A stretch of 64,000 nucleotides of DNA, taken from a bacterium. GTDB taxonomy: Bacteria > Actinomycetota > Acidimicrobiia > Acidimicrobiales > Bin134. Location: positions 18,070-82,069 of the forward strand of contig JAPPMA010000070.1 in assembly GCA_028819295.1 (NCBI GenBank), written 5' to 3'. The notes beneath the pieces were generated by a model. It did no database searches, was not told the origin of the DNA, and saw only the letters and a list, made by a program, of their open reading frames with translations. Positions 1 through 64,000 of the stretch are shown here, piece after piece; position 1 is the first letter of the stretch; each line of letters begins with the position of its first letter. Position numbers and translations under genes: made by a program.

Positions 1-96
1 GCCCCTATTGTGCGCTGGGCGGCTTGTTAGTGTGTTGTGCGCCCCTATTGTGCGCTGGGCGGCTTGTTAGTGTGTTGTGCGCCCCTATTGTGCGCG
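1..96. repeat. 40-bp tandem repeat, about 2.4 copies, upstream of an AAA+ gene
   Basis: A 40-bp unit starting GCCCCTATTGTGCGCTGGGC occurs exactly twice (1-40 and 41-80) and again partially at 81-96. Inside it the octamer TTGTGCGC appears at 8, 35, 48, 75 and 88, giving alternating spacings of 27 and 13 bp. The array ends 13 bp before the start codon of the ATPase gene, so it sits where a promoter or operator would be. It continues off the left edge, so its true length is unknown. Autoregulation, or an iteron-like protein-binding array, is inference. Confidence 0.85.
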
Positions 97-109
97 GTAG
101 GGTGGGGCG

Positions 110-1444
110 GTGAGTGCCCGCCCTCTCGCATCGACGGCGCCCAGCCCCAACCCCTTCTCGCCGGACTTCGGCCAGGTTCCCGACGCGCTCGTTGGACGCG
201 ACGACCTCCTCGCCGACCTCTATGAGGGGCTGGACGCCGGGCCCGGCGACAGCCGCTACACCAGCATCCTGCTGGGGGTGCGCGGATCGGGCAAGACAGT
301 CGTGCTAACAGAGGCCGAGCGCCACGCGGCCTCCTGCGGCTGGATAGTGCTGTCTGTCGACGCCGGCACCAATGGGCTCTTGGACCGCATATCGCAGGCG
401 ATCAGGCAGACCCCCCGCAAATACGAGAGCCTCGACCTCGGCGGGCTGGGAGGCCGCCGGACGACAACGGGCGACAAGAGCCTGAAAGTCGGCCCCTACC
501 AGGAGAAGCGGTCCGAGCAGGAGGTCTCCGACCCCGACGCCGACATGGGTCTGCGGGAGGAACTGGCCCTGCTGGCCGAGAAAGCCCAGCAGGCCGGAAC
601 GTCCGTGCTGTTGACCGTCGACGAGCTCCACTGCGCCGACAGGGACGAGGCCCGCAGGCTGTCGAACTACATACAGCACATCACCAAACGGTCCCAGCGC
701 CCGCTGGCGTTCATCGGCGCAGGCCTGCTGGAAATGCGCTACACCCTCATGGAGGACAAGAGAATCACCTTCTTCCGCAGATGCAACCGGCACGAGATGC
801 CGCCGCTGGACTTCGCCGACGCGTACAAGGGCCTCCGCTTCCCGATCCTCGACGCGGGAGGGTCGGTCACCGAACCGGCCCTGGAGCAGGCGGCCGCCGC
901 GGTCGGCGACCTCCCCTACACGCTGCAAGTGGTCGGACACACGGCATGGGCGCTCGCCGACGCCCCCGGACGGGAAATCGACGGCCACGCCGTCAGCCGG
1001 GCAGTGGCCATCGCAGAGAGGACCGTGGACGAGAACATCAGCGAACCGGCCTTCCACGAGCTCGCTGAAACCGAGCAGGAATACCTCGCCGCGCTGGCCG
1101 CGCTCGGCGGCAGCGGCACCATGGCGGAAATCGCCGGCCGGGCGGGGACAACCCCCAAAGCCGCCGCCAAGACGCACCGCAGGCTCGACCTGTCGGGATA
1201 CACGCGCCGAGACGACGGCGGAACCGTCACCCTCACCGGCCTCGTGCCGGCAAGGGTGATAGCCCGAAACGCTCCCGGCGGCGGCCCCGACCCCTCAGAC
1301 GGGCAACCCCGCACCGCACGCCCGGCCACCGCAGGCCCGACTCCTCCGACGCCCAAACGAGCCGCCTGCCGCAAATGGATGCCCCGCGCCAGGGCATACT
1401 GCACGCAGCCCCGCGACCACTCGGGGCGATGCCGCTCGAAGTGA
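110..1444 (+). CDS. AAA+ ATPase (Orc/Cdc6-like ATP-binding protein) with Cys/His tail, copy 1
   Basis: This 444-residue P-loop ATPase has Walker A GVRGSGKT (residues 56-63), Walker B VLLTVDE (166-172) and a winged-helix-like C-terminal half. It opens with the NPFSPDFG...LVGR signature of bacterial Orc/Cdc6-like ATPases. The last 25 residues form a separate tail with C420, C431, H437 and C441 (C-x10-C-x5-H-x3-C) around a WMPRA motif, possibly a small zinc finger. The GTG start at 110 lies just after the tandem repeat. Two homologues follow at 1701-3005 (minus) and 3077-4294 (plus). The family is a nucleotide-driven switch; the biological role here is unknown. Confidence 0.8.
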   Translation: MSARPLASTAPSPNPFSPDFGQVPDALVGRDDLLADLYEGLDAGPGDSRYTSILLGVRGSGKTVVLTEAERHAASCGWIVLSVDAGTNGLLDRISQAIRQTPRKYESLDLGGLGGRRTTTGDKSLKVGPYQEKRSEQEVSDPDADMGLREELALLAEKAQQAGTSVLLTVDELHCADRDEARRLSNYIQHITKRSQRPLAFIGAGLLEMRYTLMEDKRITFFRRCNRHEMPPLDFADAYKGLRFPILDAGGSVTEPALEQAAAAVGDLPYTLQVVGHTAWALADAPGREIDGHAVSRAVAIAERTVDENISEPAFHELAETEQEYLAALAALGGSGTMAEIAGRAGTTPKAAAKTHRRLDLSGYTRRDDGGTVTLTGLVPARVIARNAPGGGPDPSDGQPRTARPATAGPTPPTPKRAACRKWMPRARAYCTQPRDHSGRCRSK

Positions 1445-1458
1445 CAGAACCAGAGCAG

Positions 1459-1555
1459 AACGGCCGCACCATCGCCAACCTCTGCACAATAGACGACCTC
1501 GGGCACAGGCCCCGCCGACGACCAGGCCCAAGGCAACGCCGACTGCGCCGACTAA
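1459..1555 (+). pseudogene. Short GLUG-repeat surface protein remnant
   Basis: Immediately after the first ATPase gene, 1459-1482 reads NGRTIANL, the core of a GLUG repeat, in the same frame as the ATPase. A second frame (1499-1555) reads SGTGPADDQAQGNADCAD and then stops, like the end of a secreted repeat protein. The same NGRTIANL peptide occurs after the third ATPase copy at about 4341. No intact gene is present, so this is a decayed fragment. The GLUG assignment rests on eight residues here and is supported mainly by the longer copy downstream. Confidence 0.45.
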
Positions 1556-1700
1556 CAACCCGCCCACCGCCAACAGCGCGCAGAGCCCCGGAGGTGGCCG
1601 CGCTGTCGCAAGAGCGCCCACCTCCAATGCACAAGCACCTGTGGGCCCGCGCTCCACGGGATCGGCCCAGCGATTTGAAGGCCCATAGAATCGGGCCGGC

Positions 1701-3005
1701 CTATCTCCTCGACCTGTGACCACCCTTGTGGCCCCGGGCAAGCACGCATTTTGCCCTTGCCCGAGGCATATAGGCATTACAGGCGCCGGTGCTCTCATCT
1801 GGGGAAAGCGAGGCCGGATCGATATTGCCCAGATCGTATTCGGCCTCGCTGGCGGCAAGGCCTTGGACCGCCTCGGCTGTGAGCACACCTGCCAGCTGCA
1901 CTTTGCCCCCGTTTGTGCGATGCACATGGCCTGCGGCGGCGAGCCGACGCTCTGCTCGGGCCAGGCTGCGGCTGCTCGATTCTGGGAGTCGGCGAGCGAT
2001 GTCGCGAGGCGCACCCGTTCCCCCGCATGCTGACAATGCCTTGAGGAAGGACTGATCGGTTTCCCCGAGGTCGTGCCACATCGGAGAAATGACCTTCTCG
2101 GCCATGTCTTGACCGGCCATCTCTACCGCCATCTCCGCGGCTCTGGCGTCGATGGGCCTTTCTGGCGACCCGGACAGATCCCAGGCGTGATGCCCAATGC
2201 TTTGAAGCTTGTAGGGCAGCCCGTCGGCTGCGGCAGCCGCCATCAGCCGAAGGGCATCGTCGTGGACCTCGCCGTCGGACTCCTCTACCGTGAGGCGCAA
2301 ACACCGCCAAGCGTCATCATGGTTGATCGACGGCATCCCATCCCTGAAGCACCTGTGGAAGAACGTCATCTTCTTGTCTTCCAAGATGGTGTAGGCCATC
2401 TCGGGGAGGCCGGCTCCCACGAATGCCAGAGGGAGTTCTTTGATCTTGGTGATGTCCTGGATGTCGGAGGCCAGCCGGCGCAGTTCCTCCCTGTCGCCGG
2501 CGTGCATTTCATCCACCGTGAGCAGCACGGCAGAGCCCTGGTCCGCAGCCCATGAGCTCAGGGTCTCCAAGTAGTACCCGAGGCTCCATCGGGGACGCTG
2601 CTCTGGCATATCCTGCCAATTGATGCCAACCGGCCCAAGTGTGAGTCCAGCCAGCCTCCGGTCCCGGCGAGGGACCGGGGTCTTTGACGGGTCGGCTGCC
2701 TCGTAGCGTTCCCTGGCGTCGGCGATGCACGACGAGATGCGCCCCAGCAGCCCCGGCGTGGCTGCGTCAACGTCGAGCACAAGTAGTCCGCTGAAGGCGG
2801 CTTGCTCTCTGACCTCCGCGAGAATAGTGGTCTTGCCCGAACCGCGTTGGCCTAGAAGCAGCCTTGTGAATCCCTGGTCACCTGGACCGATGTACAAGGA
2901 TCGTCCAATGCTCTCCAAGAGCGACTGCCTGCCGACTAGCAGGGCAGGCCTCCGCCCGAAGTCGGGCGTAAACGGATTGGGGAGAAAGCTGGAGTGGTCC
3001 TCCAT
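1701..3005 (-). CDS. AAA+ ATPase (Orc/Cdc6-like) with Cys/His tail, copy 2
   Basis: This 434-residue paralogue of the gene at 110 is encoded on the opposite strand. It keeps the NPFTPDFG opening, Walker A GQRGSGKT (52-59), a Walker B strand VLLTVDEMH and the AFVGAGLPEM sensor-like segment. Its tail is C409-x10-C420-x5-H426-x3-H430, so the fourth ligand is His where the other copies have Cys. That is the swap expected between CCHC and CCHH zinc sites. The ATG at 3005 faces the 20-bp repeats at 3035-3094. It appears intact. Function is unknown; the tail as a zinc site is inferred. Confidence 0.8.
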   Translation of the reverse strand: MEDHSSFLPNPFTPDFGRRPALLVGRQSLLESIGRSLYIGPGDQGFTRLLLGQRGSGKTTILAEVREQAAFSGLLVLDVDAATPGLLGRISSCIADARERYEAADPSKTPVPRRDRRLAGLTLGPVGINWQDMPEQRPRWSLGYYLETLSSWAADQGSAVLLTVDEMHAGDREELRRLASDIQDITKIKELPLAFVGAGLPEMAYTILEDKKMTFFHRCFRDGMPSINHDDAWRCLRLTVEESDGEVHDDALRLMAAAAADGLPYKLQSIGHHAWDLSGSPERPIDARAAEMAVEMAGQDMAEKVISPMWHDLGETDQSFLKALSACGGTGAPRDIARRLPESSSRSLARAERRLAAAGHVHRTNGGKVQLAGVLTAEAVQGLAASEAEYDLGNIDPASLSPDESTGACNAYMPRARAKCVLARGHKGGHRSRR

Positions 3006-3034
3006 GCCCTTACCTTACCCCGATTAGCTGCATC

Positions 3035-3094
3035 AGATGTCCGCACTACGCATTAATTGTCCGCACTACGCATTAGATGTCCGCATTATGTATC
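3035..3094. repeat. Three 20-bp iteron-like direct repeats between divergent AAA+ genes
   Basis: Units at 3035-3054, 3055-3074 and 3075-3094 share TGTCCGCACTACGCATT; the third is degenerate. They occupy the 70-bp gap between the divergent ATPase copies 2 and 3. The core TGTCCGC differs by one base from the TGTGCGC that recurs in the 40-bp repeat before copy 1, so all three ATPase genes have a related repeated element upstream. The even 20-bp spacing (about two helical turns) fits cooperative protein binding on one DNA face. Function as operator or origin is inference. Confidence 0.8.
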
Positions 3095-4294
3095 GAGCCC
3101 GATAAACAGCCTGGGCCGCGGAGCACCGCCGACTGCTCGGCCGCGGGCCTGCGGGGGCCGGGTCTTGTAGGCGCAGTCCGCGGGGAGCTGTCCTGTGTGC
3201 AGTCCGTAGCGCTGCTCCCGCGCGACGGTGTGCACAGGAGCCAGGCCGCGCGCGGGCATGCAACCCCGGGCTTGGACGAGTTGGCCGGCGCCAAGTCGAA
3301 GGAGCGCAGGAGAGGCGTCAAGGTGGGCCCGTACCAGGCGGGTTGGGCCGAGACGGAGTTGTTCGATCCCGCTGTCGACATGGGGTTACGGGAGCGGCTC
3401 ACCGTGATGGCCAGAGCTGCCCAGCGGGCGGGCTCGGCCGTGTTGCTCACTTTGGACGAACTGCACAGCGCCGACAGGGACGAGGCCCGACGACTGGCCA
3501 GCGATATCCAGCACATCACCAAGAAGGGCCGTTTGCCGCTGGCGTTCGTGGGCGCCGGGCTGTTGGAGATGAAATACACGCTGATGGAGGGGAAGAAGAA
3601 CACCTTCTTCAAACGGTGCCACTCCTGCGACATGCCCCCTCTGACCTACCCCGATGCACTCCAGGGGATTCGCTTCCCGATCGAGGAGACGGGCGGGACA
3701 ATCGCAGGCACTGCTCTGCGGAGCGCTGCTTCCGCTGTCGACGGCTCTCCCTACAAGATGCAGCTTATAGGGCACGCAGCCTGGAAAACGGCGAATGCGC
3801 CCGTAGGCGAGGTTGACGACTTCGCCGTCGAGCTGGCCATAGAGTCCGCAGAGGACACGATGTTGAGGAACATCAGCGAACCGGCGTTCTACGACCTCTC
3901 GAACGACGAGCAGGAATACCTGGTGTCGCTGGTCTCGCTGGGAGAAAGAGGCACGACCAGGGCGATCGCCGGAATGACGGGAATTGGCGAGAGGGAGACC
4001 CGGAGAACAGCCCGCAGGCTTGAATTGGCCGGATACATCGTCAGAGACCAGCGCGGTCCGCCCGCGCTGACCAATCTCGTGCCGAGAAGCGTGATAGCCG
4101 ACGAGGGCGGCTTGGACATAGGCGAACACAGTCCGGCGACCGCAGAAGGGCTCGCCGGGAGCGCGGATCCCCCCCACTTGGCAGACCGGGGCCCGCGTCC
4201 GGCATCCTGGCCGAACTGCCGGCGGTGGATGCCCCGAGCGGAGGCATACTGCGTGCTGCCTCGCGACCACTCCGGCAGATGCCGCTCGCGATAA
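3077..4294 (+). pseudogene. AAA+ ATPase paralogue lacking its P-loop, copy 3
   Basis: From about 3322 (VKVGPYQ) to the end this matches copy 1 closely, including Walker B VLLTLDELH, AFVGAGLLEM and the tail C381-x10-C392-x5-H398-x3-C402. The first 80 or so residues do not match: there is no NPF opening and no Walker A. The nominal ATG at 3077 falls inside the repeat array, so it is doubtful. I read this as a 5'-deleted copy, though a shortened protein starting at an internal ATG such as 3379 could be made and act with an intact partner. The downstream coding sequence is uninterrupted, so decay is recent or the remainder is still selected. Confidence 0.65.
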
Positions 4295-4319
4295 GCCGCA
4301 GCGACATTCGCGGGCTCGG

Positions 4320-4962
4320 ATGTTCACAGCCGTGTTCGAGGGCAACGGGCGCACGATCGCGAATCTGTATATCGACCGCCCGAACCGGAGGTATGTGGGC
4401 CTGTTCGGCACCATCGGTCCCGGCGGGCATGTGCGCAACTTCGGGCTGAGCGCGCCCAACTCCGACTGCCAGGTCAAGGGGTTCCGTCATGTGGGGCCGC
4501 TTGCCGGTAAGGCTGGCGGGGGCCGCTGGCAGGGTGGGGGTCGTGTCAGCGGCCTATGCGACCGGCGACGTGACCGGCATACAGTCCGTGGGCGGTTTGA
4601 CGGGCTGGAGGCCCGACTCCAGGCGACCGACCAAAGAACCGCCGCCAACCCCGCCGAACCGCCAGGCCACACCGTCGATGCCCAGGTGGTGGCCAAAGTG
4701 CGGGCGCTGGCCTCCCAGACCCAGCACGGCACATCCCACGTCAACCGCTGGAACCGGGTGCTCGTCGCGTTCGGCGAACACGACGGCACCGGCATCACCG
4801 ACGGGCCCATGACCGCCGCTCAGGCCCAGCACATGGCGAACACCCACAGCAGCACCCACACACGCCGCCACCGCTGCCATCGGAGCAACCCGACAACTAG
4901 TGGTGTACGCAACAGGTGCCGCCAACTACAACGCCAAAGGCACCGCCACCATCACCGAATAA
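4320..4962 (+). pseudogene. Frameshifted remnant of a GLUG-repeat surface adhesin
   Basis: The frame at 4320 encodes a clear GLUG unit (VFEGNGRTIANLYIDRP, then YVGLFGTIGPGG and VRNFGL). The next GLUG unit (SAAYATGDVTGIQSVGGLTG) continues in another frame from about 4545. The first frame then resumes with VVAKVRALASQTQHGTSHV and FGEHDGTGITDGPMTAAQAQ, a segment typical of large calcium-type adhesins. The end, GAANYNAKGTATITE and a TAA at 4960-4962, lies in yet another frame. At least two or three frameshifts therefore break it. It fills the whole gap between the third ATPase and the next gene; I see nothing else in 4963-5019. Confidence 0.65.
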
Positions 4963-5019
4963 CGACCGGTCGGCTGTTCAGCGTCCCTGCGCGGGACTAT
5001 TCCGTATTTCAGCGCTCCC

Positions 5020-5922
5020 TTAGAAGCGCCCGCCTCCGAAACCTCCCCCGCCGAGACCTCCGCCGCCGAAACCCCGCATGAGGGGGCCTTGGGACCTCTC
5101 GTTGAAGACATCGTTCATGCCGGAGTTCTCGAAGCCCATGGGCACTTGGCCGGTGGTGGCGTAGATGTAGAGGGCCATCTGGAAGATGGCGGTGAGCGTG
5201 CTGATCACCACCGACACCAGGGCGATCCATCCAAAGCCGATGACCGCGCCGATCACCGCCCCGAGGCCGCTCGCCGATGCTCCCAGGGCGAATATGAGGA
5301 TTCCGGGAATGGCGGCCACCAGTCCGATGATGCCGAACCCTACTTGGGCGATCAGATTCTCCCCCCATGTATGGCGCAGCAGTTCGCCCGATCGCCTCAG
5401 CGAGTTGAACGGTCCTGTCTGCTCAACCACCAGTATGGGCACCACCAGGAAAGTGAGGACCCCCCAGGCCATGTCGAGAAGGCTGCCGAGAATCCGGGTG
5501 ACGATGTTGTCTGAGCTCTGGATGGCCCGCAGGATCATGCCGACGGTCAGGGCCAGAATCGCCCACGGCACGATCACGTGCAGTCGGGAGAATGCCCCCT
5601 TGATGGCGCTGGAGATGGTGGGGTCGCCGCCGCTGAACCGCTCCCGGGCCCCCGACACCACCGCGGCGTTGAAGAAGACGGTGATGACGGTGATGGCCAA
5701 CAAGATGATGATTCCGCCGATCCACAGCATGGGCTCGCCCCCGGCGCTGCCGTCGCCGTCGTCAATCCCGTCGGTTGACAGCCAGATGGGTATGCCGATG
5801 GCTGCAACCACCACCAGCGAAGCCAGCGCCCCCAGTATCGGCAGGACGGCCAGCTCCCGATCATGTTGCAAAACCGCCCATGAGGCTTTGGCGGTGTCCA
5901 TTGTCCGGCGAAATCGACCCAT
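5020..5922 (-). CDS. DUF6159-like integral membrane protein
   Basis: This 300-residue protein has about six hydrophobic segments (for example LPILGALASLVVVAAIGIP, MLWIGGIIILLAITVITV and several pairs toward the C-terminus). It ends in a glycine/phenylalanine-rich tail (GFGGGGLGGGGFGGGRF). The opening RFRRTMDTAKASWAVL and the PFNSLRRSGELLRHTWGE segment resemble the DUF6159 membrane family. The frame stays open far upstream on this strand, but that part is antisense to the next gene; the ATG at 5922 matches the family's normal N-terminus. No function is known. It sits alone, 53 bp after the UGSC partner gene on the same strand. Confidence 0.75.
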   Translation of the reverse strand: MGRFRRTMDTAKASWAVLQHDRELAVLPILGALASLVVVAAIGIPIWLSTDGIDDGDGSAGGEPMLWIGGIIILLAITVITVFFNAAVVSGARERFSGGDPTISSAIKGAFSRLHVIVPWAILALTVGMILRAIQSSDNIVTRILGSLLDMAWGVLTFLVVPILVVEQTGPFNSLRRSGELLRHTWGENLIAQVGFGIIGLVAAIPGILIFALGASASGLGAVIGAVIGFGWIALVSVVISTLTAIFQMALYIYATTGQVPMGFENSGMNDVFNERSQGPLMRGFGGGGLGGGGFGGGRF

Positions 5923-5975
5923 GAGGACAACGTTACCAGCGAATGGCGACGGTTTTGCGACGACGGAATCAGGGC

Positions 5976-7076
5976 CTATTGGCTGGCTTGTGCTAGCGGC
6001 ACTTCGCAGGCTTGATCGAGGTCGATCTCCGCGGTGATGTGGCCGTTGCCGTGGGGGCCGGCGCCCCAGGAGGGCATGACGGTGGAGTACAGCCCGGTGC
6101 CGCCGGCCACCATAACGAGCAGTGCCTCGGGGCTGCTGAGGGCGTGGACCGCCAACTCGGGGTCGTCGCCTTGGCTGCGCTGGTGGCGGTCGATGCCCGA
6201 GCCTCGGGCCCGCACTGTGGACAGTTCCGACCAGGAGCGCTTGGCCCGGTGGTGCAGCGCCTCGGCGATGGTGGCCCGGTCGTGGCCCACGTCGGCCAGG
6301 GCGATGGCGTGGTCGGGGTTGAGCACCAGCACCTGGGTGCCCCGGGCGAAATGGGTGTTGTTGGCGCCCAGCCCCGAGAGCGAGGCGGCCAGTGCGTTCA
6401 ACAGGTGGTCGGCGTACACCTCGGGGTCGTCGTCGGGGAAGCACAGCACCGAATGCGGCCCTTCGGTGCAGGCCACGGTGACCGTGCTCTGGTCGATGCC
6501 GTAGCCCAGCGAGGTGTGCAGCGGCGGGAAGGGGCTGGCCTCCTCGTCCTCGCCCAGGCAGAACGTGAACTTGCCGGGATGGCCGAGCAGCGCCATGTCG
6601 GAGGTGCCGGGACGCCCGCCGCCGATGTTGATCATGGCCAGGCGCACCGCCCGGCCGATGCTGGCGTTGGCCCGGTGCCCCGGTCCCAGGGCGCCGAATC
6701 CCGAGGCGATGCCGCAGGCGTCCACCGCCGGGCCGTTGACCACGAGCATCGGCCCCAGGTTGTGGGTGGTGGCCTGCACCTCGGTCATGTCCATCCGGGG
6801 GTCGCACACCGCCCGCACGGCCGCCGCCACTACCGGGAAGTGGTCGGGCAGACAGCCGGCCATCACCGCGGCGACAGCGGCCTTCTCCACGGTGGCCTCG
6901 CCCAGGTTGGGACCGAGCTGGCCCAGCGAGACATCGCCATCGAGGCCTGAGGCCAACACCATGCGCTCAACCCGGGCCGGGGTGGGGATCACCACCGGCA
7001 GCCCATCGGTGCAGCCCGCCTCGTGAAGCTGCTCGAGGGCAGCCTCCTCGGAGAGCGCGGTCAGCCGTTGGCTCAT
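5976..7076 (-). CDS. Conserved partner protein of the UGSC selenoprotein
   Basis: This 366-residue soluble protein overlaps the stop of the upstream UGSC selenoprotein gene in ATGA, so the two are translationally coupled. Conserved-looking segments include CTDGLPVVIPT near residue 22, EKAAVAAVMAGCLPDHFPVV, VQATTHNLGPMLVVNGP and GHPGKFTFC. The cysteines in the CTDG and AGCLPD motifs are the obvious candidates for redox or metal chemistry with the selenoprotein. I know this family only as an unannotated companion of UGSC proteins. Its reaction is unknown, and names such as thioredoxin for such proteins would not be supported by this sequence. Confidence 0.75.
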   Translation of the reverse strand: MSQRLTALSEEAALEQLHEAGCTDGLPVVIPTPARVERMVLASGLDGDVSLGQLGPNLGEATVEKAAVAAVMAGCLPDHFPVVAAAVRAVCDPRMDMTEVQATTHNLGPMLVVNGPAVDACGIASGFGALGPGHRANASIGRAVRLAMINIGGGRPGTSDMALLGHPGKFTFCLGEDEEASPFPPLHTSLGYGIDQSTVTVACTEGPHSVLCFPDDDPEVYADHLLNALAASLSGLGANNTHFARGTQVLVLNPDHAIALADVGHDRATIAEALHHRAKRSWSELSTVRARGSGIDRHQRSQGDDPELAVHALSSPEALLVMVAGGTGLYSTVMPSWGAGPHGNGHITAEIDLDQACEVPLAQASQ

Positions 7077-7597
7077 CCGGCGCCCAGCGCCTGGAGCACC
7101 TCGTCGGCGATGTCGTCGGCCACCATCTGTATGGCCTTCTCCCCGGTGCCGGCCACCGGGTGGGGGAGGATCACCCGGGGAATGTCGGGCATTCCCGCAG
7201 ACCGGGCCACGAATTCGCCCTGCGGTGAGAATTTCGTGGTCACCAGGGCCACCGCCGGCGTGTCGCGCCGGGCGGCCTTGATGGCGTCACGCACGGTGCC
7301 GCTGGTGCAGCTTCCTCAATGGCCGTAGGCGGCCACCACCGCGTCGCACGACTCGGTGATCTCGCCGATGAGCTGATCGTCGGCCACCATCGAGGCGTTG
7401 CCCTTGTTCCAGGCCCGCACTTCGAGGTCGGGGCGAACCCGGCGCAGGCTCTCTCCCACCGCGTCCAGGAACGGCGCCGAGTCGGGGAATCCGTTGGCGA
7501 GGAGCCCCACTGTGAGGGTTCCACCTCCCGCGGAGAGGTCATAGGGGGTCACCGGCTCGGCCGGTTCTGCCTTTGGGTCCAAGTATTCGATCGCCAT
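7073..7597 (-). CDS. UGSC-family selenoprotein (in-frame UGA read as selenocysteine)
   Basis: The reading frame from ATG 7597 runs through an in-frame TGA at 7318-7316 and continues to the stop at 7073-7075, giving 174 residues with the UGA at codon 94. The context is AAYGH-U-GSC-TSGTVRDAI, which is exactly the U-G-S-C motif that names the UGSC (seleno)protein family; Cys homologues carry CGSC. The halves make one continuous alpha/beta protein: a GLLANGFPDSAPFL segment before and PAVALVTTKFSPQGEF after the motif. A plain nonsense mutation is unlikely because the downstream half is clean and ends in an ATGA overlap with its partner. Selenocysteine insertion needs SelA, SelB, SelD and tRNA-Sec elsewhere in the genome. 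Function is presumed redox. Confidence 0.85.
7290..7315 (-). promoter_or_regulatory. Candidate SECIS region after the UGA codon
   Basis: Bacterial SECIS hairpins lie directly 3' of the UGA within the coding region. Here the mRNA segment 7309-7290 can form UGCAC/GUGCG (one G-U pair) around the 10-nt loop CAGCGGCACC. The loop begins about 11 nt past the UGA, a little closer than usual. The pairing was found by eye, not folded, so the exact structure is uncertain. Confidence 0.35.
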
Positions 7598-7609
7598 AGC
7601 TCTACGGTA

Positions 7610-9211
7610 GTGCAAGTGCGTCAATGGAAAGCATGGGCTGTGGTCGCGGTGATCGCCGCCGCGGTCGGGATCGTGGCTGTGGTCGCCGACGTGCAGTTCT
7701 TCGACGTGGACGATCCTCAGCTGACCACCACGCCGGCATCCATACCGCCGCCGGCGACCGCCCCGACCTCCACCAAGCCGCCCTTACCCGTCCCCACCTC
7801 CGCCCGCACCCCCTCTGCCGCCCCCGCTGCCGCCCCAACTCCGACGCCTGTCCCCACGCCCACCCCGTATCCGGGCTGGGTCGATCCCGCCACCGCAGGC
7901 CAGCCCTACGGCTTGGTGCCGGGGCTGCTCACCTTCCGGGGCAATCCCACCCGAACCTTCTACGGAACCGGCCCCGCCCCCCGATCACCTGAGGTGCTGT
8001 GGCGTTTCACCGGCACACCCGAGCGGGATCTGTGCTCGCTCACCTCTTGGGAGGCGGGCACCACTTTGTGGTGTGGCAGCGGCTGGACCGGCCAGCCCGC
8101 AGTGGTCGAGTGGTGGGACGACCGCACCTGGGTGATCGTGGGCGCCTACACCCCCGGGGTTCACTTCCTGGATGCCGCCACCGGCGAGCAGCTGCTGCCG
8201 GAATTCCTGGTGGGCGACCTGGTGAAGGGGTCGGTTACCGTCGATCCCGACGGCTATCCCCTGGTGTACTTCGGGTCGAGGGACAACTACTTCAGGATTC
8301 TCGCCTTCGACCGGTCCGAACCGGTGGAGCTGTGGTCGATGCATGCCAACGAGGTATCGCCGGTGCTGTGGAACGACGATTGGGACGGCGCCGCCCTCGT
8401 GCTGGACGACTACCTGTTCCAGGGCGGAGAGAACAGCCAGTTCTTCATCGTGAAGCTGAACCGCAGCTACGGCGCCGACGGGCTGGTGGCCATTGATCCC
8501 GAACTGGTGTTCAACAGCCCCGCCTGGGACGAGGAGCTGCTGGCCGCCATCGGCGACCGCAATGTGTCCATCGAGGGGGGCATGACAGTGGTGGGCAACA
8601 CCCTGTACTTTGCCAACTCGGGTGGCCTGGTGCAGGGCTGGGACATCACCAGGCTGGCCGACGGCCAGGACCCGCAGCGGGTTTTCCGCTACTGGGCGGG
8701 CGACGATGTGGACGCCACCGTGGTGGCCGACGCCGACGGCTTCTTGTATGTGGGCGTGGAGTACGAGCGGGCCAACAGCCGCAGCCAAGAGCTGGGCCAG
8801 ATGATCAAGCTGGATCCCTCCTCCGACGACCCCTTCGTGTGGGGGACCAGCCTGCGCAACGCCGACATTGACGGCGTGTGGGCCACTCCAGCGCTGACCG
8901 ATGAGATGGTGTACGTGCCCACCAACGCCGGCTATCTCTACGGCCTGGCCCGCGACACCGGCGAGGAGGTGTGGCGCAAGCGGCTGACCGGGCCGGTGTG
9001 GTCGTCGCCGGTGGTGGTGGACGACATGCTCATCCAGGGCGACTGCGCGGGAACGATATACGGCTTCGACATCTCCCAGCCGCTGGTCGAGCCGCCCGAG
9101 CTGTGGCGGATATCGCTCGAGGGCTGTGTGGAGTCCACCCCGGCGGTGTGGAACGGCGTCATGTACGTGGCAGACCGCGCCGGCGGCTTCTACGCCCTTG
9201 GCGACCGCTGA
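7610..9211 (+). CDS. Membrane-anchored PQQ-type beta-propeller protein
   Basis: A single N-terminal membrane segment (WAVVAVIAAAVGIVAVVA) is followed by a Thr/Pro-rich linker of about 60 residues and then a beta-propeller. The propeller repeats have the PQQ-like pattern: LYFANSGGLVQGWDI, VYVPTNAGYLYGLARDTGEEVW, IQGDCAGTIYGFDI and MYVADRAGGFYALGDR. The likely product is an extracellular, cell-anchored protein of 533 residues; enzymatic residues were not identified, so binding or scaffolding is as likely as dehydrogenase activity. Candidate GTG starts are 7610 and 7616; the divergent selenoprotein starts at 7597, leaving under 20 bp between them. Confidence 0.75.
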   Translation: MQVRQWKAWAVVAVIAAAVGIVAVVADVQFFDVDDPQLTTTPASIPPPATAPTSTKPPLPVPTSARTPSAAPAAAPTPTPVPTPTPYPGWVDPATAGQPYGLVPGLLTFRGNPTRTFYGTGPAPRSPEVLWRFTGTPERDLCSLTSWEAGTTLWCGSGWTGQPAVVEWWDDRTWVIVGAYTPGVHFLDAATGEQLLPEFLVGDLVKGSVTVDPDGYPLVYFGSRDNYFRILAFDRSEPVELWSMHANEVSPVLWNDDWDGAALVLDDYLFQGGENSQFFIVKLNRSYGADGLVAIDPELVFNSPAWDEELLAAIGDRNVSIEGGMTVVGNTLYFANSGGLVQGWDITRLADGQDPQRVFRYWAGDDVDATVVADADGFLYVGVEYERANSRSQELGQMIKLDPSSDDPFVWGTSLRNADIDGVWATPALTDEMVYVPTNAGYLYGLARDTGEEVWRKRLTGPVWSSPVVVDDMLIQGDCAGTIYGFDISQPLVEPPELWRISLEGCVESTPAVWNGVMYVADRAGGFYALGDR

Positions 9212-9275
9212 CCGGGCCAGCCTTCAAGATGGGTATGCAGAAGCAAATGTCACTCGCGTGCTTAGAATGCTTCAT

Positions 9276-9866
9276 ATGGCGTTGACCCAGCCCCGACTCT
9301 TCGAATCTGCCACCCCTAGTGAGCCTCTTCGGAGCAACGCGCCTACTTTCGTAAACAATATGTCGCTACCCATTCACCGGTGGTTCCGCTTTAGTGCTGG
9401 CTATTCTGCAGAATGGGCAGTGAATTCCATTGGTAAATTCTTGGCCTATTCAGGCCAATCTAGAATTGTTGTCCTTGACCCGTTTGCAGGTAGTGGAACT
9501 ACATTACTGGCAGCCTCAAACCTTGGCTGCGACAGCTACGGGTGGGAGGCACAAGAATTCATATTCCGAATTGCAGATGCAAAGATGCGATGCATAGACA
9601 CCGATCCGGAAGCAATCTTGCAGGCTGCTGAGTCGATAGTCGAAAGATCATTGCTGTGCCAGCCAGAAATGTGCATTGAAAGTGAACCGCAACTATTACA
9701 GAAGTGCTATTCCGAAGACGTATTGATAGAGCTACGTCGACTTCAAAAAGCACTCTATGATGCCAAAAATGAAATAGAGGACTCCGTCTGGAAGCTCTTG
9801 TGGCTTGCCTTGGTCAGCACGCTTCGACCTGCAAGTCATGTCGGCACAGCGCAGTGGCAGTTCCCC
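9276..9866 (+). pseudogene. 5' fragment of a DNA methyltransferase gene, truncated
   Basis: The opening matches site-specific DNA methylases: NNMSLPIHRWFRFSAGYSAE and the AdoMet-binding motif I, LDPFAGSGTT (about residues 66-75). The sequence continues to LVSTLRPASHVGTAQWQF and then stops matching, before any catalytic SPPY/DPPY motif. At about 9866 the DNA switches abruptly to the tail of an epoxide hydrolase in another frame. The segment is AT-richer than everything around it and uses A/T-ending codons, which suggests recent foreign origin. Without motif IV it cannot be a working methylase. The start at ATG 9276 is favoured over 9267. Confidence 0.75.
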
Positions 9867-9867
9867 G

Positions 9868-10056
9868 CCGAGGATTACCGTGCCCACCGGGGTGACGGTG
9901 TTCAACGAGAAGAACCGCCCGCCTCGGGAGCTGGCCGAGCCCTACTACAACATCACCCGTTGGACCACGGTGGACGACGGCGGTCACTTCCCCGCCTTGG
10001 AGAATTCCGATGCGCTGGTGGAAGAGGTGCGGGCCTTCTTCCGACCGCTTCGCTGA
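9868..10056 (+). pseudogene. C-terminal fragment of an alpha/beta-hydrolase (epoxide hydrolase type)
   Basis: Sixty-two codons encode PRITVPTGVTVFNEKNRPPR, a WTTVDDGGHFPALE segment with the catalytic His, and the terminal helix VEEVRAFFRPL. This is the normal end of an epoxide hydrolase-like alpha/beta-hydrolase. The nucleophile elbow and acid-bearing portions are missing; the upstream DNA is the methyltransferase fragment. Composition returns to high GC at the junction. Its stop lies 20 bp before the next gene, which was probably once in an operon with the intact hydrolase. Confidence 0.75.
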
Positions 10057-10075
10057 GACAGAAAGAGATACCGCA

Positions 10076-10912
10076 ATGACCCGACTGGGAATCATCGGAC
10101 TGGGCGACATGGGCGGTGCCATCGCCGAGGGGGTGCTCACCGGCCAATGGGACGACGACGTGGCCGTGGTGGGCTACGACGTTTCCGAGGCGGCCATGGC
10201 GCGGTTCGCCGAGCTGGGCGGCACGCCGGCTGCGTCGGTGGGGGAGCTGGCCCGCCAGGTGGACCTGGTGGCGGTGGTGGTGATCGACGATGCCCAGGTG
10301 CGCCAGGTGTGCGCTGGCGACGACGGTGCCATCGCCGGGGCGGCCGAGTCGGGGGCCTTGGTGGCTGTTCACTCCACCGTTCTGCCTGCCACGGTGATCG
10401 AGCTGGCCGTCGGGGCCGCCGAAGCGGGGGTGGCGCTTATCGACGCCCCGATCACCGGCGGCACACCCTCGGCCCGCAACCGCGATCTGGTGGTGCTGTG
10501 CGGGGGCGATGAGGCCCACACCGAGCAGGGTCGCCCCCACTTCGAGCGCTATGGCGGCATGGTGGTGAACGTGGGCCCGCTGGGCTCCGCGCTGAAGGCC
10601 AAGGTGGCCCGCAACCTCATTACCTACGCTGAGTTTGCGGTGGCCTACGAGGCGATTGCCCTGGCCGCAGCCGCCGGAGTAGACCTTAAGGCGTTCGCCG
10701 AAATCGTGAGCTATTCCGACCGCAACATCGGCCCCCACTTGGGCGTGTTCACCCGGCCGATTGTCTATCCGCCTCCGCCAATGGGCGGCAGTTTCACCCA
10801 GATCGCCCACAAAGACCTGAGGGGAGCGCTGGCCCTGGGCGAGGAACTGGGCGTTGAACTGCCCATCACCGGGCTGGTCGACGGCAACATTGATGCCGCA
10901 TTCGGCGAGTAG
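10076..10912 (+). CDS. NAD(P)-dependent beta-hydroxyacid dehydrogenase (3-hydroxyisobutyrate dehydrogenase family)
   Basis: A 278-residue two-domain oxidoreductase. The N-terminal Rossmann fold opens with LGIIGLGDMGGAIAEG. HSTVLP and the substrate motif DAPITGG (variant of DAPVSGG) follow, and the helical domain carries the likely catalytic Lys in LKAKVARNLITY. The family oxidises 3-hydroxyisobutyrate, tartronate semialdehyde or related beta-hydroxyacids; the substrate cannot be told from sequence alone. The ATG at 10076 has GAAAGAG upstream. It sits after the hydrolase remnant and convergent with the MaoC gene. Confidence 0.8.
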   Translation: MTRLGIIGLGDMGGAIAEGVLTGQWDDDVAVVGYDVSEAAMARFAELGGTPAASVGELARQVDLVAVVVIDDAQVRQVCAGDDGAIAGAAESGALVAVHSTVLPATVIELAVGAAEAGVALIDAPITGGTPSARNRDLVVLCGGDEAHTEQGRPHFERYGGMVVNVGPLGSALKAKVARNLITYAEFAVAYEAIALAAAAGVDLKAFAEIVSYSDRNIGPHLGVFTRPIVYPPPPMGGSFTQIAHKDLRGALALGEELGVELPITGLVDGNIDAAFGE

Positions 10913-10916
10913 TAGA

Positions 10917-10957
10917 TAGGCGGCAGTCGGGTTTCCGAGCCCCAGACCCGGCGCCTA
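10917..10957. terminator. Candidate bidirectional terminator between convergent genes
   Basis: TAGGCG (10917-10922) pairs with CGCCTA (10952-10957), and CGGGT (10928-10932) with ACCCG (10946-10950), giving an interrupted stem between the convergent dehydrogenase and MaoC genes. There is no T-run, and the right arm overlaps the MaoC stop codon, so the call is tentative. Confidence 0.35.
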
Positions 10958-11818
10958 CTCGAAGGTTACGGTCCCGGCGTCGAGCACCACCCGGTCGCCC
11001 ACCCGGGTTTGGAACCGGGCCGAACCGCCGCCCTCGTCCCAGATGTAAACGTCGAGGGCCTCGCCCGGCAGCACCGGCGAGGAGAACCGGCCGTGCATCG
11101 ACTTGAAACGGGCCGGATCGCTGTCGCACAGGGCGTGCAGCAGCGCCCGACCGGTGAAGCCGTAGGTACAGAGGCCGTGCAGGATGGGGGTGTCGAACCC
11201 GCCGGCAGCGGCGAACGAAGGGTCGGAGTGCAGCGGGTTGCGGTCGCCGTTGAGCCGGTAGAGCAGGGCCTGGTCGGAGCGGGTCTGGTAGGTCACCACA
11301 TGGTCGGCGTCTCGCTCGGGCACCTTCGGCGGGCTGGCCGGGCCCCGGTCTCCGCCCCAGCCCCCTTCGCCCCGGATGAACAGCGCGCTGGTGGCGGTGA
11401 AAAGGGGTTGGCCGTCGGCGGCATCGGCGGCCTCGCTTTCCAGCACCACCAGGGCGGCTTTGCCCTTGTCGTAGATGCCGGTGACGCGGCTCACCGAGCT
11501 CACCGCGGCCTCCACCGGCAGCGGCTTGTGGAGGGTGAACCCCTGCTCGCCGTGGACCAGCAGAGCCGGGTTGTAGGTGCCTATCTTGGCCAGCGGGCTG
11601 TCGGCGCCGCCCAGACCGCCGCCCAACACCACGCACATGGTGGGCAGGGCCTTCTGCTCCACGTCTTTGGTGTTCTCGGTGGTGTACTCCAGCTCGAACC
11701 CGGTGGGATCGCTCATGCCCGCGCCCACTCCCAGGGCATACAGCAGGGCGTCTTTGGACTTCCAGCTCGAGGTGCTCGGGTCGCTCTGGGCGCCGACGGC
11801 GGTTGGGTCGAGGGGCAT
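10955..11818 (-). CDS. MaoC-type double-hotdog enoyl-CoA hydratase
   Basis: A 287-residue protein with two hotdog domains, the arrangement of hydratase 2 of peroxisomal multifunctional enzymes. The second domain carries the hydratase-2 motif YRLNGDRNPLHSDPSFA with the catalytic Asp and His, followed by FDTPILHGLCTYG. It should hydrate trans-2-enoyl-CoA to (R)-3-hydroxyacyl-CoA in fatty acid or sterol side-chain breakdown, and could feed PHA synthesis. The ATG at 11818 begins the conserved MPLDPTAVG segment. It is divergent from a thioesterase-fold gene 88 bp away. Confidence 0.85.
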   Translation of the reverse strand: MPLDPTAVGAQSDPSTSSWKSKDALLYALGVGAGMSDPTGFELEYTTENTKDVEQKALPTMCVVLGGGLGGADSPLAKIGTYNPALLVHGEQGFTLHKPLPVEAAVSSVSRVTGIYDKGKAALVVLESEAADAADGQPLFTATSALFIRGEGGWGGDRGPASPPKVPERDADHVVTYQTRSDQALLYRLNGDRNPLHSDPSFAAAGGFDTPILHGLCTYGFTGRALLHALCDSDPARFKSMHGRFSSPVLPGEALDVYIWDEGGGSARFQTRVGDRVVLDAGTVTFE

Positions 11819-11906
11819 GGGGGCTCCTAACGGTGTTGGGGGTGGTGTTGGGGTTCTTGGGCGCCTGGTTGCGCCGAGACGGTGCCCAAAACATACCGTT
11901 GGATTC

Positions 11907-12629
11907 GTGGCCCACATCAATCAGCCAAGCGGCCCGTTCCAGGCCATCGACCATCCGGCGGTGGCCGGCCGGGAGCGGGAGCTGCGGGCGCTGGCCGACG
12001 CGGTGCGGCGCCTAGTGGCCGCCACCGTCACCAACACCGCCCCGCCCGCCGACACCGCCGCGCTGGCCGATGAGGCCAACGCCCTGGCCGACCGCATCGA
12101 GGCCCATGTGCCCGCCGAGCCGCCGCCTCGCTACGGGCCCAGCGCTCCCCAGTTCGAAGGCCCGCCCATTACCCACAAGCGAGCGCCGTTCGACTACGTG
12201 ACCGGCATCTGCAATCCCGCCGCGGTGCCGGTGGAGATGGCGGTGGACATGGAGTCAGACCCGCCCAAGACTCGGGGTCGGGCGGTGTTCACCACCGTGT
12301 ATGAGGGACCGCCCGGCTGCGTCCACGGGGCGGCCATCGCCGCGGCCTTCGACATGGTGTTCACCAGCGCCTGCTCCACCCGCGATGCCAGCGGACCCAC
12401 CATGATGCTGTCGGTGCGCTACCGGCGCCCCACTCTGCTCAACGTGGAGACCGTGTTCGAGGGGTGGGTGGAGACCTTCGACGGAACCATCACCGAGGTC
12501 AAGGGCCATGCTCGACAAGACGGCAGAGTCACGGCGCTGGCCGAGGGCGTGTTCCGCCATCTCGACCGTGAGGCGCTGAGCCAGCTCGCCCAGGCCCGGG
12601 GCACGAAAGCCGAAGACGCCGCCCGCTAG
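11907..12629 (+). CDS. PaaI-like hotdog-fold thioesterase
   Basis: A 240-residue protein with an N-terminal helical extension (about 100 residues, Ala-rich) and a C-terminal single hotdog domain: GRAVFTTVYEGPPGCVHGAAIAAAFD, then TMMLSVRYRRPTLLNVE. The G-C-V-H-G-G-like segment is the active-site turn of PaaI/acyl-CoA thioesterases. It probably hydrolyses acyl-CoA esters. The GTG start at 11907 precedes AHINQPSGPF. It is divergent from MaoC and convergent with the P450 at 12651. Confidence 0.75.
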   Translation: MAHINQPSGPFQAIDHPAVAGRERELRALADAVRRLVAATVTNTAPPADTAALADEANALADRIEAHVPAEPPPRYGPSAPQFEGPPITHKRAPFDYVTGICNPAAVPVEMAVDMESDPPKTRGRAVFTTVYEGPPGCVHGAAIAAAFDMVFTSACSTRDASGPTMMLSVRYRRPTLLNVETVFEGWVETFDGTITEVKGHARQDGRVTALAEGVFRHLDREALSQLAQARGTKAEDAAR

Positions 12630-12650
12630 GCCGGCTCGGCGGCGGCTGCT

Positions 12651-13982
12651 CTAAGCCGATGTCCCCACCGGCTTCGACGGGGTGAACTCGGCGGGCAGGT
12701 GCTTGATGCCGTGGATGAAGGCCGATGACAGCGGGTCGGGCTCGCCGGTGGCCCGGATGTCGCCGATGCGCTCGAAGATCTCCTGGAACATCACCTTGAT
12801 CTCCCGCCGGGCCAGGTGCGCCCCCAAGCAGAAGTGCGGTCCCGGCCCGCCGTAGCCCACGTGGGGGTTGGGATTGCGCCGCACATTGAAGGCCAGCGGG
12901 TCGTCGAACACCGTCTCGTCCCGGTTGGCGCACAAGTAGTTCATCACCACCATGTCGCCCTCTTCTATCTTTTGGCCCTCCAACTCGGTGTCGGACAGCA
13001 CCGTTCGGCGCATGTAGGTGACCGGGCTGGCGATGCGCACGATCTCCTCCACCGCGCTGTGGGCCGTGCCCTCGAAGTCGTCGGCCCAGATGCGGCGCTG
13101 TTCGGGATTGTCGGTGAGGTACACCAGCCCCCAGCTGATGGCGTTGCGGGTGGTCTCGTTGCCGGCCACCACCAGCAGGATGAAGAAGCTGGCCAACTCG
13201 GCCCGGGTGAGCCGCTCGCCGTCGACCTCGGCGTTGACCAATACGCTGGTCAGGTCGCCGGTGTCCACCCCCACCTTCGACTCGGCCACCTCGTCCATCA
13301 GGTTCGACAAGGCCTCGCCCGCAGTGAGGATGGCGGTTACGAAGTCCCCGAATTCGGGAACGTACTCGTTGTCGGCCGCGCCCAGGATCACGTTCGACTG
13401 GTCGAACACGAAGTCGTGCTCGGAGGCCGGGATCCCCATCAGGTCGCACACGATCCGAAGCGGCAGACGGGCCGCCACCTCGGTGACGAAGTCGCACTCG
13501 CCCTTCTCGCACACCCCGTCCACGATGAGCCGGGCCTGGTCCTGCACCGAGTCTTCCAACCGGGCCAGCATCCGGGGGGTGAAGCCCGCCGAAACCAGCT
13601 TTCGCAGCCGGGCGTGGCGGGGGTCGTCCATGGCGATGATCGAGTTGAAGTACTCGTTGAACTCCGGCGGGAAGTCGTTGATGGTGATGCCCGACGACGA
13701 GGAGTAGATCTGCGGGTTGCGCGACACCTCCATCACGGTCGCATGCTTGGTGATGAACCATGCGCCCGGTGTCTCGACGCTCTCGAGGTCGCCGGTGAAC
13801 TCAAATCCGGGGTAGAAGGTGAGCGGCCGGGAGCACACCTCCACCAGATCGGCGTCCACCACCCGCCGGTCCCGTCTCCAGAACGCATTGTGGAGTGGGT
13901 TGCGGGGATCTGCCTCAATCGATGGAGGAGGTTTGGCGGGAGCGCCGGGAGAGGTCTCCGAATCGGGCGTGACAGTGGTCAT
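12651..13982 (-). CDS. Cytochrome P450
   Basis: A 443-residue soluble bacterial P450. Visible landmarks are the I-helix oxygen-binding VVAGNETTRN, the ExxR motif EEIVR, the MRRTVLSDTEL segment and the haem loop GPGPHFCLGAHLARRE with the Cys ligand. The overall sequence resembles the actinobacterial CYP families acting on sterols, fatty acids or terpenes (CYP125/142/124/51-like neighbourhood); exact substrate unknown. Ferredoxin and reductase partners are not adjacent. It is preceded by 72 bp and a hypothetical secreted protein gene on the same strand. Confidence 0.9.
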   Translation of the reverse strand: MTTVTPDSETSPGAPAKPPPSIEADPRNPLHNAFWRRDRRVVDADLVEVCSRPLTFYPGFEFTGDLESVETPGAWFITKHATVMEVSRNPQIYSSSSGITINDFPPEFNEYFNSIIAMDDPRHARLRKLVSAGFTPRMLARLEDSVQDQARLIVDGVCEKGECDFVTEVAARLPLRIVCDLMGIPASEHDFVFDQSNVILGAADNEYVPEFGDFVTAILTAGEALSNLMDEVAESKVGVDTGDLTSVLVNAEVDGERLTRAELASFFILLVVAGNETTRNAISWGLVYLTDNPEQRRIWADDFEGTAHSAVEEIVRIASPVTYMRRTVLSDTELEGQKIEEGDMVVMNYLCANRDETVFDDPLAFNVRRNPNPHVGYGGPGPHFCLGAHLARREIKVMFQEIFERIGDIRATGEPDPLSSAFIHGIKHLPAEFTPSKPVGTSA

Positions 13983-14054
13983 GGGAGCAATCTAGTGGTC
14001 CAAGACGACCGGGTTCTGGTAGCTGATGCGGATCAGCCTTCGTTGCTTTGGGCC

Positions 14055-15440
14055 TTATTGGAATGACACGAACTCCGGGGTGGGGGTGAGTTCCAGTACC
14101 TGGTCGGGGGTGGCGTTGGGGAAGTCCTCGTCGTAGAAGTTCTTCCAGCCCCAATGGAACCGGCCGGCGTCGGGCTTGCTGGTCAAGGTGTTCCAAGAGG
14201 CGTATTTGGCCCTCATCGAGCCTTGGCCGTCCATTTGGATCAGCACCGCCAACTCGGGGGGAGTGTCGATGTGCTGGCGGTTGGCGATCATGGAGGTTTG
14301 GAACTGGTGGACGATGAGCAGCTTCTGGGGGAGGGCTTGCTCGCGGACTATGCCGGCCAGCCATGCCGCGACCTGGTTGATCTCGGCGGCCTCCACCGTG
14401 CCGACCTGCTCGAGGTGGACTTGGTGGGGCTTGAGCCTCCACTCGGGATCGAGGGCGAGCCCCACGTGGGGGAGGCGGAGGAACTCCTCGTAGACCTTCG
14501 CCTGCGTCAAGAAGTCGGTTCGCCCGGGCTGGAGGTCGAGCACCACGTACATGTTGTTGGCGGCCGCGGTCTCGATCCAGGGCCTGATCGCGTCTCGGGC
14601 GGTCATGGCCGAATAGTCTCCGTCGCCGCCTGCGCCAGCCGACGCAACGGTGGCGATGATCTCGAAGGCGGGCAAGATCACTGACCCGTCGGCGCCGTAG
14701 GCCTGGGCGATCGACCGGAGGCGCTCGACGCCCCCGGCGGGGCTTTGCTCTCCCAGCACCCCGAGGCCGGGGCCCGACGGATGGCCGTATATGGCCACCA
14801 AGCGGCGGTCGAAGCCTGATCCGAACATGAGCAGGCCGCCCCCGGGAATCTGATGGCCCCGGCGGATGGCCTCAAGCTGCCAGACAGCATCTTCGCCCAG
14901 GCCCGGGCCCACCTTCACCTCAGAGGCGTAGGAGATCATCTCCCTCGCCTCGAAGGGGAGCGCCCGCAGATCGCCGGACGCAACGATCACCCGATCGCCT
15001 GTTTGGTAGCCGAGGGCTGCCAACTGTTCGGCCTGCTCGTTGGCTGCAACCAGCCATACGCGTTGGGGGGTTGCCTCTGGAGGCGAGAGTTCGGCGCCGT
15101 TACCTGCGGGAGCGGGCCCCGAGACGCTTCGAACCCCTGACGACCCAGCGGTGATCTCGAATCCAGTCGCTGAGGATGCCCCCCGCACCGTCGCCGCCGA
15201 CACAACGGCAGCAAATGATGTTGAGCCCGCATCACGAGCCGGGACGTCTTCTGCTGGGATGGACGCGTACGTGCTGGTTGAGGCGTTGCCAACCGGCAGG
15301 CACGACGGCGCGACTGCGGCCAGAGCGGCAAGGCCCATCAAACCGGCCGCACGGCTGTGCTTTGTCAGCCTGGAATCGGCGGCTCGGCCGTTCTTCGGGC
15401 GACCCAAACCGCAGATGCTCAGACGTAGGGGGATTCGCAA
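14055..15440 (-). CDS. Secreted hypothetical protein, possible TIM-barrel hydrolase fold
   Basis: A 461-residue protein with a basic N-terminus and hydrophobic stretch AAGLMGLAALAAVAPSC, consistent with a signal peptide; the Cys is not in a good lipobox. A low-complexity Ala/Ser/Pro stretch of roughly 90 residues follows, then a folded domain of about 330 residues with alternating strands and acids (MYVVLDLQPGRTDFLTQ, VGLALDPEWRL, IDTPPELAVLIQMDGQG). This layout recalls TIM-barrel glycosidase-like folds, but no catalytic motif is certain. I do not recognise the family. Confidence 0.6.
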   Translation of the reverse strand: MRIPLRLSICGLGRPKNGRAADSRLTKHSRAAGLMGLAALAAVAPSCLPVGNASTSTYASIPAEDVPARDAGSTSFAAVVSAATVRGASSATGFEITAGSSGVRSVSGPAPAGNGAELSPPEATPQRVWLVAANEQAEQLAALGYQTGDRVIVASGDLRALPFEAREMISYASEVKVGPGLGEDAVWQLEAIRRGHQIPGGGLLMFGSGFDRRLVAIYGHPSGPGLGVLGEQSPAGGVERLRSIAQAYGADGSVILPAFEIIATVASAGAGGDGDYSAMTARDAIRPWIETAAANNMYVVLDLQPGRTDFLTQAKVYEEFLRLPHVGLALDPEWRLKPHQVHLEQVGTVEAAEINQVAAWLAGIVREQALPQKLLIVHQFQTSMIANRQHIDTPPELAVLIQMDGQGSMRAKYASWNTLTSKPDAGRFHWGWKNFYDEDFPNATPDQVLELTPTPEFVSFQ

Positions 15441-15667
15441 CGAGGGCTCCTTGAGATTCCATCAGGCTTCGACGCCAAATCAGCGCCATGCCTGCCTTGA
15501 AATCCGCATGCCCTGGCCCGAACCCGACTTGTCGGATAAGAACCCCCTACAACGCGGCAGCCCTCATGCTAGCGGAGAAACCGCCCCCCTCGGGCAATCG
15601 GCAGTATTCCGACCGCCAGATCGGCATTCAGCCGGTTGGGCCGAGATGAGCAGCCCGGTCGGCAGGA

Positions 15668-15685
15668 ACCGCCCAGCTGGGCGGT
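15668..15685. terminator. 18-bp perfect palindrome downstream of a DUF4389 gene
   Basis: ACCGCCCAGCTGGGCGGT is a perfect palindrome 25 bp past the stop of the gene at 15710-16366. It can fold as a 7-bp G+C stem with an AGCT loop. No T-run follows on either strand, so it may be a factor-assisted terminator or a protein site. The rest of 15441-15709 shows no other clear signal. Confidence 0.45.
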
Positions 15686-15709
15686 CTGAGCGTGTTGAAT
15701 TGGTGAGAG

Positions 15710-16366
15710 CTAGTCCAGTGAGAAGGGGGGATAGCGATCGGTGATGAGCAGCCACATATAGGCCCAGACTCGCAGTCCCCAGCGGTTCACGCCGACCACG
15801 TAGTTGAAGAGGCCGCGCGGGTACCGGCCGGTGAAGATGATCGCGAACCACGCGATCACAACACTCAGGATGGCTCCGATGTACAGGACGGCCAGAGCGA
15901 TGTAGTGCGGGATAGCGAGAATCCATTTCACCAACGGCAGCCAGCGGTTGAGGTCGCGGGCCGCGTCGGGATAGTCCAGGTCGAGGCGGACGGCCTGCTC
16001 CTCGTCGGTTGAGGGGTATTCGTCTCGAAGCAGCCCCAAGTAGGCCCCCACACGGGTCGTGAATCTCGAGACTTCGAGGTTCCAGTCGAACCACCACCGC
16101 GGGTACTTGCGGCGGAATAGGAGCATCAACACCGTGGGGAGGAACAGGACACTGCCCGCCACCAGTTCCCGCCAACCCTCGTCGTTATCCAGCCCGGCAG
16201 TGCCGAGTGTGCCGGTGATCAGAGCGGCCACGACCCCGATGGGGATGATCAACACGATGCGGAACAGCGTCTTCAACCGACTGAGACCCGATTCGGGGTA
16301 CTCGATCTCCAACCGCGCCGGGTAACTGGCACCGATACCGCCCGCCATGTCTTGTGTGCTGGACAT
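15710..16366 (-). CDS. DUF4389 membrane protein
   Basis: A 218-residue membrane protein with four predicted segments: two in the first half (FRIVLIIPIGVVAALITGT and LVAGSVLFLPTVLMLLF) and two in the second (ILAIPHYIALAVLYIGAIL and VVIAWFAIIFTGRYP). The WLPLVKWILAIPHY and FAIIFTGRYPRGLFNYVVGVNRW segments are the hallmark of DUF4389. Function unknown. The ATG at 16366 is set by a strong GGAGGA ribosome site 6-7 bases upstream on the minus strand; an earlier in-frame start exists but lacks one. Confidence 0.8.
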   Translation of the reverse strand: MSSTQDMAGGIGASYPARLEIEYPESGLSRLKTLFRIVLIIPIGVVAALITGTLGTAGLDNDEGWRELVAGSVLFLPTVLMLLFRRKYPRWWFDWNLEVSRFTTRVGAYLGLLRDEYPSTDEEQAVRLDLDYPDAARDLNRWLPLVKWILAIPHYIALAVLYIGAILSVVIAWFAIIFTGRYPRGLFNYVVGVNRWGLRVWAYMWLLITDRYPPFSLD

Positions 16367-16490
16367 ATATTCCTCCAATAGCACTCGCTCGCCGAGGGCG
16401 ATCCGCCGACCGTTGCCTGTGGACCGCCCAAAACTGCCCATTACGGTATCAGACACGGGCTGACACGATATTCGGCATCGCCTTCCCGCA

Positions 16491-16531
16491 GCCCGGGCGG
16501 CGGCAGTCCTTGGGCCGCCCCGTTGCCGGGC
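16491..16531 (-). terminator. Candidate terminator hairpin after the second P450
   Basis: GGGCGGC (16495-16501) pairs with GCCGCCC (16514-16520) and GCCCGG (16491-16496) with CCGGGC (16526-16531), as alternative or nested stems just past the P450 stop. There is no T-run; tentative. Confidence 0.3.
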
Positions 16532-16535
16532 GCCG

Positions 16536-17834
16536 CTAGACCAGAGTTGACAGGTTCTGGTCGGGGGCGGGGCCGGGGTTGACTCTGGGGCCGGGGGTCC
16601 AGGCGACGGGGAGGTGTTTGACGCCGCCGATGAAGTTGGAGCGAAGCCACTCGGGCTCGCCCACCCGGTGGATGTCGGGCATGCGCTCGATGATCTCCTG
16701 GAAGATCAGCCGCAGCTCCATCTTGGCCAGGTTGGCGCCCAGGCAGTAGTGGGCACCGCCGCCGCCGAAGGCGATCTGCTCGTTGGGGGTGCGGTTCACG
16801 TCGAAGGTGAACGGGTTGTCGAACACCTCCTCGTCACGGTTGGCCGAGATGTGCCACATGACCACCTTGTCGCCCTCGTCGATGTGCTGGCCCCGGATCT
16901 CGGCGTCGGTGGTGGCGGTGCGGCGGAAGTGCAGCACCGGCGTGGCCCACCTCAAGATCTCGTCGATGTGGGTGTCGGTCACCCCGTCGGGAGACTCCTT
17001 GACGATCTCGAACTGCTCGGGGTTGTCCATCAGCGCCAGCATCCCGTGGGCGGTGGCGTTGCGGGTGGTCTCGTTGCCGGCCACGGTCAGCAGCAGCATG
17101 AACATATCGAACTCCAGCTCGCTCAGCTTGTCGCCGTCGATCTCGGCGTTGATGAGCTTGGTGACGATGTCGTCGCGGGGATTGGCGGCCCGGTCCTTGG
17201 CCAGCTGGTTGGTGTAGGCGTAGAGCTCCATGGCGGCGACTGTGCCCTCGTCGTTCTTGGCGGAGTATTCAGGGTCGTCGATGCCGATCAGCCGGTTGGA
17301 CCATTCGAACAGCATCATGCGGTCTTCCTGGGGCACGCCCATGATCTCGGCGATTGCTTGAAGGGGCAGCTCCGAGGCGATGTCCACCACGAAATCGGCC
17401 TCGCCCTTTTCGATCACGTTGTCCACGATCAAGATGGCCCGATGGCGGAGGTACTGCTCGATCAGCCCGATCATGCGGGGGGTGAAGCCCTTGTTCACCA
17501 GCCGTCGATAGCGGGTGTGCTTGGGCGGGTCGGTGGTGAGCATCATCACCCCCCGGGTGTCCATCGCGCCCTCGTCAGAGCGGTTCTCGTAGTCGGGGAT
17601 GGAGGTGCCGCCGATCTCTGAGGAGTATCGCTCGGCGTCGCGGTTCACCTCCACCAGGTCGGCGTGCTTGACCACGTTCCAAAACGCCGGCCCGTTTGGG
17701 TCTTGGTGCAAGAAGACGGGGGCTTGGTCGCGCAGCACCTTGAACATCTCATGGTGCTCTTGGCGCACGAATCGGTCGGGGTCGATGAGATTGACTTCGG
17801 TGAGCTTCACAGTGCTTTCCTTTGCTGCGATCAT
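16536..17834 (-). CDS. Cytochrome P450 (CYP125/CYP142-like sterol or fatty acid type)
   Basis: A 432-residue P450 with I-helix LTVAGNETTRNATAHG, ExxR motif DEILRWATPV, the conserved MWHISANRDEEVFDNPF segment, and haem loop FGGGGAHYCLGANLAKMEL. The loop and the NRDE segment resemble actinobacterial CYP125, CYP142 and CYP124 enzymes that oxidise sterol side chains or methyl-branched lipids, so that role is likely but unproven. The ATG at 17834 is favoured; a GTG eight codons in is possible. The minus frame stays open well upstream, but that part is antisense to the CoA-transferase. Divergent from the CoA-transferase gene by 84 bp, suggesting co-regulation. Confidence 0.9.
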   Translation of the reverse strand: MIAAKESTVKLTEVNLIDPDRFVRQEHHEMFKVLRDQAPVFLHQDPNGPAFWNVVKHADLVEVNRDAERYSSEIGGTSIPDYENRSDEGAMDTRGVMMLTTDPPKHTRYRRLVNKGFTPRMIGLIEQYLRHRAILIVDNVIEKGEADFVVDIASELPLQAIAEIMGVPQEDRMMLFEWSNRLIGIDDPEYSAKNDEGTVAAMELYAYTNQLAKDRAANPRDDIVTKLINAEIDGDKLSELEFDMFMLLLTVAGNETTRNATAHGMLALMDNPEQFEIVKESPDGVTDTHIDEILRWATPVLHFRRTATTDAEIRGQHIDEGDKVVMWHISANRDEEVFDNPFTFDVNRTPNEQIAFGGGGAHYCLGANLAKMELRLIFQEIIERMPDIHRVGEPEWLRSNFIGGVKHLPVAWTPGPRVNPGPAPDQNLSTLV

Positions 17835-17918
17835 TTGCCGAGTGTCGGCCAGTGTACGGGACGGCCTGATGCGACAAGATACCGAGGTGCGAAGTGACGG
17901 GGAACCGGTGAGGCGGCA

Positions 17919-20333
17919 ATGACGCAAGGGGCCAACGGCGGCAGTGCGGGCAACGGCGTCCACATGCAGGCCTCGATGCTGGAAGGCTTTCGGGTGGTGG
18001 ACTTCTCCACCGGCGTTCCCGGCCCCTATGCCACCAAGCTGCTGGCCGACGCCGGGGCCGATGTGATCAAGGTGGAGGGGGCCGACGGCGACCCGGTGCG
18101 GCGCTGGTCGGCCACCCGGGCCGACTTCGAGGGCGACAGTGCCCTGTTCCAGTTTCTCAACGCCTCCAAGCGGGGCATTTCGGGACTGCCTGGCGCTCCC
18201 GAGGTCGAGGAATTGGTGGCCGCTGCCGATGCCGTGGTGGAGTCGTTCCCGGCCGGGTCGGGGTTGGGCCAAGCCTGGGCTGAGCGCCATCCCCACCTCG
18301 TGGTCTTGTCGGTGACGCCCTACGGTCAGGACGGGCCGCTGGCGTCGCACCCGTCCACCGAGTACACCGTGCAGGCCCAGTGCGGGGCCATCGCCTGTCG
18401 GGGGCGACCCGACCAGCCCCCGATCCATGCTGGCGGGGGCATCGCCGAGTGGACGGCGGGAGCTTACGCCGGCCCCGCGGTTTTGTCGGCGCTGCTGCGG
18501 GCCCGCCGCACCGGGCAGGGCGAGCACATCGACTTGGCGGTGGCCGACGTGATGGGCATCGCCGCTACCACGTTCAGCGACCTGGCCCACTCCATGCGGG
18601 GCGGCGGGCCCGATTTCGACCGGGTGGCCCGGTCGGTGGAGGCGCCCTCCATCGAGCCCGCCCTCGACGGCTGGGTGGGGTTCAACACCAACACCGCCCT
18701 GCAATACCAGGGCTTCGTGCTGATGATCGAGCGCCCCGACCTCATCGACACCGAGTGGTGCCAGATCGGGGAGCGGGCCGGTCGTCTGGATGAGTGGAAT
18801 GCCATGGTCCACCCTTGGACCTCCCGCCACACCGTGGCCGAGATCATCAAGGCGGCGTCCGATCTGCGGGTGCCGGTGGCCGAGGTCAACGACGGGCGCA
18901 CGGTGCTCGACAATGAGCAGTTCGCGGCCCGGGGCGTGTTCGTGCGCAACCCCGGCGGATTCCTCCAGCCTCGAACTCCCTACCTGATGGACGACGGCGG
19001 CGAACGTCGTCCGGCTGCGGCTGCTCCGGGGCTGGGCGAGCACACCGGAACAATCGAAGCCCGCCCCCGGCCGGCGCCGTCGGCTGCCGACGGCGATCCC
19101 GACGCTGCCCTCGAGCTGCCCCTGGCCGGAATCAAGGTGGTGGACCTCACCAGTTGGTGGGCCGGCCCGTCGGCCACCGGCGCGCTGGCCATGCTGGGCG
19201 CGGACGTGATCCACATCGAGTCCACCGGCCACCCCGACGGTATGCGCATGACCGGGTTCATGTTCAGCGCCGAGGACTGGTGGGAGTGGGGGTCGATGTT
19301 CGTGGCCATCAACCACAACAAGCGGGACTTGACGCTGGACTTGGACACCGAGGCGGGCATGGAGCTGCTGTGGCGGCTCATCGGGGGTGCCGATGTGGTG
19401 ATCGAGAACTTCTCCCCCCGGGTGGTGGAGAAGTGGGGCTTGAGCTGGGAGGCCGTCTCGGCCCGCAACCCCCGGGCGGTGTTCGCCCGGATGCCCGCGT
19501 TCGGGTTGAGCGGGCCGTGGCGGGATCGGGTGGGGTTCGCCCAGACCATGGAGCAGCTCACCGGCATGGCCTGGGTAACCGGCCACCCCGACGACCAGCC
19601 CCGCATCATGCGCGGCCCGTGCGATCCCATTGCCGGGATGCACGGCGCATTTGCCGCGATATTGGGCTTGGCCGTGCGGGAGCGCACCGGCCGGGGGGTT
19701 TTCGTGGAGTCCACCATGGTGGAGGCCGCCCTCAACTGCTCGGCCGGGCAGATCGTGGAGCACACCGCCTACGGCAACGTGATGGAGCGGGCCGGCAATC
19801 GGGGGCCCTATGCCGCCCCCCAAGGCCTTTATCCCTGCCGGGGCCACGAGCGGTGGCTGGCGCTGGCCGTGGCCGCCGATGAGCAGTGGCAAGCGCTGGT
19901 GGAGGTGCTGGGGTCGCCGGAGTGGGCTGACCGGCCGGAGTACGCCACCGACGCCGGGCGCCGGGACGGCCACGACGCCATCGACGAGGGGCTGTATGCC
20001 TGGGCTGCCGAACATGATCTGGACGAGATCGTGGCCCGGCTGGTGGACGCGGGCGTGCCTGCGGCCCCGGCGTGGGATCCCCGCCTCCAGCACGAGAATC
20101 CCCAACACGCCCATCGGGGACTGTTCGAGATGGTCGAGCACCCGGCGGTGGGCGCCCACCCCATGCCGGGGATGCCCTACCGGTTCGCCTCTGTGGACCG
20201 CTGGATCACCTCCCCGTCGCCCACCCTGGGCCAGCACAACCACGAGATCTTGGCCGAGCTGGGATTGCCGGCCGACGAGATAGCTGCGCTGGAGGCCGAG
20301 GGGATCATCGGCACCCGCCCCAAGGGCCTGTGA
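17919..20333 (+). CDS. Tandem-domain CaiB/BaiF family III CoA-transferase
   Basis: An 804-residue fusion of two family III CoA-transferase domains. Domain 1 (about 20-370) has VVDFSTGVPGPYATKLLADAGADVIKVE; domain 2 (about 400-795) has KVVDLTSWWAGPSATGALAMLGADVIHIE. The catalytic Asp is present in domain 2 (GPCDPIAGMHGAF). In domain 1 the matching place reads GGGIAEWTAGAYAG, with Glu instead of Asp, so domain 1 may be structural or altered. Family members move CoA between acyl acceptors; here probably activating a steroid- or carnitine-like acid, given the neighbouring P450 and MDR dehydrogenase. Confidence 0.85.
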   Translation: MTQGANGGSAGNGVHMQASMLEGFRVVDFSTGVPGPYATKLLADAGADVIKVEGADGDPVRRWSATRADFEGDSALFQFLNASKRGISGLPGAPEVEELVAAADAVVESFPAGSGLGQAWAERHPHLVVLSVTPYGQDGPLASHPSTEYTVQAQCGAIACRGRPDQPPIHAGGGIAEWTAGAYAGPAVLSALLRARRTGQGEHIDLAVADVMGIAATTFSDLAHSMRGGGPDFDRVARSVEAPSIEPALDGWVGFNTNTALQYQGFVLMIERPDLIDTEWCQIGERAGRLDEWNAMVHPWTSRHTVAEIIKAASDLRVPVAEVNDGRTVLDNEQFAARGVFVRNPGGFLQPRTPYLMDDGGERRPAAAAPGLGEHTGTIEARPRPAPSAADGDPDAALELPLAGIKVVDLTSWWAGPSATGALAMLGADVIHIESTGHPDGMRMTGFMFSAEDWWEWGSMFVAINHNKRDLTLDLDTEAGMELLWRLIGGADVVIENFSPRVVEKWGLSWEAVSARNPRAVFARMPAFGLSGPWRDRVGFAQTMEQLTGMAWVTGHPDDQPRIMRGPCDPIAGMHGAFAAILGLAVRERTGRGVFVESTMVEAALNCSAGQIVEHTAYGNVMERAGNRGPYAAPQGLYPCRGHERWLALAVAADEQWQALVEVLGSPEWADRPEYATDAGRRDGHDAIDEGLYAWAAEHDLDEIVARLVDAGVPAAPAWDPRLQHENPQHAHRGLFEMVEHPAVGAHPMPGMPYRFASVDRWITSPSPTLGQHNHEILAELGLPADEIAALEAEGIIGTRPKGL

Positions 20334-20360
20334 GCGCCCGCCCGGTGAGAGGATGAAGCC

Positions 20361-21299
20361 ATGAGAGCAGTGCGATGCGTCGACGGCCGGCCCACCACGA
20401 TGGAGGTGGCCCCTCCTGAGGGCGACGGTGTGCGCATCAAGATGGCCTCAGCAGGAGTGTGCGGCTCCGACCTGCACATGCTGGATCTGGGCATGCTCAA
20501 CACCTTCACCATCGGCCATGAGTTCGCCGGCTGGCTGGAGGACGGCAGCCCGGTGGCCATCGAGCCCATCCACGGCTGTGGCACATGCGAGCTGTGCCTG
20601 GCCGGCGACTACAACCGCTGCCCGGTCACGCTGGGTGACATCGCCGGCATCTCCCGCGACGGCGGAATGGCCGACGAGATTCTTATGTGGCCCGAGGCCA
20701 TCGTGCCCCTGCCCGCTGGTGCGGACCCCCGGGATGCCTGCCTGGTGGAACCGCTGGGTATCGCGGTACACGGCTACCGGATGGCCGGGTTGCGAGGCGA
20801 CATGCGTGTGGCCGTTATCGGCGGGGGCCCGATCGGCCAGACGGCGCTGGCCGTGGCTGGGCTGGCCGGTTGCGAGGTGGCCATCTCCGCCCGCCACGAC
20901 GCCCAGAAGGAGGCCGCCGAGCGTCTTGGCGCGGCCCCGTTGACCGATGAGCCCTACGACATAGTTGTGGAGGCCGCTGGTACCTCCTCAGCCCTGGCCG
21001 ACGCGGCCAAGAAGTGCAAACCCGGCGGCAAGATCATCGTCCTCGGCACCTACTGGGACCCGGTCGAGATGCCCGGCATGGAGCTGAGCATGAAGGAGAT
21101 CACCGTGGTGCCCTCCTCCATGTACGGCCGCTCCGGCCCCACCCGCGACATGGACGTGGCCGCCGCCGCCCTCGCCCAACTTCCCGAACTCCCCAAAGCC
21201 GTCATCACCCACCGCTTCCCCCTAGACGCCCCCGCCGAAGCCTTCGCCGCCGCCGCCGACCGCGCCGCCGGCGCCATCAAGGTCGTCCTAGAGCCCTAG
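20361..21299 (+). CDS. Zinc-dependent MDR alcohol dehydrogenase
   Basis: A 312-residue medium-chain dehydrogenase. Catalytic-zinc ligands are in GVCGSDLHM and IGHEFAG. The structural-zinc cysteines are in CGTCELCLAGDYNRC. The Rossmann glycine motif is VIGGGPIGQTALAVAG. It is a compact member (typical length 340-350), short in the C-terminal part. It oxidises an alcohol or polyol with NAD(P); substrate unknown. It starts 27 bp after the CoA-transferase stop, with GAGAGG upstream of ATG 20361, so the two are probably one operon. Confidence 0.8.
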   Translation: MRAVRCVDGRPTTMEVAPPEGDGVRIKMASAGVCGSDLHMLDLGMLNTFTIGHEFAGWLEDGSPVAIEPIHGCGTCELCLAGDYNRCPVTLGDIAGISRDGGMADEILMWPEAIVPLPAGADPRDACLVEPLGIAVHGYRMAGLRGDMRVAVIGGGPIGQTALAVAGLAGCEVAISARHDAQKEAAERLGAAPLTDEPYDIVVEAAGTSSALADAAKKCKPGGKIIVLGTYWDPVEMPGMELSMKEITVVPSSMYGRSGPTRDMDVAAAALAQLPELPKAVITHRFPLDAPAEAFAAAADRAAGAIKVVLEP

Positions 21300-21396
21300 C
21301 GCCGCCTTCAAGATTGGGGCCGAGGCATGAGGGCCCAACGGCTGGGTCGCGAGTAGCAGGTGGGATTCAGGTTTGCATTTCCCCTGAACTGATGGG

Positions 21397-21831
21397 CTAC
21401 GAAACGGTCCCCCACGCCAATGTAAATCTGCGCCGAAGGCGGTTTCGTCGTTCTCTCAGTTCGCGATCGGACCACTGGGGATCTCGGCAAATTGAGCCGT
21501 GTGCAAAGGCAACCGGATCGCTGGGCGGTCCAGCCGGAGTGTGAGTTACTCCCAACCCTTCTTGGCGGGCCTCGGCCGCGGTTACCGAGAACACGATTGA
21601 TCCCGTCCGAAGAGCTGCAACTTGCGCTGGGCCAATCCCCCGTTCGGCCAATACGCCGGCAAGGTAGACGGACATCCCGTCAGGGTCGAAACGGAGGGCC
21701 GCGTTGCGAGGAGTCCATCGCTGCAAGTTCTCATCGTGGACCACCATGTCCTCGCGGTCGAGTACCCGCCGGTACAGGATCTCCCCGTCGGCGATCTTGC
21801 TATCGTCGGGAGCATCCCCGACGAAGGGCAT
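21397..21831 (-). CDS. Conserved hypothetical protein, second gene of a two-gene unit
   Basis: A 144-residue protein with ADGEILYRRV near the N-terminus, FDPDGMSVYLAGVL, and a C-terminal RRRFTLAWG segment. These features recur in a conserved family of unknown function usually found beside a small WDGxG-type protein, as here. Its ATG shares one base with the stop of the upstream gene (TGATG at 21833-21829), so translation is coupled. Codon use is less GC-extreme than in the metabolic genes nearby, suggesting accessory origin. Function unknown. Confidence 0.6.
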   Translation of the reverse strand: MPFVGDAPDDSKIADGEILYRRVLDREDMVVHDENLQRWTPRNAALRFDPDGMSVYLAGVLAERGIGPAQVAALRTGSIVFSVTAAEARQEGLGVTHTPAGPPSDPVAFAHGSICRDPQWSDRELRERRNRLRRRFTLAWGTVS

Positions 21832-22238
21832 CAGGCCTGGACCTCAAATTGGCTGATTTTGCTCAGCGTGTGTGTCAAGTCGTCCGCGCAGTCGTCGATG
21901 GGGCCGTAGAAGGAGCCTGGTCCATCCACTTCTTGACCCCAGGCGATTGTGTTGCCATCGGGTTGCACCTCTACCTCGATGTCCCAGCCGCCCTGATGCC
22001 ATTCGAACTGGACGCCACCGTCTGCGGTCGCTCCCACAGACGGCGGTGAGGCAGTAAAGGCCATGAACCGATGAAGAACGTGAAGCGAAGCTCCCAGCGT
22101 GCTGTCGTCAGGAGCAGGTGAACCGTGCCCATCCCAGTCGTCCTCCAGGTCGGCCAATCTGGCCAAAAGCTCTATCCCAACTGGCATGGGTACACCGCTT
22201 TCCGCGTTCTGCTCTAGCGGCGCGGCATCTCTGCTCAT
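21831..22238 (-). CDS. Small conserved hypothetical protein, WDGHG type
   Basis: A 135-residue acidic protein with LEDDWDGHGSPAPD and, later, GGVQFEWHQGGWDIEVEVQPDG, a pattern shared by many small bacterial proteins of unknown role. The ATG at 22238 (MSRDAAPLEQ) is chosen over one 17 codons upstream because it leaves room for a promoter between this gene and the divergent zinc-ribbon gene. It is followed by the gene at 21397 with a one-base overlap. The paired, portable arrangement is compatible with a toxin-antitoxin or phage-related unit, but no family evidence supports that. Confidence 0.55.
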   Translation of the reverse strand: MSRDAAPLEQNAESGVPMPVGIELLARLADLEDDWDGHGSPAPDDSTLGASLHVLHRFMAFTASPPSVGATADGGVQFEWHQGGWDIEVEVQPDGNTIAWGQEVDGPGSFYGPIDDCADDLTHTLSKISQFEVQA

Positions 22239-22298
22239 TGCTTCCACGCTACCCGCCCTCGCACCGAGCAGGCTTGCCTCCGCTGTCACCGCAACTCC

Positions 22299-22550
22299 TT
22301 GTCATCATTCTCTGATGGAGGTGCCATTGACGAACAAGCCCTACGTATGTTGGCAGCTCAACGAACTCTTGCGGCCAACGACAACACCCCGATCGTTGCC
22401 TTTACTTGCATAGAGTGTGGTCATTCGATTCTGAGCCCGACGGGTGGCTGGATCGAACCCTCTACTCGGCACACCTGCAATGCCTGCGGAACTGAGAACC
22501 GAACTAGCCGCAGGTCGTCCATAAACCCCCTCGTCGACAAGGCCTTCTAG
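22299..22550 (+). CDS. Small zinc-ribbon protein
   Basis: An 83-codon frame with two CxxC knuckles, FTCIECGH and HTCNACGTE, separated by about 20 residues, which is a classic four-Cys zinc ribbon. The TTG at 22299 (SSFSDGGAIDEQ) is one candidate start; the ATG at 22347 would give a shorter form that keeps the ribbon. It could bind nucleic acid or another protein. It is divergent from the hypothetical pair on its left. Small size and non-ATG start make it less certain. Confidence 0.5.
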   Translation: MSSFSDGGAIDEQALRMLAAQRTLAANDNTPIVAFTCIECGHSILSPTGGWIEPSTRHTCNACGTENRTSRRSSINPLVDKAF

Positions 22551-22632
22551 TGAAGCCCCGAGATCCCTTTCGTGGAACATCGGGTCATTGCCGTGTGCAT
22601 CTCTCGATATGACAGCCTCTTGTTGCATTGAC

Positions 22633-23580
22633 TCACTGGGTAACTCGACGCTCGATTAGATCGACGTAGGTGGGGTTCAATTCGATTCCGGCCCAGCTGC
22701 GGCCGAGGTCTTGGGCGGCGATGAGGGTGGTGCCGGAGCCGGCGTAGGGGTCGAGGACTGTGTCGCCGAGGCGGCTGGTGATTTGGATACAACGTTGGGC
22801 CAGGGTCATAGGCATGACGGCTGGGTGGTCTTCGATGCCGCCATCGTCCCTTCTTCGGGGTTCAGTGTTGATGTCCCACATGGTTCGGAGCCGACGGCCG
22901 TTGGGGCCTTTCACTGCCGCTGTGTCGTAGTAGTAGTCCTGGCTCTTGGATAGCAAGAACACGGTCTCATGCGATTTGGTGGGGCGGTCGGAGACCGACT
23001 CGGGATGGGCGTTGGGCTTGTACCAGATGACTTCGGAGCGCAACCACCAGCCCGCATCCTGGAGGGCAAACGCCAGTCGCCACGGAACGCCGATCAGGTC
23101 TTTCGGCTTCAAGCCTTCTGGAGTGGGAGGCCGAACCGCCATAGCCCGAGCTCGGTTTTTGCGGTCTGGCGCCCGGTACCGGCGATTCCCTGAGGTATAG
23201 GAGTCGCCCACGTTCAACCACACGGTGCCGCCATCAGTCAGCACTCGCCGCACCTGGTCAAATGCCATGACGATGCTTTTGACATATTCACCCAAAGCAT
23301 CGTCGCGGCCGATTTGTCCCTCAGCCGAGTAATCCCGCAGCGACCAATACGGGGGTGACGTCACCACCGTCTGCACGGACCCGTCAGGTATTAGCCCTAG
23401 AGCGTCGACAGCGGGACCACACACCAGTACTGGGCCATTTAGTCCATCCAGCGGGCCATCTACCCCCACGTCCAGTCGAGTAAACGGATCCGGCTTGGGT
23501 CTTGATGCAGCAGCGGATTCGTTCCCAGCAATGGGAATCTGATGACCCCTAGTGGCCCCGGAGTTGCCTCTTGAACCCAC
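22633..23580 (-). CDS. Solitary DNA methyltransferase (N4-cytosine or N6-adenine, beta order)
   Basis: A 315-residue AdoMet-dependent DNA methylase. Motif IV TSPPYWSLRDY comes first (about residues 74-84) and motif I LDPYAGSGTTLIAAQDLG near the C-terminus, so motif order is beta-like. SPPY is more usual for N4-cytosine enzymes, but N6-adenine is possible. RSEVIWYKPNAHPESV and HETVFLLSKS are typical of this family. No restriction endonuclease lies next to it, so it is an orphan or an accessory methylase. The start is uncertain: the GTG at 23580 gives an extended N-terminus of about 50 residues before the usual beginning. Confidence 0.85.
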   Translation of the reverse strand: MGSRGNSGATRGHQIPIAGNESAAASRPKPDPFTRLDVGVDGPLDGLNGPVLVCGPAVDALGLIPDGSVQTVVTSPPYWSLRDYSAEGQIGRDDALGEYVKSIVMAFDQVRRVLTDGGTVWLNVGDSYTSGNRRYRAPDRKNRARAMAVRPPTPEGLKPKDLIGVPWRLAFALQDAGWWLRSEVIWYKPNAHPESVSDRPTKSHETVFLLSKSQDYYYDTAAVKGPNGRRLRTMWDINTEPRRRDDGGIEDHPAVMPMTLAQRCIQITSRLGDTVLDPYAGSGTTLIAAQDLGRSWAGIELNPTYVDLIERRVTQ

Positions 23581-23643
23581 GACACGACCCTACTTCTAGG
23601 CAGTGACAAATTCGGGGAATGCAGCCAGCCCTTGAGCAAACGT

Positions 23644-23749
23644 CCGCAGGAGTGCGGAAGCCCCGGCTCCCGTCCTAGTCGACCCTCCTGCGAGGGTCCT
23701 CGGCCTGGCACTCCGGGGCTTTCGTCTTTCCACTGGACCAGTACCAGTG
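23644..23749 (+). ncRNA. Highly structured intergenic element (candidate RNA or complex terminator)
   Basis: Four pairings occur in about 105 bp. CCGCA-GGAG-TGCGG is at 23644-23657. A long-range stem AAGCCCCGG (23658-23666) pairs with CCGGGGCTT (23713-23721). Inside it is a perfect hairpin GACCCTC-CTGC-GAGGGTC (23681-23698). A final hairpin CACTGG...CCAGTG is at 23731-23749. The long stem is followed by TTTCGTCTTTC on the plus strand, resembling a terminator. It lies between the divergent methylase and cupin genes, so no gene transcript needs terminating here unless an RNA is made locally. I cannot match it to a known RNA family; it is not a tRNA. Confidence 0.5.
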
Positions 23750-23827
23750 AACACATTCATTATTCTCAGGTGGTCGTTCGAGTGCAAAGGATTTTGGTTT
23801 GAACAAGGAATGCAGGGTCGGTAGGTG

Positions 23828-24301
23828 ATGGGGCAGAGGGAGAACTTGGCGGGCCTGTCTGGGGCTGATGTGGTGGCGATGCTGGGGTTGGCGCCGCTGC
23901 CGGAGGAAGGGGGGATGTGGCGGGAGGTTTGGCGTAACGAGCAGAGTACTGCCATCTACTTCTTGCTTCAGCCGGGGGACTTCTCGGCCATGCACCGGCT
24001 GGACGGGCCGGAGCTGTGGCATCACTATGCGGGGGCGGCGGTGGAGATGTTGCTGTTGGGGCCCGACGGGTCGGTGGAGCAGCCGGTACTGGGTGATGAC
24101 CTGGCCGCGGGGGAGCGGCCCTGCGTAGTGGTTGCGGCTCACACATGGATGGGGGCTTCGACCCGGGGAGAGTGGTCGCTGGTGGGGACAACCATGGCTC
24201 CGCCATACCATCACGAAGGATTCGAACTCGGCGACGGTAAAGAACTGGCTAGCCAGTACCCGTCGGTGGCCGCTGAGATTGCCGGGCTGGTGCGGTCTTG
24301 A
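23828..24301 (+). CDS. Cupin-fold protein, DUF985 type
   Basis: A 157-residue single-domain cupin. GLAPLPEEGGMWREVWRNE opens it. The cupin core has IYFLLQPGDFSAMHRLDGPELWHHYAG, with the His residues placed as metal ligands, and ends with GTTMAPPYHHEGFELGD. These are the features of the DUF985 family, whose function is unknown. The ATG at 23828 follows a GTG; either could start. Its stop overlaps the start of the next gene (TTGA), so it is co-translated with the SDR. Confidence 0.8.
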   Translation: MGQRENLAGLSGADVVAMLGLAPLPEEGGMWREVWRNEQSTAIYFLLQPGDFSAMHRLDGPELWHHYAGAAVEMLLLGPDGSVEQPVLGDDLAAGERPCVVVAAHTWMGASTRGEWSLVGTTMAPPYHHEGFELGDGKELASQYPSVAAEIAGLVRS

Positions 24302-25053
24302 CTGCCTCGCCTGCTGAGATGCTTGACCTCACCGGCAAGGTGGTGGTGGTCACTGGCGCGGGCGGGGGGATCGGCGCAGGAATCGTCCGGCGCATGGCCG
24401 CGGCCGGGGCCTCGGTAGTGGCCCACACTCGGTCGTCGCCGATAGATCAGACCGGGGGACAGGTCACCGAGGTTCAGGCCGACCTCACTGCCGAAGACGG
24501 TCCGGCGGCGGTGATGGAGGCAGCCAACAAGCACCACGGCCGTATAGACGCCCTGGTCAACAACGCCGGCATCCAGCCGGTGGCGCCGTTCACCGATCTC
24601 GACGACCAGCAGTGGGCCGAGATGATCGACACCAACCTCACCGCAGTACACCGGCTGACCCAGGCCACCGCCTCAGTCATGGCGGACCAGGGGACCGGCG
24701 GGTCCGTCGTCCACATCGCCTCCATCGAGGCCCAGCACCCCACGCCGGTCCACGGCCACTACGCCACCTCCAAGGCCGGCTTGGTGATGCATGCCAAGGC
24801 GGCTGCCCTGGCTTGGGGGCCGCATGGCATCAGGGTCAATTCGGTGTCGCCGGGACTGATCGACCGGCCGGGCTTGGCCGACGACTGGCCCGACGGGGTA
24901 CAGCGCTGGATGGCCGCCGTTCCACTCGGACGGATGGGAACCCCCGAAGACGTCGGGGACGCCTGCGTGTTCCTGTGCTCCGATCTGGCCCGCTGGATCA
25001 CCGGCGCCGATCTGGTGGTGGACGGCGGCATCCTCACCAGTCCCACCTGGTGA
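24298..25053 (+). CDS. Short-chain dehydrogenase/reductase
   Basis: A 251-residue SDR with cofactor motif VVVTGAGGGIGAGIVRR, the NNAG motif LVNNAGIQPV, catalytic Ser in HIASIEAQ and YATSK with the Tyr and Lys, and the usual C-terminal DLVVDGGI. The substrate is not predictable. The start is a TTG at 24298 overlapping the cupin stop, or an ATG at 24319. Convergent with the Wadjet operon 17 bp away, without an obvious terminator. Confidence 0.85.
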   Translation: MTASPAEMLDLTGKVVVVTGAGGGIGAGIVRRMAAAGASVVAHTRSSPIDQTGGQVTEVQADLTAEDGPAAVMEAANKHHGRIDALVNNAGIQPVAPFTDLDDQQWAEMIDTNLTAVHRLTQATASVMADQGTGGSVVHIASIEAQHPTPVHGHYATSKAGLVMHAKAAALAWGPHGIRVNSVSPGLIDRPGLADDWPDGVQRWMAAVPLGRMGTPEDVGDACVFLCSDLARWITGADLVVDGGILTSPTW

Positions 25054-25070
25054 CCGGAGTTACTTAACGG

Positions 25071-26297
25071 TCAATTGCTGAATCGGCCGAATTGGTTGAG
25101 AACGCTATCGAGCACGAACTCTTCATGAATGACCACTCGGTGGTGATCGAACGCGGCTTGGAGCTTCGGATCCCACGGGGTGGGTCCGCACTCTTTGGAA
25201 TCCGCCATAAGCTGCACATCGGACTCTTCTGCTTGTTTGATGGCATCGGCGTAGTCGCGGGCATCCATCATCCACGGTGAACAGCCGAATTCGTGCATTC
25301 GACGGCAGATGGCTATGCCCGGCGAATCGAAGTCGCCGTGATACCAGAGGGATGCCTCGGCCTGCTGAAGCTGGCGCAGCAGGGTGGTGACCGCGGTGGA
25401 GGGGTTGCCGTTGGAAGAGACCACACAGGCTGGCAGGCTGCGCTCGGCAGCGGCCTCGACCAGTCTTGGGTTCTCAACCACAAGCACGGGAGTGCCTGCA
25501 TCGACAGCGATTGGGTGCTGCTTCAGGGCAAACAAGCTCAGGTGAAGGGGCAGCCCGGCGTGGAGGGCAAATCGGATGTGCAGGTCCAGCGGCGAAGTGC
25601 CGTTTACCGGGAGCGACCACACAAGCGCTGGGGCTGAGACCTGATCGGGCAGGATGCCTGCTGCTTCCCAGAGTTCGCGCTCATCAAGCGGGCCGTTCCG
25701 GCAGCGCAGAGCATGGGTCACCGCACTGGCCCGCCTCGTGCCAGGGTCGAGGGCGTGTGCTGACCCGAAGAGCGAGGCGGCAAGCTCCGTGCGGCTGGAG
25801 GCGGAGCGCTGGGCGTGGTCGAGATGGTCGAGCAGGCGGCGAGCATCGGTGGCGAGACGGGCAGCGCCATCACCGTCGAATTCTCGGAGCAGTCCAGCCC
25901 CCGATACCGCGTCGCACCAGGCCGCAGCCCACGGCTCGTCCCAACCAGCGACGGCACTGTGCAATGACTCTCGGGCTTGCTGAGCACGGGCGCGCTCAGA
26001 TCTGCGTTGGGTGGCTTCGGCCGATGGGGGATGGCCAAGGCGGGTGAGCGCATCGCAGAGATCGCTGCCGATTGACCGCTCCACCAATGCCGTCTCCAAT
26101 TCTTGAAGATCCAGACGCTTGGCCGGTCTTCTCCCGAGCAGCGACTCCAAGGCCAGGACGCTCCCTGGGTCAAGCGCCGGGGTGGAAACAAATCCTCTGC
26201 GTTGAGGACCGAAACGGTCGAGTCGGTGGCGAGCGGTGGACCAGAGCTCGGCCAAACCAGTCAAGAGCAGAGACTCTGGGACGGGACGTGAGCTCAA
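25071..26297 (-). CDS. jetD: Wadjet JetD, TOPRIM-domain nuclease subunit (TIGR02679/DUF2399)
   Basis: A 408-residue protein and last gene of the Wadjet operon. The C-terminal TOPRIM domain is visible as VLVVENPRLVEAA (Glu) and, further on, WYHGDFDSPGIAICRRM with the DxD metal-binding pair. JetD is the subunit that cuts plasmid DNA after the SMC-like complex has extruded it. Its ATG overlaps the JetB stop (ATGA). The N-terminal half is an Arg-rich helical and winged-helix-like region of the DUF3323 type. It appears intact. Confidence 0.9.
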   Translation of the reverse strand: MSSRPVPESLLLTGLAELWSTARHRLDRFGPQRRGFVSTPALDPGSVLALESLLGRRPAKRLDLQELETALVERSIGSDLCDALTRLGHPPSAEATQRRSERARAQQARESLHSAVAGWDEPWAAAWCDAVSGAGLLREFDGDGAARLATDARRLLDHLDHAQRSASSRTELAASLFGSAHALDPGTRRASAVTHALRCRNGPLDERELWEAAGILPDQVSAPALVWSLPVNGTSPLDLHIRFALHAGLPLHLSLFALKQHPIAVDAGTPVLVVENPRLVEAAAERSLPACVVSSNGNPSTAVTTLLRQLQQAEASLWYHGDFDSPGIAICRRMHEFGCSPWMMDARDYADAIKQAEESDVQLMADSKECGPTPWDPKLQAAFDHHRVVIHEEFVLDSVLNQFGRFSN

Positions 26298-27496
26298 AGC
26301 AGCGACTCTTGTTGGTATTGGACCTGTACTGAGTACCGCCAGGCAGGCGGCAGCAGCCAGACCTCGTCGCCATCCGCTTCGACCAGGCGGTGGTCGCAGA
26401 GCAGTTCAATCGCACCTCCCGCGAGACGATCGGGGTTTTCGGCGGCATCCTTCGCCCAGTAGCTGCGGTATTCGTCGGCCAGACACGCCATCGCGTCGAC
26501 GACCTCGACAAGCGAGAACCGGACGCGTCCTGCCTCATCAGGGGTGCGGTCGTCGGCCGCCGTGCTGTCGGTAGGGGCTTCGAGGTGCCTTTCACATAGG
26601 TGGACAAGCCGGTCGATGAGGAGCAGGGCGGCGTGACCCAGGGTTCCGCCGCGCGGGAATCGGCTGTCTGTCAGGTCGTGTTCGGGGTCGATCACCATGA
26701 TGCCCTCGGCGCGGGACTCGAGGCGCAGCCCGAACATGTCGTCGAAGACAGCGGCCTCTTCTCCGAGCCGCTGTCGAAGCTCGGACCACTCGCTGTCGGC
26801 AAGATCGGTGCGAAGCAGTACCGGCTCTTCCAACAGAACTGAGCGCATCCACGCCCGTGACGACAGTCGCTGATCGGATCGGTCGAGAACCTGATCAGCA
26901 GTCTCCGATCGGGCCAGTGCCGGGAGAGGCAGCAGCGCGACGCGGTCGGGGCGGACGCTGAGCACGGCATCGGAGGATTCGTCGGCGGCATAGCGGTCTA
27001 CATGTTCATGCACCTCGCGCGCCACGCCGTGCTGGATCATCCACTTCAGGGCGGTTACCAGGGCGCGTCGGTCAGCGGCCTCCTCGGTGAGGGCGATGTC
27101 GGCGTCAGCCGCGGCGGAGCGGACCTCGTGAATCAGATCGCGAAGGCTGATCACACTGGGTCCTGCGGCAATCGCAGCAAGGGTTAGGGCGAGCAGGGTG
27201 TACTCGCGCTGGGAGAACGGCCGTGGTTGGCTGGTTGCAGTCAGCAGCGGGCGCCGGTGGGCGACCACCGACGATTTGAACAGTCGGGCAGTGTCGGCGG
27301 TCACTTGAAGTCGGTATCCGAAGCGCTGGGTGAACATGCGGTCAAGCGTCTGCTCATTACGGCGGATAAGCATGAGCATTTCAGGATCTTTCTCAGCCAG
27401 CACGAGGGGATGGCGGACGAGATGGCGGGCCGCGGCGCGGATTTCCAGCCGCCGCTGAGGATTCGCCGAATCAGTTAGAGCAGATGCGTCATTCAT
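26294..27496 (-). CDS. jetB: Wadjet JetB, MukE-like subunit (TIGR02678/DUF2398)
   Basis: A 400-residue winged-helix protein, the MukE-like kleisin-associated subunit. Family features are RLEIRAAARHLVRHPLV near the start, RNEQTLDRMFTQRFGYRLQV, FSQREYTLLALTLAAIAAGP, and the C-terminal EVWLLPPAWRYSVQVQYQ. It starts with ATG 27496 overlapping the JetA stop and ends overlapping the JetD start. In Wadjet it bridges the kleisin JetA and the ATPase JetC. No damage seen. Confidence 0.9.
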   Translation of the reverse strand: MNDASALTDSANPQRRLEIRAAARHLVRHPLVLAEKDPEMLMLIRRNEQTLDRMFTQRFGYRLQVTADTARLFKSSVVAHRRPLLTATSQPRPFSQREYTLLALTLAAIAAGPSVISLRDLIHEVRSAAADADIALTEEAADRRALVTALKWMIQHGVAREVHEHVDRYAADESSDAVLSVRPDRVALLPLPALARSETADQVLDRSDQRLSSRAWMRSVLLEEPVLLRTDLADSEWSELRQRLGEEAAVFDDMFGLRLESRAEGIMVIDPEHDLTDSRFPRGGTLGHAALLLIDRLVHLCERHLEAPTDSTAADDRTPDEAGRVRFSLVEVVDAMACLADEYRSYWAKDAAENPDRLAGGAIELLCDHRLVEADGDEVWLLPPAWRYSVQVQYQQESLL

Positions 27497-29046
27497 GGGG
27501 ATACAGATTGAGGCGACGGGGCAGTGCTGTGCTCTTCGGCCGGGGTGATGGTGACGGCGAGTCCCGGCATGGTGAATTTTCCCTCGGGGCAGTAGACGAT
27601 GGTGCAGGCCCCCTTGATTCGCTGCACCTCGCAGCGGATTCCTAGTTCGGTTGCGTAACGACGGTTGGTGCCGCCGCCGTTCCGCATTCCCGAGCGGCTG
27701 ATGAGGTCGCGAAGCATCGAGAACGAAGCGGTCGACAATCGAGCGCCGTCGATGTGGCCTCCGTCGCCGGCACCAGCCAGCAGTTCTGACGCTGCGGTCT
27801 CGCGGGCGACGCGGTCGAGGTCTCGGCGGCGGCGCAGCAGATCGCGCTCACGCCCCCGATCCATGATCGGCGTTGCCAACCCTCGCGTGGTGGATTCCCC
27901 CCGCTTCCTCATTGCCACCGGGACGACGGCGCGGGGTGCATCCCTCCACGGTGTGATTGTTGGGGCGGGGTCGTCGGCATCGTCTGACAGCTCCCCCAAT
28001 CGGCGACACGAACTGAGTCCGAACGAGGCCCCCGCCAGGCGGTGGGCAAGATGGGGAGAGTCGGCCTGGTCGAAGAAGCTAGCGAGCCGCACGAAGTCAG
28101 ACCGTCTAGATGCTGCGCCAAGGCCGACCCTCGACAGTCGGGTCACGTTGGCGGTGAGAGTGCGCACTGCGGCTACTGCCTGTCGTGTCAGCCCGTTGAT
28201 CCGCGATGGCTGTCCCGGCTGGGCGGCAAACCATGCCTCAAGATGCCTCCAGTCGGCAAGTACCGTGCCTGGAAGCCGCCGCACCGGCATGTTCTGGGAC
28301 AGTCCAGCCTCATCCACCCGAACGGCCAAGCCGGATTGCAGCGCAGGAAGAAGATCTTCAACTAGCGGGAGAATCTCCTCCAGGGTCCGGGCAATTGGCC
28401 GAGCCATGCGCTCGATTTCGGTGAGTTGCTCGTGGACGTAATCCACCAGAACGCTGGCGAAGAACTGAACCTCGTCGGCATCGAGGTCATAGCGGCTCTG
28501 CCACTGGTTGAGCTCGGTGAAGAACTGCGTCAGCTCCCTGGTGAAACCCTCGTGAAGGTCATACACCGTTCGCACCACATCGGCCAGCTCTTGGCTGTCG
28601 GCCCGGTTGAAGCCGACCTTGCTCATCTCGCAGAGCGTCTGGAGGGCGTGATGGAGATCGCGCAGGCGACCGGCTTGAACATCGCCGATCTCGTCCACTC
28701 CGACCAATATCCCCTCGACCAGCTCGAACACTTCTTGCCCCGCCCGGGTGATGAGGTAGCGGTTGCGCTTGCGGTAGTAGTCGTCAAGGTTCGATGGGTT
28801 GCCCACAGACGATGACACGGTGAGGTTGCCCCAACGTCGGAGGCTCTCCAACCGGTCGGGCACCACCGAGGGGTCAACGCCCGCGAGGGAAACTTCGGCC
28901 TCCACCTCCTGGGGGGTGAACTCAGCGAAGAATGTGCTGGCAAACACTTGGAGGATCGCTCGATACTCGTGCCACTCGTCGCCGCCCAGATATCGGAACA
29001 GCAGTCGGGCCCGAACCGGATCGCTGCGATGGGAGAAGTCGGTCAT
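27493..29046 (-). CDS. jetA: Wadjet JetA, MukF/kleisin-like subunit (TIGR02677/DUF2397)
   Basis: A 517-residue kleisin-like subunit. The family's opening is recognisable as RARLLFRYLGGDEWHEYRAI and FFAEFTPQEVEAEV. A helical middle segment LRDLHHALQTLCEM is typical of MukF-like proteins. The ATG at 29046 overlaps the JetC stop (ATGA); the frame stays open 12 codons upstream, but that would lie inside jetC. It connects the ATPase heads of JetC. The C-terminal winged helix carries the Arg-rich MRDLISRSGMRNGGG segment. Confidence 0.9.
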   Translation of the reverse strand: MTDFSHRSDPVRARLLFRYLGGDEWHEYRAILQVFASTFFAEFTPQEVEAEVSLAGVDPSVVPDRLESLRRWGNLTVSSSVGNPSNLDDYYRKRNRYLITRAGQEVFELVEGILVGVDEIGDVQAGRLRDLHHALQTLCEMSKVGFNRADSQELADVVRTVYDLHEGFTRELTQFFTELNQWQSRYDLDADEVQFFASVLVDYVHEQLTEIERMARPIARTLEEILPLVEDLLPALQSGLAVRVDEAGLSQNMPVRRLPGTVLADWRHLEAWFAAQPGQPSRINGLTRQAVAAVRTLTANVTRLSRVGLGAASRRSDFVRLASFFDQADSPHLAHRLAGASFGLSSCRRLGELSDDADDPAPTITPWRDAPRAVVPVAMRKRGESTTRGLATPIMDRGRERDLLRRRRDLDRVARETAASELLAGAGDGGHIDGARLSTASFSMLRDLISRSGMRNGGGTNRRYATELGIRCEVQRIKGACTIVYCPEGKFTMPGLAVTITPAEEHSTAPSPQSVSP

Positions 29047-32000
29047 TCGGTGTCCTGGAGTTCCAGGGTGTCGCCGTCCCATCGGTAATGTTCCAGGAGA
29101 ATCGTGTTGAGGGCCACATCCCGCACCACTTCGGTGATGGCCAGTTCGGGGACGGTTCGGTGTGTGCCCCAGAGCCGCTCACTGGTGGCGATCAGGTCGA
29201 GATCCAATTCGACGAGGAGCCCGAACAAGGCTTCATGGTTGTCCTCGGACACCTTGGCGAACGCGTCGTCGAGCAGAACGAAGCGCGCGATGCCTGCCTC
29301 TGCGCTGCCGGGTGATTCTGCCTGCTCAGCCAGAGCGTCGTAGGAAGCAGCCACGGCTGCGAACAGCGGCAGGTAGGTGACCAGCTTCTTCTCGCCCTCT
29401 GACAGCGGGGTGTTGCGCCCGAGCTTGACGTCGTTGCTGCTCGGTCGGCTCAGCATGACCGACAGTTCATGCCATTTCTTGTAGTCGAGCGTGTCGGCTA
29501 TGAGCTGTCGGTAGGGCATGTCGGGTTGCAGTGCCCGAGCCTCATCTAGCCGGTCGGACAGAATGCGGCGCAGTTCCTGCTCGTCGTCGTCGGTTCGCAG
29601 GTCGGGGAGGGTCGCCAGCAGTTCAACCATGCGGGCACTCGCCTGGTCGAGTTCAGGGGAGCGCCGCCACCGCAGCCGCACTCCCACATGGTGGGCGGTC
29701 GTCACTGTGCTCAACCGCTGATTCATCAGCTCTACCAGCCGCTGCGCTCCGCGAATTTTCTCCGCCACTTCGCGGGCAACCAGTCCTTGCAACAGCTCGC
29801 GAAGGGCGGTGTCCTGCTTGTGGCTGAGCAGGCCGGCGAGCCGCTGGTGCTGTTGTTCCACTGTCAGTGCCGCCTCGGCTAGCGGGGCCTTGCCCAAAGG
29901 GCCGGTTACTTCGACGAAGAGTGGCTGGGCGGGATCGGGTTGGCGGGTGTCAGCATCCCAGCCGGCACCGAGTGCGTCACGGCGCTGGCGAAGCGACTGC
30001 CGCACCCCGTCGGCGGTGACCGGGGCAAGGTCGGGGGTTGCGGCAGACACGGGATCGCGGTCCTGCAAGGAGGGGGTTGGGAAAAACGCGGCATCATCTT
30101 TAGTGGGACTGGCGGCCATCAGGCGCTCGGCTGCCTTGATCATCTCGTGCAACCCCTCGGTGCCGGTCTCAGTCGGGGCAGTCGGTGTGGCGGCAGGATG
30201 GTCCGGTCCGGCAATAGCGGCTCGGAGTCCCGGCACTGCCAAAGTCTTGGCCAACGAACGCCGCAATTCCTCGCACGATTGCTCGGCCCCGTCCAGGCGG
30301 TCGGCTGCAACTCGGGCTGCGGCCTGCGCGTCAGCGTGCTGTCTCACCGCCTGGTCGCGAGCGTCTCGGATGGACGGCAGGCGGGCTTCAACCCCTTCCA
30401 GCTTGCTCCGGCACTGATCGCGGGCATTCAAGACATCGGCGTATTCGGCACCGATGTTTGCCTCCAAGGTGGTCAGGCGGGTGCGCTGTTGGCTGTGCTT
30501 TGTCTTGACAGCATTCTCTTCGGCCCTTTCGGCTTCGAGGTCGTTGATTTCTGCCTGCCAACGGGTGACCGCTTGGTGCCAGGCTTCGACTGAGCGTCCT
30601 AGCGCTTCAAGCAAGGCACCGCATCGCTCCAATGCTGCCTGAAGTTCTCCCAACTCGGAGACGACCTGTGTCAGGCCAGAGCGGTCAGCGGGCAGGTTCA
30701 GCGTTCTTGCGGTTTGCTGCAAGGCGTTTGAAGCTTGGACCGATCGGCCTTCGGCCTCGGTCGCGTGCTTGGCCGCTGCTTCCCGTTCGCTCTCGGCCTT
30801 GTCCGACGCGGCGCTGGCGGCATTGACCTGTGCGGCTGCGGCAACGACTTCATCAGTGCGCGGCAGAGCAGAAAGGTGCTGGCGAGCTTGGGTCAGCGAT
30901 GCTTGGTGACCGGTCTTTTCGGCCTCACTGGAGGAGACCACAGCCCGGGCTTGAGCCAGGTAGTCGCCCGCTTCGCGCCGGGCGCGCTCCAGCGCGGCGC
31001 GTCGGGCGGTCACTCCGATGAACTCAGCTTGCTGCTTGGTGTGATGGCCGCGAAGCGACCCAATCCGGAAGGTGCCGTTGAGGGAGGCGACGGTGGGAGC
31101 GTCGCTCGAAAGATCGCAGGAGATGGAATCAAGCAGTTTGGCAACCAGACCCTCATCCACCTCGCCGATCAGCCGGTCAGGGACTGTCACCGTGAGATAC
31201 TCGCTGATCGGATGGGAAACGCCCTCAGTGGCGAGGGCGATCAACTCGCCGTTGGCCAACTCCACTGTGGCGTCGTCGCCCAACCTGGCCGAGAGCAGCC
31301 CGGAGGCATGGAGAGCGGCTTCGAGGGACGCTTGCTCGTGATCGTTGAGATGGGTTGCAAAATCGACCAGATCGGCGAGGCAGTGATCGGACGCTGTCTG
31401 CCAATCTTGGCGAGGTGGCTCGGGTTCGGTTCGGGCCGTCAGCTCGTCGAACTGCGCTTGGGCATCTTCGAGGGCGGCTCGTTCAATGACCAACCGCTGT
31501 TCGATCGCAGCCACCGCATCTCGCCAGTGGCTGACCAGGTTCTCAGCTTCGGTCTCCAAGGAGGCTCGCTCGGCCTCTCGGCTGTCAGCTTGTGGCCCGG
31601 TGTCCGTGGTCTTCGGCCCAATTGAGGAGCTGTCAGCGGCAGTCGATTCGCGGATGTCGGCATCGGAGAAAGCAAGAGAGGAGATGGCAGGAGCACTGAT
31701 GCCAGCCTCGTCCAGGTGGGGATGAATCCCGACTGCCCATTGCCGGGCCAGACCATCCCACTCCCGCCGGGCATCGCCGAGGCGTTGGTGCTGCCTTGCC
31801 AAGTGAGAAGACGCGGCCTCGGAGGCACTGGCTGCTAATTGCAGGGCCGACTCCGCCAGGCTGAGCTGGTGCTCAGCGGTTTGGAGGTCAGCGAGAGTTG
31901 TTTCGACCTCTTCGACATCCGCCCGTCGGTTGAGCACCGATCCGTTGGCTGCGGCAAGTGGTCGACCGATTTCTTCGGGGTCGAATTCCGCAAACGGTTG

Positions 32001-33272
32001 GGATAAGTCGGTGCCGTCCAGGTTGGCCTCTTCTAGTGGCACCGGACCGGGCGGCTGCTGGGTGATCCGGCAGCGTTGCCCCAACTCAGTGGCGCTGGCC
32101 AGTTCGCTGTTGAGCTTTCTCGCGTCGTTTCGGCTCTGCTGGCGGGCCTGGACCAGCTCGCGGGCCGCAGCCTCGACACGCTGAGTGCGGTCGGCGACCC
32201 GGGATATGGCGCACACCTGTTGGCTTTCGAGGCTGGCCACGAGTTGGCGCAATGAATCGAGATCCTGGCCTTCGCGGTAAACCTGTGATTCCTCCAAGGC
32301 TGAAATCTCATTGGCCAGTCGCCGGGCGTCGTCATCCAGCGTGGCGATTTCATCACCTAGCCGGCTTACCTCGGCCTGGGCGGCTGCTGTTTCCTTCTGC
32401 GCTCGGGCTTCTGCCTGTGAGCAATCCTCCTTGGCATTGATGCGGTCGTTGCCATCGGCCACCCGCTGGCGCAGTTCGGTCGCGCAATAGGACCGGTACA
32501 CGTCGAGCAGACCGCGGACTGACTTCAGCGTTTTGTCCAGCTCGGCGACGTTGCCGCGGTGCTCCTCAAGGTCGTCAAGCGGTTGGGCGGCTTCGGCCAA
32601 CGCTTGCTCTGACAACTGGGGCAGCGCATCGATCAGGTGTTGCGGTAGGTCCACATCGATGCGGTCGCCGACTCGAGGGTTGCGGACCACGTCGATGAGC
32701 CCTATGTGCTGATCGATGGGCGCGCCGTCGAACAGGCAGCGCTCAACCTCGGCTCGGTAGTCGCGGCGTTGGCGGTGGTTGAACACTTGGTCCCCGTCGA
32801 ACGCGGCTCGCAGCCCTTCGGCAGACAGAGGGAGCTTCTGTTCGACCAGCCGAAAATCGATGCCTGGCCGTTTGGAGGTGATGAACCACCATGTGGTTAC
32901 CGTGTCCGAGGATCGGCTGGCCTTGATGCCACAGCCGCACACCAGGAATTCGCCCCGCCTCTCGAACTCGATCCACAGATAGCCGACCGGCTGGGGATCG
33001 TCGCGGCCGTCCAGCATCCAAGACTTGAGCTTGCCGCTCTGTTCTCCGGCTGCGTCGATGCGTTCCAGCCGGGCGGTGAGGAGGAACGGCAGAAGCATGT
33101 TCATCGCGGTTGACTTGCCGGATCCGTTCACCCCGCGTAAAAGAAGTCGGCCACCCCCGAAATGCAGGACTTCATCCTGGTATTGGTAGACGTTGACGAT
33201 GCCGGCACGATTCAGGTGCCATCGCCTGCTGGCAGCGTCAAGACTTCTCGATGAATCGCCCACAGCTCGCAT
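29043..33272 (-). CDS. jetC: Wadjet JetC, SMC/MukB-like ATPase (TIGR02680)
   Basis: A 1409-residue SMC-like motor and first gene of the operon. Walker A is GVNGSGKST (residues 47-55). Long coiled-coil arms, rich in Glu, Ala, Gln and Arg, fill the middle. The C-terminal head has the ABC signature LSEGEKKLVTYLP and Walker B FVLLDDAFAKV. JetC extrudes DNA loops so that small circular plasmids are recognised and then cleaved by JetD. The start at ATG 33272 (MRAVGDSSRSL) is set by the TIGR02680 N-terminus; an upstream in-frame start adds 26 unrelated residues. Confidence 0.92.
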   Translation of the reverse strand: MRAVGDSSRSLDAASRRWHLNRAGIVNVYQYQDEVLHFGGGRLLLRGVNGSGKSTAMNMLLPFLLTARLERIDAAGEQSGKLKSWMLDGRDDPQPVGYLWIEFERRGEFLVCGCGIKASRSSDTVTTWWFITSKRPGIDFRLVEQKLPLSAEGLRAAFDGDQVFNHRQRRDYRAEVERCLFDGAPIDQHIGLIDVVRNPRVGDRIDVDLPQHLIDALPQLSEQALAEAAQPLDDLEEHRGNVAELDKTLKSVRGLLDVYRSYCATELRQRVADGNDRINAKEDCSQAEARAQKETAAAQAEVSRLGDEIATLDDDARRLANEISALEESQVYREGQDLDSLRQLVASLESQQVCAISRVADRTQRVEAAARELVQARQQSRNDARKLNSELASATELGQRCRITQQPPGPVPLEEANLDGTDLSQPFAEFDPEEIGRPLAAANGSVLNRRADVEEVETTLADLQTAEHQLSLAESALQLAASASEAASSHLARQHQRLGDARREWDGLARQWAVGIHPHLDEAGISAPAISSLAFSDADIRESTAADSSSIGPKTTDTGPQADSREAERASLETEAENLVSHWRDAVAAIEQRLVIERAALEDAQAQFDELTARTEPEPPRQDWQTASDHCLADLVDFATHLNDHEQASLEAALHASGLLSARLGDDATVELANGELIALATEGVSHPISEYLTVTVPDRLIGEVDEGLVAKLLDSISCDLSSDAPTVASLNGTFRIGSLRGHHTKQQAEFIGVTARRAALERARREAGDYLAQARAVVSSSEAEKTGHQASLTQARQHLSALPRTDEVVAAAAQVNAASAASDKAESEREAAAKHATEAEGRSVQASNALQQTARTLNLPADRSGLTQVVSELGELQAALERCGALLEALGRSVEAWHQAVTRWQAEINDLEAERAEENAVKTKHSQQRTRLTTLEANIGAEYADVLNARDQCRSKLEGVEARLPSIRDARDQAVRQHADAQAAARVAADRLDGAEQSCEELRRSLAKTLAVPGLRAAIAGPDHPAATPTAPTETGTEGLHEMIKAAERLMAASPTKDDAAFFPTPSLQDRDPVSAATPDLAPVTADGVRQSLRQRRDALGAGWDADTRQPDPAQPLFVEVTGPLGKAPLAEAALTVEQQHQRLAGLLSHKQDTALRELLQGLVAREVAEKIRGAQRLVELMNQRLSTVTTAHHVGVRLRWRRSPELDQASARMVELLATLPDLRTDDDEQELRRILSDRLDEARALQPDMPYRQLIADTLDYKKWHELSVMLSRPSSNDVKLGRNTPLSEGEKKLVTYLPLFAAVAASYDALAEQAESPGSAEAGIARFVLLDDAFAKVSEDNHEALFGLLVELDLDLIATSERLWGTHRTVPELAITEVVRDVALNTILLEHYRWDGDTLELQDTE

Positions 33273-33381
33273 CCTTGAACCGGCCCATAGCGAGCAAGGT
33301 AGCGGACCGGGGTGACAATTTGGCCAAGGCAAGGGCCTCTGGCTGACCATTGGTTGCCGCGGCCGATAAGCTCAGTTAGTC

Positions 33382-33410
33382 TAGTCATCGGACTTAGTCA
33401 TATTGATGAC
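33382..33410. promoter_or_regulatory. Candidate operator of the toxin-antitoxin operon
   Basis: TAGTCAT occurs at 33382-33388 and 33395-33401, 13 bp apart, and GTCATC (33384-33389) pairs with GATGAC (33405-33410). The cluster sits about 30 bp upstream of the antitoxin start, where Phd/YefM antitoxins usually bind to repress their own operon. Found by eye. Confidence 0.45.
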
Positions 33411-33438
33411 CGCAAAACGCCTGCTAGGAGGACCAACT

Positions 33439-33684
33439 ATGACTGCGATTGTCAATGTTCACGAGGCGAAGACCCATTTGTCGAGGCTCTTGGAGCGAGC
33501 CCACAATGGGGAGGAGATCATTTTGGCCAAAGCGGGCAAGCCCTATGCCCGGCTGATGCCGCTGCCGCCCCGCGAGCGTCGGCGCCTCGGGCAGCTTGCT
33601 GGCTTGAGTCTCGGTCCTGAATTCTTCGAACCGCTGCCCGAAGAGGAGCTCGCTGCGTGGGAGGGCGCGTACTCAGGTGAGTGA
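33439..33684 (+). CDS. Phd/YefM-family antitoxin
   Basis: An 81-residue antitoxin. Its N-terminal DNA-binding fold reads IVNVHEAKTHLSRLLERAHNGEEIILAKAGKPYARLMP, the classic Phd/YefM signature. The C-terminal tail, rich in Glu and Ala, is the toxin-neutralising part. The ATG at 33439 has an AGGAGG site 8-9 bases upstream. Its stop overlaps the GTG start of the toxin by 8 bases, the usual coupling. Candidate operator repeats lie just upstream. Confidence 0.92.
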   Translation: MTAIVNVHEAKTHLSRLLERAHNGEEIILAKAGKPYARLMPLPPRERRRLGQLAGLSLGPEFFEPLPEEELAAWEGAYSGE

Positions 33685-34066
33685 CCTGCTGCTCGACACC
33701 CATGCGCTGTTGTGGTGCTGGTTGGATGATCCGCTGCTATCGCCATCGGTCAGGGAGGCGGTCACCGATCCCGAAAATGATGTCTTCATCAGTGCGGCCA
33801 GCGCGTGGGAAATCGCCACTAAGTTCCGGCTCGGCCGATTGCCCGAATATGGAGGCGCCGTGTTGCGATTCAATGAGCTTGCAATTGACGCGGCTATGCG
33901 CCATTTGCCGGTCACCTACCAGCACGGACTGCGCGCTGGGAGCTATTCCGCCGAGCACCGGGATCCGTTTGACCGGATCCTTGCGGCCCAAGCGGAGTTG
34001 GAATCCCTTGTGCTGGTGACCAGGGATGCCGCGTTCCGAGAGTTCCCCGTCCGGGTTCTTTGGTGA
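33677..34066 (+). CDS. VapC-type PIN-domain toxin
   Basis: A 129-residue PIN-domain RNase toxin. Metal-binding acids are visible in LLLDTHALLWCWLDD (first Asp), SAASAWEIATK (Glu) and DPFDRILAAQAELE (Asp), with TRDAAFREF near the end. VapC toxins cleave specific tRNAs or rRNA to stop translation until the antitoxin is restored. GTG start at 33677. It forms a complete module with the antitoxin and lies next to the Wadjet operon, extending the defence island. Confidence 0.92.
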   Translation: MSDLLLDTHALLWCWLDDPLLSPSVREAVTDPENDVFISAASAWEIATKFRLGRLPEYGGAVLRFNELAIDAAMRHLPVTYQHGLRAGSYSAEHRDPFDRILAAQAELESLVLVTRDAAFREFPVRVLW

Positions 34067-34082
34067 AGGCAAAGCGTCAGAG

Positions 34083-35081
34083 ATGACAGCGAAGACCATC
34101 GGGCTAGTGGGCACCGGGGTCATTGGCTCGGGGTGGGCAGTTCGGGTGCTGGCCCGGGGGTTCGACGTGGTGGCCTGGGATCCGGCCGACGGCGCCGAAG
34201 GCCGACTTCGCCAGGCGATTGAGCGGGCCTGGCCGGCGGCCACCGAGCTGGGGCTGTTCCCGGGGGCCGATCCCGGCCGGGTGCGCTGGGTCGACTCGCC
34301 CGAGGATCTAGCGGCATCGGTCGACTGGGTGCAGGAGAGCTCCCCGGAGCACGAGGACCTCAAGCGCACCCTGCTGCGCCGTTTGGACGATGCCGCCCCG
34401 CCCCACGCGGTGATCGCCAGCAGCTCGTCGGGGTTGCTGCCCAGCCGTTTGGCCGAGGGCCTCATCCACCCGGAACGGCTGCTCATCGGCCATCCGTTCA
34501 ATCCGGTGTATCTGCTGCCGCTGGTGGAGGTGGTGGCCGGGGAGGCCACCAGCCCCGAAGCAGCAGCCGCGGCGGTGGAGCACTACGACGACTTGGTCAT
34601 GCACCCCCTGGTGGTGCGAACGGAGATCGAGGGCTACCTCTCCGACCGCCTCCAGGAGGCCCTGTGGCGCGAGGTGCTGCACTTGGTGGGCGACGGGGTG
34701 GCCACCACCGCGGAACTGGACGACGCCGTGGTGTACGGCCCCGGTCTGCGCTGGGCGGCCATGGGCGCCAACCTCACCTTCCATCTGGCCGGAGGCGACG
34801 GCGGAATGCGCCACATGCTCAGCCAGTTCGGCCCCGCGCTGAAACTGCCCTGGACCCACATGGAGGCCCCCGAGCTAACCGAGGAGCTCATTGAGGCCAT
34901 GGCTTCGGGAACCGAGGATCAAGCCGGAGGGCGCACGGTGGCTGAGTTGGAGCGCCAACGGGACCTGAGTCTGCTGGGGGTGATGCGGGCGCTGAGCGAA
35001 ACCGGGATCGGTGCCGGGCGTTTGATCACCGAGAGAGATGCCCGCATCCAGCGGGCTCGCGGGGCAGCCAGCCGCGACTAA
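34083..35081 (+). CDS. 3-hydroxyacyl-CoA dehydrogenase-like (L-carnitine dehydrogenase type)
   Basis: A 332-residue NAD-dependent dehydrogenase with N-terminal Rossmann motif GLVGTGVIGSGWAVR and the SSSSGLLPSRLAEG and GHPFNPVYLLPLVEVV segments of the HADH/carnitine dehydrogenase group, including the catalytic His in GHPFNP. An extended C-terminal part follows. Carnitine versus hydroxyacyl-CoA use cannot be settled here. The ATG at 34083 starts 16 bp after the toxin stop. Its stop overlaps the stop of the convergent MFS gene by four bases. Confidence 0.8.
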   Translation: MTAKTIGLVGTGVIGSGWAVRVLARGFDVVAWDPADGAEGRLRQAIERAWPAATELGLFPGADPGRVRWVDSPEDLAASVDWVQESSPEHEDLKRTLLRRLDDAAPPHAVIASSSSGLLPSRLAEGLIHPERLLIGHPFNPVYLLPLVEVVAGEATSPEAAAAAVEHYDDLVMHPLVVRTEIEGYLSDRLQEALWREVLHLVGDGVATTAELDDAVVYGPGLRWAAMGANLTFHLAGGDGGMRHMLSQFGPALKLPWTHMEAPELTEELIEAMASGTEDQAGGRTVAELERQRDLSLLGVMRALSETGIGAGRLITERDARIQRARGAASRD

Positions 35082-36631
35082 TTCCCGATTGCGGCCTTCT
35101 CCCGCAGGCGGTACTCGGGGACCAGCACGGCCAAGAGCACAGCCAGTGCCGTCATTGGGACGGCCCACCAATAGACGTCGGCGATTGCGCTGGCGAACGA
35201 CTCCACGATGCCGTCGCGCACCGACGCGGACTCTATGGCGTGGATCTGAGTGGGCACGGCTATGAGGGTCTCGATGTCGAGCTGGTCACCGCCGGGCACC
35301 AGCCGGGGGAGATAGTGGTCGAGCCGGGCGGTGAAGACGACCCCCATCACCGCGGAGCCGAATGTCTGGCCCAGTGAGCGGAAGAAGTTGGATGCAGACG
35401 TGGCCGCCCCCAAGTCGTCGTGGGGAACGATGTTCTGCACCGCCACCAAGAGCACCTGCATTATGGCTCCCACTCCGCAGCCCATCGTGAACAGAAAGGC
35501 CATGGCTGTGAGCGTCGATGTCCCGCTGCTCAGAGTCGACATCAGCCACATCCCCAGGGTGAGCACGACGGCCCCGAAGATCGGCACCGCCTTGTAGCGC
35601 CCGGTGCGGGTGAGCACCTGCCCGGCGCTCACCGAGGTGAGCAGCATCCCCAACATCATGGGCACCAACAGAAGCCCCGACCGGGTTGCGTTCACATCGT
35701 TGACCACCTGGAGGAAAAGCGGCCCGAAGATGCCCGCGCTGAGCATGGCCGCCCCCGCGATGAACTGGATCGCGCAGGAGAAGTTGAACAGCCGCAGCCG
35801 GAACAGACGGGGCGGCAGGATGGCCTCGGCTGCCCGCCGCTGCTGGGCGGCGAACAGGGCCACACCGGCGGCGCCCACCGCCAGCAGTGCGATCGACGGG
35901 GCCGACGCCCAGCCCCAGGAGTCTCCCCCCAGCTCCATGGCCAAGATGATGGCGATCACCCACACCAGCAGCAGGCCCGCTCCGGTGTAGTCCGCCCGGG
36001 CCTCCCGGCGGGTGAAGGCCAACTCGAGATGGGTGAACGACATCACCAGAGAGATCCCTCCGAGCGGAAGCACCATGAAGAAGACCCAACGCCAATGGGC
36101 GTAGTCCACCAGCAGGCCCCCGGCCAGCGGTCCCAAGATGGTGGCCAGCGCGAAGATCCCGCCCATGTACCCCTGGTACCGGCCCCGCTCCCGGGGCGAC
36201 AGCACATCGGCCAGGATGGCCATCGACAGCGTGAACAACCCGCCGGCGCCCAGCCCCTGGACGGCCCGGAACACGATCAGCATGGTCATGCCGCCCGACA
36301 CCCCGGCCAGCACCGAGCCGGCCATGAAGATGACGATGGCGGCCTGGTACAGGCTCTTGCGTCCCCAGAGGTCGGAGAGCTTCCCCCACAGTGGCGTGGT
36401 GGAGGTGGAGGCGATGAAATAAGAGGTGAAAACCCAGGTGTACAGATCCCGCCGGCCCAAGTCCCCGATGATCGTGGGCAGCGCGGTGGACACCACTGTG
36501 CCCTCGATGGCCGCCATCATCTGGGCCAGCATGAGGGTGAGTATGATGACCAGCACCTGGCGTTTGGGCAGTTCGCCGCCCCCTGAAGCACGACTATCAC
36601 TTATCGAGATAGATTTATCAAAACTATTCAT
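35078..36631 (-). CDS. MFS drug:H+ antiporter (DHA2/EmrB-like)
   Basis: A 517-residue major facilitator with about 14 transmembrane helices. The start includes MLAQMMAAIEGTVVSTALPTI; the MFS motif A reads GKLSDLWGRKSLY and motif C GPLAGGLLVD. The ATAS...FFRSLGQTFGSAVMG segment is typical of DHA2 multidrug exporters. It probably exports hydrophobic toxicants. It is divergent from the WhiB gene over an AT-rich 143-bp gap holding a concentric dyad, which suggests regulation from there. Confidence 0.88.
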   Translation of the reverse strand: MNSFDKSISISDSRASGGGELPKRQVLVIILTLMLAQMMAAIEGTVVSTALPTIIGDLGRRDLYTWVFTSYFIASTSTTPLWGKLSDLWGRKSLYQAAIVIFMAGSVLAGVSGGMTMLIVFRAVQGLGAGGLFTLSMAILADVLSPRERGRYQGYMGGIFALATILGPLAGGLLVDYAHWRWVFFMVLPLGGISLVMSFTHLELAFTRREARADYTGAGLLLVWVIAIILAMELGGDSWGWASAPSIALLAVGAAGVALFAAQQRRAAEAILPPRLFRLRLFNFSCAIQFIAGAAMLSAGIFGPLFLQVVNDVNATRSGLLLVPMMLGMLLTSVSAGQVLTRTGRYKAVPIFGAVVLTLGMWLMSTLSSGTSTLTAMAFLFTMGCGVGAIMQVLLVAVQNIVPHDDLGAATSASNFFRSLGQTFGSAVMGVVFTARLDHYLPRLVPGGDQLDIETLIAVPTQIHAIESASVRDGIVESFASAIADVYWWAVPMTALAVLLAVLVPEYRLREKAAIGN

Positions 36632-36688
36632 GAAGGATATCGTGACGGGCGCTGTTCGAGCGTCTAACTTTTTGTTTAGGAGGCAGGT

Positions 36689-36716
36689 GAATTTCTAAGC
36701 AATTGCTGGTAAATTC
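36689..36716. promoter_or_regulatory. 28-bp concentric dyad between MFS and WhiB genes
   Basis: The outer arms GAATTT (36689-36694) and AAATTC (36711-36716) and the inner palindrome AGCAATTGCT (36698-36707) share exactly the same centre, giving a two-tier inverted repeat. This is the form expected for a dimeric repressor's operator. It lies 58 bp 5' of the MFS start and 59 bp 5' of the WhiB start. Confidence 0.55.
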
Positions 36717-36774
36717 AGTTGCTGAAGTATTAGCGAAACGGAGAAAGCCCCCGGACTCGTACGGGAGGCAATGG

Positions 36775-37077
36775 GTGGAGATGGCAATGGAGCCTCGTCC
36801 TTGGTGGATGGAAAATGCGAACTGCAAGGGGAAGAGCGAACTGTTCTTCCCCCCGGCCGGCGAGCGCCCGTCGGCTCGTGAGCGGCGGGAGAATGCTGCC
36901 CGGCGGATTTGCGGAGATTGCGTTGTGGTTCGGGCGTGCCGGAACTGGGCGCGCGACCAGCGCGAGCTCGGCTTCTGGGGAGGCGAGTCGGAGATAGAGC
37001 GGGCAGAGGCGGGTTTCGCCCCCTCGACTCCGGTCATCGGTCTGCGCCGCCACCGCACCGAGCGGGAATCGGCCTGA
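36775..37077 (+). CDS. WhiB-family transcriptional regulator
   Basis: A 100-residue Wbl protein with the four iron-sulfur cysteines C17, C46, C49 and C55, the opening WMENANCKGKSELFFPP and the glycine turn GFWGGESE. Wbl proteins bind sigma factor A and redirect transcription in response to redox or nitric oxide; they are restricted to Actinomycetota and their phages, which supports the organism call. The Arg-rich tail is not an AT-hook, so it is not WhiB7. The GTG at 36775 is chosen for the GGGAGG site six bases upstream; an ATG two codons on is possible. Confidence 0.9.
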   Translation: MEMAMEPRPWWMENANCKGKSELFFPPAGERPSARERRENAARRICGDCVVVRACRNWARDQRELGFWGGESEIERAEAGFAPSTPVIGLRRHRTERESA

Positions 37078-37126
37078 GCCGACTGCGCCGGCCCGGTGCC
37101 GCATTCAGTCGGCGCCGTCAACCTTC

Positions 37127-38029
37127 TCATTCCACCACGCGTCGGACGAAGGCCGCTATGGCCTCGGTTCCCTCGACTGCCTCGGGGTAGTTGGGGTACA
37201 TGATCTGGAAATCGTGGATCATGCCCGGCCAGATTCGGTAGTCCACTTCCACACCGGCTGACTCGAGCGCGGCGGCGAACCCGGAGGCGTCGTCCAACAG
37301 CACCTCGTGGTCTCCGGCATGGACCAGCATGGGGGGCAGCCCCGCCAGGTCGCCGAAGATCGGCGAGGCCAGCGGATCACGGGGATCGTGGCCGTCCAAG
37401 TACCAGCGGGCCGCGGTCACCGCATCGTCGTGGCCGAACATGACATCGAGTTCGTCCCGCTCGGCATGGCTTGTCGAGGAGTTGGTCAGATCGACCCACG
37501 GCGACAGGCACACCCCCGCGCCGGGCATCGGCCAGCCCCGGTCTCGGGCTCCGAGCAGCACCGCGCCCACCAGCCCGCCCCCGGCCGAGTCGCCGATGAA
37601 CGCGATCCGCTCCGCTTCGATCCCGTTGTCCAGCATCCAGCGATGGGCGGCGAGGCAGTCGTCGACCGCGGCGGGGAATGGATTCTCCGGCGCCAGCCGG
37701 TAGTCGATCAACAGCACTCGGGCCGGTATCAATGAGGCCAGGTGGGATCCGAATCCCTGGTGGGAGATGATCGATCCCACCCGGTAACCGCCCCCGTGGA
37801 AGAACAGCAGCGCCGGGAGGCTCTCGGGATCATGGGCCTCAGGATGCAGCCAGGCAGCGCCGGGCACGCCGGGAATCTCGATGGTCTGCTTCACCACCCC
37901 GTCGGCCAGTGGCGCGGCCGCGGCGTTGGCGTCCAGCCGGGCTCGGCGCTCTGCGGGGGTCTCGGAAGGGTCGGGCGCGGGCGCGGCCGCCAGCATGGAC
38001 CGCACCGCTTCGAATTCTGGGCTTGGCAT
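37127..38029 (-). CDS. HSL-family alpha/beta-hydrolase (esterase)
   Basis: A 300-residue esterase of the hormone-sensitive-lipase group. Oxyanion hole LLFFHGGGYRVGS, nucleophile elbow IGDSAGGGLVGA, catalytic Asp in HAGDHEVLLDD and His in WPGMIHDFQIM are all present. It hydrolyses short-chain esters or lactones; substrate unknown. It lies alone, convergent with WhiB and divergent from mca. Confidence 0.9.
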   Translation of the reverse strand: MPSPEFEAVRSMLAAAPAPDPSETPAERRARLDANAAAAPLADGVVKQTIEIPGVPGAAWLHPEAHDPESLPALLFFHGGGYRVGSIISHQGFGSHLASLIPARVLLIDYRLAPENPFPAAVDDCLAAHRWMLDNGIEAERIAFIGDSAGGGLVGAVLLGARDRGWPMPGAGVCLSPWVDLTNSSTSHAERDELDVMFGHDDAVTAARWYLDGHDPRDPLASPIFGDLAGLPPMLVHAGDHEVLLDDASGFAAALESAGVEVDYRIWPGMIHDFQIMYPNYPEAVEGTEAIAAFVRRVVE

Positions 38030-38137
38030 CCCCGGAGACTAACCCTTGCCCTGGTGCCTGACGGGTCTTGGACTGGGCGGTTGGCCAATTCGGACGGGTT
38101 CCCAGCTTCGCTCGAGCGGCGTTAGCCTAAGCAGTCG

Positions 38138-38992
38138 ATGACCGGTGACCTCCGACTGCTCACCATCCACGCCCATCCCGACGATGAGTCGTCGAAGGGG
38201 TCGGCCACGGTGGCCATGTACGCCGACCAAGGCGTGGCGGCCTCGCTGGTGTGCTGCACCGGCGGCGAGCAGGGCGACATCTTGAACCCGGCCATGGACC
38301 GGCCCGATGTCCGCGAGAATCTGGACCGAGTCCGCCGGGACGAGCTGGCTGAGGCCGCTGATGTGCTCGGCTATCACCGCGTCCACTGGCTGGGGTACCA
38401 CGACTCCGGCATGCCCGACAGCGAGGCCAACGCCGACCCCCGCAGCTTCGCCCAAGCTCCGTTGGATGAGGCGGTTGGGCGTCTGGTGGCCATCCTCCGG
38501 GCCGAGCGTCCCCATGTGGTGGTCACCTACGGGGAGGATCAGCAGGGCTATCGCCATCCCGACCACCTGCGGGTGGCCGAGATCAGCGGCCCGGCTTTCG
38601 ACGCCGCCGGCGATTCCGACGCCTATCCCGACGCGGGTGAGCCGTGGCAGCCGCTGAAGATGTACTACGTGACCTGGTCCCGGAACCGGATCACCGCTCT
38701 GCACGAGAAGTTCGGCGAGCTTGATCTGGAGTCGCCCTATGACGAGCGCTGGTTCAGCCGTCCGTCCAACGACGACGCCATCACCACCCGCATCAATTGC
38801 GCCGAGTACTTCGACCGCCGGTCAAAGGCCCTTTTGGCCCACCGCACGCAGGTAGACCCCGACTCCAAGTTCTGGTTCGGCCTGCCCGACCGCCACATGG
38901 CCGAGGCCTACCCGTGGGAGGACTACATACTGGGCCGCAGCCTGGTGGACGCCGACCTTCCCGAAACCGACCTGTTCGCAGGGATCGAGTAG
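38138..38992 (+). CDS. mca: Mycothiol S-conjugate amidase
   Basis: A 284-residue zinc hydrolase of the LmbE/PIG-L fold. Zinc ligands are His13 and Asp16 in AHPDDESSKG and the His in GYRHPDHLRV. The Lys after the HPDDESS stretch is the Mca-type residue, which distinguishes it from the deacetylase MshB. Mca cleaves mycothiol-bound toxins to release mercapturates for export, so the organism makes mycothiol. Its stop overlaps the GTG of the next gene (TAGTG). Confidence 0.9.
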   Translation: MTGDLRLLTIHAHPDDESSKGSATVAMYADQGVAASLVCCTGGEQGDILNPAMDRPDVRENLDRVRRDELAEAADVLGYHRVHWLGYHDSGMPDSEANADPRSFAQAPLDEAVGRLVAILRAERPHVVVTYGEDQQGYRHPDHLRVAEISGPAFDAAGDSDAYPDAGEPWQPLKMYYVTWSRNRITALHEKFGELDLESPYDERWFSRPSNDDAITTRINCAEYFDRRSKALLAHRTQVDPDSKFWFGLPDRHMAEAYPWEDYILGRSLVDADLPETDLFAGIE

Positions 38993-39390
38993 TGGTCGAG
39001 CGGGCCCGGTATCTCAGCGACGACTGGTTCGCGCTGAACCTCGAAGCAGCCTCAGGGTGGCCGGAGCGGCCGGGGGTGGACTGCTCGGTGAACTACGAGG
39101 TGACCGGCGCTCCCGGCGGCAAGGTGCGCTACCACGGGGTTGTCCGCGACGGCCGCTTGGTGGAAATGGCCTCGGGCAGGCTGGCCGACGCCGACGTGAG
39201 CATCGTCTACAAGTACGCCGACGCTTGCGCCGAGCTCTCCGGCGGCCAGCACCCCGATCTGGCCTACATGTCGGGCCGGATGAAACTGGAAGGCGATTAT
39301 GCCCGCTGGGTGTACGGCTTGCGCCCGCTGCTGGACTCAGCCGAATACGGTGCCTTCCGATCCGCCTTGGCCGAGAACACCGAGTTCTAG
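38992..39390 (+). CDS. SCP2-like sterol-carrier domain protein
   Basis: A 132-residue single-domain protein with the SCP2 pattern: VDCSVNYEVTGAPGGKVRYHGVV, then DADVSIVYKYADACAELSGG and MSGRMKLEGDYARWV. SCP2-type domains bind lipids in a hydrophobic tunnel. The GTG at 38992 overlaps the mca TAG by one base, so they are translationally coupled; why a lipid-binding protein follows mca is unclear. Confidence 0.75.
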   Translation: MVERARYLSDDWFALNLEAASGWPERPGVDCSVNYEVTGAPGGKVRYHGVVRDGRLVEMASGRLADADVSIVYKYADACAELSGGQHPDLAYMSGRMKLEGDYARWVYGLRPLLDSAEYGAFRSALAENTEF

Positions 39391-39398
39391 CCCGGGGC

Positions 39399-40232
39399 TC
39401 AGCCCTGGCGCTGGGCGTCGCGCAGGTCGGCGTAGCTCAGCATTCGAGCCCCGGATCGCCCGATGGCGGCGCGCAGCGGCGGATCGTGGGCCACCAGGAG
39501 GTACTGCTCCACCCGGCCGAGCCAGCCGGGGTCCAACTCCCGCAGCTCCGGGGTGTCGATGGCCGGCGAAACCGCCAGCTCGGTCACTCCGGGGGCCAGG
39601 TTCTCCACCGCTTCTTCCAGGGTCCGCCGGACGGGGCGCCCGCGGATCTGCACCAGGTGGTCGGGCACCAGCACCCCCGCGTCGGCGGCCAGGCGGCGGA
39701 ACGGGAATCCGGCCCGCCGCTCTTGGTCGCTCCCGCCCAGGCGTATCGGCAGTTTCATCTCCGCAGCCAGTTCCAGGTAGACGGCGAAGAACTCGGGGCG
39801 CATCAACAGCGTGTCCAGGTGGGGGCTGAGGTGGGTGAGATTGCTGCCCCACTGGCCGGCCCGCTCGATCTGGGCCCGGCACTCCCGGTGGACCTCGTCG
39901 ATGTCGCTGTGCTCCCAGGCATCGGCCGGAGTTCGGGGAAAGCCCCCATCGCCGTCCAAAAGAGACGGCGCCTGGGTGATCGGTCCCCATCGGTAGTTGT
40001 CGAACTCGGCATTCAGGGTGAGGTCGACCCCCACCGGGGTGTGGGAGAAGCGGCTGGCGGCGTCTCGGGCCCACGGACACGGCACCATCAGGCCGGCGGC
40101 GGTGGCCACCCCGGTGTCCAAACACTCGGCGATGGCGGCGTTGGCCGCGTGGGACTGCCCGAGGTTGTCGCAGGTGATGATCAGGGCTCGATCCCCCGGC
40201 GCACCGCCCAGGCGTTCCAATAGCTCGGTCAC
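39399..40232 (-). CDS. ChbG/HpnK (YdjC-like) deacetylase with a substituted metal ligand
   Basis: A 277-residue polysaccharide deacetylase of the YdjC fold. The first metal Asp is in IITCDNLGQSHAANAAI. The family's GVHLTL motif reads GVDLTLNAEFDNYRWGP, so the expected His ligand is Asp. A later His-rich motif THLSPHLDTLL is present. Family members remove acetyl or formyl groups from chito-oligosaccharides or lipids. The His-to-Asp change could alter the metal or activity. Confidence 0.75.
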   Translation of the reverse strand: MTELLERLGGAPGDRALIITCDNLGQSHAANAAIAECLDTGVATAAGLMVPCPWARDAASRFSHTPVGVDLTLNAEFDNYRWGPITQAPSLLDGDGGFPRTPADAWEHSDIDEVHRECRAQIERAGQWGSNLTHLSPHLDTLLMRPEFFAVYLELAAEMKLPIRLGGSDQERRAGFPFRRLAADAGVLVPDHLVQIRGRPVRRTLEEAVENLAPGVTELAVSPAIDTPELRELDPGWLGRVEQYLLVAHDPPLRAAIGRSGARMLSYADLRDAQRQG

Positions 40233-40268
40233 TGAGCGAAAACTACCGCCTCGAAGGGGTCGAAGCGC

Positions 40269-40820
40269 TCACTGAAGCACTTCGTCGGCGCTGCCGCAGT
40301 GTCCCCACAGGCCCAATCCCTGGTCGCGGGCTTGGCCCGCGGCGGCGTAGAAGGCGCTGGCATGGGTGGTGTTGGGCTCGATGACCAGCGCCTCGGCATA
40401 GCCTTGGACAGCGATTTCGAGGTTGGCGAACAAACCGTCGACGGAGCGGTACACGTAGGCCAAGAGCCGGTCGTAGCGGTCGCGGGCCTCGGTGTCGCGG
40501 GTGAGGCGAACCTCAGTGCCGACCGGCAGCAGCGCGCTGGTGAAGGCGGTGGCCTCGTCGCCGTAGCACTCCGCAGGCAGGAAGCCTCCGGTTGCCTCTG
40601 GGGTGTCGATGCCGATCAGTCGAACCCGCTCGGTCTGGCCCGCCACCTGCACAACCACCGTGTCGCCGTCGACCACCTCCATCACCGTCGCGGCCGCTCC
40701 TGCTATTGCCGCAGTCGGCTCAGGCGGGTTGTCGGGCTGGCTGGTCGTGCTTCCCGAGCATCCGACCAGCGTGAAGAGCCCGCCAACCAGCAAGCTGCTG
40801 ACCGCGGCCGACGGCCTCAC
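40269..40820 (-). CDS. Lipoprotein thermonuclease (SNase domain)
   Basis: A 183-residue protein with lipobox LVGC (Cys21), a spacer, and a staphylococcal-nuclease-like domain: VMEVVDGDTVVV, VRLIGIDTPEA (Arg and Glu/Asp of the active site) and RDRYDRLLAYVY. It would be a cell-surface nuclease degrading extracellular DNA or RNA. The GTG start overlaps the stop of the small gene upstream (GTGA), so they are one transcriptional unit. Confidence 0.88.
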   Translation of the reverse strand: MRPSAAVSSLLVGGLFTLVGCSGSTTSQPDNPPEPTAAIAGAAATVMEVVDGDTVVVQVAGQTERVRLIGIDTPEATGGFLPAECYGDEATAFTSALLPVGTEVRLTRDTEARDRYDRLLAYVYRSVDGLFANLEIAVQGYAEALVIEPNTTHASAFYAAAGQARDQGLGLWGHCGSADEVLQ

Positions 40821-40987
40821 GCGGCACGGGGAATGTCGTCAGAGGGGGAGGGTGCGGGCGGCGCGGCGGAGGAGTGGCGCTGCAAGGCGGCTCGGGCCTG
40901 GGCTAGGCCCCGGCGTCCGATTTCCTTGGTTCGCTCATCGATCCGCCAATCTGGCGGTGGTTCTAGGAGGGTGAGCTGTTGCTTCAT
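40817..40987 (-). CDS. Small 56-residue conserved-looking protein upstream of the nuclease
   Basis: A 56-codon gene from ATG 40987 to TGA 40817-40819, too short for most automatic calls. It reads MKQQLTLLEPPPDWRIDE, then TKEIGRRGLAQARAALQRH and a Pro/Ser tail. Similar short proteins opening with LTL...W.LDE.T.EIGRRG are common in actinobacteria, with unknown role. It overlaps the nuclease start in GTGA. The basic helix suggests DNA or RNA binding, but that is only a guess. Confidence 0.6.
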   Translation of the reverse strand: MKQQLTLLEPPPDWRIDERTKEIGRRGLAQARAALQRHSSAAPPAPSPSDDIPRAA

Positions 40988-41074
40988 GTTCCCAGTATCC
41001 CGGTGGGAGTGACAGTTTGGGTTGGGAAGGGGGGAATCTCCAGAAAAACGCTCTGAAGTCGGACAGGCCGCGGT

Positions 41075-41437
41075 TCAGGAGGCTTGGCTGCTGCCCGTCA
41101 TGCTGCGGTATACCTCCAGCAGGGCCGCCTTCTGCTCATCGGAGAGGTTGGCGTCGGCTCGGATGGTGGTCTCGGTGTCGGAGACGTTGTCGGGGCCTTC
41201 GCCGTTGGCGGCGTCGATGCCGGCGGCCTGGGCCAACAGGGTCTCAGCCGACAAGTTGAGGGCGGTGGCCAGCGACTTGATCACCCGCACCGACGGCTGG
41301 TGCAGTCCACGCTCCAGTTGGCTGAGGTAGGGGTTGGACACCTGGGCCAAATCAGACAGCTCCCGGAGGGTGAGCTGGGCCAGCTTGCGCTGGCTTCGCA
41401 GGTAGTTGCCGAATGCCTCGACGGCGGTCTGGTCCAT
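41075..41437 (-). CDS. XRE-family helix-turn-helix regulator
   Basis: A 120-residue regulator with an N-terminal Xre-type HTH: RKLAQLTLRELSDLAQVSNPYLSQLERGLHQPSVRVIKSLA, residues about 17-57. The C-terminal half is acidic and probably dimerises or senses a ligand. It follows the 3-hydroxybutyryl-CoA dehydrogenase by 9 bp on the same strand, so it may be a regulator of the PHA block. Similar regulators beside PHA genes exist in actinobacteria. Confidence 0.85.
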   Translation of the reverse strand: MDQTAVEAFGNYLRSQRKLAQLTLRELSDLAQVSNPYLSQLERGLHQPSVRVIKSLATALNLSAETLLAQAAGIDAANGEGPDNVSDTETTIRADANLSDEQKAALLEVYRSMTGSSQAS

Positions 41438-41446
41438 CTGCTGTCC

Positions 41447-42364
41447 TCAGCTCTGGTACTCGTAGAAGCCCTTGCCGGTCTTGCGCCCCAGATGTCCGGC
41501 GGCCACCATGCGCCGCAGCAGCGGGGGCGGAGCGTTGTGGGAGCCCTTGAACTCCTCGTAGAGCACGTCGGCCACCGCCTCGATGGTGTCCAGCCCGATA
41601 AGGTCGCACAGCGACAGCGGGCCCATGGGGTGGCCGCAGCCGTATATCATCCCACTGTCGATGTCGGCCGCGCTCACCTTGCCCTGGTCGAACATGCGGA
41701 TGGCCTCGAGCAGATAGGGCACCAGAAGCCGGTTCACCACGAACCCGGCCCGATCGCGGCAGCGGATGACCCGCTTGCCCAGCACTTCCACGGCGAAGCG
41801 GTCTACCCTCTCGATGGTCTCCAAAGAGGTGCCCAGAGAGCGCACCAACTCGACCAGCGGCTGCACTGGGGCGGGGTTGAAGAAGTGCAGGCCCAGCACC
41901 ATGTCCGACCGGCTGGTGATGGAGCCCAATGTGATGATGGGAATGGACGACGTGTTGGTGGCCAAAATGGAGTCGGGCGCCATTACCTTGTCCATGGCCC
42001 GGAATACCGAGAGCTTCTCCTCCAGCGACTCGATGACGGCCTCGATGGCCAGGTCTCGGTCGGCCAGGTCGCCCATGTCGGTGCTGAAGCTGAGCGAGTC
42101 CAATGCCAGTTCTCGGGTGGCGGCGGGCATCTTCTCTCGGGCCACCGCCTTTTCCATCGATTGCTCGATCTTCCTGCGGGCGGAGTCGACCGCTGTCTCG
42201 TCCACCTCGATGACCAGGGTGTCCAAGCCGACCCGGGCGCATACTTCGGCGATTCCCGAACCCATGGTGCCACCGCCGATCACTCCGATTCTATTGATCG
42301 GCGCCGACGGCGACTCCAACTCCTGCGGCGGCTGCCCGCCGGCGGAGTCATCACCCGTAGTCAT
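41447..42364 (-). CDS. 3-hydroxybutyryl-CoA dehydrogenase
   Basis: A 305-residue L-3-hydroxyacyl-CoA dehydrogenase of the Hbd/FadB2 type. N-terminal Rossmann motif IGVIGGGTMGSGIAEV; the substrate loop ILATNTSSIPI; the catalytic His in LGLHFFNPAPVQPLVE; and the C-terminal domain PMGPLSLCDLIGLDT. It interconverts acetoacetyl-CoA and (S)-3-hydroxybutyryl-CoA, consistent with the PHA genes upstream. First gene of a two-gene unit with the XRE regulator. Confidence 0.9.
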   Translation of the reverse strand: MTTGDDSAGGQPPQELESPSAPINRIGVIGGGTMGSGIAEVCARVGLDTLVIEVDETAVDSARRKIEQSMEKAVAREKMPAATRELALDSLSFSTDMGDLADRDLAIEAVIESLEEKLSVFRAMDKVMAPDSILATNTSSIPIITLGSITSRSDMVLGLHFFNPAPVQPLVELVRSLGTSLETIERVDRFAVEVLGKRVIRCRDRAGFVVNRLLVPYLLEAIRMFDQGKVSAADIDSGMIYGCGHPMGPLSLCDLIGLDTIEAVADVLYEEFKGSHNAPPPLLRRMVAAGHLGRKTGKGFYEYQS

Positions 42365-42439
42365 GGTTTCCCTCCCGTTTGCCGAATCCGGCGTCCCCTA
42401 CGTGGGTGTTCAGAATAGTACGCAAGTGGTAGAAAAATA

Positions 42440-42470
42440 AAACGGGGCCGGTCAGCGACCGGCCCCGTTT
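42440..42470 (-). terminator. Strong intrinsic terminator after the phasin gene
   Basis: A perfect 14-bp inverted repeat, AAACGGGGCCGGTC paired with GACCGGCCCCGTTT around an AGC loop. On the minus strand the hairpin is followed by TTTTATTTTT, a textbook U-tract. It starts 23 bp past the phasin stop and ends the PHA transcript from the right. Its plus-strand tail lacks a comparable T-run. Confidence 0.9.
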
Positions 42471-42492
42471 GCAGGAAAGAGCTGAGGGGGGA

Positions 42493-42804
42493 TCAGCTCT
42501 TCTTGGAAGCTGGCTGGGCCGCAGTCGAACCGTTGAGGTTGGCGGCAGCCAGAAGATTCTGGGCGAACTCCTTTTGGGTGTTGAGCAGGGCCTCGGCGAA
42601 GCCGAAGCTGACGCTCACCAGCTCCTTGGGGTCGGGAAGTGAGTCAAGGCCGGGGATGGCATCGACTTTGAGGTTCTCAGGGGTGACGCTGCCAACCGTG
42701 TCGGTCAAGGTGCGGACACCTTCGACGATGGCGGTCTGGCCCAACTTGAGGGCGCTGAGAACCTGGTCTTGCATTGCTTCGGTGATTTCTTTGACATCGG
42801 TCAT
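42493..42804 (-). CDS. Phasin-like PHA granule protein
   Basis: A 103-residue, amphipathic helical protein (KEITEAMQDQVLSALKLGQTAIVEGV; SFGFAEALLNTQKEFAQNLLAAA) with an Ala/Lys-rich tail. Size, helix content and position 78 bp downstream of PHA synthase match phasins, which coat polyhydroxyalkanoate granules. The ATG at 42804 (MTDVKEIT) is preferred; the frame opens earlier. Ends at the strong terminator. Confidence 0.75.
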   Translation of the reverse strand: MTDVKEITEAMQDQVLSALKLGQTAIVEGVRTLTDTVGSVTPENLKVDAIPGLDSLPDPKELVSVSFGFAEALLNTQKEFAQNLLAAANLNGSTAAQPASKKS

Positions 42805-42882
42805 GCTGCTTACTTTACTTAGCAAAAGCTTGATTGCCAACTCACAGAGAATATTTTTCTCTGCAATCCGAGGGCCGGATGA

Positions 42883-44646
42883 TCAGGCAGTGAGGGTGTC
42901 GCCGGGGCGCATCTTCACGTAGAGGCCCGGCGCATCCTCCATCGGCCCGTAGGCTTCGCTGCCCAGCCGCTTCGGGGCGTCCACCTTCTCGCCGGCCCGC
43001 TCGCCGATCCATTTGGCCCAGTCTTCCCACCACGTTTGCTGGTGCTGTTCGGCGCCCTCCAGCCACTGCTCGGGTTCCCCGGTGATCTGACCGTTGGTCC
43101 AGTGGCGTGCCTTGGGGCTGGGCGGGTTGACGATGCCGGCGATGTGGCCCGAGGTGCTGAGCACGAAGCGGTTGCGGCCGCCGAGCAGAGTGGCGGTGCG
43201 GTAGGCCGCCGTCCACGGCACGATGTGGTCGTCGATGGCCGACAGAACGTAGGCGTCCTGTTTGACGTCGGCAGGGTGCAGCACGGTGCCGTCGACTTCG
43301 AAGGCGTCGCTCGCGAATTGATTCTGGAGATAGCAGCGGCGCAGGTAGCTGCTGTGCATGCGGGCCGGCATCCGAGTGCTGTCGTTGTTCCACGCCAGCA
43401 GGTCGAACGCCGGAGGGTCCTCGCCCAGCAGCCAGTTGTTCACCACGTACTGGAAGATCAGGTCGTTGGCCCGGATGGCGTCGAAGGTGCGGGCCATCTC
43501 GCTGGCCTCCAGATACCCCTGGTCGGCCATTTTTCGCTCGAGTCCGGCCACGGTGGACTCGTCGGTGAACGCTCCGAGCACGCCGGGGTCGGAGAAGTCG
43601 GTCAGGGTGTTCAAGAATGTGGCGGTGTGGATCGGCTGGTCGCCGGTGGCCGCGCCGTGGGCCATGGCGATGGCGCTGAGCGTGCCCCCCAGGCACACGT
43701 TGACGGTGTTCACCTTCTCCATTCCGGTGACCTCCCGCACCACCCGCAGGGCGTCGAGGGGTCCTAAGCGGAGGTAGTCCTCGAAGCTGGTGTCGCGCAT
43801 CGACCCGTCGGGGTTGCGATAGCTGATGGCGAAGCAGGTGTGACCGTGCTGCACCGCCCATTCGATCAGGCTCTTCTGCGGGGCCAAGTCCATGATGTAG
43901 TACTTGTTGATCCATGGTGGGCAGAACAGCATCGGAGTCTCATAGACCTGCTCGGTCTGGGGCTCGTACTGAATGAGCTCGATCAGGTCGCTGCGGTACA
44001 CCACCTTGCCGGGGGTCAAGGCCATGTTCAGCCCCGGCTCGAACCCCGAGTCGTCCACCTTGGACGGCCACCCGTCGTTGTGGCGCAGATCGTGGAGCAT
44101 GTTGGCCGCGCCCTTGACCACGCTGGCCCCGCCGGTGGCGGCCGCTTTGGCCAGGGCATCGGGATTGGTGAGCAGCATGTTGGTGGGAGCGAGGGCGTCG
44201 AAGGCGAACGAGGCGGCGAAAGCGGCTTTGCGGTGCTCGGCCTCGTCGAGGTTGGCGGCGCCGATGAGATCGTCGGCCAGGTTCCTGGTGAGCAGGTAGG
44301 TCTGCTGGAGGCCGAAGAAATAGGGATTGTCTTGCCAGGCCTTGGAGGTCCAGCGGTGGTCCTTTGGCGGGGGCTGAATGGGAGCGGGGGCGTCGGGGCC
44401 GGCTGTCTTGGCCGCCTTGGCCATGGTGGCCGCTCCCACCTTCATGGCTCCGGCGGCGGCCTTCAACAGCGCGGCGCCCACCCCCACCGGGTTGGCCGCG
44501 GCCCTCATGCCGGCGTTGACCAGGGTTCGGGCGAAATAGACCGGGTCGAGCGTGTCGAGAATCTGATTCCCGACCCAGCTGGGGTTCAATACGTCGGACT
44601 CGCCCGCGGTCGCTCCTATGGATCCTGCTTTGATGTCTTTGCTCAC
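42883..44646 (-). CDS. phaC: Polyhydroxyalkanoate synthase (class I/II-like PhaC)
   Basis: A 587-residue PHA synthase. The lipase-like box VNVCLGGTL carries the catalytic Cys, with Asp in SAIDDHIVPW and His in STSGHIAGIVNPP. NPYFFGLQQTYLLTRN and PTNMLLTNPDAL are standard PhaC segments. It polymerises (R)-3-hydroxyacyl-CoA into storage polyester. The N-terminal 90 residues are longer and Ala-rich. It is transcribed toward the phasin, and divergent from the LLM oxidoreductase by 62 bp. Confidence 0.93.
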   Translation of the reverse strand: MSKDIKAGSIGATAGESDVLNPSWVGNQILDTLDPVYFARTLVNAGMRAAANPVGVGAALLKAAAGAMKVGAATMAKAAKTAGPDAPAPIQPPPKDHRWTSKAWQDNPYFFGLQQTYLLTRNLADDLIGAANLDEAEHRKAAFAASFAFDALAPTNMLLTNPDALAKAAATGGASVVKGAANMLHDLRHNDGWPSKVDDSGFEPGLNMALTPGKVVYRSDLIELIQYEPQTEQVYETPMLFCPPWINKYYIMDLAPQKSLIEWAVQHGHTCFAISYRNPDGSMRDTSFEDYLRLGPLDALRVVREVTGMEKVNTVNVCLGGTLSAIAMAHGAATGDQPIHTATFLNTLTDFSDPGVLGAFTDESTVAGLERKMADQGYLEASEMARTFDAIRANDLIFQYVVNNWLLGEDPPAFDLLAWNNDSTRMPARMHSSYLRRCYLQNQFASDAFEVDGTVLHPADVKQDAYVLSAIDDHIVPWTAAYRTATLLGGRNRFVLSTSGHIAGIVNPPSPKARHWTNGQITGEPEQWLEGAEQHQQTWWEDWAKWIGERAGEKVDAPKRLGSEAYGPMEDAPGLYVKMRPGDTLTA

Positions 44647-44708
44647 GGTTGGGAACTATATCAAGCAGACATGGCAAGAACCTCACCGCCGCGCCCTAGA
44701 GTTGCCCC

Positions 44709-45689
44709 ATGGTTCCACGACGCGACGGGATGACGGTTCCCCTGTTCGGGCCGCTCGACCAGCAGGCGGCGCAGATGGCCGAGCTGGTGGAGCTGGGATA
44801 CACCGACGTGTGGTCGTCGGAGTCCAACTCGCACGATGCCTTCACGCCGCTGGTGCTGGCCTCCCAGTGGGCCCCATCGCTGCGGCTGGGCACCGCCATC
44901 GTACCGGCCTACACCCGGGGGCCGGCCCTGGTGGCCCAGTCGGCGGCCACACTGGCTTCGCTGGCGCCGGGCCGGTTCGCACTCGGAGTGGGCAGCTCTT
45001 CGGATGCGATCGTGGAGCGGTGGAACTCGATCCCGTTCGAGGCCCCCTACCAGCGGGTGCGGGATCTCGTGCGGTTCCTCAAGCCCGCTTTGGCCGGAGA
45101 GAAGGTGAGCGGCGACTACGACACCTTCTCGGTGCAGGGGTTTCGGCTGGGACTGGTTCCCCCCGAGCCGCCTCCCATATTGGTGGCGGCGCTGCGGCCC
45201 CAGATGCTGGCGCTGGCCGGCCAGGAGGCCGACGGGGCCGTCATCAACTGGCTGTCGGCTGAAGACACCGCCCGGGTGAGCGAGATCGTCAACGCCCAGG
45301 GGCCTGGCAAGGAGATAGTGGCCCGAATCTTCGTTTGTCCCAACCCCGACCGGGAGACGGTGATAGCCCAGGGGCGGAGGGCGGTGGCCGGGTATCTCAA
45401 TGTGCCCGTCTACCGGGCATTCCACCAGTGGCTGGGCCGTGGCGACCTGCTGGCCGAGCACTGGGAGCGGTGGGCGGCCGGTGACCGGGCCGGTTCGCTG
45501 GAGGCCATTCCCGAGCAGGTGGTGGACGATCTGATCGTACACGGCGCCCCTGAGGAGTGCCGCAAGCACATCGACCGCTATTTCGACAACGGCGTCACCA
45601 CCTCATCGCTCATGGTGATGCCCTTGGGAGGCATTGACGCCTGGGAGGCGGTCAGGTCGCTGGCGCCGCGGCCTGCTGGAGGTGGCTGA
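44709..45689 (+). CDS. LLM-class F420-dependent oxidoreductase
   Basis: A 326-residue TIM-barrel flavoprotein-like oxidoreductase. GYTDVWSSESNSHDAFTPL, LGTAIVPAYTRGPALVAQSAATLASLAPGRF and LGVGSSSDAIVERWN are diagnostic of luciferase-like monooxygenases using F420 (or FMN). The presence of F420 enzymes fits Actinomycetota. The last 38 bases overlap the end of the convergent glycosylase fusion. Substrate unknown. Confidence 0.88.
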   Translation: MVPRRDGMTVPLFGPLDQQAAQMAELVELGYTDVWSSESNSHDAFTPLVLASQWAPSLRLGTAIVPAYTRGPALVAQSAATLASLAPGRFALGVGSSSDAIVERWNSIPFEAPYQRVRDLVRFLKPALAGEKVSGDYDTFSVQGFRLGLVPPEPPPILVAALRPQMLALAGQEADGAVINWLSAEDTARVSEIVNAQGPGKEIVARIFVCPNPDRETVIAQGRRAVAGYLNVPVYRAFHQWLGRGDLLAEHWERWAAGDRAGSLEAIPEQVVDDLIVHGAPEECRKHIDRYFDNGVTTSSLMVMPLGGIDAWEAVRSLAPRPAGGG

Positions 45690-46731
45690 CGTAGTCGGCC
45701 ATTTGATAGCCGGCGGCGGCCCCGCTGGTGGAGGGCATCACGTACACCGGCCGACCGGCCAGCGCCTGGGGCTGCGGTCCCGCCTTTGCTTTTCGGTCTA
45801 CCGCGGCCCGCCAGCCAGCCAGGCCCACGAAGCACACTGCCGCGGGCTGGAGCCACCCCACCAGCCACTTCAGCCGGTTGAGGCCCCGGCGGTACTCGTC
45901 GGCGGTGAGCGCGTCGGCTCGGGGCGTGGCCCGCTTGACCAGATCGGTCATGCCCACCCCGTGGTCGATCAGTGCCCGCCGGGGATCCCGGTCGGTGCTC
46001 ACTAGCCCCGCGGCCAACGCTGCGGGCCAGAACCTATTGCCGGGCCGGGCGAATCCCGCGCCGGCATCGGCGGCGTACACGCTGGGGTTCAGGCCGCAGA
46101 TCAGCAGGCGCATCTGCGGCCCCACGGTGTCGGGCAGTGTGCGGGCCCGGCGGCCTCTGACGATGAGGGTGGCTGCCTTGGGAGGCCGGTCGATCCGCTC
46201 GACGCTGTCGAGGCCGAACCCGGCGCCCTCCATCAGAGGGGCAATCCACTCTTCGGGCCACCGGGAGAAGCGGCGGCCCGGGAAGTCGTCGTCGGAGAAA
46301 GGCTCGAAGTCGGCATCCCCCTCGAAGATGTGGATCTCCACCGGCGCGCCAGGAGCCAGGGCCCGGTGCAGGTCGGCCAGGGCCAGCGGAACGTGTCGGC
46401 GGTCGAGGTGTACGTAGCTGCGCGACGCCCACGCGCCGGCCAGCGATCTGGGGGCCACGGGCAGCGCGGCCAGATCGGCCCGGCAGCGCAGGGCATCGGG
46501 GGCGTGGTCGGAAACCATCTCCAGCATGGACTTGGCTGCGTCGATGGCCAACGCGGGATTGGGCAGCGCAGCGGTGTGCCAGCCGGGGCCGCAGCCCAAA
46601 TCAGCGACGATGCCTTCGGGGCGGTCAAGGGCGGTGAACACCTCGATCGCCGTGGTGGACTTGGGCTGGCGCTCAGCCCGCCATTCGACAGCCCGGTTCT
46701 CGTAGACGTTGACGGTGGCCCGATCAGCCAC
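45652..46731 (-). CDS. Fusion of a class I methyltransferase and a Mug-type uracil/thymine-DNA glycosylase
   Basis: A 359-residue two-domain protein. The first half (about 1-165) is an AdoMet methyltransferase: GIVADLGCGPGWHTAA. The second half (about 175-359) is a mismatch-specific glycosylase: LLICGLNPSVYAADAGAG, FARPGNRFWPA and the terminal MPSTSGAAAGYQM, matching the Mug/TDG fold motifs. It should remove uracil or thymine from G mismatches. The GTG start overlaps the upstream TAG (TAGTG). The methyltransferase partner on the same chain is unusual; its target is unknown. Confidence 0.85.
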   Translation of the reverse strand: MADRATVNVYENRAVEWRAERQPKSTTAIEVFTALDRPEGIVADLGCGPGWHTAALPNPALAIDAAKSMLEMVSDHAPDALRCRADLAALPVAPRSLAGAWASRSYVHLDRRHVPLALADLHRALAPGAPVEIHIFEGDADFEPFSDDDFPGRRFSRWPEEWIAPLMEGAGFGLDSVERIDRPPKAATLIVRGRRARTLPDTVGPQMRLLICGLNPSVYAADAGAGFARPGNRFWPAALAAGLVSTDRDPRRALIDHGVGMTDLVKRATPRADALTADEYRRGLNRLKWLVGWLQPAAVCFVGLAGWRAAVDRKAKAGPQPQALAGRPVYVMPSTSGAAAGYQMADYVSHLQQAAAPAT

Positions 46732-47258
46732 TAGCGGAGGGGCCAGATCTTCTTGAACAGCCGGGCGATTGCTGCGCCCACCAGGGCGCCAACCACCACG
46801 TCGGAGGCATGGTGGATGCGCACGTACACCCTGCTGGCCGCCACCACCGAGGCGGCTGCCCAGAAGGGCCAGCGGCACCGCCGGGACTCCGACAAGAGCG
46901 CAGCGGCCACCACCGCGGCGCTGGCATGGCCACTGGGGAAGCTGCTGGTGAGCGGCTGGCGCAGCCGATGGGGGTGGTCGTGCTCGGCCAGCGGGCGGGA
47001 GCGGTTGAAGGCTGATTTGATCGGCCCGTTGACCAGCGCCGACTCGATGGCCAAGGCCGCCGACACCCGCAGAGCCCGTCGTCGGCCCCGCTTCGATGCG
47101 GCTCCAGCCCAAGCCAGGGCGTGCCACAGGATGCTGAAGTTCCCCAACTCCGAGGCGGTGTAGAACACCCGGTCGGCCACTGGGTTGCCCCGGAGGCGGT
47201 CTAATAGCTGCTCCGCTCCCTCGTCGAAGGCCTCTGCGGCGGCCTCCAGTTGGGTCAT
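46731..47258 (-). CDS. PAP2-family phosphatase
   Basis: A 175-residue integral membrane phosphatase. The three PAP2 signature motifs are visible: KSAFNRSRP, SSFPSGHASA and SRVYVRIHHASDVVVG. It probably dephosphorylates lipid phosphates such as phosphatidic acid or undecaprenyl diphosphate. It overlaps the SDR stop upstream (ATGA) and the glycosylase start downstream, so the three genes form one operon. Confidence 0.9.
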   Translation of the reverse strand: MTQLEAAAEAFDEGAEQLLDRLRGNPVADRVFYTASELGNFSILWHALAWAGAASKRGRRRALRVSAALAIESALVNGPIKSAFNRSRPLAEHDHPHRLRQPLTSSFPSGHASAAVVAAALLSESRRCRWPFWAAASVVAASRVYVRIHHASDVVVGALVGAAIARLFKKIWPLR

Positions 47259-48160
47259 TCTCGGGCCGCCCGGATGGTCTTGTAGGCCACGCTTATCTCG
47301 TGGTTGGCGTCGCCCAGAACCCTGTAGCCGGTTTCGTCGCGGATCTGGTCGAGGTTCTCGGCCACATCCTCCACGGTGAGATCGGGGTTGTAGTAGCCCG
47401 GGGTTCGGCCGACGAAGAAACGGGCCACCGTTCCCCCGGCGGCCGAGTACACCTCGCCGGATACCGGGCAGTCCTCATGGGCCAGAAAACACACCACCGG
47501 GGCGACCTTCTCCGGGTTCATGGCCTCTTTGATCTCCTCGCCGAAAATGGCCTCGGTCATGCGGGTGGTGGCCACCGGGGCAATGCAGTTGGCCTTGATG
47601 TTGTGTTTGGCCCCTTCCAGGGCCAGCGTGTTGGTGAGCCCCACGAGGCCCATCTTCGCCGCGCTGTAGTTGGACTGGCCGAAGTTGCCCAGCACCCCGG
47701 CGTGGGACGTGGCGCTCACAATGCGCCCGTAGCCCTGCTCGCGCATCTGGGCGAAGGCCGGGCGGGTGACGTTGAACGCCCCCCTCAGGTGTACGGCCAG
47801 CACCGGGTGGAGTTGATCGTCCTCCAGCTTGTGGAAGGTCTTGTCCCGCAGGATGCCCGCGTTGTTGATCACGATGTCCACCCGTCCGAACGCCTCCAGC
47901 GCGGTTGCGGTGATGGCCGCCCCGCCCTCGGTGGTGGCCACCGAATTGGCGTCGGCCACCGCCTCGCCGCCGCTGTCGTTGATCTCGTTGGCCGTCTTCT
48001 GGGCCGGGCCTTCGCTGGTCCCGGTGCCGTCGGGTGATCCTCCCAGGTCGTTCACCACCAACCGGGCTCCCCGCCGGGCCAGCTCGAGGGCGTACAGGCG
48101 CCCCAGTCCGCCGCCGGCGCCGGTGACGATCGCCACCCGGTTGTCAAAACTCAATGCCAT
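47255..48160 (-). CDS. SDR of the MFE-2 (3-hydroxyacyl-CoA dehydrogenase) type
   Basis: A 301-residue SDR. VAIVTGAGGGLGRLYALELARRGA opens it, with the extended VVNDLGGSPDGTG loop typical of peroxisomal MFE-2. NNAGILRDKTF, SATSHAG and SNYSAAKMGLVGL supply the catalytic Ser, Tyr and Lys. The usual substrate is (R)-3-hydroxyacyl-CoA, which fits the MaoC hydratase elsewhere in the window. First gene of the SDR-PAP2-glycosylase operon. Confidence 0.88.
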   Translation of the reverse strand: MALSFDNRVAIVTGAGGGLGRLYALELARRGARLVVNDLGGSPDGTGTSEGPAQKTANEINDSGGEAVADANSVATTEGGAAITATALEAFGRVDIVINNAGILRDKTFHKLEDDQLHPVLAVHLRGAFNVTRPAFAQMREQGYGRIVSATSHAGVLGNFGQSNYSAAKMGLVGLTNTLALEGAKHNIKANCIAPVATTRMTEAIFGEEIKEAMNPEKVAPVVCFLAHEDCPVSGEVYSAAGGTVARFFVGRTPGYYNPDLTVEDVAENLDQIRDETGYRVLGDANHEISVAYKTIRAARE

Positions 48161-48188
48161 GGCCGAGAGATTACGACGGTTGATGCTC

Positions 48189-49397
48189 TTATCGGAAAGC
48201 GCCGGGGGTGGTCAGGGGTTTGCGGAGCCAGCGGCGGGGGGTGGTGATGATGGAGCGGGGGTAGTCCTCGAAGAGCCAGCGGGCGAAGTTTCGCCGGGTC
48301 CAGGGAGTGAGGCCGGCGATGCGCACCGCGCCCCGGGCGCCGGGGCGGGTGGCCAACACCCGGCCGAGGCGGCGGGCCATGCGGTGGTCGGCGAACAGCT
48401 CCCGGCGCACGAAGCGGCGATAGGCGGCCATCACCTGATCGGCGTCATCGGCGCCGGCCAGCACGGCGTTGGCCGCTCCGATGCCGGTGAGCAGGGCCTG
48501 GGCGATGCCCTCGCCGCTCATCGGGTCGGTGGCCGCCGCGGCGTCGCCTGCGAACATGGTCCGGCGGGCGGTCAGCGAGATCTTGTCGATGCGGGCGGGA
48601 ATGGGCCAGGCCCGGTGGGTTGTCTCAGGCTCGGCGCTGTGGCCCAGCACGGTCCGAATGTGGTCCCGCTCCAGCAGCTCCCGCCACAGCTTGCCCATGT
48701 CGCCCACCGCCACCGGCCCGCCCCGTCGTACCCCGAATCCAACGTTGGCTCGACCATCGGGCAGGGGAAACGACCAGACGTATCCGGGCAGGATCTCCTC
48801 TTCGAACCACACCCACAGCGCCTGGCTGGCCGAAGGGGCCACCCCCGACCAGTACTGGCGGAATGCATGCCAGTCGCCCCGGTAGCCGTCGTGGGCCAAG
48901 CCCAGGAACTTGCGGGTGGGCGACCACATGCCGTCGGCGGCGATGGCATAGCGGGCTGTCACTGAGGCGTGGTTCTCCACCTCCAGCGCCACATGTCCGC
49001 CGTTTTCAGAAGCCCCCTGGCAGGCGGCGCCCTCGATCAGCGCGGCGCCCTCGGCCCTGGCCTGCGCCACCAGGGCGTTGTCGAGCTCCGCCCGGGGGAC
49101 GACCGCGGCGAACTGGCCCCCCTTGCGGGGCAGGGGGAACTCGACGGTGCGTCCCGAGGGCGATCGGATGCAGACGTCTTCCACCGGCATCCACGTGGAT
49201 ATGGGGGCCGGGTCTAGCCCCAGTGTTTCCAAGAGCCGCAGCGCCCCGGCGGTGAGGCCGTCGCCGCAGGCCTTGGGGCGGGGGAAGCGAGCCCGGTCCA
49301 CCATCACCACCCGCTGCCCGGCCCGGGCCAGGGTTATCGCTGCTGCGCAACCAGCCGGACCGGCGCCCACGATGGCGGCGTCCCAATCGACGCTCAT
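48189..49397 (-). CDS. Geranylgeranyl reductase-family FAD-dependent oxidoreductase
   Basis: A 402-residue flavoprotein. FAD motif AAIVGAGPAGCAAAITLARAG, ACGDGLTAGALRLL, the family motif PGYVWSFP, and the second FAD motif FAGDAAAATDPMSGEGI are all clear. Members reduce double bonds of isoprenoid chains, for example in menaquinone or lipids. The ATG at 49397 is chosen; the frame stays open upstream but is antisense-like. Likely membrane-associated. It is 28 bp 5' of the SDR gene on the same strand. Confidence 0.85.
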   Translation of the reverse strand: MSVDWDAAIVGAGPAGCAAAITLARAGQRVVMVDRARFPRPKACGDGLTAGALRLLETLGLDPAPISTWMPVEDVCIRSPSGRTVEFPLPRKGGQFAAVVPRAELDNALVAQARAEGAALIEGAACQGASENGGHVALEVENHASVTARYAIAADGMWSPTRKFLGLAHDGYRGDWHAFRQYWSGVAPSASQALWVWFEEEILPGYVWSFPLPDGRANVGFGVRRGGPVAVGDMGKLWRELLERDHIRTVLGHSAEPETTHRAWPIPARIDKISLTARRTMFAGDAAAATDPMSGEGIAQALLTGIGAANAVLAGADDADQVMAAYRRFVRRELFADHRMARRLGRVLATRPGARGAVRIAGLTPWTRRNFARWLFEDYPRSIITTPRRWLRKPLTTPGAFR

Positions 49398-49410
49398 CGT
49401 CTTGATCGGC

Positions 49411-51396
49411 TCATGCGCTTTGCTCCGACGACCGTTCCGGGTCCAATGCCTGGGGCTGGCCCGGCGGTATCTCGGGACTTTGGGGCGGAGTCGCCTCGGA
49501 CGCGGGTTCCGAAGGGGCAGTTCCACCCGGCTCGCCTTCCCCGTCTTCCTCCGGTGGGGCAATGGTGCAGAGATCGGGTCGGTTGTCTTCGTCGAGGTCC
49601 GTCGGCGCATGAGTGTCGGTGCAGTCCTCGGGGAGGACGCATTGCTGGGGCAGGCCGTCGTCGTCCAACTCCACCTCGCCGTCGCCATCGGCGTCCATCG
49701 CCAGCACCGAAGACGTACACACTCCTTGGCAGTTGATGCCCTCTCGGGGCTGGTAGAGCGCGAACACCGAGTCTCGCAGCACCGTGCCGTCGGAGTAGGT
49801 TCGGCTGCGCTCGGTGGTCCGCAGGGTGCAGTACCCCCGCGGGGTGTCGTAGCGGTCGGCCCACTCCACCTCGGCATAGGCCGTGGAGTACACGCTGACG
49901 GTGACGCTGTTGTCGGTCACCGTGGGCCACAGCAGCACCGCGTAGGGATTGGGATTGCGGAACTTGAAGTCGGGCTTGGGCCAGGAGATGGTGGCGTCAA
50001 CCCCCTCTCGGTAGCGGGCGATGTCGATGCTGTGGGCCTGGTATTCGGGAAACTCCATACCGGCGTTGAAGGTGGCGGTGAACAGGGTGGTGATGAACTG
50101 GGAGATGCCCCCGCCCACATCATCGGTGTACACCCCGTCGTAGATCACCCCGGCGTCCACAAACCCCTTCTCCTCGGTGCGCTCACCCACGAATTCGTTG
50201 ACCGAGAATGTCTCCCCCGGGTAGACCACCGCCCCCCGGACCAGCTCGGCGATGCGATGAATGTTGGAGACCCGATCCTGACCCGGGGTGTATTCGGTGG
50301 TGAACCGTCCGGTCAGCTCCACGATGCCCCGCTCGGTCAGCCAGCCCTGATCGTTGATCTTGTCGGACTCCCGCAACTCCAATTCCACTGCCGGCAGTGC
50401 GGTTTCCAGGGCCGAAAGCACCTCGCGGTATGCCGACTCATCGCAGCAGATGAGGGCGGGAACTTCGCTCACCAGCACCGGGACATCGTCGATCACGGTG
50501 AGCACCGGCTCCGAGGCCACGGTGGCGACCTCGGCGAAAAGCTCCTCCAGATCGTCTTCCAGCTTCTGTCGGTCGATGTCGTAGCTCCACTGGTCGTTGT
50601 TGCTCAGCAGGATCAGCCATGACCGAAGCTGGGCCGGCTGCACTCGCTTGGTGGCCTCCTCCACCGTCACGAGGATTCCCTGGCCCGTGCGCTGGTTGAT
50701 CCAGTCCACCGTTCGGCCCATCGTCTCCTCGCCCAGCTCGGGGGCGATCAGGCGCACTTCGGCCTCCAGCCTCAGGGGATCGTCACCGTGGCTGGCGGAC
50801 TCCAGCAATCGGGGCAGCGCCGGGCCGAGGGCGGCGATCTCGCCGGGCACGCCGGGCGCAACCTGGAAGATGCCGTTGTCCAGCACGATTTGCGGGTCGG
50901 CGGGGGCGCGGTGCAGATCGGCCTCCAGCTTCGCGATCTGGCTGGCATCGGGCGACAGGGCGAGCAGCAGCTCTGACCGCGATGTCTCAAAGAACGAGGC
51001 GGTCCAGCCGATGGGGTTGCTCTCGTCGCTGTCCAACGCCATGATCGCGGCCACGGTGGCCTCCATGTCTACCGCCAGCCCGACATCGGCGGCGGTCACC
51101 GTGAGAGCGCGGCTGGGGGTGGCTATTTCCACCGGGGTCTGTTGGAATCGCTCCGCCAACTCGACGACCACCCGGGCCACGTCTTCTTCGCTCAGCCCGC
51201 CGATGTCGATGCTGACGTCGGGAATGGCCTGACTCTCAAGCTTCAGCCCCCTGGGCGTCTTGTCGTCGCTGGCTGAGGAATCCACCAGCCACACGATCAG
51301 CCAAGCGGCCAACAGCACGACCGGGGTAATCATGAGTGCCCAGACCCAAAGGGGACGGGGAGGTCGGCGCAGGCGCAGCGGAGTGTGGTGATCCAT
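49411..51396 (-). CDS. VanW-family membrane-anchored cell-wall protein
   Basis: A 661-residue protein with one N-terminal membrane anchor (WVWALMITPVVLLAAWLIVWLV). Two peptidoglycan-binding-like regions (YoaR/PG_binding_4-type) cover about residues 80-390. The VanW domain is about 400-540: VVYPGETFSVNEFVGERT, DAGVIYDGVYTDDVGGGISQF. A Cys-rich, acidic segment DADGDGEVELDDDGLP and DLDEDNRPDLC resembles thrombospondin type 3 calcium repeats, then a Pro/Glu tail. Role in envelope maintenance is likely but unspecified. Confidence 0.85.
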   Translation of the reverse strand: MDHHTPLRLRRPPRPLWVWALMITPVVLLAAWLIVWLVDSSASDDKTPRGLKLESQAIPDVSIDIGGLSEEDVARVVVELAERFQQTPVEIATPSRALTVTAADVGLAVDMEATVAAIMALDSDESNPIGWTASFFETSRSELLLALSPDASQIAKLEADLHRAPADPQIVLDNGIFQVAPGVPGEIAALGPALPRLLESASHGDDPLRLEAEVRLIAPELGEETMGRTVDWINQRTGQGILVTVEEATKRVQPAQLRSWLILLSNNDQWSYDIDRQKLEDDLEELFAEVATVASEPVLTVIDDVPVLVSEVPALICCDESAYREVLSALETALPAVELELRESDKINDQGWLTERGIVELTGRFTTEYTPGQDRVSNIHRIAELVRGAVVYPGETFSVNEFVGERTEEKGFVDAGVIYDGVYTDDVGGGISQFITTLFTATFNAGMEFPEYQAHSIDIARYREGVDATISWPKPDFKFRNPNPYAVLLWPTVTDNSVTVSVYSTAYAEVEWADRYDTPRGYCTLRTTERSRTYSDGTVLRDSVFALYQPREGINCQGVCTSSVLAMDADGDGEVELDDDGLPQQCVLPEDCTDTHAPTDLDEDNRPDLCTIAPPEEDGEGEPGGTAPSEPASEATPPQSPEIPPGQPQALDPERSSEQSA

Positions 51397-51457
51397 CCCG
51401 GTTACCGGATGGTAGTGGGAGCTTCCTGTTGTTCGGGTTCAACCCACATGGCGGGGT

Positions 51458-52117
51458 TCAGAAAAGCTTGGCCTGGTCGGGCTCGATGCCCCGGAGCAGG
51501 TCGTAGTCGATCTCCACGCACTCGATGCCCCGATCGGCGCCCAAGGCCCGAGCCTGGGGTCTCACCATCTGGGCGGCAAGCATGCCCCGCACCGGGGCCA
51601 GCACCGGATCCTGGTTCAAGAACTGTAGGTAGCGGGTGAGCTGCTCCACGCCGGCGATCTCCCCGCGCCGCTTGATCTCCACCGCGATGGCGTTCCCGTC
51701 GGCGTCTCGGCACAGCAAGTCCACCGGGCCGATGTCGGTGGGATACTCCCGGCGCACCAGGCGGAACCCGTCTCCCAGCATTTCGGGGGAGGCGGCCAAA
51801 AGCTCCTGGAGGTGGGCCTCCACGCCGTCTTTGTCCAAGCCGGGGTCGTGGCCCAGCTCGTGGTCGGTGTCGGAGATCAGCTCGTGGATGGTGATGGTGA
51901 GCTTCTCGCCGACGGGGTTGACCACCGTCCAGACTCCGTCTTCCTCCGACAGCCGATTGGGGGCGTTCATCCAGTTGAGCGGCTTGTAGGCCCCGCCGTC
52001 GGCGTGGATGGCCACACAGCCGTCGGCCTTGATCATGATGAGCCGCACGGCCTCGGGCAGGCGCGCGGCCAGCCGGCCGTCGTAGTCCACTGAACACCTG
52101 GCAACCACCAGTCTCAC
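51458..52117 (-). CDS. nucS: Mismatch-specific endonuclease NucS (EndoMS)
   Basis: A 219-residue nuclease. The PD-(D/E)XK active site is GPVDLLCRD and [10 protein letters not shown]. The C-terminal PDQAKLF is the sliding-clamp-binding tail expected in NucS. It begins [20 protein letters not shown] as in actinobacterial NucS. It makes double-strand cuts at mismatches and replaces MutS/MutL in most Actinomycetota, supporting the lineage call. Its start overlaps nothing; 61 bp separate it from the VanW gene. Confidence 0.93.
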
Positions 52118-52213
52118 AGGGGCATCCCGTCTGTGGGAGCAGTCTCGGGGGGCTTCATCGAGCGATCACCAGCCGCACAGAGGCTCAAATCTACGGGGAT
52201 GAGGGGGCGGAGG

Positions 52214-52942
52214 TCACTTGGCCAATACCGCGTCGGCGAAGTCGGAGTGGCAGATGACGAAATCAGACATGTAGGTGTCCGATTGGTTGAACCTCAGTTC
52301 TTCGCCGTTGAGACGGGAGACGTGCAGCCCGGCGGCGGCGGCCACCGCGGCGGGGGCGCACAGGTCCCACTCGTGCAGTCCCGAGGCATGGGCGTACACC
52401 TCGGCTTCGCCGTTGACGACGGCGGCAGCCTTGGCGCCGGCCGAGCCCATCTGCACGATGGTGGCTCCGATTTCGCCGGCGATGCGGCGGGCCAGGCGAC
52501 CGGGCCGGCTCCGGCTGGTGATGACCCGGGGTCGGGCGGCGGCCACTGGCATGGGGGGAGCAGGCTCGGTGGTCAGGGTGATGCCCTGGGCGGGGAGGGC
52601 CACCGCCGCGGCGACTGGCGCGCCGTCGGCGACCAGGGCCACATGGACGGCCCAGTCGGTGCGGCCGGGGATGGAGAACTCGCGGGTGCCGTCGAGCGGG
52701 TCCACGATCCACACCCGGTGGTGCTCGAGTCGACGACGGTCGTCGGTCGACTCTTCCGACAGCACCATGTCGTCGGGGCGGTGTTCTTGGAGGGCGCCGG
52801 CGATGAAGTCGTGGGCGGCGGCATCGCCTCGCGCCCCCACCGCGAACGGGGCCAGACGCTGCCCGCCCAATTCGGCCCTCAGGGCGACCAGCATCTCCCC
52901 CGCCTCAGACGCCAGCCGAGCAGCCAATTGGTGGTCGTTCAC
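52214..52942 (-). CDS. CysQ/inositol monophosphatase-family phosphatase, copy 2
   Basis: A 242-residue magnesium-dependent phosphatase. The metal motif WIVDPLDGTREF is intact, with LSEESTDDR before it and EWDLCAPAAVAAAAG near the C-terminus. CysQ members remove the 3'-phosphate from PAP and PAPS made by sulfate activation. The GTG at 52942 overlaps the upstream paralogue's stop (GTGA). It lies last in the Sat-CysC operon. Substrate could also be an inositol phosphate. Confidence 0.85.
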   Translation of the reverse strand: MNDHQLAARLASEAGEMLVALRAELGGQRLAPFAVGARGDAAAHDFIAGALQEHRPDDMVLSEESTDDRRRLEHHRVWIVDPLDGTREFSIPGRTDWAVHVALVADGAPVAAAVALPAQGITLTTEPAPPMPVAAARPRVITSRSRPGRLARRIAGEIGATIVQMGSAGAKAAAVVNGEAEVYAHASGLHEWDLCAPAAVAAAAGLHVSRLNGEELRFNQSDTYMSDFVICHSDFADAVLAK

Positions 52943-53724
52943 CGGTTTGAAGAGATGCCGAGCAAGGCCATCACCTGATCGCTCAAGCCGGGGGCAACTG
53001 CGATGAAGCCGTCCATCAGCGGGTCGGCCCGGTTGAACACCACTTCGGCGCCGTCGGTTCCGCACACCCGCCCGCCGCCGGCTCGCACCAGCGCGGCCCC
53101 GCCGGCCACGTCCCACTCGTTCTTGGGCACCAGCGTCCAGGTGGCGTCGGCCAATCCTGCACCCACCAGGCTGAGCTTGTAGGCCACCGAGCCCATGTTG
53201 CGCACCGCGATCGGCGTGGAGAAGAAGCGCTCCCACTCGCCCCGCCTCACCTCGCTGCGGGAGGCCAGCACCAGCGCGCCCCGAATGTCGGCGGTGTCGG
53301 TGGTGCCCGCGGGCTGGCCGTTGCACATCACCCCGGTCTCGTCCGATCCGATGATGAGGTGACCGTTGGGCGGGCTCAGAACGCCGCCGGCCACCGGCAC
53401 CCCGTCTTCCACCAGCCCGACTGAGACGCACCACTCGGGAATGCCGTCGATGAACTCTCTGGTGCCGTCGATGGGATCAACCACCCATACTCTGCGCCGG
53501 TCGAGCCGGCTGTGGGCGTCGGTGCTCTCCTCCGACAGCCACCCCTCGTCGCCGCCTCGCAGCGCCGCGGCCAGCGCATCGTTGACCGCGGTGTCGGCCG
53601 CGGTCAGCGGATCGCCCCCGTCCTTGAGCTCGGATTCGATCTCGCCGGGGGTGTATCGCTTCAGCACCTCGCCGGCCGCAGCCAGCGCGTCGGCGATGCG
53701 GGTCAGATCATCGGAGCGGGCCAT
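52939..53724 (-). CDS. CysQ/inositol monophosphatase-family phosphatase, copy 1
   Basis: A 261-residue paralogue of the following gene. WVVDPIDGTREFIDGIPEW carries the metal-binding acids and NEWDVAGGAALVRAGGG the last motif. It is co-transcribed with sat-cysC, which points to 3'-phosphoadenosine phosphate turnover rather than inositol metabolism. Having two divergent copies side by side suggests split substrates, such as PAP and PAPS, but that is inference. Confidence 0.85.
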   Translation of the reverse strand: MARSDDLTRIADALAAAGEVLKRYTPGEIESELKDGGDPLTAADTAVNDALAAALRGGDEGWLSEESTDAHSRLDRRRVWVVDPIDGTREFIDGIPEWCVSVGLVEDGVPVAGGVLSPPNGHLIIGSDETGVMCNGQPAGTTDTADIRGALVLASRSEVRRGEWERFFSTPIAVRNMGSVAYKLSLVGAGLADATWTLVPKNEWDVAGGAALVRAGGGRVCGTDGAEVVFNRADPLMDGFIAVAPGLSDQVMALLGISSNR

Positions 53725-53790
53725 CTCAGCGGCTATCCAAGCAGATTGTCGGAGGGAAGACTGTCGAAGAGGAGCACCTCGGCAACCGGT

Positions 53791-55506
53791 CTATTCGAGG
53801 TACCCCTCGGCCACCAGGTGGTCGATGATGGCCTGGGCCGCCTCATCGGGCGTCTGGTCCACGGTGGGCAAAACGACGTCGGCGTCGGCCGGCTCCTCAT
53901 AGGGGTCGGAGATGCCGGTGAACTCCTTGATGATCCCGGCCCGGGCCTTGGCGTACAGCCCCTTGCGGTCCCGCTCCTCGCACACCTCCAGCGGCGTGGA
54001 CACGTGTACCAGCACGTAGCCGCCGTTGGCCGAGATGGCCTCCCGGTTCTTGTACCGGGGCCCGGCGTAGGGGGCGATCGGCGCGCAGATGGCGATGCCG
54101 CCGTGCTTGGTGATCTCCGAGGCCACATACCCGATGCGGGTGATGTTGATGTCGCGGTGCTCTTTGGAGAAGCCCAGCTCCGACGACAGGTTGGTGCGCA
54201 CCACGTCGCCGTCCAGCAGGGTCACCGGTCGTCCGCCCCGCTCCAGGAGCTTGGACATGAGCGCGTTGGCGATGGTGGACTTGCCCGAACCGCTGAGGCC
54301 GGTGAAGAACACGGTGAAGCCCTGCTTGGACTTCTGGGGATGGGTTCGGCGCAGTTCGGCCACCACCTCGGGATAGCTGAACCACTCGGGGATGTCGTCG
54401 CCCGACGCCAGGCGGTCGCGCAGCTCGGTGCCGCTGACGCTCAAGGTGGCGGTGCCCTCGCCCACTTCGTCCACCGGGTGGTAGCTGTCGCTGTCGGGGA
54501 CGTACACCATCATCTTGAACGGCACCATGGTCACGCCCAGCTCGTCGGTGTGGTTCTGCAACATGTCCTGGGCGTCGTAGGGCCCGTAGAAGGGGTTGCC
54601 GGCGGCGTCGGAGCCCGGTCCGGCGTGGTCTCGACCCACGATGAAGTGCGACACGCCGTGGTTCTTGCGGATGATGGCGTGCCACACCGCCTCCCGGGGG
54701 CCGCCCATGCGCATGGCCAGCGGCAGCATGGCCAGCATGGCCGAGTTCTCCGGGTAGCGCTTGATGATGTGCTGGTACACCCGTCCCCGGGTGTAGTGGT
54801 CCACATCGCCGGGCTTGGTCATGCCCACCACCGGGTGGATGAGCAGGTTGGCGTCGGCTTCCACCGCGGCCCGTCGGGTTAGCTCCACATGGGCCCGGTG
54901 CATCGGGTTGCGGGTTTGGAAGGCCACCACCCGGCTCCAGCCCGCCACATCGAAGGCGGCCCGCAGTCGGGCCGGGGTGCGCCGAAGCTCGGTGAAGTCG
55001 TAGTGGACCGGGAGTTGCAGGCCCTGCACCGACCCGCCCAGGTAGAACCGGGCGGTGTTGTGAACCAGGTGGCCCACGCCGGGGTGGTCGGGGTCCAAGC
55101 TGTCGAACACCGCCTCGGCCTCGGCCGCGGTGTCGGGCACCCACACATCGCCCACGGTGAGCACCGCCAGCATGACCCCTTCCACATCCCGCAGCGCGAG
55201 GCGACCGGCGGCCTGGGCGGCCTCGGCGGTATCGCCGTCCACGTCCAGGGTGATGGGCATGGGCCACAGCGTCCCGTCGGCCAGCCGCATGTCGGAGCAC
55301 ACCCGCTCGTAGTCGGCTTGGCCCATGAAGCCCCGCAGCGGAGAGAAGCCGCCGTTGAGCAGCAGCTCGAGATCGCACGCATGGCGGGGCTGGAGGGTAC
55401 ACGACGGCAGGTCGCGCGATTCTGCCTTGAGTTCCTCAGCGGTGGCGTCGTCGACCATCAGGTCGGTGAGCGCGCCGCCGTGGGGTTGGATCAAGTTTGA
55501 AGCCAC
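53791..55506 (-). CDS. Bifunctional sulfate adenylyltransferase / adenylylsulfate kinase (Sat-CysC)
   Basis: A 571-residue fusion. Residues about 1-390 are ATP sulfurylase with FQTRNPMHRAHVELTRRA and GRDHAGPGSDAAG. Residues about 395-571 are APS kinase with Walker A FTGLSGSGKSTIANAL and the DGDVVRTNLSSELGFSKEHR segment. The enzyme makes PAPS from sulfate and ATP. The GTG at 55506 starts 121 bp from the divergent SLC13 permease. Two CysQ-type phosphatases follow. Assimilation or sulfonation is the likely use; no reductases are in view. Confidence 0.93.
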   Translation of the reverse strand: MASNLIQPHGGALTDLMVDDATAEELKAESRDLPSCTLQPRHACDLELLLNGGFSPLRGFMGQADYERVCSDMRLADGTLWPMPITLDVDGDTAEAAQAAGRLALRDVEGVMLAVLTVGDVWVPDTAAEAEAVFDSLDPDHPGVGHLVHNTARFYLGGSVQGLQLPVHYDFTELRRTPARLRAAFDVAGWSRVVAFQTRNPMHRAHVELTRRAAVEADANLLIHPVVGMTKPGDVDHYTRGRVYQHIIKRYPENSAMLAMLPLAMRMGGPREAVWHAIIRKNHGVSHFIVGRDHAGPGSDAAGNPFYGPYDAQDMLQNHTDELGVTMVPFKMMVYVPDSDSYHPVDEVGEGTATLSVSGTELRDRLASGDDIPEWFSYPEVVAELRRTHPQKSKQGFTVFFTGLSGSGKSTIANALMSKLLERGGRPVTLLDGDVVRTNLSSELGFSKEHRDINITRIGYVASEITKHGGIAICAPIAPYAGPRYKNREAISANGGYVLVHVSTPLEVCEERDRKGLYAKARAGIIKEFTGISDPYEEPADADVVLPTVDQTPDEAAQAIIDHLVAEGYLE

Positions 55507-55585
55507 GAGGGTATTTCATATCGCGATTTCCAACCGGCTGAGTCATCGGAACACAGGGATGGTGATCCCGTCGTCCGAATAAACC

Positions 55586-55612
55586 CCAAGGCCCTGTTGG
55601 CGTGCCAAGGCC
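55586..55612. promoter_or_regulatory. Repeat cluster upstream of the SLC13 permease
   Basis: CCAAGGCC occurs at 55586-55593 and 55605-55612, 19 bp apart, flanking the inverted repeat TTGGC-GT-GCCAA (55597-55608). The cluster is 16-42 bp before the SLC13 start in the divergent sulfate promoter region. Possible operator of a sulfate-responsive regulator; by eye only. Confidence 0.4.
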
Positions 55613-55627
55613 GTAGCATTTCCCTGA

Positions 55628-57385
55628 ATGGACGGCGATGCGGTGCTCACCATCGCGGTGTTGGCGGTTATGGGCGCCGGGCTCATCAGCAACCGGCTCT
55701 CGCCCGCTGCCGGGGTGATGGGCGCCACCGGCGGCCTGTTCCTGTTCCGGGTGATCGACGCCGACCAGGCTTTCCGCGGTTTCGCCAACCCTGCTTTCTT
55801 CACGATCGGGGCGCTCTATGTGGTGGCGGGCGCGGTGACCAAGACCAACGCCTTGCAGCCCTTGGTGGCCCGGATGCTGGATCGGGGCGCCCGAACCCGG
55901 GTGGCGCTCTTCCGGCTGCTGACTCCGGCCAGCGCGGCCTCGGCCTTCTTGGCCAACACCCCCATTGTGGCCATGCTGGTGCCCGCGGTGCGGAGCTGGA
56001 GTGAGCGATACGGGCGGGCCGCCTCCCGGTTTCTGATCCCGCTGTCGTACGCCACCATCTTGGGCGGGGCGATCACCGCCATCGGCACCAGCACCAACCT
56101 GGTTCTGGGCGGCCTTTTGCAGTCGGCGGGCTACGACGAATTGGAGATGTTCGAGTTGGCCCGCTTCGGCCTGCCGCTGGCCGGCGCCGGACTCGTTCTG
56201 ATTGTTGTCGCCGCGCCCTGGGTGCTGCCCGAACGGCGCGATCCCGAGCCGGCCGGCGAGGGCCGCTCCTATCTGGTGTCGATGTACGTGGCCGAGCGGG
56301 GGGCGTTCGACGGGCAGTCGGTGGAGGCGGGGGGCCTGCGCCATCTCCAAGGCGTGTTCTTGGTGGAGGTGGAGCGGCAGGGCACGGTGATCGCCCCCGT
56401 GGCGCCCACGTTCGTGCTCCGGGGCGGCGACCGGCTCACGTTCGCCGGGCGAGTCGACTTGGTGCTCGACCTCCAGGCCATGTCCGGGCTGGTCTCGGCC
56501 GAGGATCCCCATTTGGAGGCGGTGGACTCACACGACCACACGTTCTTCGAGGCGGTTGTGGGCGCGGCCTCTCCTCTTGCGGGGAGAACGCTGGCCGAGG
56601 CCGGATTCCGGGGCCGCTATCAGGCCGCGGTGGTGGGCATCCATCGCTCGGGGGCGCCGGTGGAGGCCAAATTCGGCCAGGTGCGCCTTCGGGTTGGCGA
56701 CACGCTGCTGGTGCTGGCCGCCGACGGCTTCGACGAGCGGTGGCGCAACCACAACGACTTCTTGCTGGTGTCGCGGTTGGGCGGGTCGCCGCCGCGGGCC
56801 AGCCGGCGGGCACCGGTGGCGCTGGCCGCAATAGTGGCCCTGGTGGTGCTGCCCGCGGCGGGGGCGCTGAGCGTGCTGGAGGCGGCGTTGATCGCGGCGG
56901 GCGCCGTGGTGGTGGGCGGGGTGCTCACCCCTCGGGAGGCCCGGGAGGCAGTGGACTTCAGCGTGCTCATCACCATCGGTGCCGCGTTCGGCTTAGGAGC
57001 TGCACTGGAGGAGGCCGGTTTGGCCGAGGACCTGGCCGATGCCATCGTCACCGGATTCGATTTCATGGGCGATGCCGGGGTGGTGCTGGGCATCGTGATC
57101 GCCACCATGCTGCTGACCGAGCTCATCACCAACGTGGCCGCGGTGGCCCTGGTGTTCCCGGTGGCATTGGAGGCGGCCGCCCAGTCCGGGTTGGATCCCC
57201 GCGCCATGGCGCTCGGCGTGGCGGTGGCCGCCTCGGCATCGTTCCTGACCCCCATCGGCTATCAGACCAACACCATGGTGTACGGCCCCGGCCGCTACCG
57301 CTTCACCGACTACCTCCGCTTAGGCGTGCCGATGTCGATCCTCACCCTGGTACTGCTCACCGCCCTGGTGACCGCCGCGGCCTGA
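55628..57385 (+). CDS. SLC13/DASS-family permease with TrkA-C domains, probable sulfate transporter
   Basis: A 585-residue transporter with hydrophobic halves (about 1-200 and 395-585) around a cytoplasmic region with two TrkA-C/RCK-like domains (about 205-290 and 300-380). The ATILGGAITAIGTSTNLVLGGLL and ITNVAAVALVFPVALEAA segments are typical SLC13 signature regions. This SAC1-like layout and the divergent sat-cysC operon argue for sulfate rather than dicarboxylate uptake. Confidence 0.85.
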   Translation: MDGDAVLTIAVLAVMGAGLISNRLSPAAGVMGATGGLFLFRVIDADQAFRGFANPAFFTIGALYVVAGAVTKTNALQPLVARMLDRGARTRVALFRLLTPASAASAFLANTPIVAMLVPAVRSWSERYGRAASRFLIPLSYATILGGAITAIGTSTNLVLGGLLQSAGYDELEMFELARFGLPLAGAGLVLIVVAAPWVLPERRDPEPAGEGRSYLVSMYVAERGAFDGQSVEAGGLRHLQGVFLVEVERQGTVIAPVAPTFVLRGGDRLTFAGRVDLVLDLQAMSGLVSAEDPHLEAVDSHDHTFFEAVVGAASPLAGRTLAEAGFRGRYQAAVVGIHRSGAPVEAKFGQVRLRVGDTLLVLAADGFDERWRNHNDFLLVSRLGGSPPRASRRAPVALAAIVALVVLPAAGALSVLEAALIAAGAVVVGGVLTPREAREAVDFSVLITIGAAFGLGAALEEAGLAEDLADAIVTGFDFMGDAGVVLGIVIATMLLTELITNVAAVALVFPVALEAAAQSGLDPRAMALGVAVAASASFLTPIGYQTNTMVYGPGRYRFTDYLRLGVPMSILTLVLLTALVTAAA

Positions 57386-57395
57386 GCTCTGCGAT

Positions 57396-58484
57396 CTATA
57401 GCACCCCGACGGCCATGTCGGCGGCGTGGGCCAGCATGTCGTCCACCCGGCGGGCAATGTCGTGGACGTCGCCGGTGGTTCCCATGCCCCCGGTCATGCC
57501 CTGGAGGCGGCGGGCGTAGGCCCCCTCCACGATGCAGGCCTGCTTCCACCAGCTGAACACGGCGTAGTAGGGGAGATCGGACAGGTCGAAGCCCGACTGG
57601 GAGGCATAGCGGTCGGCCACTTCGGCTCGGCGGACGAAGCAGTCGAGCAGGGTGGGGGGATCGGTTAGGAAGCTCATCTCGTCGCCGGGGTCGGCCCAGT
57701 ATTGGAGCGACCAGGCGAAGTCGGCGATGGGATTGCCGGTGGTACACAGCTCCCAGTCGAGCACTGCGGCGATCTTCCACTGGTCGTTCAGCACGGTGTT
57801 GTCGAAGCGGTAGTCGCCGTGGGCCAACGCCGCAGGAGCGGTCTCGGCGGGTTTGGCCGCGTTCAGGCGCTCATGCAGCTCGATGAGCAACGGCACCTCC
57901 CGCACCCCGGCGGCCTCCACTTGGCGGCGCCAGCGCTTCAACTGGCGACCCGCGTAGTCCTCCCGTCGGCCCAAGTCGCCCAGCCCCGCCTCGTCGAGGT
58001 CAAGCGTGTGGAAGGCAACCTGCACGTCGAGCAGGCTCTGGGTGGCGACCTCGGCCTGCTCTGGGGTCATGTGGGCCGCGGAGTCCTGGTCTCGCAGGAT
58101 GAGTCCTTCCACGAAGCTCATCACGTAGAAGTCGGCGCCATTGACGGAGTGGTCGTCGCAGAAGGCCACCATCTCGGGCACCGGCACATCGCTTGCCTCT
58201 CCCAGAGCGGCCATGATGCGCCATTCCCGTCCCATGTCGTGGGCGGTGGCCAGCGCCGATCCCACCGGCGGTCGCCGCAGCGCCCACTGTCGGCCCCCGG
58301 AGTCGGACAGCCGAAAGGTGAGATTCGACCCGCCGGCGGCAATCAGGTCGAAGGCGAACGGCGGCTCGCTGTCGGCGATATTGGCGGCCAGCCAGGCGCT
58401 GACCGGCACGACGTCGATTCCTGGGACATCGGCGCTCGAAGACTCCACCGCCTCAGTCTGGTATTCCGCTACGGTCAGTGCCAT
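57396..58484 (-). CDS. APH-like phosphotransferase of the acyl-CoA dehydrogenase-linked type
   Basis: A 362-residue kinase-fold protein. The Brenner motif AALAHGDYRFDNTVL and the Mg-binding LDWELCTTGNPIADFAW are intact. This is the ACAD10/APH-like family, often near fatty-acid genes in actinobacteria; the acceptor is unknown. The start at ATG 58484 shares the CATG at 58482-58485 with the divergent Ogt gene, so one of the two starts may really lie further in. Confidence 0.85.
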   Translation of the reverse strand: MALTVAEYQTEAVESSSADVPGIDVVPVSAWLAANIADSEPPFAFDLIAAGGSNLTFRLSDSGGRQWALRRPPVGSALATAHDMGREWRIMAALGEASDVPVPEMVAFCDDHSVNGADFYVMSFVEGLILRDQDSAAHMTPEQAEVATQSLLDVQVAFHTLDLDEAGLGDLGRREDYAGRQLKRWRRQVEAAGVREVPLLIELHERLNAAKPAETAPAALAHGDYRFDNTVLNDQWKIAAVLDWELCTTGNPIADFAWSLQYWADPGDEMSFLTDPPTLLDCFVRRAEVADRYASQSGFDLSDLPYYAVFSWWKQACIVEGAYARRLQGMTGGMGTTGDVHDIARRVDDMLAHAADMAVGVL

Positions 58485-59052
58485 GTCTCAAACTGCGCTG
58501 CTTTCCCGCTCCGACCCTGCTTCCTCTGAGGCTGATGGACTCGGCGTGGCCCTGGGGTCGCTGGACACGCCCATCGGACGGCTTCAGTTGGCGGCAACTT
58601 CCCAGGGGCTGGTGAGGATCGGCTTCGGCTGCATGGAAACCAGAGAGGACATGATGGCCGAGCTCGCCGAACTGCCTCGCACGGGAGGCGAGGGCAATCC
58701 CGTCTGGCTGGAAGAGCCCATAACCCAGCTCCGCGAGTATTTCGACGGAAGCCGCCGCTGGTTCGATTTGGCTTTGGACTGGCACCTGAGCCACGGGTTC
58801 TATAGCCAGGTTCTTGACACGCTGATGACCGTGGAATACGGCACGACGGTTTCCTACGGCGAGTTGGCCTGCATGGCCGGTTCGCCGGGCGCGGCCCGCG
58901 CCGTGGGGACGGCCATGTCCACCAACCCCTTTCCCCTCGTCGTGCCCTGTCACCGGGTGGTGCGAAGCGACGGGTCGGTGGGGGAGTACGGAGGCCGTCC
59001 CGAGGTCAAGACCTGGCTCATCGACCACGAGCGCGCCCACCGCGATTCATGA
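58483..59052 (+). CDS. Methylated-DNA-protein-cysteine methyltransferase (Ogt/MGMT)
   Basis: A 189-residue O6-alkylguanine repair protein. LDTPIGRLQLAATSQGLVRIGFG and the DNA-binding VEYGTTVSYGELA precede the acceptor-Cys motif LVVPCHRVVRSDGSVGEYGG. It transfers alkyl groups from guanine to its own Cys. An internal GTG at about 58543 would remove the unusual N-terminal 20 residues and clear the overlap with the divergent gene. Its stop overlaps the SDR start in ATGA. Confidence 0.9.
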   Translation: MSQTALLSRSDPASSEADGLGVALGSLDTPIGRLQLAATSQGLVRIGFGCMETREDMMAELAELPRTGGEGNPVWLEEPITQLREYFDGSRRWFDLALDWHLSHGFYSQVLDTLMTVEYGTTVSYGELACMAGSPGAARAVGTAMSTNPFPLVVPCHRVVRSDGSVGEYGGRPEVKTWLIDHERAHRDS

Positions 59053-59828
59053 GCCGTCTCACCAAGCTGGACCGGTCGGTGGCCGGGAGGGTGGCGGTGG
59101 TCACCGGTGCGGCCTCGGGGATGGGGCGGGCCACGGCGTGGCTGTTGGCCGACGAGGGGGCCAAGGTGGCCGCGCTGGACGTCAATCGCCCAGGGGTGGA
59201 GGAGACAGTGGCTGCCATCTCCGACGCCGGCGGCACGGCACTGGCGGTGGCCTGCGACTTGGCTGATCCCGACGTGGCGGCGCCGGTGGTGGAGCGGGTG
59301 CAGGCCGAACTGGGCCCGGTGGACATCCTGATCAACAACGCGGGCATTGCTGCCGGCGCTCCCGTCGAGGCAGCCGACTACGAGGATGTGTGGGCCGCCG
59401 CCATGGAGGTGAACCTCACCGCGCAGATGCGCTTGGTGCGGGCCTGCCTGGGCGACCTGAAGCGCAACGGCGACGGCCGCATCGTGAACGTGGCCTCCAC
59501 CGAGGGGGTGATGGCCACCCCCAACACCTCCCCCTACACGGTGAGCAAGCACGGGGTGATAGGGCTCACCCGGGCGCTGGCCGTGGAATTGGGCCAGTGG
59601 GGGGTGACGGCCAACGCGATCTGCCCCGGCCCGATCCGCACCGCCATGACCGGCGACATCCCCGAGGAGGCCAAGCAGAAGTACGCCCGCCGCCGGGTGC
59701 CGGCCCGCCGCTACGGCGATCCCGAGGAGGTGGCCCAGATCACCCTGTCTCTGGTGCTGCCCGCCGCCTCATTCATCAACGGCGCCGTGGTACTGGTAGA
59801 CGGCGGCCTCCACGCCAAGTCCAACTGA
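59049..59828 (+). CDS. Short-chain dehydrogenase/reductase
   Basis: A 259-residue SDR. Cofactor motif AVVTGAASGMGRATAWLLADEGA with the Asp-type NAD preference (ALDVNRP), NNAGIAAGAPV, Ser in VASTEGVMA, and YTVSKHG with catalytic Tyr and Lys; VDGGLHAKSN ends it. Coupled to Ogt by ATGA. It is the last high-GC gene before the AT-rich island. Confidence 0.88.
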   Translation: MSRLTKLDRSVAGRVAVVTGAASGMGRATAWLLADEGAKVAALDVNRPGVEETVAAISDAGGTALAVACDLADPDVAAPVVERVQAELGPVDILINNAGIAAGAPVEAADYEDVWAAAMEVNLTAQMRLVRACLGDLKRNGDGRIVNVASTEGVMATPNTSPYTVSKHGVIGLTRALAVELGQWGVTANAICPGPIRTAMTGDIPEEAKQKYARRRVPARRYGDPEEVAQITLSLVLPAASFINGAVVLVDGGLHAKSN

Positions 59829-60068
59829 AGGTCGTCCTCATGATGCCGCCTCAGAGCACATCCGCCCTGCATACAGATCTCGCAAGACATGAATTGTCAC
59901 CGCCAGGATTTAGAATCAGATGCGCCAATCGGCTAACCAGGCCAAGTGAAAGCAAATTGAAATATGACCAAATATCATAATGAGAAAGCAAAGAGCAGCA
60001 TTTGCCATGTGAACACCATGAGTCACAACTGAACGGATGAGAGAATACAATGACAGCAAGGGGGATGA
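59829..60068. other. Left edge of the AT-rich island, gene-free
   Basis: The GC-rich pattern ends within about 100 bp of the SDR stop, and A/T tracts dominate from about 59950. A short dyad TATGA-CCAAATA-TCATA (59963-59979) follows TTGAAA (59957-59962); these could be an operator and a -35 box for the downstream operon, but no -10 at normal spacing is convincing. No tRNA, integrase or att-type direct repeat is visible in the 240 bp. Confidence 0.5.
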
Positions 60069-60605
60069 ATGCCAAAACTAGAAATTGATGATGTGGTCGT
60101 GCTGCTGCTGGGCTGTCCAACAGAGAAGCCAGAGTTAGAGGACAAATTGTCCGGTGTAACTCGGTTAGAAAAGTTAGTGTTTTTGGTCGAGCAAGAAACG
60201 TCACTGGGCGAATTGCTCGATGAAGATGCAAATTTCATAGCATATAATTTTGGCCCATTCTCTGCAGCTGTGTACCAGGCTGTAGATTCGCTCAGCGGTT
60301 ACGGCCTCTTGGAAGATTCAGCTTCTCTTGCAAATAGCGATGAAGATTCATGGGAACAGATTAGGGTTGTTGGGGTTGATCGATCCGATCCATATGCAAC
60401 TAGGAATTTCGAACTAACAGAAAGGGGTAAACAATACTACAGAGTATTAACTGAGGAAATATCTGATGAATACATTGATGAGTTGGTGGCCCTTAAGGAA
60501 CAGTTTGGATCAATTCCACTACGGCAGCTAGTTCGTTATGTGTATCAAGAATATCCAGACATGACTGAAAACTCACTGATACGTGATGATATTCTCAATC
60601 GCTAG
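60069..60605 (+). CDS. YwgA/Panacea-like helical protein, first gene of a four-gene cassette
   Basis: A 178-residue acidic protein. LSGVTRLEKLVFLVEQE, FIAYNFGPFSAAVYQAVDSLSGYGLL and ELTERGKQYY form the pattern seen in YwgA-like and Panacea (DUF4065) winged-helix proteins, where a GPF/GPY turn separates the first helices. Panacea proteins act as antitoxins for diverse toxins, so an antitoxin role here is possible but unproven. It overlaps the next gene by about 20 bases. Confidence 0.6.
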   Translation: MPKLEIDDVVVLLLGCPTEKPELEDKLSGVTRLEKLVFLVEQETSLGELLDEDANFIAYNFGPFSAAVYQAVDSLSGYGLLEDSASLANSDEDSWEQIRVVGVDRSDPYATRNFELTERGKQYYRVLTEEISDEYIDELVALKEQFGSIPLRQLVRYVYQEYPDMTENSLIRDDILNR

Positions 60606-61164
60606 TGAGAATAGAATAGCGATTATCGGCATCGCCTTAATGTTTTTGGTAGCGGTGGGATCGGGCGTATTCAAGGCCACGAATTACAGACTGCGAGTCT
60701 ATCGTGAGTGGAAGCCTTACAGAGTGGGGTCGGTGATGGCGGGTTTAGATGAATTTGCGATGAGCGTCATCATTGAATTGCAAAAGAGAACTTCGTATGA
60801 ATTTAGAAACAGCACTTCCGAAGAGTTTTGGCCGTCTGGACCTCCTCCTGACCCTGCGTCCTTCAAGTACTTGGTATCTGAGTATTCGAAGGCCATGAAG
60901 TATCGTGCCTGCATAGAAAGCGACGTCGACCGACTCATGAGAGTAGGGCCTGGATTTGTAGTCGCGCTATCCGGTTTAGCGGCTGGGACATCGCTGGTGG
61001 CACTTTATTTCGCGGAAATTGTAAACGTTGCATCCATCGCTATTGCCGGATACTGCATCAGTGGCCTATCTATTGCGGCTACCTTGCTGTTGCTCATATT
61101 TCACATGGTCCTCCAACACAGGCTTGCAAGTGCAGAAATGTTGTCGGATAGACGGGAGGGTTGA
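60586..61164 (+). CDS. Membrane protein with three predicted segments
   Basis: A 192-residue protein. Segment 1 (IAIIGIALMFLVAVGSGVF) is near the N-terminus; a soluble loop of about 100 residues follows; segments 2 and 3 (VVALSGLAAGTSLVALYFA and IAIAGYCISGLSIAATLLLLIF) end it. A cytoplasmic C-terminal tail is short. No family recognised. It overlaps both neighbours, so it is translationally coupled. A membrane effector or sensor is plausible in a defence cassette. Confidence 0.6.
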   Translation: MIFSIASENRIAIIGIALMFLVAVGSGVFKATNYRLRVYREWKPYRVGSVMAGLDEFAMSVIIELQKRTSYEFRNSTSEEFWPSGPPPDPASFKYLVSEYSKAMKYRACIESDVDRLMRVGPGFVVALSGLAAGTSLVALYFAEIVNVASIAIAGYCISGLSIAATLLLLIFHMVLQHRLASAEMLSDRREG

Positions 61165-61571
61165 TGCGCGAAGAGGACATGCTAGTGCCACTTGAGTTGT
61201 GGCTACGAAGGACGCGGCGAATTCGGAATGATACGCTATTGATTCGTGAATTTCCTTGGATGGGGCGCAGAGTTGATCTCGCCACGCTTACAACATCTGG
61301 TAGTTCTACGGCTTATGAGTTGAAGCTATACAAGAATCTGGATGCGATGGACCAGGCAGTCAAGAATTCTATGGCATTTGGTAGGAGTTATATTGTTACT
61401 GCTACACGGCCATTGTGTAAGAACCTTGAAATGGCAGCACAACTCGGTATAGGAGTAATGACTCTATCCGACGGTTGCATCACAGTCGAGGTATATGCAC
61501 AGCTTATGAAACACCCATCAAATGTCGGACGGAAACTTAGGCAATCCTTTAGAAACAAGGTTATCAACTAA
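61164..61571 (+). CDS. PD-(D/E)XK nuclease-like protein
   Basis: A 135-residue protein. REFPWMGRRVDLATLTTSG and AYELKLYKNLDAMDQAVKN give a VDLA...YELK core, matching a PD-(D/E)XK active site (Asp, Glu-x-Lys), then a Gln-containing helix and the strand SYIVTATRP. Such short domains recall sce7726-like proteins. ATG 61164 follows GGGAGGG and overlaps the upstream TGA. A TTG one codon earlier is possible. A nuclease role is inferred from motif order. Confidence 0.6.
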   Translation: MREEDMLVPLELWLRRTRRIRNDTLLIREFPWMGRRVDLATLTTSGSSTAYELKLYKNLDAMDQAVKNSMAFGRSYIVTATRPLCKNLEMAAQLGIGVMTLSDGCITVEVYAQLMKHPSNVGRKLRQSFRNKVIN

Positions 61572-62774
61572 ATGTTTGACAATTATGTTCCACGACACTT
61601 TCTTGGTTACAGCGCAAGCGATCAAAGAACAGTTAGAGAATTGGTGGGTCTATATCATGGTATTCTTGTTCCTGCTACAGTTGCTACCTTTCAAAGAGAA
61701 GGTACTGCAGGATTTGTCTTGTCGCTCTCAGCCACTGAATCAAGGCCACCATATGTCATTGACCCGAGATTTCCGCTCTTCCAGCAACACATCCAGAAAG
61801 TAAAGGCTTCCCATGAGGCTCTGGCAGATATTCTTGATGATCAGAATTTGATCGCGGCTGGTGTGCCGCGACCAAATGATTTCACAAGCAAAAGGATTGA
61901 ACGTATCGCGACTGCTTGGGTCGATTTCAATTTGAGTTATAGGACGAGACAGTCGGCTAAGTTTCAAAAATATGCCGATAGATTGGGTGAAGAACTGGAT
62001 AAGTCGGACGCTATGGGTCCTCAACGGGTGTTGGCGCCGTATTTCTGTGCGCATGATGCATCCGATCCATGGTGGGATAAGTCGGTGGAATTCTATAATA
62101 GAACTGTGGATGTGGCCGACAGTAGAATAGCAGTGACTCGCGTCCTGGCTGCCAAAACTCCGGCGGGCCTTCTTGATCTTGCTGCCCAACCGGGGGAGGA
62201 TGATGTGTGCATTTGGGTTTCTGGCCTTGAGGAATTGGGCTCAACGGAAAGAGAACTGGTTCAATACGGAAAAGCCATCGAAAATCTTTCGCAATCGACG
62301 AGGCGGTCATTTGCCTTATATGGGGGCTTTTTTGCTATCGCCTTATCGGCCATTGGACTTAGTGGCTGTTCTCATGGTATCGGTTATGGCGAACATAGAA
62401 ATTGGCTCGAACTTCCAAGAAGCGGTCCTCCACCGACCCGATATTACTTGCCTACGGTTCATCGTTATGTGAGTCAAGAGGAAGCTCAACAACTTTGGTC
62501 ACACGATCGGCAGCTCGTGTCAAACCGTCAGGTCTCTCGTCCTATAGGCCTGGAATATCATGATTTGATGTTGCATTCAGTAGAGGCCAGGGCTCAGGAG
62601 ATTGATGCATACAGGTCTCTTGACTTGGCAGGTACTATTCTTCAACTGGAATCGGAGCGGGATGACTTCAGGTCTCGGATAGCCACAAATTCGCCGAGCC
62701 CCTTATTTGTAAGGATGGGGCAACGAGTTGTGAGACATATGGATGTCTGGATTGATGCATTAAGGGCGTTGTGA
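61572..62774 (+). CDS. Unrecognised 400-residue protein, last gene of the cassette
   Basis: The ATG directly follows the upstream TAA. The N-terminal part includes YVIDPRFPLFQ and a Lys/Arg-rich helix; the centre has FYNRTVDVADSRIAVTRVLAA and DVCIWVSGLEELG. The strongest motif is FALYGGFFAIALSAIGLSG followed by CSHGIGYGEHRNW, then RYYLPTVHRYVSQEEAQ. Alternating strands and the YGGFF...HGIGYGE pattern suggest a TIM-barrel-like enzyme; this is unproven. No function can be assigned. Confidence 0.55.
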   Translation: MFDNYVPRHFLGYSASDQRTVRELVGLYHGILVPATVATFQREGTAGFVLSLSATESRPPYVIDPRFPLFQQHIQKVKASHEALADILDDQNLIAAGVPRPNDFTSKRIERIATAWVDFNLSYRTRQSAKFQKYADRLGEELDKSDAMGPQRVLAPYFCAHDASDPWWDKSVEFYNRTVDVADSRIAVTRVLAAKTPAGLLDLAAQPGEDDVCIWVSGLEELGSTERELVQYGKAIENLSQSTRRSFALYGGFFAIALSAIGLSGCSHGIGYGEHRNWLELPRSGPPPTRYYLPTVHRYVSQEEAQQLWSHDRQLVSNRQVSRPIGLEYHDLMLHSVEARAQEIDAYRSLDLAGTILQLESERDDFRSRIATNSPSPLFVRMGQRVVRHMDVWIDALRAL

Positions 62775-62891
62775 ACAGCTGTAAGCGTCAAGTTGGTTCG
62801 CCATGCTAGGCGGGAGCGCTGGAGAAGGTCACTACTATTGGCTTGGTCACAAGGTGATGTTCATTTGTCAATACGAAGGGGGTGTCTCTTG

Positions 62892-64000
62892 GTGCAGGTG
62901 GATGTGATCCAAGTAGCCGATCGGTTCCTTAAGAACTTGGAGAGGCGGGTTCGGCGGGAAGCCAAGGCGCACAGCGGTGGTCGCAGTGTGGAGGATCACC
63001 TACGCGGGCCGACGCAGCGCCTGGTAGAGGGGATTACGGAGGCGCTGGGCAGGCCGGTTACATGTTCGGGAGAGAGTCCAGCACCAGGGATTGGTGCCGT
63101 TCCGGATTTCATGGTCGTTGATGCCCTTGGGCGAACTGTGGGTTGGATCGAACTCAAGGCGCCTGGGACCGGTGCTGACCCCACGAAGTACCAGGGCAGG
63201 AATGCGGAGCAGTGGGCTGAACTGTCTCAACTCCCCAATGTCCTCTATAGCGACGGGGAGGACTGGACGCTCTGGGACTTGGGCACTGAAGTAGATGGAG
63301 CGTCCGATCCTGAAGGCTTGGTCAGGCTGCTCTCGACGTTTACGGCCCACGACCCCATCCCGCCTAGGAGTACAGACGAGCTAGCCGTAGGTTTGGCCCG
63401 AGCCTGCCAACTTCTTCGAGACCACACCCGAGGTGCGCTTGCTGGTCCTAGCGGGCGCGTCCTGCGCGGACTGGCTGAATCGTGGCGCAAGCTCCTCTTT
63501 CCCAACCTTCACGATGATGAGTTTGCCGATGCCTACGCCCAGACAGTGACGTTCGCGCTGGTTGCAGCTCGAGCCCACGGAGCTGCCTACACCGGAGATG
63601 GGGAAGCTGATGTGAGCATTGCCATCGAGAGGTTGCACTCCCACTGGCAAACTCGCCAAGAAGAACCTCTTCTGAGTGAGGCACTTAGCAATCTGTGCCA
63701 TCCGCAAGTGCTCATCGAGACAAGTGTTGGGATTGAAGCTGTCGTCGGGTTGCTCGCGGTCACCGATGTGGCTCTACTGGTGGACGCGGGTGATTGGCTC
63801 TACTTCTACGAGAATTTCCTTGCCACGTACGACCCAGAACTCAGGAAGAAGTCTGGGTCGTACTACACCCCGGCACCATTGGTGGAGTTCATGGTTGAGT
63901 TTGCCGACACAGTACTGCGGGAGCATTTGGGCAAACATCGAGGCTTTGCTGATCCAACGGTGACGGTGGTTGATCCAGCAACCGGGACCGGCACTTTCTT
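62892..64000 (+). CDS. Restriction-modification enzyme with nuclease and N6-adenine methylase domains (partial)
   Basis: Open from GTG 62892 (or 62898) to the window end, 369 codons without a stop. The N-terminal domain carries a PD-(D/E)XK site: PDFMVV with Asp72 and GWIELKAPG with Glu87 and Lys89, plus the QWAELSQLPNVLYSDG segment typical of this group. The methylase starts at about 310 with KKSGSYYTPAPLVEFMVEF (319-337) and reaches motif I, VVDPATGTGTF (359-369), where the window ends. This layout fits single-chain type IIG or ISP-like enzymes that both cut and methylate DNA. The catalytic NPPY motif lies outside the window. Confidence 0.8.
   Translation, partial: MQVDVIQVADRFLKNLERRVRREAKAHSGGRSVEDHLRGPTQRLVEGITEALGRPVTCSGESPAPGIGAVPDFMVVDALGRTVGWIELKAPGTGADPTKYQGRNAEQWAELSQLPNVLYSDGEDWTLWDLGTEVDGASDPEGLVRLLSTFTAHDPIPPRSTDELAVGLARACQLLRDHTRGALAGPSGRVLRGLAESWRKLLFPNLHDDEFADAYAQTVTFALVAARAHGAAYTGDGEADVSIAIERLHSHWQTRQEEPLLSEALSNLCHPQVLIETSVGIEAVVGLLAVTDVALLVDAGDWLYFYENFLATYDPELRKKSGSYYTPAPLVEFMVEFADTVLREHLGKHRGFADPTVTVVDPATGTGTF

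Follow-up and report, generated by a model that had tools for sequence, protein, structure and literature searches.

A UGSC-family selenoprotein gene of an Acidimicrobiia genome, its near-obligate partner, and the likely remote kinship of UGSC to GrdB and PrdB

The window, i.e., the whole stretch of 64,000 nucleotides analyzed here (contig JAPPMA010000070.1 of an Acidimicrobiia assembly), carries on its minus strand a UGSC gene interrupted by an in-frame TGA and, directly downstream, the gene for a larger partner protein. The features at this locus are as follows, with positions given in window coordinates.

7076-7597, minus strand: coding region of the UGSC selenoprotein with Sec94, 174 aa, stop TGA at 7075-7073, AlphaFold2 pLDDT 96.2
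7316-7318, minus strand: in-frame TGA read as selenocysteine, the U of U-G-S-C (homologue column: TGA in 79 of 83, Cys in 3)
7284-7302, minus strand: SECIS-like hairpin of 3 bp, a G.A mismatch, 3 bp, and the loop CGUGC
5979-7076, minus strand: partner protein, 366 aa, overlapping the UGSC gene at ATGA, without a family in Pfam or NCBIfam

Positions 110-4294 of the window hold three adjacent paralogous AAA-type ATPase ORFs on alternating strands (110-1444 plus, 1701-3005 minus, and 3077-4294 plus), the third of which has an apparently truncated N-terminus.

Read from 7597 to 7073 with TGA as U, the frame gives MAIEYLDPKAEP...DAVVAAYGH-U-G-S-C-TSGTVRDAIKAARRDTPAVALVTTKF...LGAG, a protein of 174 residues. 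U94 sits in the context GH-U-G-S-C-T, and the motif U94-G95-S96-C97 is of the U-G-S-C (or C-G-S-C) type that marks the family. Direct reading of 7597-7073 found no TAA, TAG, or further TGA inside the frame, and the terminal TGA (7075-7073) overlaps the ATG of the partner gene (7076-7074) as ATGA. The preliminary description of this DNA had given the same coordinates, had placed the TGA (7318-7316) exactly at the U of what it called a family-defining motif, and had described the downstream half as free of other defects and ending in an ATGA overlap; these points are correct by direct reading.

The protein matched the Pfam family UGSC (PF24696) at 145.8 bits against a gathering cut-off of 25, and the match was full-length, spanning residues 6-172 and profile positions 3-171 of 172. 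The family membership supposed in the preliminary description is thereby confirmed, for a family that was already known. Its score of 106.2 bits with the NCBIfam profile UGSC_fam (NF041046) lies under the strict equivalog cut-off of 125; by that cut-off it is a member of the broad family that falls outside the strict equivalog. UGSC-containing proteins were described in 2008 as a major selenoprotein family from ocean metagenomes (Zhang and Gladyshev; PMC2398784), with 255 Sec and 21 Cys forms counted (PMC2398784). On sequence grounds, the interrupted gene is an intact selenoprotein of this known, functionally uncharacterised family.

In the host genome (3.56 Mb, 108 contigs, completeness about 95%), five UGSC genes were found, and every one of them contains a single in-frame TGA. 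A search for selenocysteine genes, which the preliminary description had proposed, found SelA (TIGR00474, 400 bits) overlapping SelB (300 bits, cut-off 242) on contig C99, which also carries tRNA-Sec (67.5 bits against a cut-off of 47). SelD (349 bits; G000:C65:33034-33975, L175) has an in-frame TGA of its own, and thus selenophosphate synthetase is itself a selenoprotein in this genome. All four components by which bacterial selenoprotein synthesis was judged are present.

To gather homologues, public genomes were scanned with the profile of the partner; this gave 521 confirmed relatives, and 80 loci were kept, from Actinomycetota, Gamma- and Betaproteobacteria, Rokubacteria, Binatia, Dehalococcoidia, others, and one haloarchaeon. 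Exactly one TGA, in the U94 column, was found in 79 of the 83 UGSC matches at these loci, across many phyla. Cys stands there in three (L110, L112, and L118 of Natrialba asiatica), such that the alignment gave the expected U or C in all but one degenerate copy with Gln for Sec. This Gln-bearing copy (L174:188-724) adjoins a partner gene and is perhaps a Sec-independent paralogue. In three homologues, the last motif residue is Ser (UGSS). Three loci (L111, L124, and L171) came from bins titled Klebsiella pneumoniae or Bordetella parapertussis, which are apparently mislabelled environmental bins.

Within the class, 104 of 296 genomes carry UGSC, and the copies listed contain one TGA or no stop, with TAA or TAG in none of those listed. 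By hand tally, SelB was detected at E <1e-70 in 87 of the 104 UGSC genomes compared with 73 of the 192 other class genomes. Among 11 genomes whose listed UGSC copies are all stop-free (presumed Cys forms), SelB was absent in nine. Five genomes with TGA copies had no SelB at E <1e-70, and several of these are incomplete assemblies.

Downstream of the TGA, where the preliminary description had suggested looking for a bacterial SECIS element, a SECIS-like hairpin starts 13 nt past the UGA codon. It was examined in the subfamily of the window protein, comprising 19 sequences from Acidimicrobiia and Gammaproteobacteria. All six pairs are kept in 19 of 19 sequences, and the codons GGC ACC GTG CGT GAC are nucleotide-identical throughout, with varying codons on either side. 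The window copy shows a compensatory change at the outermost pair (G-C for C-G), and two other subfamily sequences show one at the second pair. Pairing was 100% as observed and 70% under synonymous resampling of the 19 relatives (0 of 500 resamples reached the observed value). For a related hairpin in 111 other sequences, the corresponding values were 94.9% and 65.9% (again 0 of 500); one of its pairs shows a large G-C to C-G exchange. In L110, the nearest Cys form, the hairpin is gone. Taken by itself, the hairpin sequence of the window is not significant, as 132 of 2000 resamples reached its pairing, and an Rfam search with it gave no match. The hairpin thus lies at the expected place, and its pairing across relatives is far above the synonymous-codon controls.

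A frame split by ordinary gene calling could also be the mark of a nonsense mutation in a pseudogene, or of a Cys codon misread through a sequencing error. TGA occupies the same column in nearly all homologues and in all five copies of the host genome, the Sec machinery is present, and the hairpin is constrained, all of which leaves this explanation with a negligible probability; the conservation of the TGA refutes it. General reassignment of TGA to a sense codon (Trp or Gly) in the host genome is equally improbable and was likewise rejected: three of the five UGSC copies, the window gene among them, terminate in TGA, the U is replaced only by Cys in clear members, and tRNA-Sec, SelA, SelB, and SelD are all encoded. 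The UGA is almost certainly decoded as Sec through the downstream SECIS-like hairpin, in a genome with the complete Sec machinery.

The partner had no match in Pfam or NCBIfam, and neither did any of 61 relatives. The five partner genes of the host genome are all paired with its five UGSC genes, in both gene orders. Among the 296 class genomes, 103 have both genes, one has UGSC only, two have the partner only, and 190 have neither, and the copy numbers are equal in 94 of the 106 genomes with either gene (both by hand tally). A UGSC gene lies nearby in 74 of the 80 loci kept from the partner-profile scan. At two loci (L041 and L047), high-scoring UGSC genes have no partner within 1.5 kb on either side. 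Natural fusions, in which one open frame holds both proteins with the UGA inside, were found at 15 loci (L126 and L163 were read fully); the 2008 paper reported UGSC fused to a domain called 'Unknown_1' (PMC2398784), which is plausibly the same fusion. The distance matrices of the two proteins correlate with a mirror-tree r of 0.861 over 136 pairs, compared with 0.051 for the best of 500 permutations. As the partner gene almost always adjoins UGSC, in some cases forms a fusion with it, and shares its inheritance, the two proteins very probably act as one unit. The preliminary description had spoken of a compact redox unit; the pairing, fusions, and mirror-tree bear out the compact unit; its redox character is inferred.

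Invariant residues of the partner are D24-G25, R142, and E176. Cys 75 and Cys 173 are common but not invariant, and in one subfamily (L070, L074, L081, and a copy of the host genome at L029:6383-7426) Ala and Val or a similar residue replace them, often jointly. That the partner binds an iron-sulphur cluster or carries a Cys-derived pyruvoyl group is improbable, given that both common cysteines are missing in many members. The predicted structure of the partner (pLDDT 92.7) found no good match in the PDB, the best being class I fumarase (Z 4.5, 5.4 A). Sequence searches of the PDB with UGSC, the partner, and GrdB retrieved no credible relative, and the partner showed no similarity to the GRDB or UGSC profiles. 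Genes neighbouring the pairs encode TctC, CoA transferase III, MmgE/PrpD, short-chain dehydrogenases, and fumarase, a mixture too varied to name a substrate.

The predicted structure of the UGSC protein (pLDDT 96.2) is a five-stranded beta-alpha repeat in which Sec94 lies between strand 86-92 and helix 95-110, just where the helix starts. Its fold matches were generic flavodoxin-like, TIR, PurE, and receiver domains; Trx folds were absent among the matches listed, an absence that alone does not exclude a Trx fold. According to this model, UGSC is highly likely to be an alpha/beta domain of the flavodoxin-like kind, its Sec sitting at a helix N-terminus. Published work (PMC2398784, PMC13188914) places UGSC in lists of probable Trx-like proteins, a placement that the model calls into question.

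Profile comparisons linked UGSC to the Sec subunits of glycine and proline reductases. Against actinobacterial GrdB sequences, which themselves contain Sec (motif U-G-T), hhalign gave a score of 42.3 over 71 columns with Sec aligned on Sec (E 1.8e-5, for a single comparison); 150 column-shuffles scored at most 23.3, and the score was 35.5 with the motif masked. The match to short PrdB-like selenoproteins (U-P-x-C) was stronger, with a probability of 91, a score of 46.9, and Sec again on Sec (E 9.4e-7, also for a single comparison), where shuffles reached at most 22.8 and masking of the motif left 46.5. The GrdB and PrdB-like profiles matched each other at E 9e-28. The similarity spans the Sec domain and exceeds all shuffles but is remote, and the controls consisted of shuffled and reversed profiles only. 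In a Pfam scan of 56 UGSC proteins (E up to 1), GRDB (PF07355) was absent among the families listed, and the host genome has no GRDB match. We consider it likely that UGSC is remotely homologous to the Sec domain found in GrdB and PrdB. The short PrdB-like selenoproteins (UPxC; L211-L222) occur in scattered actinobacterial genomes and match only the C-terminal part of GRDB.

Kinship of the partner to GrdE was not detected: it scored 17.7 with the GrdE profile (PF09338), within the range of shuffles, and had no Pfam match. Thus, there is no sign of the pyruvoyl component of the Grd mechanism.

In GrdB and PrdB, Sec is thought to attack a carbon of the substrate, which is held by a second protein, so that a C-N bond and then the Se-C bond are broken (PMC10298544). 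Several substrate-specific protein B pairs often occur in one genome, and one pair, whose partner lacks the pyruvoyl cysteines, was proposed to cleave C-F in fluoroacetate (PMC10838667). As UGSC and its partner share this layout of a small Sec subunit, a larger partner, and multiple pairs, reductive bond cleavage is proposed. Overall, we somewhat favor the explanation that UGSC and its near-obligate partner form one GrdB/PrdB-like enzyme. The N-terminus of the helix would keep the selenol of UGSC ionised, and the selenolate would attack a substrate carbon, with the substrate held mostly by the partner. An amine, halide, or other leaving group would be released, as in glycine or D-proline reductase, and the nearby Cys97, together with an external thiol, would resolve the resulting selenoether or selenenyl intermediate. 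Where a genome has several paralogous pairs, these would differ in substrate, as do the substrate-specific protein B complexes. This chemistry is drawn by analogy and put forward tentatively.

Two other functions were weighed against this enzyme. UGSC could be a general thioredoxin-like thiol-selenol oxidoreductase that keeps the partner, or the substrate of the partner, reduced; UxxC resembles redox motifs, and a Trx-like fold has been called likely in print (PMC2398784, PMC13188914). The confident model is instead flavodoxin-like: Sec follows the third strand, where a helix begins, and the top matches are flavodoxin/TIR/PurE-like. The second Cys is Ser in the UGSS homologues, which therefore fit a CxxC-type cycle poorly. 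We regard this function as improbable, and the distant GrdB/PrdB kinship speaks for reductive cleavage of a bond and not for generic redox activity of the thioredoxin-like kind. Alternatively, the pair could depend on Sec without being reductive, acting as a lyase, isomerase, or hydrolase; Sec would then be the nucleophile or base, and the active site would be built by the partner. The invariant D24, R142, and E176 of the partner look catalytic, its model weakly resembles class I fumarase and cyclic amide hydrolases (Z <=4.5), and the many paralogues suggest diverse substrates. These fold matches are, however, too weak for reliance, and near-universal Sec with a following Cys, together with the GrdB/PrdB kinship, favors reduction. 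A non-reductive enzyme is thus unlikely, if less so than the thioredoxin-like function. Returning to the GrdB/PrdB-like enzyme, a wider picture can be ventured with even more reserve than the chemistry: UGSC and its partner may represent a widespread two-part selenoenzyme of GrdB/PrdB relatives with a non-GrdE partner, one that has diversified among free-living bacteria into numerous substrate-specific pairs and cleaves C-N or C-X bonds reductively.

The selenoprotein family itself is known; relative to the literature found, the new elements are a near-obligate partner without a name, the fold predicted for UGSC, and the remote GrdB/PrdB link. A near-obligate partner missing from family databases, its fusions, and the likely GrdB/PrdB kinship turn an 'unknown redox protein' into a testable two-protein enzyme. 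For annotation, both split UGSC fragments should be merged and the partner should be given a name.

Compared with known systems, the UGSC literature (PMC2398784, PMC13188914) suggested a Trx-like fold and did not describe the near-obligate partner or the GrdB/PrdB kinship. With regard to thioredoxin-fold selenoproteins, the UGSC protein of the window is modelled as a flavodoxin-like beta-alpha repeat (pLDDT 96), which is a prediction and not a solved structure. Class I fumarase and the Toblerone cyclic amide hydrolases are the best fold matches of the partner model, but with Z <=4.5, rmsd >5 A, and no sequence similarity they are unusable as an assignment. UGSC differs from GrdB in its length of about 174 aa, without the N-terminal half of GrdB, and occurs in genomes without GRDB matches, including the host genome; its partner, unlike the second protein of the glycine/proline reductase complex, is not detectably related to GrdE (PF09338). 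The likeness to GrdB and PrdB extends over 71-77 aligned columns with Sec on Sec, and UGSC and the PrdB-like proteins alike have a Cys three residues on from Sec. As with GrdB and GrdE, a Sec subunit is joined by a larger protein partner, with several pairs per genome.
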